Shown here piece after piece: positions 1 through 64,000 of a DNA stretch of 64,000 bases (positions are counted from its first letter, which is position 1; each line of letters starts with the position of its first letter). The position numbers were made by a program, and so were the translations under genes. Location of the stretch: contig NC_135247.1 in the NCBI RefSeq assembly GCF_947623445.1, positions 3,288,501-3,352,500 of the forward strand. Reading direction: 5' to 3'. Below the pieces are notes generated by a model, which was not told the DNA's origin, searched no databases, and worked only from the letters and a program-made list of their open reading frames with translations. The stretch is from Clavelina lepadiformis. Taxonomy: Eukaryota; Chordata; Ascidiacea; Aplousobranchia; Clavelinidae.

Positions 1-18
1 AAAATTATTAATACGTCA

Positions 19-1133
19 TCAAAATATAGCACATCTTTCTTTCTTATTCTTCTTCTTCTTCTTCGCTTCGTCTTGTTTTCGAAAGATTCTGACGGTTTCA
101 GCAAATACGTCATGTACACCTTCCATAGTTTTTGTTGAACATTCCAAGTAGCGCGCTGCCCCTATTTCCGTCGATACTTGGAGGCCCTCGTTACACCTGA
201 AATTACATTCCTTGAATGAAGAGCGCTTTTTTACTCTTTCTGCACACACATGAAGAATGTAGTAAATTAAAGTTTGAGTATAGTAATAAACGTTTTTCGC
301 AGGAAACCAATTCAAACACTAATTGTTTTGGACTGTACGTGTAAGACGATGAAACCCTCATACCCAATGGGCTTTGAGTTCTGTTCGCACAAAATTTCCT
401 TTGAAGCTGAATCATCTCTTAAATCCCTTTTCATTCCGACAAGAATAATTTTGGCCGTTGGACAATGATGACGCACTTCCGGGATCCATCTCGTAGAGAC
501 GCTAGCGAAAGAACACCGGTCGAGTAAAGAGAAAAGAATAAGGAAAACGTCAGTGGAATGATACGACAACGGTCTGAGTCTGTAACGAATATGAAAACGT
601 CTCATAAGGACTATTTATTGGAAATTTGTAGTGAAAACAATTTTCAGTAATTTTGCTGTGCACTGGTGGTTCGTTTTTAAGTTATATAAAACTCTGGCTT
701 ACTTTTCTGTGGCATGAGAAAGTTTATTACTAAAAGAAGTAATTTTACTGGAGCACTTAATCAGAAATGAGTGCTGCCCACAGCATTTTTGTTTTTTCTG
801 AGCCGTTTAACTCATTTCTAAATTTGTTCTTAATTATAAATTTTAACATTTCATAACCATGAAAATCGTTGCCAGTGTAAGATAATTACTAACCTACTAT
901 ATTAAAGCGACTTGAAAACAAAAACTATCGCACCTGTCGTAATCTTCATCGCCAGAGGAATCCCAAAGTCCTAAGGTGTATTGTATCCCATCCAAGACGA
1001 TTGGTACACTATGATGGTCGAACACTGTCGGTATGTATCCCGTAGGGGGTTTGCCTGTTGCGTAAGCGCTGTACAGTGACGTCTTTCCTACGGTAACGTC
1101 ACCAACCGCTACGATTTTGATTGATTCAAAATC
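19..1133 (-). CDS. Divergent Rac/Cdc42-like Rho GTPase with GTPase-dead signature
   Basis: Three exons are visible: 934-1133, 364-579 and 19-196. A short 5' exon is probably missing, because the first exon follows a CAG acceptor; an in-frame ATG at 1175 is the alternative start. The protein is a Rho-family small GTPase: P loop GDVTVGKT, switch I YIPTVFD, switch [13 protein letters not shown], the motif MKRDLRDD, then ECST and a lysine-rich tail ending in the CAAX box CAIF. Exon 364-579 has the same length (216 nt) and phase as its counterpart in the neighbouring GTPase gene, so the two are tandem paralogues. Against Rac1 numbering it has V12, T13, S58, S59, D61, M115 and T159. Such changes are known in other Rho proteins to block GTP hydrolysis or speed nucleotide exchange. 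The reading frame is intact, so I favour a functional atypical Rho over a pseudogene. The polybasic tail plus CAAX predicts prenylation and plasma-membrane targeting. Confidence 0.85.
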
Positions 1134-2760
1134 CTGCAAGAAACAACTGCATGTGACGTTAGGAGCTGTTAACAATCTGTAGTATGGTTCTATCCATTGT
1201 TTTTTTCCAAAGCTGGAAATGGAAAGAACCTGTGCAAGGTTAAAGTAGTCGGTCTAGTTGACTTATACCCTTACAGCTTTTGTATACCTCCATATTTCGA
1301 CACGCGAAGAAGTTTCTTCGATTTGTCAAAAGTCGGGAGAAACTTGTTCTTGTTCTTGCTATTGACCAGCACACGCAACCTTTGGCAAAGAGTTGCTTTT
1401 ACTTCTGGTATGGTTATATATTTGTCCTGCTCTTTTATTGTACTTGCATTTTAAAGCCTTCTATGCGTCATATACCTAGAATGTTGACCGGGTTGCACTG
1501 ATATGCCGATGATTGATGACCCCGCGTGGCTCGAGTACCTTCGCAATGTTGCAATTTGCTGCATCTGATTCATATATAGTTTATACGTAAGTATATATTC
1601 CATTTGTACATGCAATGTGGTGCAACGTTCATTATTTAACTAAAGCAAACATTAACTTTAGGCAACTATCATATATATTCTCTACTGTTTCTTTTCTTGT
1701 TTTTTCTACTCGGTTTTGTATAACTGTCTTACTTGGTTGAACCTAGTAAAAGGCAACATCTTTTAGTTATTTCTTCATCTTCCCTGCAGGCAGTTGCTGA
1801 TACGTTTATTTGTGACGGAATCTGTATTTTTGCTGCAGTATTTTTACATATACTTTAATATGTTTTGATACATTCACCAATACATTGTTGGTTTTGTATT
1901 TTTAGACATGTACATTTGTAATGTCAGTTGCGTATCATCGGTCGAGTACTATGAGCTAAGCTCTGTGTAATCTATTGCGTATGCTGTTTGTATTATAGCC
2001 ACGTACGTTATTGTGACGTTTTATCCCAATGTCTCAAATTGTATTCGTGTGTTATTAGTTTGCTGCAGCTTGCGTATTTCGAGCCATCCCAACCCGAAAC
2101 AATGGAGCGCTTTTTGTTAGTTTAAGTCTAATCCTTAACTAGGTCGTGATAGAGGGTGCGAGTAATTCTACACTCGACGCTTGAACGAGCTGTCCCATGA
2201 TTTTTAAAGCTGTGACCTCACGTTGTATTTGTGATGTTTTTAACTTATTCAAGCCGTCCGGTCAATTGTTTTATTTACAACCTGACGTGAAGTGAATTAG
2301 TGTTGAGTAGGTAGCTACAGTTGCTACCACATAGTTACACCGATTTAGGGTTTCTTAAGTCAGGCAAAGTTGAAATTCAATAATACCACAATATGGATTG
2401 TAGAAACGTGTGCAAATGTAATCTACATAAAGGTATGGAGACTAAACTGAGACTGAAAATCGCTTCTTTATACTATAGCTCGCTCTTGCCTTCATGAATA
2501 ACACAAAAATATTAACCTGATTACCTGTCTTTGTCGTTGACGACGCTTCAAAGCGCATATAAGTAATTTTTATTGTATGATATACGTCACCAAAAATTTT
2601 GTAAAAAAGTAAACGAAAATCCGAGTTAAAAATACAAGAATTAGAGCAAACATGACTTCGTGAAAAAGTTTGCAAAAATATTACCAAAATGTTTATAGGC
2701 AGCACGTGCAACAATCGTTGTGCTATGAGGTGTTTTTCATAATTTTCATCTAAAAAACGT
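1134..2760. other. Intergenic, no gene seen
   Basis: AT-rich sequence between the two GTPase genes. It should hold the unplaced 5' exon and promoter of the downstream minus-strand GTPase, but I could not pick a convincing exon. Short ORFs here match nothing I recognise. Confidence 0.5.
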
Positions 2761-4454
2761 TTAAAATAACTGACACTGCCTTTTTCTTTTAGGGGTCACC
2801 AGCGGTTTCAAAACAATTTTTATCGCTTCAATAAATACGTCGTTTACTCCTTCCATTGTCCTTGCCGAGCATTCCATGTATCGCGATGCTCCGATCTCTT
2901 TTGAAAGTTGAAGTCCTTGCTCGTACCTGGGAAGTCATTGCAAAATTATTGACAGGTTGTCCTCATTTTATTGTGTACTTGATATTTTTTCGGGCCAGGT
3001 CGAAAAAAGTGCATAAAATTAACAGAGAAGCATGAGAAAACATTATTTAAAACTGTTATTTTTCCATAGCACAAGTATGTATTAGACCTACTTTAGAACT
3101 TTTTTTCCTTCTTGGTTTAATTTAGCCAACGTATTTTGGTCATCTCTTAAATCCGATTTTGTTCCGACAAGAAGAATGGTTGCTGTTGGACAGTGATGAC
3201 GCACTTCCGGTACCCATTTCTCAGTGACGTTAAAGTATGAGTGTTGGTGAACCAAGGAATAACAAACAATAAATATATCGGTGCCGGGGTAGGAAAGGGG
3301 CCTAAGTCTGTACAGAAATTTAATAGAAGACAAATAAAGATTCGTTCCAATAATGAAAAAACTCATACCGGTGAAATTACTAAAGTAAAAGCATGCTGTT
3401 TAAAAATATTGTTAAACAAGTTTCTTCAAAAAATTTGCATTCATGTCGAGATTCGTGACCAATGTTGTAAAAAAATCCCTAGAAAAAAGTAAACTTAGTT
3501 TAAATACAATAGCAAGGAAATACAATCAGCATTATTTTCAAGAACAGTGTTCCGAAGTATAGTTTTACTATTTTTCGGAAGTCGTTTCAGCTTGAAGATG
3601 AAGATATAAAACGATTAGCTGGCTTATTCCAGCCGCAAGAAACAATATAATGATAAATCACGTCTGTAGGCTATAGTGGGCTAACTACATAGTCTGCACG
3701 ATTAAGTTCATGATGATGAACACAAAGTAGCAAGCACGGTGAATTTTGATAAAATCAAAAAGGCAAAACTTGAAAGAGACTGTGCCGCATGGAGTATCTG
3801 TATGATGCAACTGAATGATGGATGAAACTATAAATGCTCGGATACGTTACAAGATTTATCAAAATAAAAAAAAAAACACTCTGAAAACCTTCACCTTTCC
3901 CAAAGAAGTTTATCATTCAAGTATCTGCAAGGTATCTATATCACATTAAAATCTATATGCATCATTCACTTTATATCATATCTATATCATTTTTTATCAT
4001 TACATATCGCACTGTAATTTGATAAAGTACTAAGCGTCATAGTCCTAACTGCCGACTGTCACTCACAAAGCACGTGGAATTGGATTATGGAAATGTCTGC
4101 AACGATTTGAGCAGATACTTACAGCATGTTCACCCAATTTGGTTTTAAGTATTTAAATCTGTGCTATTCAATTTACAGTTTGTAATTGGAACTGACCCAG
4201 GAATCCAATCTTCAACTTATTTATATGTTTATATATACCAACCTGTCGTATTCCTCCTGCCCAGCGGTGTCCCAGAGTGCTAAGTTGTAATGTAAACCGT
4301 CCAGTTGAGCTGTCGCTGCGTAATTGTCAAATATTGTTGGTACGTAATCGGTAGGAAAAACGTCACTGGCGTAGGTAATGCATAAACAGGTTTTTCCCAC
4401 CCCGCCGTCACCAACAACAACAATTTTGACGGGCTTAAAAAGATAAAAGCGCAT
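2761..4454 (-). CDS. Rac/Cdc42-like Rho GTPase
   Basis: Exons are 4243-4433 (or to 4454 if the ATG there is the start), 3092-3307 and 2761-2926. The protein shows a canonical P loop GDGGVGKT, switch [10 protein letters not shown], switch [13 protein letters not shown] with Gln61 kept, the guanine motif GTKSDLRDD, and ECSA. It ends KRKRQCQLF, a basic patch with CAAX-like CQLF, so geranylgeranylation and membrane attachment are expected. All residues needed for GTP binding and hydrolysis are present, in contrast to the adjacent paralogue at 19-1133. The start is uncertain: an ATG at 4452-4454 would give an [12 protein letters not shown] amino end, but a TTTTTAAG acceptor at 4434-4440 could instead begin the exon. 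It is closer to Rac/Cdc42 than RhoA; the exact orthologue is not clear. Confidence 0.88.
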
Positions 4455-4715
4455 GTTTAAAATTGTTCATAATTGTAAGCGACTTAACATTTCCTGCTAG
4501 CTTTAGAATACTTCCTGCTTAAAACAATCTAATACATAATTGCTGACAGAGAGTAACTGTAGTTTTATTTCTATACAAAAATATGTTAACAAAGAACATA
4601 TAAAGTTGAACCGCAAGAAGATCGTATTGAAAATGAAAAAAATGTTGCAAATGTCCTTTGCTTTAATATTGATCAGATTCTCTATTTTGGTAAATAAAAT
4701 GACAACCTTTGAATA

Positions 4716-4750
<35 letters not shown>

Positions 4751-4767
4751 AAAATGAAATAAATAAG
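4716..4767. repeat. (AAAT)n microsatellite
   Basis: About nine consecutive AAAT units followed by an interrupted tail of the same motif. It lies upstream of the minus-strand Rac-like gene. Confidence 0.9.
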
Positions 4768-7700
4768 AAATCTGTTGTTACTGGTAATAAGCTGACAATG
4801 GGTTTCAGTTGACATCAAAGTCCTAAAGTATAAGTACACAAATCGGTCATTTTTACAGGAGATTGAGTAGGCAAAGTTTATTTTTTTCTAAACGAACTCA
4901 CTCACTAATTAACTTACACCTTTCTATTCAAACTATAAACCAAAATACACATTAGTGATGCGGACGCTATCTTAAAATTGCAAATGAAGCAAAAGTGTTT
5001 GTTTGGGAGCCATTGGAATACGGTGTTTGTAATTACACAATCTGCAACCGTGTAATATATACTGCTCAATAGCTTTGACATATAAAGAAACCTGCACCGT
5101 AGTGAACCGACATATTATTAATGTGTTGTTTGAATACAAACTTTAAACAACAAAAAATTGTTTTCTAATCACGTGTGTTAATAGCCGTCTCCTATAGACT
5201 TACCTTCATAAGACATGCGATGTATTGTATATTGCGGTAACTTCAAGTGATCGCTGATCCAACAAGGCTTGGTAAATATTTCAAGTTTTCAACGGTAGCA
5301 AGATGGTTTGTTCAAGTTCTCCAAACTGCTCTTTCTACACCATAATACGAGCGCAATGTAACTAGTTCAACTTATCTCAAATGCTGGTGTAACACAATTA
5401 CTAATAGCAAAACGTTACTAGTGAATCAGAATACGGTTGCAACACAGTGTGCTCAACTATAGTATATGCGATAATGTTTCTGTGCTCCGCCAACGCTTCC
5501 GCATTCTGATTCAGGCTTTCACGTGATCATTGTGACGTGACAGTGACGACGGTGAAACAATTTTTTAAAAGTGCTGTCCTTTTTATTCATCGCTGCATCT
5601 TACCAGTTATGTCTGACCTTTAATCCTTTACTTATACTTCCCGTGATATCCAAAGTTTATCGATTTGTCATCCAACCGCTATTGTGTTTGTGTTGAGGTT
5701 AATTGTTTCATTTCCGGTGCACTTCGAGTGTATCTTATAAATTGCACAAGTTCATCCATAGAATTGCTATATAGCCAAACACAAAATATAAATACAAAGA
5801 TCGTTTGAAAATTGTTTGCAACGACTATATGGTTGTAAAATATTGTGTTGCTCTTTCCTCTTTCTAAACGCCCCCCAGCTGACAGTTAAATAAAGTTTGT
5901 GCACTTTTGCGAGAACGACATATCATGAAAGTTGACAATACAGCTTGTGACGTATTTTGTAAAGCTTCCTTTACAAAATCCACGTTTAAGAAAATCTTAA
6001 ACTAACACTGATCATACCGAACTAGCAAAAAACAGAAGAATTTCTTTTAAATCGCTTCTTCAAGACTGCATTGGCACTACCAACCATTCTCTTAAACGCC
6101 ACATCTTTTAGCTGATTCAACAAGATTACAGCATAACCTACATCCTGCAGATAACCCAGTGCTTCCGCGCAAAACATTGTTTACTTACATCTACTATAGA
6201 CTTAGAGCAAACAAAATCTCGTCAGAGTGAAATTTAATGCTTCCATTCAAAATTTTGAGAACTGGAGTTTCGGACTAACACGTAACTATATACCTGAATC
6301 ACCCCAATCGTTCCGTGTAGTGCAACTTTTGCTTTCTGTAATTTTAAAGTACAAGTAATTTTGATTGATATAAACGATGACACGTACGTCACGTCCTTGT
6401 AAAGCTTCATAATCACATCAACAAGAATGCATCTCTACTATTTATCAAAAAGTATTCAATAAAATGATAAAATATTTGATAGAGTATTTGATAAAATGTT
6501 ATACATTGCCCTTCATCAGATTAACTAAGATTTTGACTTGAACTAGTAGGCCTACGCCGAATAAATATGCTTCGACACAAACATAGTAATGAAAGGTGGT
6601 CAAGGATTGTTTTGACAGTTCATCCGTATTTTACACTGGAAAAGCGCTTTGACCGCAGCTACTTCTGTGTCTAGTATAAGTTAGAGATTGTCATTTTTCT
6701 GAGCATTATCTAAATGCAATTATTCCTTTTTTTCGGATTTTTAGTTTTTAAAATTACAGGTTGAAGATAATTTTTCATCTGTATTACCTCCTATATTTGA
6801 CATTACAATGTTATTAGTAGTTTGGTGCAGTACGTGTGTTGCACTTATACAGCGCTTCACAGTCTTACGGTGAAGAATTTCACCACAACTGCTTATGTGC
6901 GTGACACAACTTTGAACAAAACTCTAAGCTACAGTGATAAGTACAAAGCGATCTTAGGATGTTTATCACGCTTTAGTGAATGTCAATAGCAGCAGAACAT
7001 AATGTGCTTACAAGCGTCATTGAAGCGAAGCCACATGGTATCAAGTTCTCATATGCTTTTATTTTCCAAATGTAGTCAAGAGCTTGTGTGCAGTATGAGA
7101 GCTCTATGAAATTTAGATACGAGGTATGTATTAGTATGCGCTGGATTTCGAGGCTTGTGTGGTTATTTTCTTGTGCTGATATTCTAGCTAAGATTTGACC
7201 TTAAAATTTGCAGACATCTCGTTCAACAAAATGTGTGCGTCTCTTCTGTTACTTTTAAAATAAGGAACGTTCAGACGTCAAAATTTACGAACGTAGTCAT
7301 TTCAGGCTGCAGTTAAGGCTGCGCAATATTTTGGTACCAGTGCTAATAAGCAGGCGTCATGTGACACTGAATTCACTGCAAAGTTTAAGTGCACACACAA
7401 TAACATTCTTGGCTTTAATTCGTGTTTTTGTTGCGGATTAAGCTCAACGTTTTAGGATAATTTTGTGCGATGTTGATGTTGAAGGAAGTCAAGTTTGTTC
7501 CAAAGGTCGGTGGGTCGGTCGTATATCACGCTATGGTTAACGTCAAACGCTGTGAATCCTACGATAACCTCTCCATTGTGTTCTACATAATTTTTTTAGT
7601 TTTTTACGTTCATTTATAGTTTTTCCATATATCTTCAAGACTTAGTTTTGTTTGTTAAACCATTTTTCCACGTTTAAAGATTTTCTTTAAAAGTATATCA

Positions 7701-8053
7701 AATATCTTGTTGCCGAAAACACGGTTACATATCAGGTGTATGCTGCTTGCAGTTGATTAGTTCACAGCTGACATTAGCTTAATCATTTCTGAAGAATAAA
7801 CCCCAGCTATCCGTGTCAAAGTACTCTTGACAAGAAAGGAGTAACAAAGCCATTATAAAATTTTGATGCTTATGTGTTGAGCAAAATGACGTGATTTACT
7901 ATTTCATGTCTAGCCTGACAGGTTGTTGTATAATTTCGCTCTAATAAAAAACTAGTACGAATGCAGCTTATTTTTTACTTTTGTTTAAAAATTTATCAGA
8001 ATTTATTTTGAAATTTACTTAATTTAATTTTGAAATGAAGTGAAAATGAGTAC
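4768..8053. other. Long gene-poor interval
   Basis: No ORF here encodes anything I recognise and no convincing exon chain was found on either strand. It separates the GTPase pair (minus) from the DUF294 gene (plus) and probably holds both promoters. A short CCCCCC run at 5871-5876 is the only compositional oddity. Confidence 0.5.
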
Positions 8054-8128
8054 GTGAAGTATAGATACATAGGATCTTTTGTCATTGTTTGCTGCAGATA
8101 TAGTTTATCGAACATAACTCTGTCGATA

Positions 8129-11059
8129 ATGAATCTTGATGATCACAAATATGTTAAATATACATTTTCTCAAACGGAAATGGATCTTATCAGTCAGATA
8201 AGAGAGCTGTGTGATAATAAAGGGAAAGAAATTAAACCAACTGAAACTGCAAAATTATTTCATCAGTTGGGTTTGCTATACATGAAAAAGAAAGATAAAC
8301 GCAGTCTCATTCGCAGTGCTGCTTTACTAAAAGCAGCAATCATTAGAAAACCCGATAATGTTGATGAGATTGCGACAGATCTGAAAAGTCTTCACCAACT
8401 GATACTTGCAGAAAGCTCGGCCATAGAAAGGGATGCAGATTTCAGTCTGATTTCAAATGAGATTCGCAAAAGTGTTGATGAAATGAGGGAATATGTGAAA
8501 GAGGAACTTGAAGGTGTGGTGTCCTTGCCCAATGATCTTGATGATGATGATGAAATACATAAACTGCAGGAACAAAAGATGCAGCAAGTTATACACATTC
8601 AGGGTAAAGTTAGTGAGAAATTTACTGCCATCATGGATGACGTAACGAAAAATTGCATAAATATACTTGGTAAAACACCTTGTAAGTACGCTGTAGTTGG
8701 AATCGGTTCTCTTGCTAAAAAAGAGATTACTCCTTATTCTGACTTTGAAAGTGTTTTAGTGCTTGAAGAAGGTATTCAGAATAGCAGCAAATATGAATCC
8801 ATTTTAGAATACTTCCGATGGCTGGCGGTGATATCTCAAGTGGTAGTGATTGGTCTGGGTGAAACTAAAATACGAAACGTGGCGATTCCTGGATTAAATC
8901 ACCTCGACAGTGAAGACGGTGATTGGTTTGTTGATGACTGCACACCTGCTGGCATTTCTTGCGAAGGCATGCTGCCTTATGCTTGCAAAAATCCATTGGG
9001 TAGACTTCCTACCAAAACGAAGCCATGGGAAACAGAACTAATTAAGCCTGTCAAAGAAATGGTTAATTACCTTGACTCAGAAATAGATATCAAAGATAAT
9101 TACAATCTTGCTGACATTTTAACTAGGAGTTGTTTAGTCAGTGGATGCAAAGATTTGTACAGCTCATATCATGTCGAAGTTCAAAACAAGTTGGAATTTC
9201 AAAGGAAAAATTCAGCATTTTTCTGGGAACAGTTAAATAAGCAAATTGAAAATGATAAAAAAAATATCCAACCGATTTCCAATTCATTTACATTTATGCG
9301 TTGGTTTAGGGGTGGTGAATTTGATGTAAAACGAGCCCTTTATCGTTGCACAACCATCTTTGTTTCTGCAGCTGGTTCATATCACGGCATCGATTCCGCA
9401 TCAAGTATAGAAATTGTTGATCAGCTGCATGTGAAAGGATTGCTCTCGGCAAAAGAGCTACACGCTCTGAAATGCTCCATTGCTTTTGCCTGTGAAATGC
9501 GCTTGAGAATATACACGAAGTATGGAAAACAATTTGATGTTGTCAGTTCTGTGGATGTGAAAAGTGTAATTGTACGCGCTGGAATTCGAAGCTTGTTTGA
9601 TTATTTCATGACGATAAATTCCTTGCAAAAAGTTGATTTTCAAAATTGCCCGCTCTTTTTAAACGTTGAGCAACTTGAGCTTATTCCTCTCACTTTTCTA
9701 AACGTGGTGTCTTTTACTTCGGGCATAGAGAAAGAGACCATTCCATTTTTAAAATCGAAGTTGCGTAAGATTTCAGGAACAATGGCCACACAAATATCAG
9801 CAGAAATTGATTTTACTGCACAACTTGCTCAGCTCGATACACTTACTATTCTTGGCAAATGTCTGCACGATTCGAAATCTTTTGAGGAGGCGCTTGCTGA
9901 ATTTGAAGCTTGTGTTCGCAGTACTGTTTATGAAGACAAGTTTGATTCTAATGCTTATGCTGAGCAATTGAAAACAAAATTTAACCTTTTGTATTTTTAT
10001 TGTGGTATGAGCACCGAGATGATTGAGTTATTTGAACTTTTTAACATTGAGGCGTTTATAAATGCATTTGATGTTCTTAAGCTCCCTATCCAAAGCCAAT
10101 GGAAATACATTATATTTGGAAAGGCCCTATTCGACCTTCGTGAGAAATACATGAAAAAATATCAAAGTTTAGACAACAATCCGGAGCAACTCACTTCAGC
10201 GTCAGAAAAACTGGTGCGTCGTGGAATGGAGCAGGAAAAATACTTTGGTGTACTGAGATTTCTTGCAAACCGCGTTTTAGGAATGGTATTAGATGGCGCT
10301 TCTTACGCTGAAAAATATGGAATGTCCGCTGCAGATATTCGTTATTTCTCTGGTGTATGCTTCTTTAATCTTTCTCGTTACGATGAAGCGTCATATTATT
10401 TCAAAAAATCGCTCGAAGATGCATTCGACTTCCCAGCACACAAAAACTGTCTTTATTACCTAAGCCAGTGTTTCCGAGAACTTGGTAAAGAAGATGAAGC
10501 AAATTATTATCAGAAAAACTACGATGATTTCGAGCAGTATTGCCAAAGTGAAGCAAACATGCTGCAGGAATCAACAAAGTCACAATATTCGTTTATCGCA
10601 CTTCTTAAAAATATTTTCAAAGATCTGCTGACAGATGCTGGGCAAGGTTCACATGTTAATAGCATCGAGGATGAAAGTGATGAATCATCATCAAATGGTG
10701 ATGATGATAATGATGGAGTTTTATTTAATATAATCTTTCAAGACATCGCAAAAGATCTACAGAATTTTAATGATGTCTTTACAGAATCCTTTCCGGCCTT
10801 ATTTTCTTTGATCAAGGCTGCATTTCCACTTTTAGATTCTTTCAACAACGAAAAGTTGGAAACTTTGATTTTGTCAGAAATTGATGATGATAGTACGCCA
10901 GCCCAGCAGATGAGGGTGGTCAAAAATTATTTTCAAAAATCTTTTCCAGCTTTATTTCCCTTTCTTGAGATAGGTTTTACATTAGTTGCTTCCTTGCCCG
11001 ATAGTTCTTCATCTTCTTCGTCTTGGGAAGATGAATTTGAAAGTGATGAACTTGATTAA
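8129..11059 (+). CDS. DUF294-type nucleotidyltransferase-like protein with TPR region
   Basis: One uninterrupted ORF. The longest reading starts at 8054, but a TTTGCTGCAG acceptor ends at 8098, so I take the next ATG (8129) as the start, giving 976 residues. The acceptor may serve cis-splicing or spliced-leader trans-splicing, which ascidians use. The N-terminal 70 residues are helical and TPR-like. A nucleotidyltransferase-like motif GIGSLAKKEITPYSDFE (about residue 190) has the GS...SD pattern of DUF294/GlnD-like folds; the second acidic residue is E in place of the usual D. A helical DUF294-C-like stretch follows, then a TPR-like block near 10320-10530 and a tail with two related SFPALF repeats, ending in Ser runs and acidic residues. 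Substrate and partners are unknown; catalytic competence is not certain. The 3' end was duplicated to 15462-15775. Confidence 0.75.
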   Translation: MNLDDHKYVKYTFSQTEMDLISQIRELCDNKGKEIKPTETAKLFHQLGLLYMKKKDKRSLIRSAALLKAAIIRKPDNVDEIATDLKSLHQLILAESSAIERDADFSLISNEIRKSVDEMREYVKEELEGVVSLPNDLDDDDEIHKLQEQKMQQVIHIQGKVSEKFTAIMDDVTKNCINILGKTPCKYAVVGIGSLAKKEITPYSDFESVLVLEEGIQNSSKYESILEYFRWLAVISQVVVIGLGETKIRNVAIPGLNHLDSEDGDWFVDDCTPAGISCEGMLPYACKNPLGRLPTKTKPWETELIKPVKEMVNYLDSEIDIKDNYNLADILTRSCLVSGCKDLYSSYHVEVQNKLEFQRKNSAFFWEQLNKQIENDKKNIQPISNSFTFMRWFRGGEFDVKRALYRCTTIFVSAAGSYHGIDSASSIEIVDQLHVKGLLSAKELHALKCSIAFACEMRLRIYTKYGKQFDVVSSVDVKSVIVRAGIRSLFDYFMTINSLQKVDFQNCPLFLNVEQLELIPLTFLNVVSFTSGIEKETIPFLKSKLRKISGTMATQISAEIDFTAQLAQLDTLTILGKCLHDSKSFEEALAEFEACVRSTVYEDKFDSNAYAEQLKTKFNLLYFYCGMSTEMIELFELFNIEAFINAFDVLKLPIQSQWKYIIFGKALFDLREKYMKKYQSLDNNPEQLTSASEKLVRRGMEQEKYFGVLRFLANRVLGMVLDGASYAEKYGMSAADIRYFSGVCFFNLSRYDEASYYFKKSLEDAFDFPAHKNCLYYLSQCFRELGKEDEANYYQKNYDDFEQYCQSEANMLQESTKSQYSFIALLKNIFKDLLTDAGQGSHVNSIEDESDESSSNGDDDNDGVLFNIIFQDIAKDLQNFNDVFTESFPALFSLIKAAFPLLDSFNNEKLETLILSEIDDDSTPAQQMRVVKNYFQKSFPALFPFLEIGFTLVASLPDSSSSSSSWEDEFESDELD

Positions 11060-12686
11060 TGACCAAACTTTCTTCAAAGTAAACATTACAGCCGTTTGCA
11101 AGTGAAAGCAATAATGCAATTTATTTTCTCTAAAACGTGGCTGCGCCAAAACGTTCGCTTTCTGAAATTGGCTATTAATGTAGATTTACACTATTGTATG
11201 ATTATGAAATAAACTGCTTTCGCACTGCAAAAAAATGGTACCACCGAAGTCATTTTTAAGCCTCTCTGATCTACATCAAGCTTAAAAGGCTATTTGTTTT
11301 GCATTTTTCTGTCTTTTTGGAGCTGCTTCTATCAATAAATAACCATAACAAGTACCAGTCAATTATAACGTCACACCTCATATCTTATAATCTAGGACAA
11401 TCTAAATAACAATACGATGTCTTATAGCATCATAATAAACTACGTAAGGGTGAGCATGTTTGAGTAACTGCGTTAATATACTTATTGTTAATCCTGATAC
11501 CTTTTGCATCATCTAATACTTATTGTTACACCTAAAGAAAGCTCGAATTCAAGTCCACCATTGTCAGCTGCGCTAACAGTATGATGCCAAAACTTCTTTG
11601 TATAAACTAAAACAAACACGTGTTTTTGTTACTTGTTGGGCGCTTTTCATTTCAATTATTTTATCGGTTTTTATGTTGAATATGTACATATATTTGTTGT
11701 ATTGTGGTTTTTCTCTTGTCATGCGCTTTTGATTTTAACTATATGCGTGTAGTGATTTGTGTTGCACATGCTTTAGTAGGTTTATAGAAAGAGACATTGT
11801 TTGCCTTTGCCGCTTATGTTGTTTTGCTCTTGGCCGCATTGCGTAATCATTAATTACAATAGGAATTTCGCACCGGTTTGTTTGCTTCACAAATTTTGTC
11901 ACGTGTGTTCCCTTATCCTAAATGTTTCGACCCCAGCCACTTAGGCTTTGAGAGTTTGGTCGCGATGAGGGTATTATGGTAGTAACTGTTCTTTTTATTC
12001 TATTCACGCTGACTATATGTTAAGGCCTGTTTTTGTGTATAGTTTTTAAATATGTGTATCACCAACACTTAAGAGTGACATTGGTATGACGGTTTGCCGT
12101 TAGCGAAACAAGGTCAGTTGAGAAGCAGTAGGTCATTCGTTATTCGTGTTTGAACCATTTTGCTCGGGTCGTGTCTTTTCGCGCTTTACACTTCTCTAAT
12201 TCATCCTCATCCAACTACTTTTGTCTTGAACACCGCATAAGAAACGCTTAAATCACCTACAACAATTCGTATCATAAATATTGAATAAATATTTTTCTTG
12301 TATAGTTTGTAAAACTTTCTGTTAACTGTTTTTCTTAAAACAACCCTCTGTGAAACCTGAAGCTTCAGTCAGTGAAGCGTCTGATCTGTCAGCAGTATAT
12401 ATTTTTAACGTACAACAAATAGTTGAGTTAGGTTGATCAAACCAGGTTGGTTATTGTGATTTATTTAACATTTCAGTTCAGTGGTTTCAAACAACATTGG
12501 GCAAAACCTGACAAAATTTAGCGAGCCACATTTGCTTTTGTAATGAAATGACAGAAATGAATAAACCCAGTTGATTTTAAACGAACAGAAATTATTGTGC
12601 GATTGCGAAAGATTGTAATAAATTAAGTCTGCTGTAAAGTGTCGGGTCAATTACGTTTGCTTTTTGATTCATCTTCGGCGTTGAAG
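11060..12686. other. 3' flank of DUF294 gene and of FABP-A (duplicated segment)
   Basis: AATAAA-type signals occur at 11207-11212, fitting 3' processing of the DUF294 transcript. The rest is non-coding but is alignable in blocks to 15534-16670, for example 11520-11640 with 15772-15905 and 12060-12680 with 16040-16670, with blocks missing from the second copy. This marks it as part of the segmental duplication described in the findings. Confidence 0.7.
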
Positions 12687-13603
12687 TCATTGGCATCGAG
12701 TGTTTATCCTGGTACACACCACCCCTTCACATTCCAATCTCTGTACATACAAAATAATTTATTATAAATTTATCATAAAATCGTATTTTTGCATCTAGTA
12801 ACAGAAGTAATGCTAAGATCCTACGAAATAACCTCAAGCTTTTTTGCGTATAAATTCTGTATATAAGCAGATTTAGATGATTCTTAAGCATGGCTAAAAA
12901 TACAAATAAGTACAATTTATACCGTTCACCTTTACGTGCTATTAGAATATTCCTTTACAAGTTTGAGGTCTTTTATATCGTTTTTATTAGCTTAAACTAT
13001 TTTTAAAGAATTTTTCTAAATGCAAGGGTACAGGTTATTGGGTTAATTGCAGCTCACCAATATCAGCTTGCCGTCTTCGTATGTCCAGTCTTGGACGGCT
13101 TTACGATCGTCCCAAAGTTGAATCTGATGAAGCTTGTTGTTTCCTTCCCATACAGTGGTGGTCTGTACAAGAAGAGAAGGTTTCAATTAATATCTTTTAT
13201 ATACGTAGTGTGCTTTTACGGACCTTTTGTCACGGTTTTCACCTTCACTTTTTGGCCATCCATCCTCTGTTCTTCAATTTCTTCACCGATGGGGAAAATT
13301 CTATTGGTGGACTTGAACGTACTTTGTGTGTTGATCCGCACCTTGTTGCCCCCTTCGTCGGTGATTTCTGAAGTGGATGAGGCCAAGGCACCCATCTTTC
13401 GCAAAGCAACGTTCACCCCTGCAATGATGCAGTGTAGTTAAACCAATACTTGTATATGTTGCTGAAACGTCTAATTATATAGAATACGTTTTACTTTAGA
13501 CGGATTTGTCTAAAAGTGAGTTCAGCTTACCAATTTTCTTCATATATTCGTCAAAGTTTTCATTTTTTTCTAATTTCCATTTACCAAATAAAGGGGAGGT
13601 CAT
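12687..13603 (-). CDS. Fatty-acid-binding protein A (recombinant copy)
   Basis: Four exons, 13531-13603, 13243-13418, 13058-13162 and 12687-12740 (73, 176, 105 and 54 nt), encode 135 residues. This is the classic four-exon FABP structure. The start MTSPLFGKWKLEKNENFDEY fits the FABP signature G-x-W-x-L-x4-N-F-D-x-Y; the end reads GVVCTRINTRCQ. The protein should be a small cytosolic beta-barrel carrying fatty acids or related hydrophobic ligands. The exon 2 donor GTGAAA was chosen because it keeps phase and matches the junction in copy C; reading through would break the frame. Exons 3-4, intron 2 and the 3' flank match copy B, whereas intron 1, exon 1 and the 5' flank match copy C, so it is a hybrid gene. 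The usual R106 and Y128 of the carboxylate triad are W and N; R126 is kept. Confidence 0.9.
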
Positions 13604-14080
13604 CTTTGCTAAAATTTTCACCTTATCTTACAATAACACCTTTCAACTGTAAAACTTTGCTGAAATATAACAATAAATACATTTTGATACTCACAATTGT
13701 AGACTATACGCGTGGCTGGTTAAATTTGAATGTATGATAGTAGTTTCAGTGTTAAATATAGCTTGGTTCAAAGCTTACAGTATCATATACTTAATCGGAT
13801 TTCACTTAATTTTGCTATGGATTAACCTGCGATTTAATAGCTGCGTATATTGAAGCTTCATATTCTCGGTTTCTTAAGATCCTTCACCAATTACATTCAA
13901 CATGTGCTTTCTTCGATTATTTGTCACAGTATTATGCAACCTTTTATAAATCAATCTTAATCTTGCAACAACTTGATCTTACAACGGTTTACGCAGCTTC
14001 GTCATTTTCTACAACGTGGCAGTAATTGTTATCTAGCACGTGCTGTTGACTTACGTTTAATTAATAACTGCTTGCTAGAT

Positions 14081-14111
14081 TAAACAATCGGATAATGATA
14101 TCGACTGTTTG
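14081..14111. promoter_or_regulatory. Conserved inverted AAACAATC element upstream of FABP-A
   Basis: Inverted arms TAAACAATC and GACTGTTTG are separated by 13 nt, about 480 bp upstream of the FABP-A start. The same arrangement with identical spacing lies upstream of FABP-B and FABP-C. The arms contain TGTTTG, similar to forkhead sites; the factor is inference. Confidence 0.5.
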
Positions 14112-14329
14112 ACTTTAATAAAATACCAAGTCAGTAGATTGTGTTTGTCTAGTTCAAGCTCCTGTAACAAACAAAGCTGAAGGAAGGAAGTTGCTGAGTT
14201 TAAAATTATTTCATTTAATTTACACACACTGGATTGAAAAGGACCTCGACTGGACACCTTAACTCACGGAAATTAATTAATTCACTTAATTGTGTTTATA
14301 GTGTTTTTTTTTTCTTTTCTGAAACGATT

Positions 14330-15461
14330 ATGTTTTGTTGCATTGTTACCATAGAGACGTACATGACAGTGCTAACTTAGTTGCCCAAAAAATACAAAAA
14401 CTTCGCAATTTTGAATGCATGTGCCGTGTGCCGGGTAACAATGTGAACATGTGCGTTAGCTTGCATACAACTAAAGTCGTAAGTTAATTAATCGTGTAAA
14501 CTGTAAACATATTCATGGACGCTGTGTGCAAGTGTATAAACGTGTAAAATCTACGCTATGGAAATCAAAATAGTGAGTTTGTACATGTAATAGTGAGCTA
14601 TTGCAACAAACTGTTCCCTGTGCGTACAAACAATTTTATCTATGCTGCTTTGGCAGCGACCAAACGATGTAGCTACGTATAATACACAAAATTACCAACA
14701 GGTAGTGTGCGCTTATTTTCGTAGATACTCACGATTTTAAGTAAAATATAACCCCTTTTGCACACCATGTGGTAAACATCTCATTCGGAAGTAATGTAAA
14801 ACGTTGTGCTTAAGGCCATGATTCCATAAACCTTTTACGATTTTATCAGGTATGAGTCTCTCGGCTGCTTGCATGAAATGTTTGAGCGGCAGGTGGCGCT
14901 AACACCTAATTCAACCGCGGTCGTTGATGACGAAGGGAGAAAAATGACGTTTGCTGAACTTAACGAAGCGTGCGATATCTTGGCTGACAATCTTATTTTG
15001 AAAGGAGTAGTCCGGGAATCCCCTGTTGGAATCTACATGGAAAGATGCGTTGATTACGTCATAGCTTTTATTGCCATATTTAAATCGGGTAAGTGTCGTT
15101 TTTTATCAATTTAATGGATAGTTTCAGGGTTGGATAAAAAATGGAAAAATTTGAGCAATGCAATGTATGAGCAGGAGGAGCTTATATACCGTTGGACGTC
15201 TCCTATCCAGATGTTCTTCTTGAAGATATTTTTGCTGATGCAAAACCTGCCTGTGTTATCACGAGTTCCTCTATGAGAGAAAGACTCCAGGGTAAACACC
15301 TGAAACTTACCAAATATTAGTTATTTAAATCGTATTATCGTCTTTGATTATCCAGAGTCATCTTGACAATGGATCGATTCTTATTTAAAACATAACATAT
15401 TTTTACGACTATAGTTCATAGTTTCTAAGACTTTATATGTTAAATTTGAATGAAATTATAG
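14330..15461 (+). pseudogene. 5' fragment of ATR reductase gene (exons 2-3 only)
   Basis: This is a near-identical copy of 24410-25515, the start of the downstream ATR gene. Exon 2 copy lies at 14850-15088 and exon 3 copy at 15175-15291, both with intact splice sites and frames, encoding the beginning of an AMP-binding adenylation domain. Relative to the full gene it lacks the promoter and exon 1 (about 23540-24400 of the full copy), and it stops next to the exon 4 acceptor, where the sequence switches to the tail of the DUF294 gene. The remaining adenylation, carrier and reductase exons are absent, so a functional enzyme cannot be made. High identity in introns as well as exons points to a recent duplication. 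Confidence 0.85.
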
Positions 15462-15775
15462 TCGGATAGTTTTTCATCTTTTTCATCTTTTTCATCTTGG
15501 GAAGATGAATTTGAAAGTGATGAGCTTGATTAATGACCACACCTTCTTCAAAGTAAACATTACAGCCTTTTGCAAGTGAACGCAATAATGCAATTTAATT
15601 TGTGTAAAACGTGGCTGCCCAACACGTTTGCTATCTGAAATTGGCTATTAATATAGATTTACACTATTGTATGATCATGAAATAAAGTGCTTTCGCACTG
15701 CAAAAAATCGTTCCGCCGAAGTCATTTTTAAGCCTCTCTGATCTACATCAAGCTTAATAGGCTACTTGTTTACTT
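15462..15775 (+). pseudogene. Duplicated 3' end of the DUF294 gene
   Basis: It matches 10999-11290: the last codons of the DUF294 ORF (Ser run, then WEDEFESDELD and stop at 15531-15533) and its 3' UTR. It contains a short expansion of a TTTTTCATC unit. No upstream coding sequence is attached; the junction with the ATR fragment lies at 15461/15462. It is a remnant of the same duplication. Confidence 0.85.
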
Positions 15776-16670
15776 ATTGTTACACCTAAAAAAAAGCTCG
15801 AATTCAAGTCCACCATCCTCAGTTGCGCTAACAGTATAATGCCAAAACCTCTTTTGTATAAACAAAAGCAAACACGTGTTTTTGTTACTTGTTGGGCACT
15901 TTTCATTTTAATGGTCCTGGGTTGAATCATCCGGGGGTTGAATCGTCTGACCACCATACTTGTGTAGTGATTTGTGTTGCACATGCTTTAATAGGTTTAG
16001 AGAAAGAGACATCGTTTGCCTTTGCCGTTTATGTTGTTTTGCTTTACTATTCGAGTGACATTGGTGTGACGGTTTGCTGTCAGCGAAACAAGGTCAGTCA
16101 AGAAGCAGTAGGTCATTCGTTATTCGTGTTTGAACCATTTTGCTCGGGGCGTGTCTTTTCGCGTTTTACACTTCTTTAATTCATCCTCATTCAAGTACTT
16201 TGGTCTTAAACACCGCATAAGAAACGCTTAAATCACCTACAACAATTTGTATTATAAATATTGAATAAATATATTTTTTGTATGATTTGTAAAACTTTCT
16301 GCTAAATATTTTTCTTAAAACAACCCTCTGTGAAACCTGAAGCTTCAGTCAGTTAAGCGTCTGATCTGTCAAGAGTACATGTTCTTAACGTTCAGTAAAT
16401 ACTTGAGTTAGGTTGATCAAACCAAGTTGGTTATTGTGATTTATTTAACAGTTCAGTTCAGTGGTTTCAAACAACATTAGGCAAAACCTGACAAAATTTA
16501 GCGAGTCACATTTGCTTTTTTTAGTAAAATGACAGAAATGAATAAATCCAATCGATTTAAAACGAACAGAAAATAATGTGCGATTGCGAAAGATCGTAAT
16601 AAATTAAGCCTGCTGTAAAGTGTCTGGTTAGTTGCATTTGCTTTTTGATTCGTCTTCGGCGTTGAAGTCA
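15776..16670. other. Duplicated 3' flank of FABP-B
   Basis: Non-coding; alignable in blocks to 11520-12686 (the flank of FABP-A), with several internal blocks absent. No gene seen. Confidence 0.7.
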
Positions 16671-17576
16671 TTAGCATCGACTGTGTATCCTTGTACACAC
16701 CACCCCTTCACATTCCAATCTCTGTACATACAAAAGGTTTGATTGGGAATTTATCATAAAATCGTATTTTTGCATCTAGTAACAGACGTAATGCTAAGAC
16801 CCTATGAAATAACTTCAAGCTTTTTTGCTTATAAATCCTGTATATAAGCAGATTTAGATGATTCTTAAGCATGGCTAAAAATGCAAATAAGTACAATTTA
16901 TACCGTTCACATTTACGTGCTATTAAAATATTCCTTTACAAGTTTGAGGTCTTTTATATCGTTTTTATTAGCTTAAACTATTTTTAAAGAATTTTGCTAA
17001 GTGAAAGGGTACAGGTTATTGGGTTGCAACTCACCAATATCAGTTTGCCGTCTTCATATATCCAGTCCTGGATGGCTTTACGATCGTCCCAAAGTTGAAT
17101 CTGATGAAGCTTGTTGTTTCCTTCCCATACAGTGGTGGTCTGTACAAGAAGAGAAGGTTTCAATTAATATCGTTTATATACGTAGTGTGCTTTTACAGAC
17201 CTTTTGTCACGGTTTTCACCTTCACTTTTTGGCCATCCATCCTCTGTTCGTCAATTTCTTCACCGATGGGGAAAAGTATATTGGCAGACTTGAATGTACT
17301 TTGTGTGTTGATCCGCACCTTGTTGCCCCCTTCGTCGGTGATTTCTGAAGTGGATGAGACCATAGCACCCACCTTGCGCAAGGCAATGTTAACTCCTGTC
17401 GTGATGCATTGTAGAGTTAACTCAACATCAGCATTCGTTGCTGAAACCCTGGCATTTACTTTTATGTAGATACAATTTTAACAAAAAATTTGATCAAGCT
17501 TACCAACTTTTTTCATGTATTCATCGAAGTTTTCACTTTTTTCTAATTTCCATTTACCAAATAAAGGGGAGGCCAT
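16671..17576 (-). CDS. Fatty-acid-binding protein B
   Basis: Four exons at 17504-17576, 17220-17395, 17035-17139 and 16671-16721 (73, 176, 105, 51 nt) give 134 residues. The start MASPLFGKWKLEKSENFDEY matches the FABP signature and the end is GVVCTRIHSRC. The exon sizes and intron phases are those of the metazoan FABP family. It is expected to be an intracellular lipid carrier. The position equal to R106 is W and the one equal to Y128 is H, while R126 in CTR is kept, so ligand carboxylate contact may differ from heart-type FABPs. Intron 1 and the 5' flank differ strongly from copies A and C, so B is the older-diverged paralogue at its 5' side, whereas intron 2 and the 3' side are close to A. 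Confidence 0.92.
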
Positions 17577-17997
17577 CTTTTCAAAACACAATCCCTTACT
17601 GATACAACTGCAATAATAGTTATTTAAAAATGTTATTTACATTTAATCGCAATATGAGTGGACGGTTAGTTGTTAAATGCCCGATATATGAATCATTTTA
17701 TTTTTCGATATTTTCAGCTTAAAAATCTTTTAACTTGTCAATCAATAACAACTAGTTTTGAGTCAACTTGTTCTGTTTGTTTTATGATGCTTTATCTCTG
17801 AGACTAATTGAAGCATCATTACGCAATCTTGCTCAAAACACAAATGAACATTGCAGCTAGTTGCCCGGACTGTCTGCAACTTATTTACCAGTTTCTCTGC
17901 GTGTACATCTTGTCTATAACGTAACAGTGCTAGTGAGTTGTTTGCAATGTGTGCAATAGATTGGTAGCGTAGTTAATGTATAACTGGATTGTTCGGT

Positions 17998-18028
17998 CAA
18001 ACAATCAAACCGAGTCATCGATTGTTTG
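17998..18028. promoter_or_regulatory. Conserved inverted CAAACAATC element upstream of FABP-B
   Basis: Perfect inverted repeat CAAACAATC / GATTGTTTG with a 13-nt spacer, about 420 bp upstream of the FABP-B start. It is retained although the rest of the 5' flank has diverged from copies A and C. A further block reading GTCAGTAG then GTTTGTC follows in all three copies. Confidence 0.55.
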
Positions 18029-18195
18029 ATTCTAATTAATTAAAACGTCAGTAGTCTAAGTCATGTTTGTCAAGTCATAAATTTTAAGTCTGATAGGTCA
18101 ACAGCAAAAGGTGAAAAGGATACGACCGGGTATTTCTTAAAAAACTTGAATTATATAAATATCTGTATAAGCTGTTTAGTACATGTTATATAGGA

Positions 18196-18534
18196 CAGTG
18201 TTCTTCAACCGGTGTGCTCGGTGCACCAAAATATGCATGGGGTGCACCAGTACGAAAAGGTATACAAGGATGCATCACAAACTTGTCACACTGAACAGAC
18301 ACTTTTTACAAAAATTTTCTTTGAGCAAAAATGAACCATTAATATGTACCATTAATACCAAAAAATGAACTCTCACCGACAATGTGTAAAACTTCGGCAG
18401 CTCAGTTCGATGATATCCATAATGATTTTTCATATCGCTTTTTACCTTAGTTTACCTTTTAAATAAACAGGGTGCATGAGTTGGTCACAACAACTTTAAG
18501 AGTTCACCAAACCAACAAAGGTTGAAGAGCACTG
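18196..18534. mobile_element. Non-autonomous hAT-type MITE
   Basis: A 339-bp element bounded by terminal inverted repeats CAGTGTTCTTCAACC and, inverted, CAGTGCTCTTCAACC. The flanks are ATATAGGA (18188-18195) and ATATAGGG (18535-18542), an 8-bp target-site duplication with one mismatch, as hAT elements make. Internal GGTGCACC motifs occur; no transposase is encoded. It lies upstream of FABP-B. Confidence 0.85.
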
Positions 18535-19619
18535 ATATAGGGAACGTTTATCATAAACTTTTTGGAACTCAAAAGTAATAAAAACAACAAAAACTCGGAG
18601 TAGCTGCTTCTAAATAAGTTATATTTAAAGTTGTTGCTTTCATCTTCTTGTTTATTTGTTTAAAACTTTTCGGTGAATTTAAACATTCCGTTGTCGAACA
18701 ATAGGAAAAATGTTGTAGCAAGCTTAATCAGTCGCCAACTGACAAGCTTAAATCGGTTTTCACTGACAAAAAGTTTGAGAAATCTTGCTTAGTTTGGAAT
18801 CATGACAACTTTTATTTTCAATTGTATCCTGGCTTCAAATGTGGCCCACCGTGATTGATTATATTTGTGAGTCGATGCTTTTCACCTGTGAGAATCTTTA
18901 TTTCAAATATAAAGTCACAGCGTGTGTATAGCCTTAAATTTTGCATTACAAAAACCATCAAACATACCTAGAAAAGTTTATGAATAAAAACACAAGTCAA
19001 TCATTTACAAAAATTTCGGCTTCATTTTAGGCACAGTTTCATAAAAATATCGTAACTCATAAGTCAGGTTTGGCAAAGAAAGGAGTAGTTTGTGGTCGAC
19101 ATAAAACGTGAATTGTTTTTCTATATTTACTGGATGGCGGCGAATGAAGGTGAAAGAATGATAAAGCAAAGAGTAGTTTGCAGTGAAATACACTGTAATG
19201 ACGCACTGCAGAAACAAGCTTGCGAATGTGAACCGTCATTAGCTGTCATGGATCTTCACAGCACGTTGTTGTAAGATGGCGCCAGTTGTAAAATATGAAG
19301 CGTATTTTAGAAGACTCAATTCAATATTCAGCAAAGGATGGTGAAGCAATGTGGCATCAGCATAAGTCATCATCATCATCAAGTCATCATTCGGTCAAAA
19401 GCAGAGCTTCTATTTTCATTCTAATCTAATAAGATTGATTTCCTCTTGGTCCCGAGCGTGTCGTTCATAGAAGTAAACAATTCCGCACAATTTGGATTGA
19501 ACATATAAAAATTTTCATATAAAAACATATGAAAAAACATATGAAAACTTCTCGTAAAACATAAAACATATGAAAACTTCTCGAAAAATCAAACAGACTA
19601 AAATGACACGAGGTGGCAG
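18535..19619. other. No gene seen
   Basis: AT-rich DNA with short ORFs only, none recognised. A short ATCATC run lies near 19370 and repeated CATATGAAAA motifs near 19520-19575. Confidence 0.5.
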
Positions 19620-19995
19620 TTTTTAGAGTGCCATCCGGCTCCGCAGGAGTCTAAAAATAGGCCCTTTCAACCTCAATGTTTGGGAAAACCTTTTTCCGGA
19701 TAGACTGAGAAAAGAATCTCTGGATGTGGGGCATGTGATACCGATTAAACACAGTGATGCTTTTAAGCGCACAAAAATCTCCATGTGGCCTCCAGTCGTT
19801 GGAAGATTTTTTGAAATAATTACCATCACATGCAGTGGAAATGACCTGGAACTGACGGTGATGAAGATGAACTAACAAGGACGTCCAAATAAGTATATGC
19901 TCAAAGTTCTGCTTTGTTGCTTTGAAGCGATCAGGAGAAAGCCTTCTCAGCAGTCGAGATGCTACCGGAGTCCCAAAAACACAATGTAACAACAC
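19620..19995 (-). mobile_element. Ty3/gypsy LTR-retrotransposon pol fossil
   Basis: The minus-strand translation resembles the N-terminal part of gypsy reverse transcriptase (segments like RLSPDRFKATKQNFEHIL and NRYHMPHIQ are typical of this region). Only a short piece of pol is present; no LTRs, integrase or gag were found nearby. It is a broken, truncated fossil; age cannot be judged from one copy. Confidence 0.75.
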
Positions 19996-21771
19996 GATGT
20001 GTCACAGAATGTTTGATTGATGAACTGAACTGAGGTGGTTCCATGAGCTTGTGAGTTAGATCCTCGAAATGGCAGCATTTTTTTTATTAGCGTACATTCT
20101 CCCTACTGTTACTGAATTCCTTGAAGCTCTTTCTTGAACGATTGATAAAAATTTGGAAAATCATTAAACGATACTAATGATTGTTTCGAAGGTGTTGTAT
20201 TTTCTCGTTTCTTATGTGATAAACAGACATTGCTTGAAACTCTGTTATAAAGCAGATTAGCCCAACCTTATGCATATTGTATAACTTTCGATCATTCACG
20301 CTTCGTTATTACGACGTCATAATCATAGACTTTGCTAGCGAGCTTTCACCAAGATTGCTATGCCGTTGCGATTGTTGCAACGTCAAAGATATCACAAATA
20401 CATGACGCTTTTTGATCGTTAAATTTGCCATAATTATATCTTTGTCAATTGTGGCAAAATAATAATTCGCACAATTGTTTGTTTGTTTTTCGTGTGTTTT
20501 TCCACGCTTTATTTTTGTTAGTTATCAGTTAGCTTTTATACTGTTTGTTATCACCGTGATTTCTCTTGTCCACTACTTTATATCATGTTGTTTTCTTTGC
20601 CGCCTCAAGTATTCGGATGTGGTCGAACGCGGAATCATTACGTGTCCGTTTTTGGTTAGTGTCACGCATGGGCTTCAGGCGGGAGTGCATGGTTGCCTTC
20701 CTAGGAAAACGTGGCCTTCGAGGTCAGTAAGGTAACGAGCGTTCAGGACGAGGACCTGTCGTTTTTCTTGGTCCCTCAGATCTGTCTTGTTGCTTTTATT
20801 ATATTTTATTGAATTAATTTGAACGTGTGTCCCGAAAGTAAAGCCCCAAACGGAGAGGAGTGTTTTTAATCTCATATGAAATACAATCGAACTACATTGA
20901 AAAACGTTCGTTGGCTTTCAGTGGGCCGTGAAAGCGGTAGAAAAGGATCTGGCAAAAGCAAATCTGTAACATCAATAAAAGTAATTTTTTCTTGAATGAA
21001 TTTGTGTAAGTGACGCTTTTTTAGGAATTTATCAACGTATGCAGAAAATAAAATTACAAAACCGTGTTTCCCTGAATACAAGCCGCACAATGAAGAAAAC
21101 GTAAAATGTGAATGAACGTTTCTGTGATTTTTAATTGGCATAATAACTAAAATGATATATCAAATAGATATATAAATTAACACATTAAGAAATTTTTAAA
21201 GATTACTTTCAAAGAAACTTAGCTCTGTTGTAATTTAGCAAAGGGTTACCCAACTGTCATTATCATTGCACTGTGATTGTGCAGTCCTTTTGGAAACCTT
21301 TTTGACCCTATTTGACTCTATTTGACCCTCCCTCCCCGACTAGGCATAAAGTGCCAACTTTCAATTTCGTACCCTGATCAGCGATCACCGATTGAGCCTG
21401 TTAAATCTAGATTACAGAAATTTATTAAACTTTGGCGTTTAACAAAGACAAATCTTTGGTTTTAGTGTTTTGATTCGAAGTTGACTTGCTCAAGCCGTAA
21501 TACAGAATTGTTTTTGTTCAGAGTATATTTCATGTTGCATCTTGTTGAGAAGACGGGTTCAGACTGGTGACAAACCCTTAAATTGATCAGAACAATACAA
21601 GACCGGAAAATTTTATTGATTCGTCTCCAAAACATAGCGATAATGTGCGCAGAGTTTCTTAGTTTATGGATACAATAATAACTCAAAACTTAAAGAAATT
21701 TTGTTGATGTGTTTATTATATGTAAATTTTGTTTATTCTCTAATGTATACTCGTCTGTGGCCTTGACGTCA
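19996..21771. other. No gene recognised
   Basis: Intergenic DNA between the gypsy fossil and FABP-C. Short ORFs at 20475-20875 match nothing I recognise. A T/C-rich tract with repeated TTTGACYCTA motifs lies at 21297-21340. Confidence 0.45.
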
Positions 21772-22865
21772 TCAGCATCGTCTGTGTATCCTTGTACAAA
21801 CAACCCCTTCACATTCGAATTTCTATACGTAAACATAAGTGTAAATAAGCGGTCAGAATATTACAATTGTTTCTTTAACTGCTGCTGGAAATCTTTGAGT
21901 TATAACAGTCCATACCATAAGTATAAATACTGTCTATTAAATCGTCTTAAGAAATGAAACTAGGTACATTCGTAATCTACTTTTATTATTTGCGAAAACT
22001 TGTTGCTAGGTGTAAAAGCGTACTATTGTTAATGCTTTGTTTATAATAAAAATTTCATTTATGCTGAAATTTCTTTTCTCATATTGTATTGGAAAAAATC
22101 ACATATCTGGAAACAGCATATCGGTTCTTCCTCGTCTTTTAGATAGCAATAATTTATTCATTCCAAGAATATGGCAACTCACCAATATCAAATTATCGTC
22201 TTCGTAAATCCAATCCTGGGTCGCTTTACGATTGTCCCAAAGTTGAATTTGATGGAGTTTATTACTTCCTTCCCATACAATGGTGCTCTACGTATAAGCA
22301 TAAATATTTTAAGTATTTGTAAGTTTTCTGGAACAAATACTACGTTATATGTAATATAAAAATTAGCCAATATGAAGAAGTTATGAAGAACGAACGAAGA
22401 TAAGTGGCATTAACAGTTTGATCTGCGCATAAAGCAGATGGTTTATGTCTAAATTTCTTTGCAATTGATATTGCAATAAGCCAAACATTATTCAGTGCTT
22501 GCACCTTCACTTTTCTGCCATCCATTGTTTCTTCGTCAATTTCTTCACCGATGGGGAAAAGTATATCGGCGGATTTGAATGTGCTTTGTGTGTTGATCCG
22601 CACCTTGTTGCCCCCTTCGTCGGTGATTTCTGAAGTGGATGAGGCCAAGGCACCCATCTTTCGCAAGGCAATGTTAACCCCTGCAATGATGCAGTGTAGT
22701 TAATCCAATACTTGTATATGTTGCTGAAACGTCTAATTATATAGAATACGTTTTACTTTAGACGGATTTGTCTAAAAGTGAGTTCAGCTTACCAATTTTC
22801 TTCATGTATTCTTCAAAGTTTTCACTTTTTTCCACTTTCCATTTACCAAATATAGGGGAGGCCAT
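21772..22865 (-). CDS. Fatty-acid-binding protein C
   Basis: Exons 22793-22865, 22505-22680, 22183-22287 and 21772-21822 (73, 176, 105, 51 nt) give 134 residues. The start is MASPIFGKWKVEKSENFEEY and the end GVVCTRIHRRC. The exon 2 donor is AAG|GTGCAAGC, which fixes the homologous junction in copies A and B. Its intron 2 is longer than in A and B (217 versus about 80 nt) and unrelated in sequence, whereas intron 1 and the 5' flank are nearly identical to FABP-A. It should be a cytosolic lipid carrier; the R106 and Y128 equivalents are replaced (W and H) as in the other copies. It is the FABP closest to the ATR gene, in divergent orientation about 1.4 kb away. Confidence 0.92.
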
Positions 22866-23355
22866 CTTTGCTAAAATTTGCACCTTATCTTACAATAACA
22901 CCTTTCAACTGTAAAACCTTGCTGAAATATAACAATAAATACATTATGATACTCACAATTGTAAACTATACGCGTGGCTGGTTAAATTTGAATGTATGAT
23001 AGTAGTTTCAGTGGTAAATATAGCTTGTTTCAAAGCTTACAATAGACATATCATATACTTAATCGGATTTCACTTAATTTTGCTATGAATTAAATTGCGA
23101 TTTAATAACTGCGTATATTGAAGCTTCATATAATCGGTTTCTTAAGATCCTTCACCAATTACATTAACCATGTGCTTTCTTCGATTAATTATTATTTGTC
23201 ACAGTTTTATGCAACGTTTTATTAATCAATCTTAATCTTGCAACAACTTGATCTTACAACGGTTTACGCAGCTTCGTCATTTGTTCCAACGTGGCAGTAA
23301 TTGTTTTGTAGCACGTGCTGTTGACATACGTTTAATTAATAACTGCTTGCTAGAT

Positions 23356-23386
23356 CAAACAATCAGAACATGTCATCGACTGTTTG
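23356..23386. promoter_or_regulatory. Conserved inverted CAAACAATC element upstream of FABP-C
   Basis: Arms CAAACAATC and GACTGTTTG with the same 13-nt spacer as in the other two FABP copies, about 490 bp upstream of the FABP-C start and between FABP-C and the ATR promoter. Confidence 0.5.
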
Positions 23387-23539
23387 ACTTTAATAAAATG
23401 CCAAGTCAGTAGACTGTGTTTGTCTCGTTCAAGCTCCTGTAACAAACAGAGCTGAAGAAACGAACTTGCTGAGTTTAAAATTATTTCATTTAATTTACAC
23501 ACGTACTGGATTGAAATGGACATCAACTGGACACCTTAA

Positions 23540-24301
23540 TTCACAGAAAACGTATCAGATTGTTTGTTGTTATGTCACACCAAGCACAAAGAATGAATCG
23601 ACCACCCCAGGAAACAGATTTATTTAGCAGTCATTTCGAGTGAGACTACACTATTGATGAAAATGTGTGCTGAATAAAAATCTTTTCGAAACTGTTTTTC
23701 GTCCGACTAGGAAGCATTACTCGCGGAGATGCTAGGCTAGAGGTAAACAACTGTGAACGCTGACGTATGTGCTGACGGGCTACTGCCTTGTCGGTTCAAA
23801 ATAATGAAATCATCACGCGGCGTTCAATACACCGATGTTACGAAATTCTTCAAAATCCCCTAATTATTCAAATAACGTCTTGTGATAACGAAATGCTGCA
23901 GTAATAAGAAGTACTTTGTCTCAGTAATGTCAAACTTCTACAGGGCAAAAGTGTATATTAGAAACTGCGCAAGTCAGACAAGTTGTGAAATTTGTTTCAA
24001 TTGTGGTTTAAATAACGTCACCCGGAAATTAGACGCCAACCTGCGAAAACACAACTGTTTGTCTGCGCAAAGTCCAGTCACGAAGCTTATATATTAAGGT
24101 GTTGCTCTTTTCCATTTCATCATTTGTTGTTTTGTTGTGAAAGAGAAAGTTTTGTTTTCAGACGTCAATCAATAGCCCAAGTCATGAGTGTTGGTACCAT
24201 GCATTAAAATTATATGTTGTGTTTTAGAGTTACAGATCTAGATTTATACATAAAGATAAACAAGAACCTGAAATCGTCTATTTGTTTGTAAACTTTTCAT
24301 C
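23540..24301. promoter_or_regulatory. Divergent intergenic segment with likely ATR promoter
   Basis: This stretch sits just before ATR exon 1 and is missing from the duplicated unit at 14260-14340, which is why that copy lacks a first exon. A TATATATTAAGG sequence at 24087-24098 could be a core-promoter element, but nothing confirms it. Confidence 0.35.
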
Positions 24302-27300
24302 ATGACTTGGCAAGAAGAACTGGCACGGTAAGTTTTTCAGTAATCGACTCATTTTCACGCATGCGACTAGTGCGTATTTTGTGTTTCTCGAGTTTTGTTT
24401 TCTGCAACGTCTTGTTGCATTGTTACCATAGAGACGTACATGACAGTGCTAACTTAGTTGCCCAAAAGAGACAAAAGTTTCGCAATTTTGAATGCGTGTG
24501 CCGTGTGCCGGGTAACAATGTGAACATGTGCGTTAACTTGCATACAATTAAAGTCGTAAATTAATTAATTGTGGAAATGTATTTATGGACGCTTTGTACA
24601 AGTGTATAATCGTGTAAATTCTACGCTATGGACATCAAACCAGTATGTATGTACATAGCTTTTGCAACAAACTGCTCCCTATGCGTACAAACAATTTATC
24701 TACACTGCTTTGGCAGGGCCCAAACGATGTAGCTACGTATAATACACAAAATTACCTACACGTAGTGTGCACTTATTTTCGTAGATACTCACGATTTTAA
24801 GTAAAATATAACTAATTTTGCAGACCATGTGGTAAACATCTCATTCGGAAGTATTGCAAAACGTTGTGTTTAAGGCCATGATTCCATAAACCTTTTACGA
24901 TTTTATCAGGTATGAGTCTCTCGGCTGCTTGCATGAAATGTTTGAGCGGCAGGTAGCGCTAACACCTAATTCGACCGCGGTCGTTGATGACGAAGAGAGA
25001 AAAATGACGTTTGCTGAACTTAACGAAGCGTGCGATACCTTGGCTGACAATCTTATTTTGAAAGGAGTAGTCCGGGAATCCCCTGTTGGAATCTACATGG
25101 AAAGATGCGTTGATTACGTCATAGCTTTTATTGCCATATTTAAATCGGGTAAGTGTCATTTTTTATCAATTTAATGGATAGTTTCACGGTTGGATAAAAA
25201 ATGGAAAAATTTGAGCAATGCAATGTATGAGCAGGAGGAGCTTATATACCGTTGGACGTCTCCTATCCAGATGTTCTTCTTGAAGATATTTTTGCTGATG
25301 CAAAACCTGCCTGTGTTATCACGAGTTACTCTATGATAGAAAGGCTCCAGGGTAAACACTTGAAACTTACTAAATATTAGTTTTTTAAATCGTATTATCG
25401 TCTTTTATTATTCAGAGTCATCTTGATAATGGATCGAGTCTTATTTAAAACATAACATATTTTTAAGATTATAGTTTCTAAGACTTTATAGGTTAAAGTT
25501 TGAATGAAATTTTAGACAAAAACCAACAAGTTATCGTTATGGATAGAAACTGGATGACGACATTAAAATCCGAAAACGTTGCTTCAAAATCAATTATTAA
25601 ACGACCCGCCATGGATCAATCCAACTTGGCATGTATCGTATATTCTTCTGGAACCACCGGAAAACCTAAAGGTCTGTTTGATGAAAAACAAAATTATGTT
25701 TCGGCTAACTTAGTTCCTATATTTCATTCTGCATTTCGACTATACTTGATTTTGAAGAACAAGATCAATTGCAACGTCCTGTAATATAAACGTAATGTAC
25801 GCTTTTTAGTATTGAAAATTACACTAAGAAACATGTCAAAACTGTCATTAAAAACTTAGAAAAATACCGAACGGAAAATTTACAAACCAAAGAAGCGAAA
25901 ATGTAGTAGTTTTCTTCGCAAAATTACAGATGGTTTTTGTCCAATTCTTAGTTTTTTAAACTATACTTAGTAAAAAATTGTAACTATTATCATTTTTCAT
26001 TCGTTATCAGTATAAGTATGAATTAATATTGTGTGTTTTAAGGAATAATGTTGCTCCATCGCTGCTGCGTATTCTCTTACACCTGGCGTCATGTGCTGAC
26101 TCCATTTAAGGCAGACGATCGTGTCGCCTGCAACGTCTTCTTTGTCTGGGAGCTCATAAGACCTTTGTTGAAGGTGGTTCTTGGTTCTTGTTATGCGTCT
26201 TTGTCTTTTTGGGTTCCTTTTTGATGTTTTATTTCTTTCAGGGAATTCCCTTATACATTGTACCAGACACCGTCATCTACGACCCTCTGCTACTTGCAAA
26301 GTTCATCAAGAAACACTCGATTACCAGGATCTTATTCACACCCTCGCTGCTGGAGACGGTGCTTGACGCTCGAAACATTAACATGTCGGATTTTTCCTCT
26401 TTGAGGTGAACTGTATTTAGATGGAGACGTGTTACGAAAACTTATGTAAATTAATGAGGAAACACTAAAACAAATTGAAGTTAGAGACTGAACTATTTGA
26501 AACGCAATACCGGTAACCGTCTCACGATCTTCGTGGGATCTCCAGCAAACAACAACCTATATATAACCTTAACCGTGCATCATGATTCTGCAATATAGGC
26601 TGATATGGTTCTGTGGTGAAGTTGTGACGACATCGTTGTTTGAACGTTGCGTTTCAAACATGCCATGGGTTAAGTTCTACAACCTCTACAGTATATCAGG
26701 TGATAGCTTCCCGGCCTGTATCCATTCCATTGTACATGCAATGCTAAATATATTTTAACAGTATGCATTTATTACTGAAGCTATAATCGTCCAAGTATTA
26801 ACGGCTGTTCCCATACTGCTGCACACACATGTTACTGGATATTGATTGCTTTTTTGTCATACCGTAGAATGCCACGACGTTGCTATTGCTGATTTGAGCC
26901 AGTTTCTTCAACAGCAGACACGCGATGATAGCGTGAAGCGGCCCAAGTATGCTCCAGTGGGAAGAGTTTGTCCTGGAATTGAAGTCTATATCTTGGATGG
27001 TGAGGGAAATGTTCAACCGGTCGGAATGCCGGGAGAGGTAAGGGGGTTTTGCAATTAATAAAGCTATAGCTTTTATAGATAGTCTACGTAAGTTAATGCG
27101 TGTTTTGAGTGATTACCGTGGTTCGATAAACAATTGTTTCTGTGAACTTTTGGTTTAGGCATAACTTTGTCTAATTTTGTTTCAAAGATTTTCGTTGGGG
27201 GACCAACTTTAGCGCGGGGTTATCTCAACCGACCGGAAATGAACGCTAAACGCTTCATCAAAAGAAAGTCGGCCACGAACTCATCGGAAGAAATTACATT

Positions 27301-30300
27301 ATACAGGTTGGTGGTCAATTTGTTTTGATGCTATTAAGACAATTGTTTTGTATGACAAACATGTACTTGGGTAAGAAATAAAAGAATTTTCTTGCAGGAC
27401 TGGAGACTGGGGCTTGATGAAGTTAGATAGAAACTTGGAAATTTGTGGCAGATGCGACTCCATGGTGAAAGTGAGAGGATACAGCATTGAAATTCAGGTT
27501 TGTAAATCACAATTATTACAATATTTAGTATACAACACCTAGTAGCTAATCAATGGTGAAATTCTAAGCAAATTAAAGACGATCAACGCAAACAATAATT
27601 AAATAAACCGTCGTTACGAAAATAGGTCGAGGTTGATTTATTGCAGGACGACTCCATCAAATACAATACAAACTTACTTTAACTCATTTTATAAGTCTAA
27701 AATCTTCGGTAAAACTTACAATCTTTTATTTATCCAGCACATAAGATATAGATGTGCCTAGTTGTAGCCTACAGTAGTTAAAATTTATCTCAAATTCTGC
27801 AACATTAGGCTGTGGAGGCGGCGATCATGTCGTTACCAACAGTCAAGGCCTGTGTGGTATTGGCTTTGGGAGACGAAGGTCAAGATAAGCAGTTGGTGGC
27901 GTACATTGTAGCGGAAGACAAAGTTACAAAACGAGAAATCAAAGCAGACTTGAGAAAAAAGTTACCTTTTTACATGGTGCCTTCCTATTTTATGTTTTTG
28001 AAAAGGTAAAGAATTGGTTCAATATATTGTGTAGCCTATATAACAGGTAATTTTACTTAAGTTCTTTTAAAGCGGAATTATATAGGCTATAAGTTATACA
28101 TATATATATAGCCTATATTTGTATAACGAATTACATATATACAGTTATACACCTATATATGTGTTTATTTCTGAGCATTTACTTTGAAAAATCATATTTT
28201 TGCAGTATACCGGTTGTAGCAGCAACAGGAAAGTTGGACAAGAAAGCATTACCATCTATACATTCAGCAAAGGACTTGAATGGTGATTTTTCTATGCTTG
28301 CTGATGATGAGAAAACACTTCCAACGACGGAAACAGAGAAATTCCTAGAAAAGGCTTGGTGTTCTTTGCTCCAAATGGAATTCGTTGACATTCAAGAGAG
28401 TTTCTTTGATTTGGGAGGGTAAATACGTTTTCATATGACACAAAAAGTTTAATTTTGGATTTAAAAATGCAGGATGATTTACTTTATATATATCCAAGAT
28501 AGTCCACAAGTTGGCAATATTACAGAAATTTAATTTCATGTGTGTTTTTGTTTTTTGAAACCATACAGGCATTCTTTATTAGCTGCAAGACTACTTGGTA
28601 TAATCCGTGAAAAATACGGGGATAGCATCACAATGCAAGTATTATTTGCTTATCCCACTATCTGTGAGTTGGGAAAATGGCTGGATAGCGAGAATGACTC
28701 GCTCAACCAAAAGTACGAAAGAATCGATTATGTGCTCATAATTTGCTCATAAGACTTCGCCTTATTTGAGAGTTTGAATTTATTTTTGCCACTATATCCC
28801 ACAGAGTTATAGTTTGTTTCGCTTAAGAGTACATTTCAACGAATGTTTACTCCAGGTTTGTCTCCAAAATTGATTTGGATGCAGAAGTGCGCATGCATAA
28901 AGCTGGTCCAGTGAACCTGGACATTCAATTAAGAGCATTCTGGAGGTCGCGTGGATTTGGTTATAAGTCACGGCGAGCTCGTGTACTTCTCACCGGAGCA
29001 ACCGGATTTCTCGGCGCTTTTTTGCTCAGGGATTTATTGCTGGAAACTAAGGTGAGGCTGCAGCTACTAAACCTGTCAAAAGTTTTTCATCAAATATGCT
29101 ATTAAAGTAATTGCTTATACTAATAGTGTTTTCACCTAATTATGCCACATTTTCGTGTTCTCCCATAATGTGATGACTTGTTTGCAAAAGGTTCAAGTCT
29201 ATTGCTTGGTTCGCCCACTACCGAACAAGAGCGCTGAAGCAAAATTGAGACAAAATCTCGATTTCTACAAAATATTTGAGCAAGAAAATTCTGATGACAA
29301 AGATCTGATGAAGGTATTTGGGTTTTCAAAGTAGGCTACATTCAGAATTATCTTTCATGCGCGGTCATTTAGTCATGTTAATAACGATCGATGACAATTC
29401 AGCCCAATGTTATCAACGATATTTTAGTGCATTGCACCATCAATTTTACATCAGGTAACCCGCTTTAACCTACAGTAACATAAAATTTTTTAAAGACTTC
29501 TGGTAGTCTGAAATTTAAGCTTCCTCTTTGTCATCAGCATGCGAAACATAAAGATTGAAAAATCGTTTTCAATATTTTTGAAACGTTGTTCCACCGCATG
29601 TCAACCTTATAAAACAAACCTGTTTTTTACTATTTAGGCTTACCAAAAACGCGTTCACTCGGTTACTGGTGATGTTGCCTTGTTTGAACTTGGTCTAAAC
29701 GAGGAAGATTATACCTACTTGTCATATGAGGTATACTGTATGATCTGTAGGAAAGTGATAGATATGCGTTTGTTCTGCAAAATCAGCCAGTTTTCTTACA
29801 GTACTTTGCTTTGTCTTCACATTTTTGTGTCTGGTTATTCCAGGTCGATTACGTCATCCATGCGGCGGCTTACGTCAACCTTGTTTACCCGTATGAAGCG
29901 CTCAAGGGCGCCAACGTTACAGGTACCCAAAACGTGTTAATTTTTGCTCGAAGTGGAAAGGTTAAACCTGTGCATTACGTCAGCACCAACGCTGTTTTCG
30001 CAAACGGCAAGGTGAGCTCCATTACGGATTTTGTATCAGTGGAAAGTGTAATAATAATAACCCCGTCCTTTTTATGCATAAAGTTTTAATTTAAATAACT
30101 AGAACTAAAAGCTTAAGGCTTAACTAAAAATACTTCGTTATTAATTTCAAAAAAGCTCATCTAAAACAAAAAAGCAGGCTTTGGGCCCACAATGGCCCTA
30201 GACGTTTACTGGTCTCCTATACCTTAATGCTTAATGAGACAGCATGGTGACTCCCAAATTTTGTAAATTGTTCATATCAGGAGCGTAATGGCTTTGCTTA

Positions 30301-31664
30301 TTTCTCTAGGAAATGTGCCAGGAGATATCATCCGCAAGCGAGGACACCAGCCTACTAGAAAATGGCTACGCACAGTCCAAATGGGTTGCAGAGCAGTTAG
30401 TAAGAAACGCAATATCGCAAGGACTTCCTGCTACCATATACAGAATTGGTAAGCTGGCGCATGATTAACCAGAACAAGCTTGCGTACTAGATTATCAAAT
30501 TAAACTTATGAGTAAAAACCTGTCACCAATTAATGAACATTCCCTTTTAAAAGTTTTTCTACGTTGTCAATATATTTCCCGCTAATTGTTTTATTCTTAT
30601 TTGGTGTTTAAATTTGCATAACTCTTGATTTCGTAAAAACGCATAACAAACGTTACATTTTTCAGTAAGTGATTTTACAAGTTGGCACCATATAGACTAG
30701 GTTTACTTTGGGAGTAAGTGAACGTGTGAGCTTTGAATTTCCTATTTCAACACTCTGTCAATCTTTATGGAAAAAGCTGGTCGCGATATAATGAACTTAA
30801 ATAGTCAACAGGAAATTGATAAAACGTAAATATATAAATCGAAAACATAACAACGTTTCATTTCCAAGGCAACATTTCTGGAAGCACATCATTCGCTTCG
30901 TGGAATCCTTCTGACTTCATTCTTTTGGTTTTGCGTGCGTCGTTAATTACGTCATCATGGCCTGATGTTGACTGGACAATAGAAATGACTCCCGTCAACT
31001 TCGTGAGCAAATGCATCGTAAGATTGTCTCAAGAGCTTCAAACTTCAGTGCACAAAATATTTCATCTCGTTCAACCAAAAGCTATCACTGGAAAGTAAGA
31101 CGGTCATTAAAACATCTGCCTTCTTGTTTGCTGTTTTGCTTCGAGTTGTTCCACACACGTGCTTATTATCAACCATTCGTCTTCATAGGTGGCTGTACAA
31201 GTGGTTGAAGAGTGAGTTTGGATACAAGCTTGATTTGATTCCATTGGTAGAATGGTGTTCACGCATTCAGAACCTGACAGAAAATACTTCAAATGGACAT
31301 CCAAGTGTGAAGAAAATCTTGCAAAGCATGGACTCGCCACCGTAAGTTTAATTTACTTTTTCAATTTTGCTAGTATAGCCTAAACTAACTTGAGTTGATG
31401 GTAAATAATATCCCAAATAGTTTTAAGGTAAAGATTGTCAATCATTTCAACATTTTCATTCATTGTCAACTTTCTCTCAGAGACGAAAATTTATTTTCGT
31501 ACAAATCGACTTTTGATCAAATCAACTTGAATAGTGCGTTGAAAACAATACACCTAACCTACCCCGATCTGGATGGAAAGTTGCTTCGCCATTACATTGT
31601 ACAGCTTGCCAAGCAAAAAATTATTGCTTTTCCTGTTGAAAGAAGTAAGATTAGATTTTCTTAG
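24302..31664 (+). CDS. NRPS-like adenylation-thiolation-reductase (ATR) enzyme
   Basis: Twenty-one exons sum to 3159 nt (1052 residues): 24302-24327, 24910-25148, 25235-25351, 25516-25671, 26043-26173, 26242-26405, 26599-26699, 26868-27037, 27188-27306, 27398-27497, 27809-28005, 28206-28418, 28569-28712, 28856-29051, 29191-29313, 29638-29730, 29844-30011, 30310-30448, 30869-31094, 31189-31341, 31481-31664. Adenylation domain: SSGTTGKPKG (171-180), NLYSISECHD, TGDWG and catalytic Lys516 in TGKLDK. Carrier: DLGGHSLLAAR with phosphopantetheine Ser580. Reductase: Rossmann GATGFLG near 673 and Tyr839/Lys843 in GYAQSK. The order is that of carboxylic acid and aminoadipate reductases: ATP-activation of an acid, thioester loading, NAD(P)H reduction to aldehyde or alcohol. 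Where A4 normally has Asp235, the motif is CNVFFVWE (Val211), so an alpha-amino acid substrate is unlikely. Substrate unknown. Confidence 0.93.
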
Positions 31665-32728
31665 AAATAAACTTATGACAACCATAACGAAGAAAATGAA
31701 TTGTTAATTCAAATCATTGGTGTAATTTTCAATTTCTATGTACTCTTCTGTACTACCCAGATCTCATAATTTGCAGCCAAAGTAATAGGATATCAATAAG
31801 CAAAAGCCAAATTTGCAGAAAAGGTATCGTAGGCATGCAGTTATACAACGCTCTTCGTGCATGCTAAGACAGTTTTTTTACTGCGCTTTTATTTCGGCAG
31901 CTTATCAATTGCATGGGTTTTGCTTTTAAGCCTCTTCGTATGACACGAGGTAATTAATCTAACAGCTGTTCATTTCTCCTATTTTTATTTCTTTGCCTGA
32001 ACTACAAGACGTGTTATATTAAGCTTTAAAATATTTCCCATGGTGATAGGTAAAATCATCTTCTGTCTATTTAAAATGAGGTAAAAGGGGAGAATTTTAA
32101 CATAGAACTACAGTATATCCATTGATCAATGTGTTTTGAGTTTTCTCTTGATACTAAGTAGTAATTTCTATGATTACATCACGTTTTGAGATATTACTTT
32201 AGGGGAGTCCCTTGTAACACTTCCACTTTATTAAATTTGCATTCATCCATTTATAAACGCACAGTGTGAGCTACTGAGTTCTCACAGTTCTGTTCCAGAC
32301 TATTGTCAAATGTCCATGATTATATCGGTTGCCGACTTGCCGTCATAACCGGTAGGCATGTCGGTAGTAGATGTAGAATGCTAGAATCCACATTCCATAG
32401 AAATTGGGAAAAAGTTTTTTTTCTGATTAGATAGCCTGTAGGTCAAGAGTCAAGATCAGAAATACTGTACAATAGTTGCGCAGGGTTGCGGTGAGAAAGC
32501 TAAACTAGGTTATTGGTAGTTTGGTACTACAGTACTAGTATCGGTAGGCTACCATGGAACTTATACGGAACACTCATGCACTTTAGGCCTTAAATAAATA
32601 TTGAATTTTGAATAGCCTATATACATTAATTATTTGTGACTGTGTTTCAAGCTTTTAAAGCTACCGTACTTGACCATTGTGATAGTGCCATATCATTGGA
32701 CATCAAGTGTTAAATTTTTGAATCCAAT
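31665..32728. other. 3' flank of ATR gene, no gene seen
   Basis: Contains AATAAA at 31666-31671 directly after the ATR stop (AGAAATAAAC). The rest is AT-rich without recognisable exons. Confidence 0.5.
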
Positions 32729-33037
32729 ATGCCAAAATGGAAAAATAGTTACGAATCTGGTAGAAGGTACAAGCTTATTTGGGAAAAAGAATTTCCGTGG
32801 ATCAAAAAAAATCCTAATACTAGACAAGAAGAAGCGTATTGTGCTATTTGCCAAAAATCTGTTGCTCCTCGTAAAGCTGCTATTAGTCAACATGGTCAAA
32901 CAAAGGAACACAAGCAAAAAGTCTCTGCCCAATCAAATTCAATCAAACTTACCAATAATTTCAAACCCGCACCCAAGTCATCCACAACGCAAATGCCTGA
33001 ATCATTAGTCTCCGGTAATCATCTCATAAAGTCATAA
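32729..33037 (+). CDS. BED/hAT-type C2H2 zinc-finger ORF
   Basis: A 102-residue ORF. A basic start (MPKWKNSYESGRRYK) leads to WEKEFPWI and a C-x2-C-x13-H-x5-H finger (YCAIC ... QHGQTKEH), the layout found at the N terminus of hAT-like transposases and proteins derived from them. No transposase catalytic domain follows. It may be a small host gene, the relic of a transposase, or a 5' exon: a possible donor TCCG|GTAATC at 33014/33015 ends in phase 1, the phase required by the SDR exon at 35310. I consider the spliced fusion possible but less likely than a stand-alone relic. Confidence 0.55.
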   Translation: MPKWKNSYESGRRYKLIWEKEFPWIKKNPNTRQEEAYCAICQKSVAPRKAAISQHGQTKEHKQKVSAQSNSIKLTNNFKPAPKSSTTQMPESLVSGNHLIKS

Positions 33038-33374
33038 AGTGTTGTTTATTTTAATTTTCTGGGATTGTAGGCCTAGCTGTAAGATGAGTACAGGTAGGTA
33101 AATGCTTAGCTTAGGACTTCTGCTCTACTAGGCTACAGTATGACAGTTCTGACACTATGGGTGGATGGACAACAAATTGGAAAGTACCGTATGTTAAGTG
33201 CTGTGCAGGCCTTTAAAATTAAGGCAGCGTCTATTTCACCGGCTGCCGGTTACCAAATTTCGAAAAAACAACTTCAATAAACAGCTAGCCGGTTACGCAA
33301 TTGGTATTTTCTTGCTTTGATAAATGGCGGCCGATGAAGTAGCCACTTGTTATATCGGCAATTGTTTACCTCAG

Positions 33375-33760
33375 ACAGCAGTGTATGGCAGTTTTCGCCG
33401 ATATCTCCGGTGTACAGTTGTGCAAGGAAGCAGTTAGTGTGCAATGCAACTTGTGGCCCAAGACTGTTCAGCGTTTTTGCAGGCAAGGTGGGCGCTATAC
33501 GATAGAAATCGGGTGAAAAGTTAGTGTTGTCTTTTAGAGCTATCGGTTTTAAATTTTGCAGTAAAAATTGGAGGAAAAGTTAGTATCTCCTTGTTTTTGA
33601 AACACTGATTTTTAGCCCACGATTTGGATCATACCTTGCCTGCACAAACGCCGGGCAGCATTGGGCCACGAGTCGCAGTGCACACCAGCTACTTCCTTAC
33701 GAACCGTAATTTTTCTTCTGCACTCTCGAGATCTCAGCGAAGACTGCCATACTCTGCAGT
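33375..33760. repeat. Imperfect long inverted repeat (fold-back element)
   Basis: The left arm 33375-33489 and the right arm 33632-33760 are imperfect reverse complements (for example GGCAAGGT / ACCTTGCC, then TGGGCCACRAG, then GACTGCCATACTCTGC). The spacer is about 140 bp. Related short arms occur near 57123-57147 and 57357-57377, so it looks like a dispersed fold-back or MITE family. Confidence 0.6.
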
Positions 33761-33821
33761 CCAGCTCTTATCCAAGTTGGAAAATACAAATATGGTAAAT
33801 GGCAGTTATACGCTGGTCAGC

Positions 33822-34052
33822 GAATTGAAACGTATGCTAATTGTCAACTTAAAATGGCGTACTAATTTTTCAGAATTGTAAATTAACCTAAAACTAATAC
33901 CCTCTGACCCAAACTCTCACTTTGCTTGATCAAATTATTAAGCTAGGCTGCGAATTGAAACAAATGCTATTTTTCAAAAAAAAATAACATTTTTTCCAAA
34001 GTGTAAATTCATTTAAAACTAATCCCCTCTAACCTAAACTCTCACCTCTCAT
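33822..34052. repeat. Two-copy diverged tandem repeat
   Basis: Copies at 33822-33923 and 33951-34052 share GAATTGAAAC at the start and AACTCTCAC at the end, with an AAAACTAATMCCCTCT block between. They are clearly diverged. Confidence 0.6.
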
Positions 34053-34099
34053 AAATAAATTACTTCAAAAATAGATTTGGACAAAATAAAAGTCCAACA

Positions 34100-34165
34100 T
34101 TAACGATATTCAAACTCAAAATCTCCAACATATGAACCCCACTCTTAACCATTACGCCACCGCAT
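34100..34165 (-). repeat. tRNA-like relic (probable SINE head)
   Basis: On the minus strand GGTGGCGTAATGGTTAAG resembles a tRNA A box and GAGTTTGAATATC, about 40 nt on, resembles a degenerate B box. Stems do not close properly, so it is not called a tRNA gene. Confidence 0.35.
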
Positions 34166-34718
34166 TGCTTTCTTCCCCTCATTCAAAACAAGAGTGATAA
34201 ACCCATCAATGAAAATCTGCCAGTCACTGTATTGTGATTTAGCAACTGCGGTAAGCGGACATCGGTGAAATACTGGTATTCACTTTGTAAAGCTAATTGT
34301 GCATGTAATGGTTATTGTTTTATCTTGTTGCGATTTCTCCCCCGAAAATAACAAACTTTCCAATCTGAACCGGTTCCCTTATTTTATGGAAATCTGAGAT
34401 TACTTCTTCAAGCGTTGTTTGTCTTACAAACTAGCTACGTAACAAGTTCTTAACGCAGAAAAGTTTTTTTGCAATTCTAAAATTACTTAACGGTCCAAAA
34501 ATAGAAAAATTTATCTTATTTTGCGGGATTTTATTTGTTGTTTCTTGCTTGTTAACCAAACCTGCTAACCTTAAACTTTCTACTTTGGTAGTTATCCCCT
34601 GTTTTTAATGTATGGTTTATCTACCTTTTAATCTATGTTTAATTTGAGTTTAATTTTAAATAACAAAAATGGTCTGTTTGGATTAGTGGTTTCTATTGAA
34701 AAATTTGGATCTCTTATA

Positions 34719-35063
34719 CTTTTGCACTCCCACTTGAAAGCCTGGATGGGAAGGAATTATCCATAGTTGAAAGTGTGGCACTTGTCCGCATGAGATTCTT
34801 CCACGTGCATGCCGAATTGTCTTATCTTCTCTCCGATTTATAATAAGTTATAAACAAAGAAAAACTGGTTGCTTGCACGCCAATTTATAACAAATAAACA
34901 AAGAATTAAAGCTTCCATACACGCCAAGTTTTGTGTCTTTGCATGCACGATTTCTCGTCAAAAACTTTAATATTTTTCAATCGGGGGGAGTTACGAGGTA
35001 ATACAAAAGAAATTATGACACAATGATTCCTCAATACTCGATCCTGGTATGGGAGTGCAAAAG
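34719..35063. mobile_element. MITE with CTTTTGCACTCCCA terminal inverted repeats
   Basis: CTTTTGCACTCCCA at 34719-34732 and its reverse complement at 35050-35063 bound a 345-bp element. A shorter relative lies at 63200-63305, where the left and right end sequences are directly joined; here about 230 bp lie between them, suggesting a nested insertion or an internal deletion in the other copy. No coding capacity. Confidence 0.65.
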
Positions 35064-35232
35064 AGGCCCATGCAAATTTTGCTGTCCATCAAACAAACTA
35101 AGCCGCTAGCAACCTTTTGATCCAATAAACCAAAATGTTGCCCACATATTTCATGTATTTCATTTCATTCATTTCATGGATGAGAGACAGCCAAACTTCC
35201 ACAGTGCTTGAAACATGTTTTCAGTCCCAACT

Positions 35233-36942
35233 ATGAGTGACACAAGCTTAGGTTGTGTAAAGCTGTATTACAGCTTTCCGTTTTAAGTTTTCCATTATAT
35301 GTTTTACAGGAGGATCGGCGTTACGGGGTAGAGTAGCAGTGGTAACTGGTGCCTCTAGTGGAATTGGGAGATCAATTGCGCTGTTCCTGACAAAAGAAGG
35401 AGCAAAGGTCTGTGTATTTACAGATACATGCACAAATTAGTCGCATCTATTTCAACATTTCATGTACATAATCAATAAATTGTTGTACAAAATTTTTGAA
35501 ATTTAAACCATTTTGTCCAACATCCACAATGCTCAAGTAATAATGTGTTTCTTTGTTCTTGATGACCCGATTCTTTCCCTCTCGCTGATTGTTGCCTACT
35601 TACCCAACTGTGCAGGTCTGCATCGCTGCAAGAAGCCTTGACAAACTAGAAAAATTGAAACAAGAAATTAATAAAGATGGAGGTGATGTCACTGTTTTTC
35701 AATGTGATGTCACTGTCCGTGGTCAGGTAATTAAGTATTTGAAGTTTGAATTAATTATTATCACTTGTGAAATGTATTTCATTAATATGTTGAATTTTAT
35801 CATTAACTTAATAAAGTAAATTCTTTTTTAACTTTTTGTAAAGATAACGATGTATATGTTATTGTTTTTTTCTATTCAGTATGTAATTGCACTTCAGTTT
35901 TTTCCAGGTAATGAACCTAGTGCAACATGCTGAGAATCTTTGGGGTGCTGTTGACATATTAGTCAATAGCGCTGGGGTTATGTATTACACCCATATGAGC
36001 AATGTTATGATGGATGATTGGGACAGCATGATAGATATAAACTGCAAAGGAGTCACAAATAGTGTTGGAGCTGCAATTCCTGGAATGATCAAACGGAATC
36101 GAGGCCATATTGTCAACATTTCATCTGATGCTGGACTTAGAGTGAGTCTGTCTTGTGTCAAGTTGTAATTCAGTATTTGAAAGTTATGGTCAAGCTAAAA
36201 CATTAATTGTTCAGTTGAGTCAGAAGTTATTGTAACTAAGTTGAGACAAGAAGTTCTATTTGTTTTAATGTTGTAAATAATAAAATGTTATATGCGAAAA
36301 TGTATCTTTGAATGGCTTGTTTCATTTCAAGGGTTTTCCTGGCCTGGCTGTTTATTCTGGCACAAAATTTTTCGTGGAAGGTTTCTCGCAAGCCCTTCGT
36401 CATGAGATGGTTGACAAGGGGATAAAAGTGACTTGCATCCAGCCTGGAGATGTAAAAACCAACCTTTTAAGTGTCACCAAAGATGAAGATGTGAGTAAAT
36501 GAAAAATTTAGCTTTAATTTCGTTTGAAGTTTCATATCGGCTTTCGAGATGCATTTGCGCTATTGAAAAAGTAATGCAATGTAATGGTCAAATGTTCAGT
36601 AAAAATTGCTCTGAGCAAGGTGCTGTACTTCACATTATAATTATTAATTGTTACCTAGTAATTTTATGGGTTGTTTATAAGTGAAGTTGTTGGTGAATAC
36701 GATTTTTCTCAAATTTGAAGGTAAATAACTTCACAAACATTGCACAGCATTAAAAACGTTGCTAAATTTTGATTTTAACCCTGTTGATTGTGCAACAGGC
36801 TCGCAAGCAGTATGATGGCAGTACCAGTTGCAAGATACTTGATCCTGAGGATGTAGCGAGAGCAGTTGTGTACATTCTGTCTCAACCTGATTATGTTGCT
36901 ATCAACCAACTTTTAATTGAACCTAAAGAAGCCCCCATTTGA
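35233..36942 (+). CDS. Short-chain dehydrogenase/reductase (classical SDR)
   Basis: Exons 35310-35407, 35616-35726, 35908-36141, 36332-36490 and 36799-36942 are secure. The best first exon is 35233-35251 (MSDTSLG, donor TTAG|GTTGTG, intron 58 nt), giving 254 residues, the normal SDR size. The protein has the nucleotide-binding motif TGASSGIG, an Arg after the second strand ([10 protein letters not shown]) that favours NADP(H), NSAG in place of NNAG, NISSDAG with the catalytic Ser and YSGTK with catalytic Tyr/Lys. The end [17 protein letters not shown] is typical of YdfG-type SDRs. It should be a soluble NADP(H)-dependent oxidoreductase; the substrate cannot be inferred. An alternative 5' exon, the zinc-finger ORF at 32729-33014, is also in phase. 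Confidence 0.88.
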
Positions 36943-38040
36943 GAAGCTACTTTCTGCGTTGGAAATCGTTTGATGTGTTTGTGCAATGGAATGTTTTTAC
37001 TTGTAATTTTATGCGGTGGATTTTGTTTTTTCAATAGTGCATTTTCCGTAGACAATTTTTTTTTTGTTTGAGTTATGTTTTTTATTTTCTTATTTCTAAT
37101 GCTGAAGTAATTCCAAACATCTACTAATAATATTAACTTTACAATTTTAGCAATATCTTCTATCAAATACAAATAGTGTTTTCCACATCTAACTCAAACT
37201 TTCCAAATGCCCTTTAGATATCAGGATTTATTGACAATTTTTAATTTTTTCTTAGTGTTCTTTTAGCGGAATTACTGTGGTATAAATTTGTATACGCATT
37301 TCTTTTTAACCATACTTGCAGCTCGTGTGATTCTTTCCTCTAAGGTTGTATGACATGGTCACTAAAGTTTACAGTATACTTGCATGTGTTTCTTTTGGTA
37401 GTGTTTTGCACTCCGTTGTCACTACGAAAAATCAGTATCCAGTAAATATAGTTTCGGTTCAATCTAGCGAGCCTGTTTTATCTTTTGTCTATTCATACTG
37501 CTTTATAGGCGGCGCAATCAATTTTCTAGCAAATACTGTGTAGTAAAAAGTGTGGTTTTTTGCATTTTAATTTTTCCAATTTACCAAATATAGTTAAGCT
37601 TCCATGTAAAAAGTTTAATTGCCATACTTCAGCGTTGATACTGACATCGAACTACGAAATAATAATTTTCCTTCTATACCAAATGTTACTCGTGAAAATT
37701 AGTCAATACTAATTTAACTAATGTATTGCTTAGTCAAAATTGCAGGCCCAGAAAAATGGTCGTTCAAAACAGCTGACATACCAGGCGCGTGAAAAGATAC
37801 GTCTTGCTCACTAGACAATTTACTTATCCTAAGAATCACAGTCGTCGTGATATGTGGTTGATTGAAGCCAGACATTTGCATCAATGGGTATTTTTCAAAT
37901 GAGTCGTTTTGTGTATTACGTACAGTGCTTTATCACTTGACTAAAAATGGAAAGCGCCCAATTTCTTAGCAGGAAATGAAAACAGAGGAACTCCCACCGG
38001 AAGTATAACTGCCGTGACCTCAGGTGATGAAGGGAAAACA
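36943..38040. other. 3' UTR and intergenic DNA
   Basis: T-rich sequence after the SDR stop, then no recognisable gene. An ORF at 37346-37543 is hydrophobic but unrecognised. Confidence 0.45.
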
Positions 38041-38660
38041 CCTAGTTTCAGGAGAAGTCCTAGAAATAGAAAAAACCCTTAAGTTCTGGACAAATCATAA
38101 ATATAGGGAAAGTCCTAATTTGTAGACATTTCCTAAATATAGGGAAAGTCCCCAATTGCTAAACAAATCCTAAAAGTAGGGGAATCACCTAAATTCAAGA
38201 AAATTCCTAAAAATGGGGAAGTCCCCTAATTTTTAGACAATTCCTAAAAGTAGGGGAATCACCTAAATTCAAGACATTTCCTAAAAATAGGGAAATCCCC
38301 TAAATTTTAGATAATTCCTAAAAGTAGGGGAATCACCTAACTTCAAGAGAATTCCTAAAAATGGGGAAATCCCCTAATTTTTAGACAAGTCGTAAAAGTA
38401 GCGGAATCACCTAACTTCAAGAGAATTCCTAAAAAATGGGGAAATCCCCTAATTTTTAGACAAGTCCTAAAAGTAGGGGAATCACCTAATCTCAAGACAG
38501 TTCCTAAAAAATGGGGAAATCCCCTAATTACTAAACAAGTCCTAAATATAGGGAAAGGCCCCAATTTCTAGATAAGCCTAAAAGTAGGGGAATAACCTAA
38601 ATTCTAGACAAGTCCTAAAATAGGAAAAGAAAAGCACCTAATTTCAAGACAAGTCTTCGA
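38041..38660. repeat. Minisatellite, alternating ~37-bp half-units
   Basis: Some sixteen degenerate half-units alternate: one type reads CCTAAAARTAGGGGAATCAC, the other CCTAAAAATGGGGAAATCCC, each followed by a TTMTAGACAARTY-like tail. The middle is most regular (38160-38520) and the edges decay. It lies about 130 bp from the 5' LTR of the element at 38790. Confidence 0.85.
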
Positions 38661-38789
38661 AATATAAAAACTCTCGTGGAGAATCTCAATTGATACCGTG
38701 ACAGCAGTAAGAAATATCGTTCAGAAACTACCTACCATGATATTTGTTCAAGTGTATAGGTATTTAAATCATATTCAGGTGAACAGGTA

Positions 38790-39296
38790 TGACAAATTTT
38801 ATATTTCGCTTGTGCACTACTTGTGTGAAGTATTACACAAGGAACATATCTGTCATAACGACCGCATATGCTGGCGGTAATTGTTTGAATATGAGCGAGG
38901 ACGATTGATGGTTGATAACTTGTTTTACTTCTGCTTCGATGGATGAGTTCTCATTTCTCAAATTTGCGTGACTATGCTGTTAGTTGCTTGATTCTGTCTA
39001 TACAAATTACTAAATCATAAAGTTCCCATTTTATTTATTATAACACAAAGGCTTTTGCCTTCGGGCAAATCTTGCTGAATGTTACATAGCGCTGTAGTAA
39101 CCAGTGAAATCGATCACGTAAAAAGGAAAGACGGTAAACATTACAACGGTATTTATATGTGGCAAATCAGTTCAAGCGAGGAAATTATCTGACGTCATTA
39201 AGGAAAACTCAAGTCTGGTAAACACTGAATTACAGGATTCCAAATTAAATTCCAAACATCTCAAAACAACTCGTGAGTCGTGACGTAATCGTCACA
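38790..39296. repeat. 5' LTR-like repeat
   Basis: Direct repeat paired with 39944-40448; TG...CA ends. Confidence 0.85.
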
Positions 39297-39943
39297 TAGC
39301 CTTCCTACCCAGAGTAAAGCTTGCCTGAAATGAAATTGAAGGCAACCTTTACTCGACAAAATTATGTCTCTGATATAATATTCATCACAGTTATTAAAAC
39401 AAGAATTTGGTACAGTACAATGACAGAGTTCGGTAAATATAACAAATATCGATACACCGTTTCACTTGAAATACAAAACATGAGACATAAGCTTACAGAA
39501 GTGTCGCATTTCCCTTGCGTGTCGAAGGTAAAAAATGAGCGATCACGTCTGCGTGTGTCGTTCCGCGGCTGTAGCAAGCCTTGTTCGCGGTAGAGAGATG
39601 CAGTTTGTTGCGATGTCCAGTGGACTTTGTTTCTTGATGCGTAAAAAATATATACAACAGTTTGCTCATGCTCTTGGAAATGTATAACACGTTAGTTAGG
39701 CGATCAAAACTTCATCACATCAACCAGGCATCAATGCCATTAGTTCTGTTGTTTCCGAATTAGTCTGGTTGCTAAGATTGTAGATGGAATGTCTTGAAAA
39801 CTTCCTCGTTGACTAGTGTTCGTAGTTGGCTGATCTTGCTGTTGAAACTTGGTCATCAAAACTTCATAAATAGCTGGTAACATTCTTTCTCGCTCAATAT
39901 GCAACTAACTCAGCAATTTCGAACTACTCGGGGCACCAATTTA

Positions 39944-40448
39944 TGACATTTAATAATTCGCTTGTGTACTACTCGTGTGAGGTATTACACAAGGAACTTA
40001 TCTGTCATAAAGTCCGTATTTGCTGGCGGTAATTGTTTGAATATGAGCGAGGACGATTGATGGTTGATAACTTGTTTTACTTCTGCTTCGATGGATGAGT
40101 TCTCATTTCTCAAATTTGCGTGACTATGCTGTTAGTTGCTTGATTCTGTCTATACAAATTACTAAATCATAAAGTTCCCATTTTATTTATTATAACACAA
40201 AGGCTTTTGCCTTCGGGCAAATCTTGCTGAATGTTACATAGCGCTGTAGTAACCAGTGAAATCGATCACGTAAAAAGGAAAGACGGTAAACATTACAACG
40301 GTATTTATATGTGGCAAATCAGTTCAAGCGAGGAAATTATCTGACGTCATTAAGGAAAACTCAAGTCTGGTAAACACTGAATTACAGGATTCCAAATTAA
40401 ATTCCAAACATCTCAAAACAACTCGTGAGTCGTGACGTAATCGTCACA
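39944..40448. repeat. 3' LTR-like repeat
   Basis: Direct repeat paired with 38790-39296; differences are confined mostly to its first ~90 bp. Confidence 0.85.
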
Positions 40449-40857
40449 CAGGTATGTAAGTTAGCCTTTGTGTGGTTTTCAATTGTCAGACAACTTGTAA
40501 AAGTTGGATATATAATTTCATCTGATTCAGCCTTGTGTTCTAGAAAAACAATTAACTTGATGAGCAGTTTAGCTGACCACTTTTTATCAAGCTAGCAGAT
40601 TTTGTCTGCCAGGAAGATTTTGCTAGGATGATGCAGGTAGTAAAACCTCAAAGAACTAAAATCAAATTACCTATTCTCTTAACTTAACCACTTATACCTT
40701 TAACATCAGGCTGCATTACAAATAACTTATATTATGATATAATCACTTCGAAATTAGGCTAATATTCACTATTCTGCTCTTAAATATGTGTGGCGCTATG
40801 TGTAGCAGGATATAGACTACCTTTTCAATGCAAACTAAATGCTTGAGAATCTGTTAT

Positions 40858-40901
40858 GTTTATTGAGCGCCCTTAACGGTGTAAGGACACGTTCAATAAA
40901 C
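40858..40901. other. Stem-loop
   Basis: GTTTATTGA pairs with TCAATAAAC (9 bp), GCG with CGT, and CCTTA with TAAGG around an ACGGTG loop. It is short for a pre-miRNA; function unknown. Confidence 0.4.
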
Positions 40902-41121
40902 AGAAAAAATAAAAATAAAACGAAAAAAATGATATCGTTGACAGTTCGAAAAGGACACAAAGTACTTCGTGAAACACATTTTAAACAGCAAAGAAAACAA
41001 ATTATTTCTGAAAACAAATGATCTGAAACACGTTCAAATTTAAGTAGACACGAAAACTCGAGATATCAGCAACACATAATGCTGTATGTCTTTTAGTTCG
41101 CATACTGGAACTAGTAATTTG

Positions 41122-41319
41122 TCGGTATGTAGTACACTTTTCAATTCAATTTACAGTAAGATAAGTTCTGTTTTGTTTGGTTTGGAGGTAACATGGCAGC
41201 AATCAAATCTATGTATATGTAAATCGGTATGTAGTACACTTTTCAATTCAATTTACAGTAAGTTAAGTTGTTTTGTTTGGTTTGTAGGTAACATGGCAGC
41301 AATCAAATCTATGTGTATG
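41122..41319. repeat. Local tandem duplication, ~100-bp unit
   Basis: Two adjacent copies beginning TCGGTATGTAGTACACTTTT (41122 and 41224) and ending near ATCAAATCTATGTRTATG, differing by a few bases. Confidence 0.85.
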
Positions 41320-41734
41320 ATATCTATCTCTAACACATTGGATCGAGAACTCGGTGCAATGACATCTTATATAAGCTACATTACAGTTTGTGCAAAAGAC
41401 GGGTTTGTCAAAATCTGGAATCGTTTCTTCCTTTTCGTTAGCACTTCTTCGAAATGTAAGGAATTCACTGCATGCGCATCATACGTTCACAGTTTCGTGA
41501 TTTCGTCTAGCGGAAAATGGGAAAAGTCCCGTTGGGTCCGAAAGTTGTTACTTCGTTGTGTTGCAAGTTTTTCCTGGCTTTCGCTGGATTCCTCGCTTAT
41601 GACCTCCCTTTTGCCCCATTGGCTCTTTTTCAGCTCCAACTGTTGCTCGTTTGGGTCGTAGTTTACACTTTACACTATCCTTCAATAGAGTCGGCGCTGC
41701 TGGTGGATTTCTTTCAAAATTTTTGGTTCTTTTC

Positions 41735-42475
41735 TCAGGTTCGAGGAGCGCCTGCTGCGGGTATTGTTTCGGCAGAGTTCGTTGTCGCTTTGTAACTCTC
41801 TTTGGTAGGATGTGTTAATTCTTTCTCGTCTAGGTCCGATTGCTCTGTGGTACTTGCAGGAGATTCTTTTACATCTGGATTGTCGGTGTCTGACTTTGAT
41901 CGATAAGAGCATTCTCTGTACTTATGTCCTTGTTCCGTGCAGAGAGAGCAGGTTTGGATTTGGCCGTCGTAGCTCACGGCACATCCCATCTTTCTCAAGT
42001 ATAAGTACGATGGTAGTTGATGGTCCTTCATCTGTCCTTTTGTTACTTTATATATTCTTCTACCATCTTTTATGCCGTGTTTGTCAAAACCTAGCTGGGC
42101 TGGGCCTCGGATACCGAACTTTGCAAAAATTTTGTCAAGGTGTTTTTGGGGATAGTCGATAGGCACCCATCGTATTGTAAGGTTCGTTCTGTCGTCGCCG
42201 TGAGCAGTCGCATGCTTCACTTCCGGCCTCATTTCAAGTATGTCTGCAATCCGTATAGCGTTCTTCTTACTGTCTAAAGTGATGTTGATAATATTTCCTG
42301 GTTTCTGGATAATGCCCTCGATAATACTTAACGGTATCGCAGTTTCTCTCAGCAATGAGTAGACTTTCTTTGAGCATTTGAAATGTTACCTCCCGGTGAT
42401 TGCTGTAGTCTATGGCGAGGTCTTTGTTCCATTGTCTTTTAACTTTGTCAGCATACGTGATGGGTTTTGCCATTT
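41735..42475 (-). mobile_element. Retroelement ORF1/gag-like fossil with zinc knuckle
   Basis: Minus-strand coding potential shows a start-like MAKPITYADKVKRQW, a central basic region and a CCHC zinc knuckle CSLCTEQGHKYREC followed by a Ser/Thr/Glu-rich end. This is the layout of LINE ORF1 or retrotransposon gag proteins. No reverse transcriptase is attached on either side. The coding sequence is no longer continuous, so it is a broken fossil; whether LINE or LTR cannot be settled here. Confidence 0.65.
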
Positions 42476-44463
42476 TCACATATGTTTCTTTTAGCCTTAA
42501 AACTTCGTCTAGTTTCTCTATAAACTCCGGACATGATCTGTTTTTGCTTTTGCGGATAAAAACTACGAAAGCATCACTATGCAGTGCTTGCACAACGAAG
42601 CATTCCAGCACAAAAAAAGGAGCATCTGATATTGTGGCTGCCAGCTGGTAGGCAAATAAATGCATTTAATACAATCATGAATCAGACACAGCCTATAGGC
42701 TTTCATTTTATTTTTCGTCTTCAATGCCGGGGACAAATAATGTGCTGGCGCCGGGGTGGCAAATATAACAGTAGCCGAAATGACAATAATTTCCATAAAT
42801 TGGACGGACAAATACGACAAGGCCTTGAAGACTCATAAAGTCATAAACTTTATATCATAGGTAATGTATCCATTCGTGCACTTTTGCACATACTTGAACC
42901 ATGGGAAAAATGGATTGGATTTTCCTCCAAGCGACTTACATTACATTTCCTTCTTCATTTTCCTATGACCTACCACGACGTGCACTTAAGTAACTCAAAG
43001 TTCACCATAATGAAATACCCAAATACCCTTCGTAAATATAGTTCGAGAAAGCGAAGCATGTTTTTGTTTTGCCCAATGCAGTAAGATGTTTCGCGATGTG
43101 AAAATATGTTTTGGGATGTTACAATATATTATTTGTAACGGTTCGTAGTGCCATCAAAATATTTTCAACGACCAACGGTTTAAGAAAATGTATTGCAGTA
43201 GGCAAAACTATTGTTTGAACAATGAAAATATTTTGTTGTTTTGTAAAAAAATAGATGAACCGCAAAATTGTTTTAGGCCTTTAAAATGCAATTTTCGGTT
43301 TCTTTGAAATACTTTTTCAATGAAAAAGAATTTAGGCAAGCCGAAGATTTACCGTACTTCGAAAATATATTCGAAATATATTTGTTGAGGCAATGAAATT
43401 TTTGGCGATGTGAAAATATATTTCACAAAATATGGGATGTTACAAAATATTATTTTTAGCGGTTCCTATTGCTATTAAAATATTTTCCACGACCAAACTT
43501 TTTTTTGTAAAAGTAATGCAAATATTTTAATGAAAAATGTGATAGATGTAAGAAATATATTTGGAATAACAAAATATTTACAAAAAGGAAAAGTATCTTT
43601 TGATTGATGAAACTATTTTGTAGTATTTTAAATAAAAGTAGATGAACCGCAAAATTATTTAATTTATAATTGTCGGTTTAATTAGAAAATTTTGCCCAAA
43701 AATAATTTGGTGAAATGAAGGAGCCACCGTTAAACCCAGTATCAACTGTTTTATTGTTTGTTGTAGCCTATAACTCAGCAGACATATCAAAAAAGTCCAC
43801 ATTAAGATCTAGATTTTATCCTTTTAGCCAATGCAATATTTGCCATATCCACTACTAAATATTCTTCATGATTCTATAAAACGTTTCATTAGACCCAATT
43901 TAACGTCAACTTTCTAATTTTGGTGGATGTTTTGTTATAGTTTCTTTGGATCCAGAGAAGTTAATGTTTTGTGGTTTAATGGAAGTTATTGGTGTAAATT
44001 ACTTATTACCCTCAGATATAAAAAAATACATTTAATTTACAAATAGGCCTATGTACGAAAATTATTGTTAAACGTTAGTTGGTACCAAAATGTGGTTCCT
44101 AACAAATCTATTTCAATAAATGTTGAGTGCTGTTTAAGCTTATAGTAAATTAAAATACCAGGATATAGGATAGCACGGTTGGGTTAACTTTCAATTCCTC
44201 TACACAAGCTTTTGCAAGCATCAGCTTCCTTAATCAGGTGTACTGAGTGATCAGTAAATCTTGAGTTAGTGATTCTAAATATGTGACATATGGCAAGTTC
44301 GATGGCACCAAGGTACAAGTGTTTGAACGCAGTATTTTTTGAACTGTCGAGACAAAGAATAGAATAAAACAGTCAAAAACCAAATATCTCTTACAATCTT
44401 TAAGTAATATATCAAGTGATCTTGCTCTATTTCCATACAAATCTATTGCCTCACATAGTAGTA
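42476..44463. other. Gene-free, repeat-bearing interval
   Basis: Contains the direct repeat at 43084-43690 and otherwise AT-rich DNA with no recognised gene. Confidence 0.5.
43084..43690. repeat. Diverged ~290-bp direct repeat
   Basis: Copies at about 43084-43310 and 43400-43690 share GCGATGTGAAAATATRTTT, GGGATGTTAC, CGACCAA and TAGATGAACCGCAAAATT in the same order. Many AATATTTT motifs fall within both. Confidence 0.7.
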
Positions 44464-44709
44464 TTATAATTCATCCCTTATCTTGTTTAAGAGGGTATAT
44501 CTGTGTTCACTCGGTTTCATTTGAACAAAAATAGACTTGATAGTTGAGCTGGGTAACTCTTCCATTTTTTGGCTGGTCGATTTTACTTCCTTTGAACTCT
44601 TGGTCGGCACTTCTGACAGTATCATTTTCTTGGCATTTGTTGTCTCAGATAAGGGTTTGCCTGGATTTATTTTCTTTGCATCGATCTTTTCGGTTATTCT
44701 AGTTGGTGT
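44464..44709 (-). CDS. Second ERp44-type terminal exon ending in RDEL
   Basis: After an acceptor (AACATTTACAG at 44710-44720) an open frame of 82 codons runs to a TAA at 44464-44466. The first 55 residues are Lys/Ser/Thr-rich; the end reads KPSEHRYTLLNKIRDEL. The true last exon of ERp44, 0.9 kb upstream at 45623-45781, ends KPSEHRYTVIRNRDEL. Both exons start in phase 0, so either could be joined to the exon ending at 45937. It is therefore an alternative terminal exon or the remnant of an ERp44 copy. The intact frame, splice site and ER-retrieval signal argue for use. No other ERp44-like exons were seen around it. Confidence 0.7.
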   Translation of the reverse strand, partial: TPTRITEKIDAKKINPGKPLSETTNAKKMILSEVPTKSSKEVKSTSQKMEELPSSTIKSIFVQMKPSEHRYTLLNKIRDEL

Positions 44710-45622
44710 CTGTAAATGTTGTAAAATTAGATACAGAAGTTATACCTATCAACCCTAAACATTTAAACAATTTAAAACACCAGTTCTATACAATATACAT
44801 TGCATACAATAGAATAGGTCCACAATAAACACGCACAAGCAGTAAGAACGAGTTTCACAACTTCATGTTTATAGTTATCACATGTGGTAATGAGATTGAA
44901 CGTATATAGCTTACATTCTTTAATTCAGCTCGATTGTTACCATCAGTAACTCTTGGTGATGGTACATGATATCCAATTAACTGTGAATGTAATTGCAGCG
45001 ATGTTATAAGCAACATGATAAAAATCCAAAGCCGTTGTTCTTAACATACAACACAATGTTTGCCTTTATTTTTTTTGATTAAGGCGAGTCATTTTTATTG
45101 CATAAATAATAATGAATTAATCCATGCTTGGTGATGTTTAGTTCCTCATTAGCCTAACTTCGACTGCGGCATCTCTTCAACCATATAAACAAGCATGCAC
45201 AAGATGCAATTGAGGCAAGGAACAAATTTTTATTTTCGGGATCGGAAAAAACATAATTATTGACTCTACATCAGCACGCAGTTTCATTAGGCAGATCAAC
45301 GCGATGTCCTAAAAAACTTATGCAAAAACATTCTAATTGGACTACAACAAACTAACACATAGCACATATACATAAATATCTTCAACTGTTCTTTCTATAC
45401 TGTAGTACTTTACTTGCAACACGTTGTTACAATGTGACAATGGTTAACTGATAATCTCCTATCAAAAAAGACAAATGCCACAGCTTCAACTAAAACCCAG
45501 TTAAAAAAACAAGAATCTTTTTTTGTGTTCATGTCATCATTCACCGAGTATTAAAATGTTTATCTTCATATTCAGAATTTGCATAAATATAAAGTTTTTT
45601 TTTGCTCATTGTTGATGTTCTG
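44710..45622. other. ERp44 3' UTR / intron to alternative exon
   Basis: AT-rich; a minus-strand AATAAA-type signal (TTTTTATTT on plus) lies near 45221-45229, which could end the upstream isoform. Confidence 0.4.
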
Positions 45623-48155
45623 TTAGAGCTCATCTCTATTCCTTATAACAGTGTATCTATGTTCGGAGGGCTTGAGCGCTTTAAATATCGACTCTGGCGG
45701 TGATGTTTCCACCGGTTTACTTTGTTCGCTTTTTGCTTCTTGCTTTGCTTGCCCAGTTGTAGCACTCGGCTTGCCAGCAGCCTTTTGTAAAAAAAAACAT
45801 AACCATGCGTCGCCAAGAGAAAGATACACCTTCATAACATCCACTAAAGTTAATGTAAGCAAGCAAGATATGAAGGGTTTTGCATAGGAACAGACACCAA
45901 CAACATTGCACATCTGAAAATAAACCTTTAATTTACCTTGGAAGGGGCAGGGGGTGCTTTAGACTGAACAGCAGGAGGGGCCTTCGTAGCCGGGTCAGGT
46001 CCGTGGTGAAATTCTCGATGGAGTTTGCCGGAGTGAAGATCGAGAATGAATTGTTTTAACTTTCCAGGATTGCTGTTATATATAAAAGCCAACTGGATTA
46101 TCGGGGCATTTTTAACATTAAACAATTAAACCATTACGTAAAAATGACAAATAGAGGAGTGCAAAAAATGAAACCTACCTTATTTCATCAAAGTTGGGAA
46201 ACATGTACATATGTTTGAAGGAATCAATAGCCACTAGAGGGCAGTCTCTTACTGTTTTTCCCAAGTGGTGCAGGGGGTGAGAAAAAGTTTCACAGTCAGC
46301 CATCAAGAAATTGACACTGCCTGCAGCAATTTGTACGTAAGTTATCAACAAAGTATTAATTTTTGACGAGATAACTAACACTTCAAATAATCCTTCATAT
46401 CACTAGTATGCCAACTGAACATGTTGATGTCAATAAAGTCAGACTGTTGACACAAAATTGAAGCCTTACTCTTGAAATTGACAAGTCGGCTGACTTCTTT
46501 TTTGTAGATTTCCAAAGATTCTGTGTCCTCTTTCTTGTGGAATAAAATTAAAAACGGCAAACCTTCTTCAGTGAGTTCCTCTCCATTAGCAAACGTTATT
46601 TCCCGAACCTAGCAGTCAAGTTACAGTACATATTGTAAAACAAGCCATTGCTTTGTCTTGCTGAAAAACTTTAGTAAACAGTTATTTCACCAGTGGTACG
46701 CATTTATCCTGCGACCATGCTGTCAACAAATCTTTGTTGGTGAGTGATCCAAGATAAACCATTTCTGGGTTTGATTCCTGAAACAAAGAAAGATTTTATT
46801 CCAGCACATCGAGTGAACAGCATTGCAACAGTGCAGGAAAAATGAATAACTTACTCCGATTGGCTTGAAAATAATATTATCTCCTGTAGTTCTTTCAGGC
46901 TGTGATACTTCACTAAAAAAATAAAATGACGGCAAGCTGTTCACATCTTCTGTGAAAACTGTGCATGATAAAAAAAATTTGATGTGCAACTTACCCAAAG
47001 CCAGCATAGAAAAAACAGTCGTCTTTCAAAATCTTTGCAACTTTGCTGTATGTTTCAAACTCTGGTGATTCTTTACTTGTAAAGTATCCAATGATGTTAC
47101 GCTTGACCCGCTAGAGGTTGCAAGTTTTAAATGCATTGCCTAACATTCAATTTAAAGCTACAGTAGTTCTATCAATACCATATATACTAGTTCAAGGGCA
47201 CTGTGTGATGCGAAAACAGAAAACCTTGGCTTACCGGTAACTCGTATATTGTATCCAAAGATGTGAATTCTTGTACAGGATCCCTCAGTTGTTCTCGTAC
47301 AAAATCTCTCAAACTTTCAGCAGACCTTTTCCCTCGATATTCTCGCTTGACAAGCTGACCAGCTCGAAAGAGTTTCATGGTGGGATATTTGTTGACATGA
47401 AAACGACTTGCAATGCCAGCTGTGAACAAATTAGTTGCGCTCGAATAAAAATGACTTTACAAGCAGAAATATCTTTTTTAACTTTGTGTACTGTCATGGT
47501 AAAGTTTTTTAAACATTTAATTACACTTTTGAGATGTTAGATCTTGATAGATCAGAAAATAATACACTTACTTTCCCTGTCACAGTCAACTCTACCGAAA
47601 ACCACTTGGCCTGCCGTTGGATATTCTTTAGCCACTAAGTCTGATGCGTCTTTAAACACCGGAGTCAACATCTGACTGAAGCGACACCAGTCAGCGTAAA
47701 AATTCACAAAAACTAATTCGTTGTTTTCTGGATTAAAAAAGTGCAAAACATTTTTCTAAAGTAATCACTTACTGTGCTCACTCCTCATATTAACAAGAGC
47801 GGTGTTCGGGAGTAACATTGTGATAAAAGTTGAGCACTGGTTAATTTCAATTACATATATATGTTTATTATATATATGATACATAAGTAAGCCACAACAT
47901 ACTTAAAATAGTGTCAATATTAGAAGACTCCAGCTTAATTACATCGCAGGTGCAGTGAAAAGCGAACATCTGAAAATGGAAAAAACAATTATAAAAATTC
48001 AATACATCATGACTCCATAAAGACTCTTCAAACAAATTTTAGGCATTTTTACAATAGCAGTATCTTATTATTATACAATAAATTGTTATAAAAGGTAAAA
48101 TAGCACTAACCAGACATGCTGCTGATATTACTATACGCTTCTTTACAAATCTCAT
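45623..48155 (-). CDS. erp44: ERp44 (thioredoxin-family ER chaperone)
   Basis: Eleven exons sum to 1290 nt (429 residues): 48111-48155, 47903-47969, 47572-47727, 47235-47419, 46995-47110, 46855-46912, 46691-46777, 46470-46608, 46179-46320, 45937-46072, 45623-45781. A signal peptide (MRFVKKRIVISAACLMFAF) is split by intron 1. The redox site FYADWCRFSQML carries the single active Cys of ERp44 (CRFS, Cys52). Later segments such as EELTEEGLPFLILFHKKED and FDLHSGKLHREFHHGPDP-like sequence follow the vertebrate protein closely, and the end is RNRDEL, an ER-retrieval signal. ERp44 cycles between Golgi and ER and retains client proteins (Ero1, immunoglobulins) through mixed disulfides. The segment between the third thioredoxin domain and tail is longer than in human (429 versus 406 residues) and Pro/Ala/Lys-rich. 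See the alternative terminal exon at 44464. Confidence 0.95.
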
Positions 48156-49547
48156 TTCGCACATTCACCCAAACCTTAAATTGAAACCAAAGCTGAAATG
48201 TAAATGTCTTTATTCAAAATCAGTCTGCAAAGTGAATAAAATGAAAAAAGAAACTTGTTACTAGCAACAATGACCTGAGGATACTTTTATATTTAATAAA
48301 TGATAATGAAATATGATTGTATGAAAACCAGTTGTGTGAAGCCGGTTATTTTGAAGTATGGCAATAACTATCAATTATCTCCAGGTTGGCCGTGCAATCA
48401 ACCACATTGAAGAGGAAGTGCAGGAAATAGTTTAAATAAATGCTGCGTGCACAGAGATAAAACAATGGGATCTAATAAACGACAACATTGTCTGCTAGAG
48501 AGCGCTAATTAGAATTTTGATAAAATGGTGAATTGATGAAAAATAAGTACTGTAAGTAATATGAATACTGAATAGGCAGTATAAATGCCTTAACCAAAAC
48601 GAATACATGAAGAGGGTTTTCTGCACAGAATAAATGATATTAATATTTTTAATACAGTAGAATTTGGTTGATACATTCACATCGGGCCAACAGATTTTTG
48701 ATATAACAAGCGGAGGTTGTAGAAACCAATTTTAAATACCAATGCTAAACAATGTCACTAAACAACCTCCTGGGGTAAAAACTGTATTTATTAGAATAAG
48801 AAATCAATACGAATAATAAATAAAGTGGATAATCAATAAGAAAACTGTATTGTATTGCTTCAGCCATCTGCTTTAACTGCAATGACTGCTGTTCCAACAA
48901 ACTCTGTTTGAATGAATAGGTTATAGTTTCATCACAAAATTCCATTTACTCATAGCCGCTAAAAATACACCATTATTTTTACACAGTAAAGAACAAATTG
49001 ACCTGCACGAGAAACCGAAAGTTGATATATAAAGTGGCGGCTGGATGTATTAATCAAGGTTTTTCTGATGGGAAAAGTATAGGAAAATTCCGACCCAGCA
49101 ATTTCGATGTAATAAGCTTTTGGTTTTGTTAACCGGTATCTACTGAATTTTAACCAGAACATGTCCATTTTATGTATAAGGGCATGAGGCATACAAAATC
49201 TACACTTATGAAATAGTGAATAACAGACACTTACCCTATTTACTACATTAACTGACAACACAAATATCTGATCATCTAATATAATATAGAAAAAGGTAAA
49301 GTGCTTAAGCGTATGAGATAAGGACCGCAGATTATTTGAAATATTTCATAGTAACAGCATAAAACAAACACAAATAGAATATAGAGTAGCATGCAATATT
49401 TTCTCGTTTACTTGGTAGTCAAAGAACATTATTGTGCATAACAATAAAAGCAAAAAGGTTTAATCTCATGAGTGCAATTAACACATGTGTACAAATTAGC
49501 AATGGAAATAGGAATGAATGTCATATGTGTTACATATTTGTAATAAC
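48156..49547. other. Intergenic, no gene seen
   Basis: AT-rich DNA between the ERp44 start and the TTL-family stop. Short ORFs match nothing. It may include a 3' exon of the ligase if the GG|GTAGGT donor at its end is used. Confidence 0.45.
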
Positions 49548-51086
49548 CTACCCACACCACATGCTATCTTTCTTGCACATGCCCCTGTACCATAAATGCA
49601 GTAGCTTGTCTTTTTCAGACAAACCAGCTATATCCATAACATCTTTCTGAGGGTTTAGTACTTTAGGGAAAATTTTTACAGAGCGCATTCGATTGAGCTG
49701 CTCCATATAAGCATATTTGAGCATTTCTTTAGTAGATTTTGACAGACAGGGGTTGCAAAGCTGGCATCGATCTGCGGAACAATCTGAGCAATCTTGGCAA
49801 ATGTCATCATACACCTGAATGTCCCTGTCTGTGGCGTGAAAACGGTCGATGGTGTTGCGGCGTTTTGCTGCACTGACTACTCCAGATAAACTAAGTGTAT
49901 TGAACACCACCTGCTCGTACAAGATGGCATTATCTTCAAAATGTGCGCTGGAAAGATTGGGAGACATGTTGACCTCCATCAAGTAAATGTGCAGTTGAGA
50001 ATCAACCACAAAATCAAAACGTACCATTTCAAAAAATGAATCTGAACCGTATGGGTAACGTGACAATGATCGTAGCATATCTGACCTTTTTTCCAGTGTC
50101 ATGTCAGCCACAGCTTCGTACAATTCTTTTCGGAATTTTTCCTCGTCATGACCTTGTTTTCTCAAGTAACTCAGCAGTGTATCTTTAAAGGAAAACTTCA
50201 ATTTTGTGAATGTGTCTTTTAACGATGGCATCTGCCACACCGGAGTGTAGTCATCTCCAACAACATATTTATTTGGGTTATGCACGTCAAGCGGCAGATA
50301 AGATTGGGGGCAAAATCGAATCAGCCAATCTCCGTCAAAAACATAAACACGTAGTGGATCAATAGATGTTATGATTGTGTATAAGCCAATGTCAAACTTC
50401 TTTCCATCTATTAAAAACGGATCTTTAACAAACTCTTGAACAAAAGAGTCAGAAGCATCAAGATCCAGATCTTTGATCGATTTAATCGTTATCCCACGAT
50501 GCTGGTTGCTTTTCTGAACCCACAGTTTGTCCTGATGCGCATTTGCATATTCAAGAAACTTGTTCTTTTCTTGTGGCAAATTAAAAGCTGTCGGAATGTA
50601 CTTAAACTTTGATGTTGCTAGAAAAACTTTGCTGGTTAAGTAACCAGAACCAGGAAAATGATTAACCAGTTGATGGGGCTTCAAAGCGGATGGTGACAAC
50701 TTGCTCGAAAAAGGATATTCGTATGACCACATCACATCCCATGTTCCAGATTTTCCATCCCACCTCTCGTAACCAATTAATTCAAAGATATTACGAACAT
50801 GTTTGAGATAAGCACCATCAGCATTGTTTGCTGATAACCAATATTTAAGACGTGGCTTCTCCTGCAATGCGCTAGCTTTACTGTTAAATGTATCAGATGA
50901 TACCTTTAAGGCTGTTTGTGTAAGCTGTATATGCTTCTGTTGTAGCACTTTCAACTCTGATATTCTTGAGAAAAGAAGCCCAATTACCCCACAAATTGCC
51001 AAAAACAATATTGACTGAACCTTCATCGTAGAGATCATTCTTCGAAAACTATTTTTAAGCCAGCGCTCCTTACTTACATTAATCAT
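49548..51086 (-). CDS. Membrane-anchored tubulin-tyrosine-ligase-like protein (TTLL-15-type)
   Basis: One open exon. The ORF opens at 51164, but an acceptor-like CCATTGCAG lies at about 51139-51147, so I start at the ATG 51084-51086, giving 512 residues. A hydrophobic segment (SILFLAICGVIGLLF, residues about 24-38) near the N terminus looks like a signal anchor. The ATP-grasp TTL domain shows WVQKSNQHRGITIK, VQEFVKDPFLIDGKKFDIG and MEVNMSPNLS, which carry the nucleotide- and metal-binding residues. TTL-family enzymes ligate amino acids to protein tails; the TTLL-15-like branch has an N-terminal membrane segment. A six-Cys cluster CQDCSDCSADRCQLCNPC is unusual for a cytosolic ligase. The frame ends WCG-stop, but GG|GTAGGT there is also a possible donor, so a further exon cannot be excluded. 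Confidence 0.85.
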   Translation of the reverse strand: MINVSKERWLKNSFRRMISTMKVQSILFLAICGVIGLLFSRISELKVLQQKHIQLTQTALKVSSDTFNSKASALQEKPRLKYWLSANNADGAYLKHVRNIFELIGYERWDGKSGTWDVMWSYEYPFSSKLSPSALKPHQLVNHFPGSGYLTSKVFLATSKFKYIPTAFNLPQEKNKFLEYANAHQDKLWVQKSNQHRGITIKSIKDLDLDASDSFVQEFVKDPFLIDGKKFDIGLYTIITSIDPLRVYVFDGDWLIRFCPQSYLPLDVHNPNKYVVGDDYTPVWQMPSLKDTFTKLKFSFKDTLLSYLRKQGHDEEKFRKELYEAVADMTLEKRSDMLRSLSRYPYGSDSFFEMVRFDFVVDSQLHIYLMEVNMSPNLSSAHFEDNAILYEQVVFNTLSLSGVVSAAKRRNTIDRFHATDRDIQVYDDICQDCSDCSADRCQLCNPCLSKSTKEMLKYAYMEQLNRMRSVKIFPKVLNPQKDVMDIAGLSEKDKLLHLWYRGMCKKDSMWCG

Positions 51087-51576
51087 TTCAATACATTTGA
51101 AATTTGAAAGTATAGCAATAAACCTATGGTGTATCTGCAACTGCAATGGTATAAAAACAGACAAAGGTTAAGGCCGTATTAATGAGCATAACAGGAAACT
51201 AATGGGAGCTTTTGATTACACATTATGTGTGCAAAGACAAAAAACATGGTGTAATGGTGTGCAATGAAGCCTCAAATTGTTGTTAATTTATTGTATTAGG
51301 CCAAGGCTATAGGCCTATAATCGTTTCAAATGCGTCTTAACAACTTCAGAACTTTGCTTGATTTGTTTATTATAAATAGGCCTGAACATGTAAAAGTTCA
51401 AACGTACAGGCTGATATATCTCATTCCGACGTGCATGTGTGTGCTAGCCTAGTATCGTTACATTTTTCATTAATTATCCCTATAATGAGATTGATTGAAA
51501 AGTATTTTAACTGATGCTAGGCTTACATATCGACAAGGTCTGAAGGTTATAATTTCTATTGTATTCTTAATTTGAT

Positions 51577-51660
51577 TCTAGTGCACAACCACAGGATGCC
51601 TTTGCATACTAGATCTCAGCTACTCAAATTATGACATCATCTGGTCGTGCACTTCTGGAC
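51577..51660. mobile_element. Short MITE relative of 57747-57838
   Basis: Shares GTGCACAACCACAGGATGCC, then a TACTAGA and CTCAGCTA block and CGTGCACTT with the element at 57747-57838; its outer ends have decayed. Confidence 0.7.
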
Positions 51661-51844
51661 AAGACAAGTTTATTTTTCACCATTGACTAAATTTCAATAA
51701 CCCTCGGCAAGCTTTGAGTTTGACTGGAGCGCTTTTGGTTAAAGTCTGTCTATAACTGCACTTAAAAGTGTAATTACTGTAATAGCAGTTCACTTTGCTG
51801 TCACCGCATTAAATGTTTAGGGCTAGGCTAATCCAGGCTCGATT

Positions 51845-51905
51845 ACAATGTTATCGTCAGGCACACGCACCGCTTAACCATTCAGCGACAACAACGTCGA
51901 CGTGA
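51845..51905 (-). repeat. tRNA-like relic
   Basis: Minus-strand TGTCGCTGAATGGTTAAGCG (51873-51889 region) resembles an A box of a Leu/Ser-type tRNA; the B-box region TAATCGAGCC is degenerate. Not a clear functional tRNA. Confidence 0.35.
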
Positions 51906-53743
51906 CACGGTTCATTCGTCACGCGTCGATAATTTCACAACATAGGCGGATATGTCTGGTTATTATACAGCAAAGGAAGAAAATCAAAAACGTTTGTTAA
52001 GGATCCAGAGACAAAAGCAAACAGTAGTTTTAGTAACACTAAAAATTCTTTTTATCACAAAACTTGAAACAAGCGATTTAGAGTGTAGAGCTTTGTTATT
52101 TCCCATTGAAACAAACATTTAACGATGTACATGGCTTCTGACAAGTTTGCTTGGTTCGACATTAGGTTTTTCGTACCGCATAGTGCTAATCTTTCCTGCT
52201 CGGCTGCCCACTCCGTCAATTGCTGAGATGTTCAATCTTGTATTTGGATGTTACAACAACAAGTAACATGCGATGAATAGTGAATACGTTCACGAAAGAC
52301 AGGCGAGCGTCTAATATCATCGAGCTTGACAATAACATGGCCAATTGCCCACTGATGATTTTAACAACTATGGCGATGCAGTAACTAACAATAAACTGTG
52401 GGTGTATTTCCAGGCCAATCTAATAATGAAGTAAGGGCAACGAGAGGGAAAGGCGAACCTAATTACAATACATGGCGCCGTGAATCGAAATAATTTCAGT
52501 AATTTGCTGAAAAAGTGAAATTGGTTACTTAGTAACTCTAGGTAGAACGACACGACTAACTCCAGAAGCTTTCCTGATTCCAGTTTGCAGCTTTGCATTT
52601 GGGAAATTTGTTGGCATACAAAAGTGAGAAGACCATAAATAGTGTATTTTTACGGTTAAACCTTTTTTTGGTCAACTGTAATCTTTTACTGTAGAAAAAA
52701 TATTACGCTAAGCACGTAAGCAAAACGTGTATCAGAATGTCGTCCAATACGTCCTTCTTTGCACCCCACTGCTTAAGAAAAGCTTTGTACCTTCTTACTG
52801 TTCAGTTGGATTGGCAATTACCGGCCTAGGGTTTAATTGTACGCCCAATTCAGAAAAAGAAAAAAAGAACTAAAATCATAAGAACTTTGGGCTAACCTTA
52901 ATGAGTCAGTCCAATACACGCAATTCCCGCTGGCAAATCCCAGATGAATTGCAGAAGACAACGCATTGATTTTAGAGATATATTAAGAAGCAACTGTAAT
53001 GGGTAGCACAGTATCCGATATTAATGATAGGTATTGTTGTAAAATCAAATGATTCTGACTAATGAACACATAGAGTAAACACGATAGCTTTAACCACATT
53101 AACACACTTTAACCACATTGCTGAAAATGAGTTTACCAAGGTTCATTGAAAAGCTGGCAAATCTTGGTAACATCAACAACTAGCCTATGATGATGTCATC
53201 TTGATATTGTAATAAAATAATAAATTGCAATAATTAAGCTGATTGAAAAAGGTTTCTTAAAATGCAAAATCGGGTAAATGAAAATAGACAACTTATTTCA
53301 GTCTACTAATCGTTTTAACACCAATCGCAATGCAATATATAAAACATGTGATTTCACCAAGCAATAATAAGTAACTGTAAAATACAAATGAAGAAATACG
53401 AGCAATACAATTTAGGTATTTGTATCTGAGAAAGACCTACACGATGCCTACAAAACTACCTGCAGTTGCAACAAAACAAACAACTACAACACATGTTAGT
53501 AACGATTAAGATACAACACTTACTCTTGCCATTGAGACATGCAATATAACTGGAACGAGATCATAAAATGAACTACTAGATAAAATGTGAAAAGCAAAAC
53601 ACATAAACCTAAAGTAAATACCGCAAAAACAATAATAAAAACGTTATTAACACATTAGCTATTAGTAACTGCGTGATGCACACCTTTAGATTACAAATTT
53701 ATGTTAATGAAAGAATAACAAGCTGTTAAAAGCATTTAAGGCA

Positions 53744-56700
53744 TCAGATCATGTTCGCATAGCCTGAAGGTCCGACAGCTATCTGAGCTGGACCGGAATG
53801 ATTTTCTCGTTGGGGTCCGCCTCTGTTACTTCTCTAAAATACACACATTTTGTAACATATTAGGAAATGGATAGTGCTACAACACAGATATGAAATTAAG
53901 TGGCATAACTATGGTTCAGCTTTAACAAAATTTTATGCATGTTTCAGTTTACAATGTTATAAAGAATAAATAATATGTCAATTAACTACTCTACCTGTGG
54001 ACCCATCCTATTTGCTCTGTTTGGACCAAGTTTTTCCACGTATGTCTGTAGTAGCATAGTTGGGTCGGGCCCTTTGCACAAACCTGTGTTAGGGCCAACA
54101 GGTTCCATGCGTAAAGCGGACTTGTATGCATTATTCAACACCCTTCATTTGCAAGAACAAAAGCAAATTAGTATAAAAATGTGCATATTGCCATACTGAA
54201 CAATTCTATGTGCCATATGTTTTAAATAAACAAGTCCGATGTCGGGCATTTAACACTGCAGTCTGCAAACATATCGCAGTGGATTTAAATAACAACGTAC
54301 TTGACAGTTTTTGTTGTTTTGACTTTCTGGTACTGCGTTTTTAGACGGGTTTGAGCAGTTGCTTTAAGATTGATGGTGGAAGTTGATGTATGAGATGGTG
54401 AGGGTTTCGTTTTCTCTTCTTTTTTATACCCCAAGCGTTCCATGGCTTCACTTGCTTTTTCCAAGTCATTTTTTGTGGCCAGAAGCTGATCGCTGGAAAA
54501 AACATGGAGCACATGACGACCGTTGAATTTCATTTGACAAAAAACTTACTTGGGATATTTCTCACATGGTAGGTCATAACTCACTTGATTTCATATCCAA
54601 AGGCGTCTGGATATCTTCTCTTAAGTATAAAAGCATATGCTTTGCTGGGAATCACTTCCTAAGTACAGTATAGGTTATTATTGGTTTTAACATTGTTTAA
54701 TAAAATATTTCAGTACTAATTATTATTTAATATTGATTATCAGTTATTAAACAATAATTAGATATTATGATGTTACAATTACAGACATCGTTATTACATC
54801 ATCAGCAAGAATAATTTGCTAATGTTATAAATTTACTTACTACTGACGTGGAAGGCTCATCTCCAAACACGACAGGTCTAAGATAAAAAATAAAAACATA
54901 TAAAAATATACAGAATGGGTTATTTTCTACTCTGCTTACCCTTGAAACAAGTAACTGAATGGCCTGAGGTGAGCAATTGGTTTGCCATTTAAAGCTTTTC
55001 AAAAATAATTAATTTATGTGTGAAATAAATAATGCAACATGCTGTAGATACTAACTCGAAGCTTGCAGTGGAGACTTCTGTAGGTTTAGATGGAGATGGA
55101 GTGCTCACTTCTCTGCTTAGCCGGGCAGTAGTTTTCTTCTTTTTATCATCTTCTTGCTTTTTCTTCAAAATTCCTGATGAGATGAATGTGAGGAACACGT
55201 AAGTGACAACTCAGCATGCTGCTGTTAAAAATGTCTGCTACCACTACAAAAGCGTTTTTGATACCTTTGGCCAATTCAACGTTGTTGTCAGATACACTTA
55301 AACACAAGTCTAGAGTGGTATCATCCACATTTGGGAATGCCTTCTTTAGAGTAACTAGAAAAAAATGTTGCAATTTACAGTAAGACAGTTAACAAAATAA
55401 TACAATTAGCGATTCAGAACATTAATGTTTAAATAATACACAACGAAACAAGTTATGGACTTTTAGCTTTTCTTTTTTCCTCAGAAATTTGTGAGGCCGT
55501 TTTCTTTTGTTTAACTTTCTGTGGGGTTGTTTTCTTGACCGGAGTAGTTTTTGGTACATTAGAAGTTGTGGCACTGCTTTTGGATGATCCATCACCTCGT
55601 TTATAACCTAATGCTTGTAAGTTCAAGCGAGCAGCCTGGACATTGTTGTTGGTCTGAATAAGTTGATCTCTGCACATTTTTAGCATTCAATATTTTACTT
55701 TGACATGACACAAATGATTGTTACACTCAAACATGCCAGGAGTTTATTTTACGGATTATTATGATTCACTATTCAAAATGACAAACTGCAGTGCAGCATT
55801 ATCAACCAACCTTATTGTGAATTCAGCTGCCGTTGGGTACTGAATTTTTAATAGGGAAACCATATTAGGACTTGGCTCTACTTTCTGCAAACACATCATA
55901 CGATTACGGCAATGTTTTTACCACAACAGAAATCTCAAAAAATGCTAAGATATATGCCTATATAGCAATTTGATCATTTTATGATCTCGATATTAGAATT
56001 CATGCATACCAGCTTGTATCCCATTTCTTTTAAAGAAGATTCAACCCTGTCCACTTTGTTATTATGTGTTCGCAAAAGCGACCTGAAGAAAGATTATATT
56101 ATTAACTATATAATATACACTACAGTAACATGGCTTGAAATAAATACTAATATACTGTAATATTGCATTACATACCGTACACGAGTACAATGACATTAGG
56201 TAGATATATGCTATCATTTTATGAATGAATGACATGTTAGGCTACGGAGTAAAACTAGAGGCCAACTGGTGAAAGAACAATTATATATAAACACTTATAG
56301 TTGAACAAATGAAAAAATTAAACAAAACAAAAAGGAAAAAATCGTACCTAACGAGCTCATCATTAATGTTGTACTTTGATTTAATTGTCTTTATTTTAGC
56401 TGGGTCTGCATCAATGAAGCTTGTTGTTTCAGGAGCTCGTTTTACAGCTGGTGATGACTGAATAAATTTAGTTGATGATGTAGGAGTTTGCTGGCATATA
56501 CACAACAGAATTTTTTAATTTTTTTTTCATAGAATGTAAGGATTAAACCAATAACCAAAACTATTTAAGACACAGCTTCCATATTTTGTAGGTTATATTC
56601 AACTGTAAATGTAAGTCGTAGCGTTATCGTTAATTATTCACACTCGGATATATATATTCAGTCAAGAAATTCAGCCTACTTTTTGATCGATTTACTTAAA

Positions 56701-56924
56701 ACTCCAGCAAAAAATTATTGAACACAAATTTCAGACATTTTACTTACCTGTAAACCTAACCGAGGGTCATCCCACTGTGTCATTTTTGTGGCATGGTTGA
56801 TATAAAACCATTTTCGGCTTTGTGGGTCGTACTTTGCCTCCCAGCCAGCAGGTAGTGGCGCCTGCACTGGCTTTGCACCACTACCACTACCGTAATACCC
56901 ATAACCACCAGTATTTCTATGCAT
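53744..56924 (-). CDS. WW-domain protein with four CUE/UBA-like repeats
   Basis: Twelve exons sum to 1425 nt (474 residues): 56748-56924, 56348-56490, 56010-56082, 55811-55884, 55461-55669, 55265-55354, 55056-55173, 54841-54877, 54585-54658, 54301-54492, 53995-54142, 53744-53833. A Gly/Tyr-rich start (MHRNTGGYGYYGSGSG) precedes a WW domain with W28, W51 and P54 (LPAGWEAKYDP ... TQWDDPRL), expected to bind Pro-rich ligands. Four three-helix CUE/UBA-like units follow at about 93-131 (IKSKYNINDELVRS ... EMGYKL), 134-177 (LKIQYPTAAEF ... LQALGYK), 226-262 (LKKAFPNVDDTTLD) and 310-355 (LKRRYPDAFGYE ... MERLGYK), suggesting ubiquitin binding. Basic Ser/Thr-rich linkers separate them. I do not recognise the family; the first ATG could also be at 56948. 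The donor at 55460 (GTCCAT) is weak but keeps phase. Confidence 0.8.
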
Positions 56925-57104
56925 TTTAGTCTTCCAATGTATTGACAAATATAAAAGACTTTAAATTATAAAATTTTACACATATACAATTTTAACATTG
57001 CAATAAACTTGGGGTGTTCAGCTGTTAGTTTAATGGTATATATTGGGATTTTCCCTTTTAATAGAAATTGCCTGTTGTGAAATACCAGTCTGCCGCCACC
57101 AATA

Positions 57105-57385
57105 GTGTAGGGCCTGTAGGCCCAGACTGCAGAGTTTGGCATAGGCGCCCTCAATACTACTTTCTTTGAGCTTCAGTGCCGCACTCAAGGTGCGTTGTTT
57201 TGTACTTAATGACTTTGAAGAACTTCTATGCACTAAATTTTCAATTGATTTAAAGATCGAATAAGTCAAACTGTGTACACTACTATGTAATTGAACACTT
57301 TCATTGCGTCTGAGCATTTGTGGTTGTATGGCGCACCCAAGACCTTGCTTAAAACAACCATACTCTGCAATCCGGCTGTAGGCTA
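57105..57385. repeat. Degenerate inverted-arm element related to 33375-33760
   Basis: Arms CAGACTGCAGAGTTTGGCA (57123) and ACCATACTCTGCAATCCGG (57357) are imperfect reverse complements and match the arm ends of the element near 33.4-33.8 kb. Confidence 0.45.
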
Positions 57386-57746
57386 CCGCCTGTGAGCTGT
57401 GCTGTCAAACAAGTCTCTCTAAAACCTGGTATACAGGCGGTGCGTGGCCAGAGAAAGATTGGAAAGTGTGGAAGCAGAAAGAGCAGGGGATTAAAATTAA
57501 GGCTGCTATATGTAGCCTATTGACTATTTGACCAGAGTAAGGGGCGAAAAAATGTATTAAAAAACAATTGTTCAGTGAGTGGGCATAAAACAAAGATTGA
57601 AATTAGACAAGTAGGTTACGTAGCCTGCAAAAACTTGTCCTATATAAGTAATACGCCCAAAGGCTACAGTATTATAGGTAGAGCCTTTTACTTACCATTC
57701 AGACAGCGAAAAAGAAAACGATTATGCTTGAATGATTTTGGGAGTC

Positions 57747-57838
57747 TAGTATGCAAGTGCACAACCACAGGATGCCTTTGAATACTAGACCTCAGCTATA
57801 CTCATTGTGAAGTCATCTACTCGTGCACTTGTATACTA
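57747..57838. mobile_element. 92-bp MITE with TAGTATRCAAGTGCA inverted ends
   Basis: TAGTATGCAAGTGCA at the left and the reverse complement of TAGTATACAAGTGCA at the right. A relative lies at 51577-51660. No coding capacity. Confidence 0.7.
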
Positions 57839-60552
57839 AAGACCCGATTTTGGATTGGCCAGCAAACTTTGTGGAACCACAGATTACTACTAAAGTATTT
57901 ACTTTATAGTAGGTCTAGTCTTTAATTAATCTTTATAATAGTAGTTTATGATTCTGAAGAAACACTCCCTTTTTCTAGTTCTGAATTGTGCGTAATGGTT
58001 GTTAGTACCATTAACATCTTACTCTTACAATGCGTTCCTTGCAGTTTTGTGCTGGATAGCGGAAAAGTCATTATGCCAGGGTTCGGATAAACCAGGCCTG
58101 ACTGTATTTTTAATTGTATTTATTTAATATTTTAATTTAATTTCAAACGATGCACTGTTTCGCACTCCCATTTAAAAACTTTAAATGTTTTGATGTTAAA
58201 GCTTTGCTTGCTATTCTGTTGGATTAATTTAATCAATCAACCATTTTATTTTTCGTTAAAAGCGCGGTGGAGACGAAAAGATCAAGCCATTTGCCACTAG
58301 TAAGCGACAATGAGCGGGATAAAGTGCCAAATCAGAAAAGGCTTAAAGCGGGGTCAAAAATTATTAAGGTAATAATTACTGGTAACAATTAGCACGGCCA
58401 CTAAACCCATAATTAGTTAAATATACAAAACATAAGCTAAAAAGCGATATTAAGTAGACCAGCAGGTGTGTGTTCAACCAACATATGATTGAAAATTTTT
58501 TCAGTGCTGAACATCAGTGGATGGAAAAAGAAAACTCACCATAAAACAAACCCTATCTCGGGCAGGAGCCCAGTCTATGGTGATCATAACACTAATGTAG
58601 GGCGATGTTGATGAGCCCGAAAATGCACACTAACGATAATTTTTGGAAGATGTAATGACATTGCTGCTCGTTGAAGATAGCATTTTCTCTGGTACGTGGA
58701 TTTACACAAATAAAAAACAAAAATAGTACAAAAAATTGCGTCAGGCAAGTGAAATGATGAAGCAAAATAATGTTTTTATGAAAAGTGTCTTATTTTCTAA
58801 AAGTTTTAAATCATTATACAGAGGTTTAGGCATAACACGGATATTTTTTGTAAAACCAGAACGTAAATAGGTCTAGAGATAGCTTTAAAGTAATAGATTA
58901 ACATTTCGGACCCACTGTCAAATAAGATTTTTCATCCAGAACGTGACATAAAAATCCAGGGTGGTAATTAAGGCATTTTTAGTTGTGAATCGAGATAGTT
59001 TAACCCATAAACTGTAATCACTGTTCTGTAACACAAACAGCAATCACAGGCCTCTCAGGCCCAATAGTGACATAATATGAAAAAGTAAGTCAATCGTATC
59101 TCAATTCATTACATCGGCTGTATTCGTTTTGAGAAAATGATTTTAGGCCAAAGTTGCCTATAATGCACGGATGTAGCAACAGGAATGTGAATGAATGAAT
59201 GTTTGACAAACACAACCCTAACCGCAGACTTTCCAAACATCTCGCTAACCCGGCTAGCAGCGGCGACACCTAACTATGCACACATATGACATATTTTGGT
59301 TGTTATTGAGTGCACCTAAAAAGAACTCATCTTATTGAGATCCACTATACAAATGCAATGTAACTTACATTGATTATAATTCTAAAGTTTACTCTAAACT
59401 ACAACCGGGCCTACGAGGCCCTAAATTGCAATTTGAGGTGTACTTTTGTTTTTAGCCTACAAAATTTTTTTGGACTTATTAATCCTTACACTCCAGCTTT
59501 AAGTTTTGCAAACGACACTATTTCAGGCATTTCTGGAGCAACAGCTCTAAAAACCAAAAAAGATAAAAGTTAGAACAATTTTCTCTCTCACCGGGCCTCC
59601 CAGGTCCGTAATAACTGTTTAAGGGTTAAATTGTGGCATGAGTCAATTTCAAATCAAGTCGTTTAATTCAAAAACTATTCTGAGGTTACACTTCGCCTTG
59701 CATTAAATTGCCTGCTATAACAGTGTGTCTGTCTACAAATTAGTATTTTGACAATTTAAGAGAGTTGTAAATTTACCTGAAGTTGTCTTTCTAGTCGGCA
59801 CAATCATCATAGCACGACTCTATTCATTTTATACTTCGGCCAAGTGAATGACTGGAGTCGTTACAACACTGTAAAATCTTTTTAATCTTCAAACTTGCAG
59901 TCTTTGGGCCAAAACGTTATGTTTTCATTATTGTATCAATACGATGACTGAAAGCGTTCAAAAAAGAAAACTGGCGTAAATTACCATTAGCTGAGATCTG
60001 TATAACGCTTTCAAATATCAGTAATTTGATAAATAATAATTAAATAAGTAGATTAATAATACGAGGTTCAGCTCCACCACCTCAATGCAAACCCTGACAT
60101 ATTTACATACGTATTTTTAATCTTTGATGCTTGACCCTGTGTTGGATTTTCTTAAAGGAAGAACACCCATACCACCTAAAACCATTCAACGGTAAAGTAC
60201 AGTAAGGTATCGGTGGGGTTCCAAATTAAAAAATGTAACTATAATATGTTTCAGTAAACATAGGAACAATTCGACATAATAATCAACAACTTAGTTCCAG
60301 CAAGCCAATGAAACACTTCAGGAACTGATTATGACACTTAGCTGCCTTCAATAGCTCCGCTTATTTGCCAGAATCGATATATAATTGCTTCAGCGCTGGA
60401 TTTAATGAGACAAATCTACAGCAACTTCTGTATAAGACTCTGTAGGCGTAAAGTTTGTATATATGGTAGGGACAGACACCAATGAAGCTTTGTATTGGCC
60501 GATATCTGGTCAGCAAGCATTGGAATAAATTCTTTTGGGCATAAAATGAGAT

Positions 60553-60600
60553 TACAATTATATATTATATAATATTGATTATTTATTATATAATAATTGT
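60553..60600. repeat. AT-rich palindrome
   Basis: ACAATTAT...ATTATATAA pairs with TTATATAAT...AATTGT, able to form a hairpin about 47 nt long. Confidence 0.5.
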
Positions 60601-61599
60601 ACTGTAGTACCGTACCATAAAAGTTAAAAAAAAACAGAAAAAAGCCAGTGAAAATTTTTGTAAGTTCTACAATCTAATTAGGTATAATTTTTTACATTAA
60701 TATGTATTGCTGCATTGCCACACATTATAGAATATTACCGCAAGAAATATGAAAAAAATCAATAAAGCCATCACAAAAGTGTCAAAATGCAGAAGCAATA
60801 TATTTTGCACATGATCATTTTCCGCATAATTGCAAGAAATATTCATGTATTGAAAGCTACAAATAAATTTTTTAGTGTGAATTGTCTTTATATAGCAGAT
60901 ATAAATTTTTGCCAACAAAATGAACTTTATCCCAATATTAACACAACATGCACGGAATAACTTTATGCTGGTTATACGGCATCATAGTTAATGTAACTAA
61001 TCACTTGTTTTTAAGCAGCTCATGCCTTATTGTGCATAATATCAGGACCTATACTTCAATACTGTAGCCTTAGTCTTTACAATTCATGAGAAAGCATACC
61101 TCACTGCTATAATATCCCAAGGCAAATTACATAATCTTAAGTATCAAGTGCACAAATATATATGGATATATTATACAATTAGCACAGGTGTATAGAAAAA
61201 CTACAAACACATTTATATATATGCCAGAACCACGCTTTGCCAGATACAATGTCCCTGCCAGTACATAAAATTGAATGATGCCTTGAATATTTTCTGGCTT
61301 TTGATGAATTTTTCCCAAGATTGCGTCAGTTGCACTGATGTTGCATTTGGTGAGAGAAGACAACGCAAGAAGAATTATAGCAATTCAAGAGACCATCAAA
61401 ACATTATGCAAATTCATGAGCATCCAACACATGTATGCTAGCTGTAATGAAACACAACCATCAGCATTGAAGACAACATAGCTCAGAAAATAAAGTCACA
61501 TTGAGTCCTTTGCAGCTGGCATGATACCAAACCACGATGTAAACTGCATAAAAAATTCATACAAACGTAACAATTTGTAACTAACCACGCATAACATCT

Positions 61600-62769
61600 T
61601 TATGTTTTCTTCCTTAAATTCTCAAAGCGCCTGGAGAGATCATCGAAATCAATATCATCACTGGATGCATTTGATTGATTACTTGGGCCAGGTGGAATAC
61701 TGCTCCCCGGAAAGCTAGTAGGAACAGAAGGAAGATTCGGAAGTCCAGGTGAGGAACTCCTTGGAGCTGCTACTGGAGGATGAATGCTTGAGGCAGGAGA
61801 TAAGGATTCGTTGTAACTTGGAAGTTTGGGAGACACTCCTGACGGATCTTTAGACAAGTCAACTTTTCCAGGAGAACCAGCAGGAGGAGTTAAAGGTAAT
61901 GTTGGAGGCTGTTTTTGTGGCTGGTTAAAAGATCCTTGTCCAGTAACAACTGGATTAGGGTCAGCAGGGGAATATGGTGGCAAATTATTACTTGGCCCTG
62001 GCCCAACTGCAACTTCGTAGACATTTTCAGCTGCTGTAGGAGCTGACGCTGCAGCAGCATAGCTAAATGAAGGAATCTGACCTCCTCCTCCACCACCACC
62101 GCTGCTGCCTCCACCAAATGAACCTCCAGGGCCTCCTGGTGGGCCGGTTGGCAAGTCTTTGTTGAAATCCATAAAATCTGTATCCACATTAACAGCATCC
62201 TGACGAAGTTCCTCTTCCATAACACGAGGATCAGGTGTGAAGTCTACATCTGCTGTCTTGCAGATCTCAACTAAGTAGCTTTCTACAAGGATCTTCTTTG
62301 GAGGAGATAAATCAAGCTTGTTAATAACTCTTTCACAAACAGTACCAACCTGGTTAGATCGGCAAGCCTCCACATACTTTTTACCATAGTATGCTCCGAT
62401 AAGATCATGGACCACTTTCAGTTCCTGACAATATTGCTGCAACCTTGGTGTGGCCCAAATTAAAGTGGATATAGGAGTTTTAAGACTTTCATCCAATACT
62501 TTTGACTGTTTCATCAATCCTACTCTTCCAGATAGAAGATCAGCATACATTTCCACCAATTCCATTGCTTCCACTAAGTAGTCTTCACGAATGATGTGTT
62601 CTACGCGAACTCTTGCGCGATCAACTTTTGCATTTTTCACATATTCAGCAATTTCCGGTCGAGCTCTCATGGCCTGGTCGGTTTTCTTCTTTTCAATTAA
62701 TTTCAAACGAGTCACAACAAGACCCAGATTGACTTTCAGCTTCTGTTCATTAAAGCGGGGACCAAACAT
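61600..62769 (-). CDS. ist1: IST1 homologue (ESCRT-III)
   Basis: A single open exon of 389 codons. Residues 1 to about 185 form the IST1 helical core (MFGPRFNEQKLKVNLGLVV, then RARVRVEHIIREDYLVEA and ELLSGRV-like sequence). A Gly/Pro/Ser-rich linker of about 185 residues follows, with a GGSSGGGGGGG run. The C terminus DIDFDDLSRRFENLRKKT is the MIT-interacting motif that binds VPS4, LIP5 and spastin-type MIT domains. IST1 acts in ESCRT-III at endosomes and in abscission. The start MFGPRF is the conserved family start, so an upstream coding exon is not needed. An intronless coding region contrasts with the multi-exon neighbours and could reflect retroposition or intron loss; no poly-A tract or target duplication was seen. 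Confidence 0.95.
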   Translation of the reverse strand: MFGPRFNEQKLKVNLGLVVTRLKLIEKKKTDQAMRARPEIAEYVKNAKVDRARVRVEHIIREDYLVEAMELVEMYADLLSGRVGLMKQSKVLDESLKTPISTLIWATPRLQQYCQELKVVHDLIGAYYGKKYVEACRSNQVGTVCERVINKLDLSPPKKILVESYLVEICKTADVDFTPDPRVMEEELRQDAVNVDTDFMDFNKDLPTGPPGGPGGSFGGGSSGGGGGGGQIPSFSYAAAASAPTAAENVYEVAVGPGPSNNLPPYSPADPNPVVTGQGSFNQPQKQPPTLPLTPPAGSPGKVDLSKDPSGVSPKLPSYNESLSPASSIHPPVAAPRSSSPGLPNLPSVPTSFPGSSIPPGPSNQSNASSDDIDFDDLSRRFENLRKKT

Positions 62770-64000
62770 ATTTGCAAATTAATGAATATTAACCTAAACT
62801 GCAATGAAATAAGTAAGCAATTAATTAATACAAATCATAATTCATAAATGTAGATATCATTCATAAAAAAGTTAGGGTGTCTGAAAGAAACATATACAGT
62901 ATTACTGTCATACCATGGCTGTCACTTTGCATAGCTTGTAATTCGGTTTTTATTTTGTGATAAAAAAAACCTAGCCTAGCCTAGCCTAAGAATTTTAAAA
63001 CAACAATAACTTTTCCTCAAATTCCTTCGATTGGAATTGTATACATTACATCTATAAAATTCACTTTGCAACTTTTTTAAATCTCAATCTTTTAACGCTT
63101 ACTTTGCAATAAAAGACAAAAAAGTAAAATTAAGTCTCAGAATTGCAGGGCACTATTTTAAATTGGTATAGATACAAATATGTTTTCAGAGATCTCTTAA
63201 ACTTTTGCACTCCCACTTGAAGGTCTGAATGGGAAGGAGTTATGAGGTATTAATAGAAAGAAATTATGATGTATTCCTCAATAGTTGATCCTGATGTGGG
63301 TATGATAATCTCCTACTGGAAATTTTGCTTTCAATGCCCTAAGAAATGTGCCAATAACTGTAATATCAAACTATAATAATACTACGCCACGCCAACATAA
63401 TACTTATAATAACCTACGATAGAATATAAGGCAAACTTTCTCTGGATTTCTCCGGCTCATCATACAAATTTTCTAGTAGGGTGATAATCTTTATCCTCAA
63501 ACTGAGGAAAGTCTTTGCACGACTAAAACCAGCGATAATTCTTCCATAGTTTCTTTAAGCAACAAAACTAGTAATTTTGGTCAGAGTAATTAAGTTACCG
63601 AAATTTTTGCATGGGAAATGCATTCCTTGTATTTAACTAAATTTTAACAGTTTACAGTCAGGCTAGACCTTATTTTGCCACCTAACATTCACAAGTCTGC
63701 TTTTAATTTCCAAGGTAGTCTCAGTAAATTGCATGAGGAAAGAGTTATGTTAGCTTAGAAAGCAACATAATTGAACGTGCGCATACAATAAGCTATTTTG
63801 GATTTTCCAAATTGCTAGGCTATGTAGATGTAACTTGCGGAAAAAAGAATGCTTTTCATACGCCTCCCTTTAGCTTAGCACCATGCCACTATCCTGCCAT
63901 CGGACCATATATAATATTAATTATAACCTAATGCTCGCAGTTAGCTTGCATTGCCTTTGTCAAATCACCAAAAAGTAGGAACTGTACTTTACTGATTTAG
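62770..64000. other. Upstream of IST1, no gene seen
   Basis: Probable IST1 promoter region. A short CCTAG array (CTAGCCTAGCCTAGCCTA) lies at 62971-62988 and a MITE relative at 63200-63305. Confidence 0.5.
63200..63305. mobile_element. Short relative of the CTTTTGCACTCCCA MITE
   Basis: ACTTTTGCACTCCCACTTGA followed by sequence matching the right end of 34719-35063 (GAGTTAYGAGGTA, AAATTATGA, ATTCCTCAATA, GATCCTG). The right inverted end is decayed. Confidence 0.6.

Follow-up and report, generated by a model that had tools for sequence, protein, structure and literature searches.

A putative second terminal exon of ERp44 in the ascidian Clavelina lepadiformis, predicted to exchange the linker and the RDEL tail

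The C-terminal tail of ERp44 is the moving part that decides client binding and the exposure of the return signal, and the human protein has a single tail, encoded by a single terminal exon. In the window examined here (the whole stretch of 64 kb of Clavelina lepadiformis DNA that was analyzed), the ERp44 gene is followed by a further open stretch resembling its last exon, which raises the question of whether this ascidian has two tails at its disposal and, if so, what the exchange would mean for the protein. From the evidence below, we consider it probable (about 0.8) that the downstream stretch, exon B, serves ERp44 as a functional alternative terminal exon and arose as a tandem duplicate of the last exon, exon A, in the ascidian line.

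The minus strand of the window carries a complete 11-exon ERp44 gene. Exons 1 to 10, common to both predicted products, occupy 45937..48164 (exons 1 to 5 at 48164-48111, 47969-47903, 47727-47572, 47419-47235, and 47110-46995; exons 6 to 10 at 46912-46855, 46777-46691, 46608-46470, 46320-46179, and 46072-45937), with GT-AG introns and frames that join without a stop. The donor at 45937 can be followed by either terminal exon, both in phase 0. Exon A (45781-45623, minus) encodes the ordinary tail, 52 amino acids and a stop, and ends ETSPPESIFKALKPSEHRYTVIRNRDEL. Exon B (44709-44464, minus) lies downstream, with a spacing of 913 nt between the two, and encodes 81 amino acids and a stop, ending EELPSSTIKSIFVQMKPSEHRYTLLNKIRDEL. 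They are thus homologous last exons in tandem and in the same phase, differing in length by 29 codons. The preliminary description of this DNA had placed an 82-codon open exon here, starting in the same phase after a usable acceptor and preserving the RDEL tail. The exon is indeed found at 44709-44464, although it has 81 amino acids, the figure of 82 having included the stop; exons 1 to 10 sum to 1140 nt, or 380 codons, so that B joins in phase 0, and RDEL precedes the stop in A and B alike.

The identity of the gene was clear from comparison with human ERp44 (TXNDC4; PDB 5gu6, 5xwm, and 2r2j), with which it shares the thioredoxin-like domains, CRFS, HREFHHGPDP, and a tail running from RYT to RDEL. 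In a phmmer search, the product matched 5xwm at an E value of 5e-156 and 2r2j at 2e-155, with a query in which residue 93 was wrong. The a, b, and b' thioredoxin-like domains matched the human protein over their whole length (residues 23-368 versus 5xwm), and the ordinary tail matched the human structure in a second stretch of the same search; the ungapped alignment of the exon A tail to the human tail scored 116. The CRFS active-site motif, named for ERp44 in passages of PMC13384778, is present in exon 3 (FYADWCRFSQML). The histidine cluster (DSFKHMY and HREFHH, aligning to human DSFRHMY and HREFHH) is encoded before exons A and B; the zinc-binding HREFHH is encoded in exon 10 and is therefore part of both predicted isoforms.

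When the ERp44 product was searched against the window with tblastn, it recovered exons 1 to 11 and, in addition, a match of residues 383-432 at 44661-44467, within exon B (40% identity over 65 columns, E value of 4e-4), which was the sole further match below an E value of 1. This bears out the earlier claim that no other ERp44 exon is duplicated. Tail B against tail A gave an E value of 7e-6 in the window search and an alignment score of 87, compared with 28.5 ± 5.4 (maximum 54) for 2,000 shuffles of B. Against the 209-Mb assembly at E ≤ 10, and among the best candidates scored, tail B found only itself (1e-44) and tail A (0.018), and no third tail was found. A chance match of the tails was excluded by the shuffle test together with the tblastn and assembly searches. 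Several residues are common to A and B and absent from human ERp44 (I in SIF, K in KPSE, and H in SEH), suggesting that the two tails go back to a single ascidian one. In Pfam, no family was found for tail A or tail B, and Rfam gave 0 matches in the window at gathering scores. A PDB search with tail B alone gave five rows at E ≤ 1, in which human ERp44 (0.43) stood below ubiquitin rows at 0.10 and 0.11 that look chance-like.

Other origins of a second copy were also considered. The ERp44 product without its signal peptide (406 amino acids, from residue 27) gave 15 matches in the assembly at E ≤ 1 among the best candidates scored. Nine of these were exon pieces at the ERp44 locus and one was exon B (0.29); the remaining five, on other contigs and with 28 to 45% identity, did not extend beyond the first thioredoxin-like domain (query residues 1-100), as would be expected for other thioredoxin-like proteins. 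A second ERp44 gene or retrocopy was rejected, no further exon being present in the window or among the assembly candidates scored. So was an assembly or haplotype duplicate: at the DNA level, the two copies have no clear similarity to each other, and among the candidates scored in the assembly, tail B is present a single time. Apart from the overlap of the stretches themselves, no DNA match between the surroundings of A and B was better than an E value of 0.35, and the repeat finder gave only short pairs, none of them joining the two tails. With no better DNA match around the two exons, only the coding meaning has been kept. A recent duplication was ruled out by synonymous saturation.

That saturation was seen in 20 tail codons compared without gaps, 16 of them from SIF to two residues past RYT, plus those of RDEL. 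They were picked because they can be aligned, leaving out the linker and the RN/NKI residues before RDEL. Across them, 25 of 60 bases differ between A and B (7, 3, and 15 at codon positions 1, 2, and 3), with a saturated pS of 1.135 and a pN of 0.231. Nevertheless, 15 of the 20 residues are equal, 11 of these 15 being written with different codons, including Ser as TCC/AGT and Leu as CTC/TTA. Neutral simulations (random substitution along one branch with a transition weight of 2, run to an equal number of differences) kept about 6 residues on average, with maxima of 12 starting from A and 13 starting from B in 50,000 runs each, and 15 kept residues were reached in none of the 100,000. The choice of stretch favors likeness, yet in our judgement it cannot yield such a pattern without constraint. 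The comparison indicates that both tails have been under constraint for a long time, because neutral change must have hit both lines. The age of the duplication is bounded only by synonymous saturation.

Signals for the processing of both exons were searched in the sequence. The acceptor of B (CTAATTTTACAACATTTACAG) scored 4.7 bits, ranking 4th among the 93 AGs between 45900 and 44301, and that of A scored 5.6 bits, ranking 3rd; two AGs outscore them, one of them intronic (45843) and the other within exon B itself (44612). The scoring matrix, for which the remaining nine acceptors of the gene were used, is a weak one, with leave-one-out scores from -6.8 to 6.0. A candidate poly(A) signal for the exon A transcript, AATAAA, is located 389 nt past the stop (45229..45234, minus), with further AATAAA hexamers on the same strand at 45094-45099 and 45065-45070. 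After exon B, the candidates are weak (43750..44036, minus) and comprise ATTAAA from 44036 and from 43980 and AATAAA from 43755. No AATAAA follows soon after B, the nearest being ca. 700 nt past the stop and the nearest ATTAAA ca. 430 nt; these distant or variant hexamers are the point at which the interpretation is least satisfactory. Taken together, the sequence gives good support to a second terminal exon, maintained by selection, with which the linker and tail would be exchanged and RDEL retained, an exchange that the preliminary description had proposed. The splicing of B to 45937, giving a second isoform, is likely. The different gating that the same description attributed to the second isoform is plausible, by analogy with the human structures.

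At neutral pH, Cys29 of human ERp44 is covered by the tail, which acid and zinc open (PMC6363758, PMC13384778). Pro353 sits between His299, His328, and His332 in the metal-free protein, keeping these histidines separated while the tail is closed, and its displacement accompanies tail opening; on zinc binding, Pro353 moves out and the tail swings away, exposing Cys29 and RDEL (PMC6363758, PMC13384778). No Pro353 mutant is described in the passages of PMC6363758 on human ERp44 gating. Counting on the sequence to obtain the human numbering (HREFHH as 328-333 and the first Pro of SSPPES as 353), exon A reads SPPES at this position, as in human, while exon B reads STIKS in the ungapped alignment and has a Pro three residues upstream; given this upstream Pro, the apparent loss of the Pro353 wedge in B depends on that alignment being ungapped. 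From HREFHH to the Pro353 position there are 19 residues in human (His333 to Pro353), 49 in A, and 77 in B, 28 more than in A. The B exon carries 16 basic and 10 acidic residues (9 and 7 in A), with 13 lysines (6 in A). Both tails have a His in KPSEHRYT where the human counterpart is Tyr, a possible extra acid sensor inside the tail. As judged from the alignment, the histidines that sense pH and zinc belong to the portion common to both predicted isoforms, outside the swapped exon, so that the swap would alter the target of the sensor and not the sensor. The gate of B would be expected to be looser without zinc, because it has no Pro-Pro at the Pro353 position and a longer linker.

These features suggest a possible sequence of events. 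After a tandem duplication of the ERp44 last exon in the ascidian line gave rise to B, cleavage of the pre-mRNA after A would produce ERp44-A, whereas skipping of A, joining of exon 10 to B, and use of a later poly(A) site would produce ERp44-B. The two proteins would share the thioredoxin-like domains, CRFS, and the histidine cluster, and both might return via the KDEL receptor. In ERp44-B, the 28 additional linker residues, the lysine-rich linker, and the missing Pro-Pro may leave the tail looser over the active site without zinc, and the protein could then be open, bind clients, and expose its RDEL under a broader span of pH and zinc conditions than ERp44-A does.

Against a working exon B, it could be argued that it is the decaying remnant of a tandem terminal-exon duplication, its frame open by chance and the exon unused, or, in a variant of this view, that its use was lost very recently. 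The absence of a close AATAAA and a linker barely alignable to that of A fit a relic, but the 15 of 20 residues kept under saturated synonymous change speak against it, as do the intact acceptor and phase and the frame itself. The 81 open codons have a P of about 0.001 in the local composition, and the codon score is coding-like, with log-odds of +9.7 bits in frame (+13.2 for the linker alone). By comparison, the 891 overlapping pieces of noncoding sequence, which doubled as the noncoding training set, gave -30 ± 11.4 with a maximum of -0.2, A and B being outside the training. The score separates frames poorly: A reaches 14.0 in its own frame but 9.9 in one of the others, and two further frames of B give 0.4 and 1.4. 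On this balance, we regard a relic as unlikely. Still less credible is that B belongs to a different transcript, be it a short gene of its own or an mRNA that begins at B and receives the spliced leader by trans-splicing, an idea favored by the many spliced-leader copies in the genome and by the 913 nt that separate the two exons. Alone, B could start only at an internal Met (MILSEV, MEELPS, or MKPSEH), and by eye nothing resembling a signal peptide follows any of them, so the RDEL would not reach the ER lumen; moreover, the longest minus-strand open stretch lying wholly between A and B has 61 codons.

An alternative terminal exon with equivalent function is another matter. Here B would be used, but the tails would be alike, and the point would be a different 3' untranslated region or expression control instead of gating. 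Such a view leaves the exon part of our explanation intact and is a serious rival to its gating part, and we consider it a real possibility, if short of an even chance. KPSEHRYT and RDEL are identical in A and B, and the choice of a terminal exon usually accompanies a poly(A) choice (PMC3228551); on the other hand, the Pro-Pro position, the linker length, and the number of lysines differ between the tails. Returning to a working exon B with its own gating, the fullest version would be an ascidian splice switch between a zinc- and pH-locked tail A, patrolling the Golgi, and a loosely tethered tail B lacking the Pro353 wedge, more constitutively client-binding and returned to the ER. We put this forward tentatively and as somewhat doubtful.

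We know of no earlier splice-controlled gate of ERp44, and nothing on ERp44 tail isoforms was found in the open-licence literature, judged at the level of listings. Alternative homologous terminal exons are in themselves already known, so it is ERp44 that is the unusual target. Human capping protein beta has homologous alternative 3'-terminal exons, which most probably reflect multiple poly(A) sites (PMC3228551), and Drosophila pip has homologous alternative terminal exons as well (PMC9013439). In both, as here, homologous last exons stand side by side, and there one is used per transcript. By comparison, the predicted swap in ERp44 would affect the regulatory flap and the retrieval tail of an ER chaperone. 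Replacement of one homologous exon by another is also the pattern of the homologous exon substitution isoforms described, for a human set, in PMC4465641, according to which such swaps are of ancient origin and overrepresented among the isoforms detected at the protein level. If the reading is true, the two predicted ERp44 proteins differ only in the flap covering the active site, and a second natural tail kept by selection would be a ready-made experiment on the residues and tether length that set the pH and zinc response.

Some further features of the genome and the window can be mentioned. The 16-mer ATTCTATTTGAATAAG, the same as the C. intestinalis spliced leader (PMC7986045), has 836 + 647 = 1483 copies in the 209-Mb assembly, with 0 + 0 for the reversed control; among the places listed, an array lies on contig C6 at 12139467-12206206, with a spacing of mostly 745 bases. 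By this leader, the genome is of the Ciona type among ascidians. Two further markers of identity gave no signal: COX1 had 0 matches, and for glycosyl hydrolase family 6, which in tunicates is fused to cellulose synthase, 0 of 4 candidates reached E ≤ 0.001, in a test whose controls were likewise silent. Two similar open stretches on the plus strand, ca. 4 kb apart (12991-13438 and 17001-17466), are probably repeat copies, the latter without a Pfam match at E ≤ 0.1. On the minus strand, a 216-amino-acid open reading frame (41735-42385), without a Pfam match, has a CCHC-like knuckle (CSLCTEQGHKYREC) and by eye reads like a retroelement frame. A plus-strand open stretch of 1,006 amino acids (8039-11056) has weak TPR and DUF294 nucleotidyltransferase matches, all below the curated cutoffs. 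Clearer Pfam assignments were obtained for two minus-strand open stretches, one of 539 amino acids (49548-51167) belonging to the tubulin-tyrosine ligase family (E value of 3e-48) and lying 1.4 kb upstream of the similarly oriented ERp44 gene, and one of 392 amino acids (61600-62778) with an Ist1 domain (E value of 2e-49).
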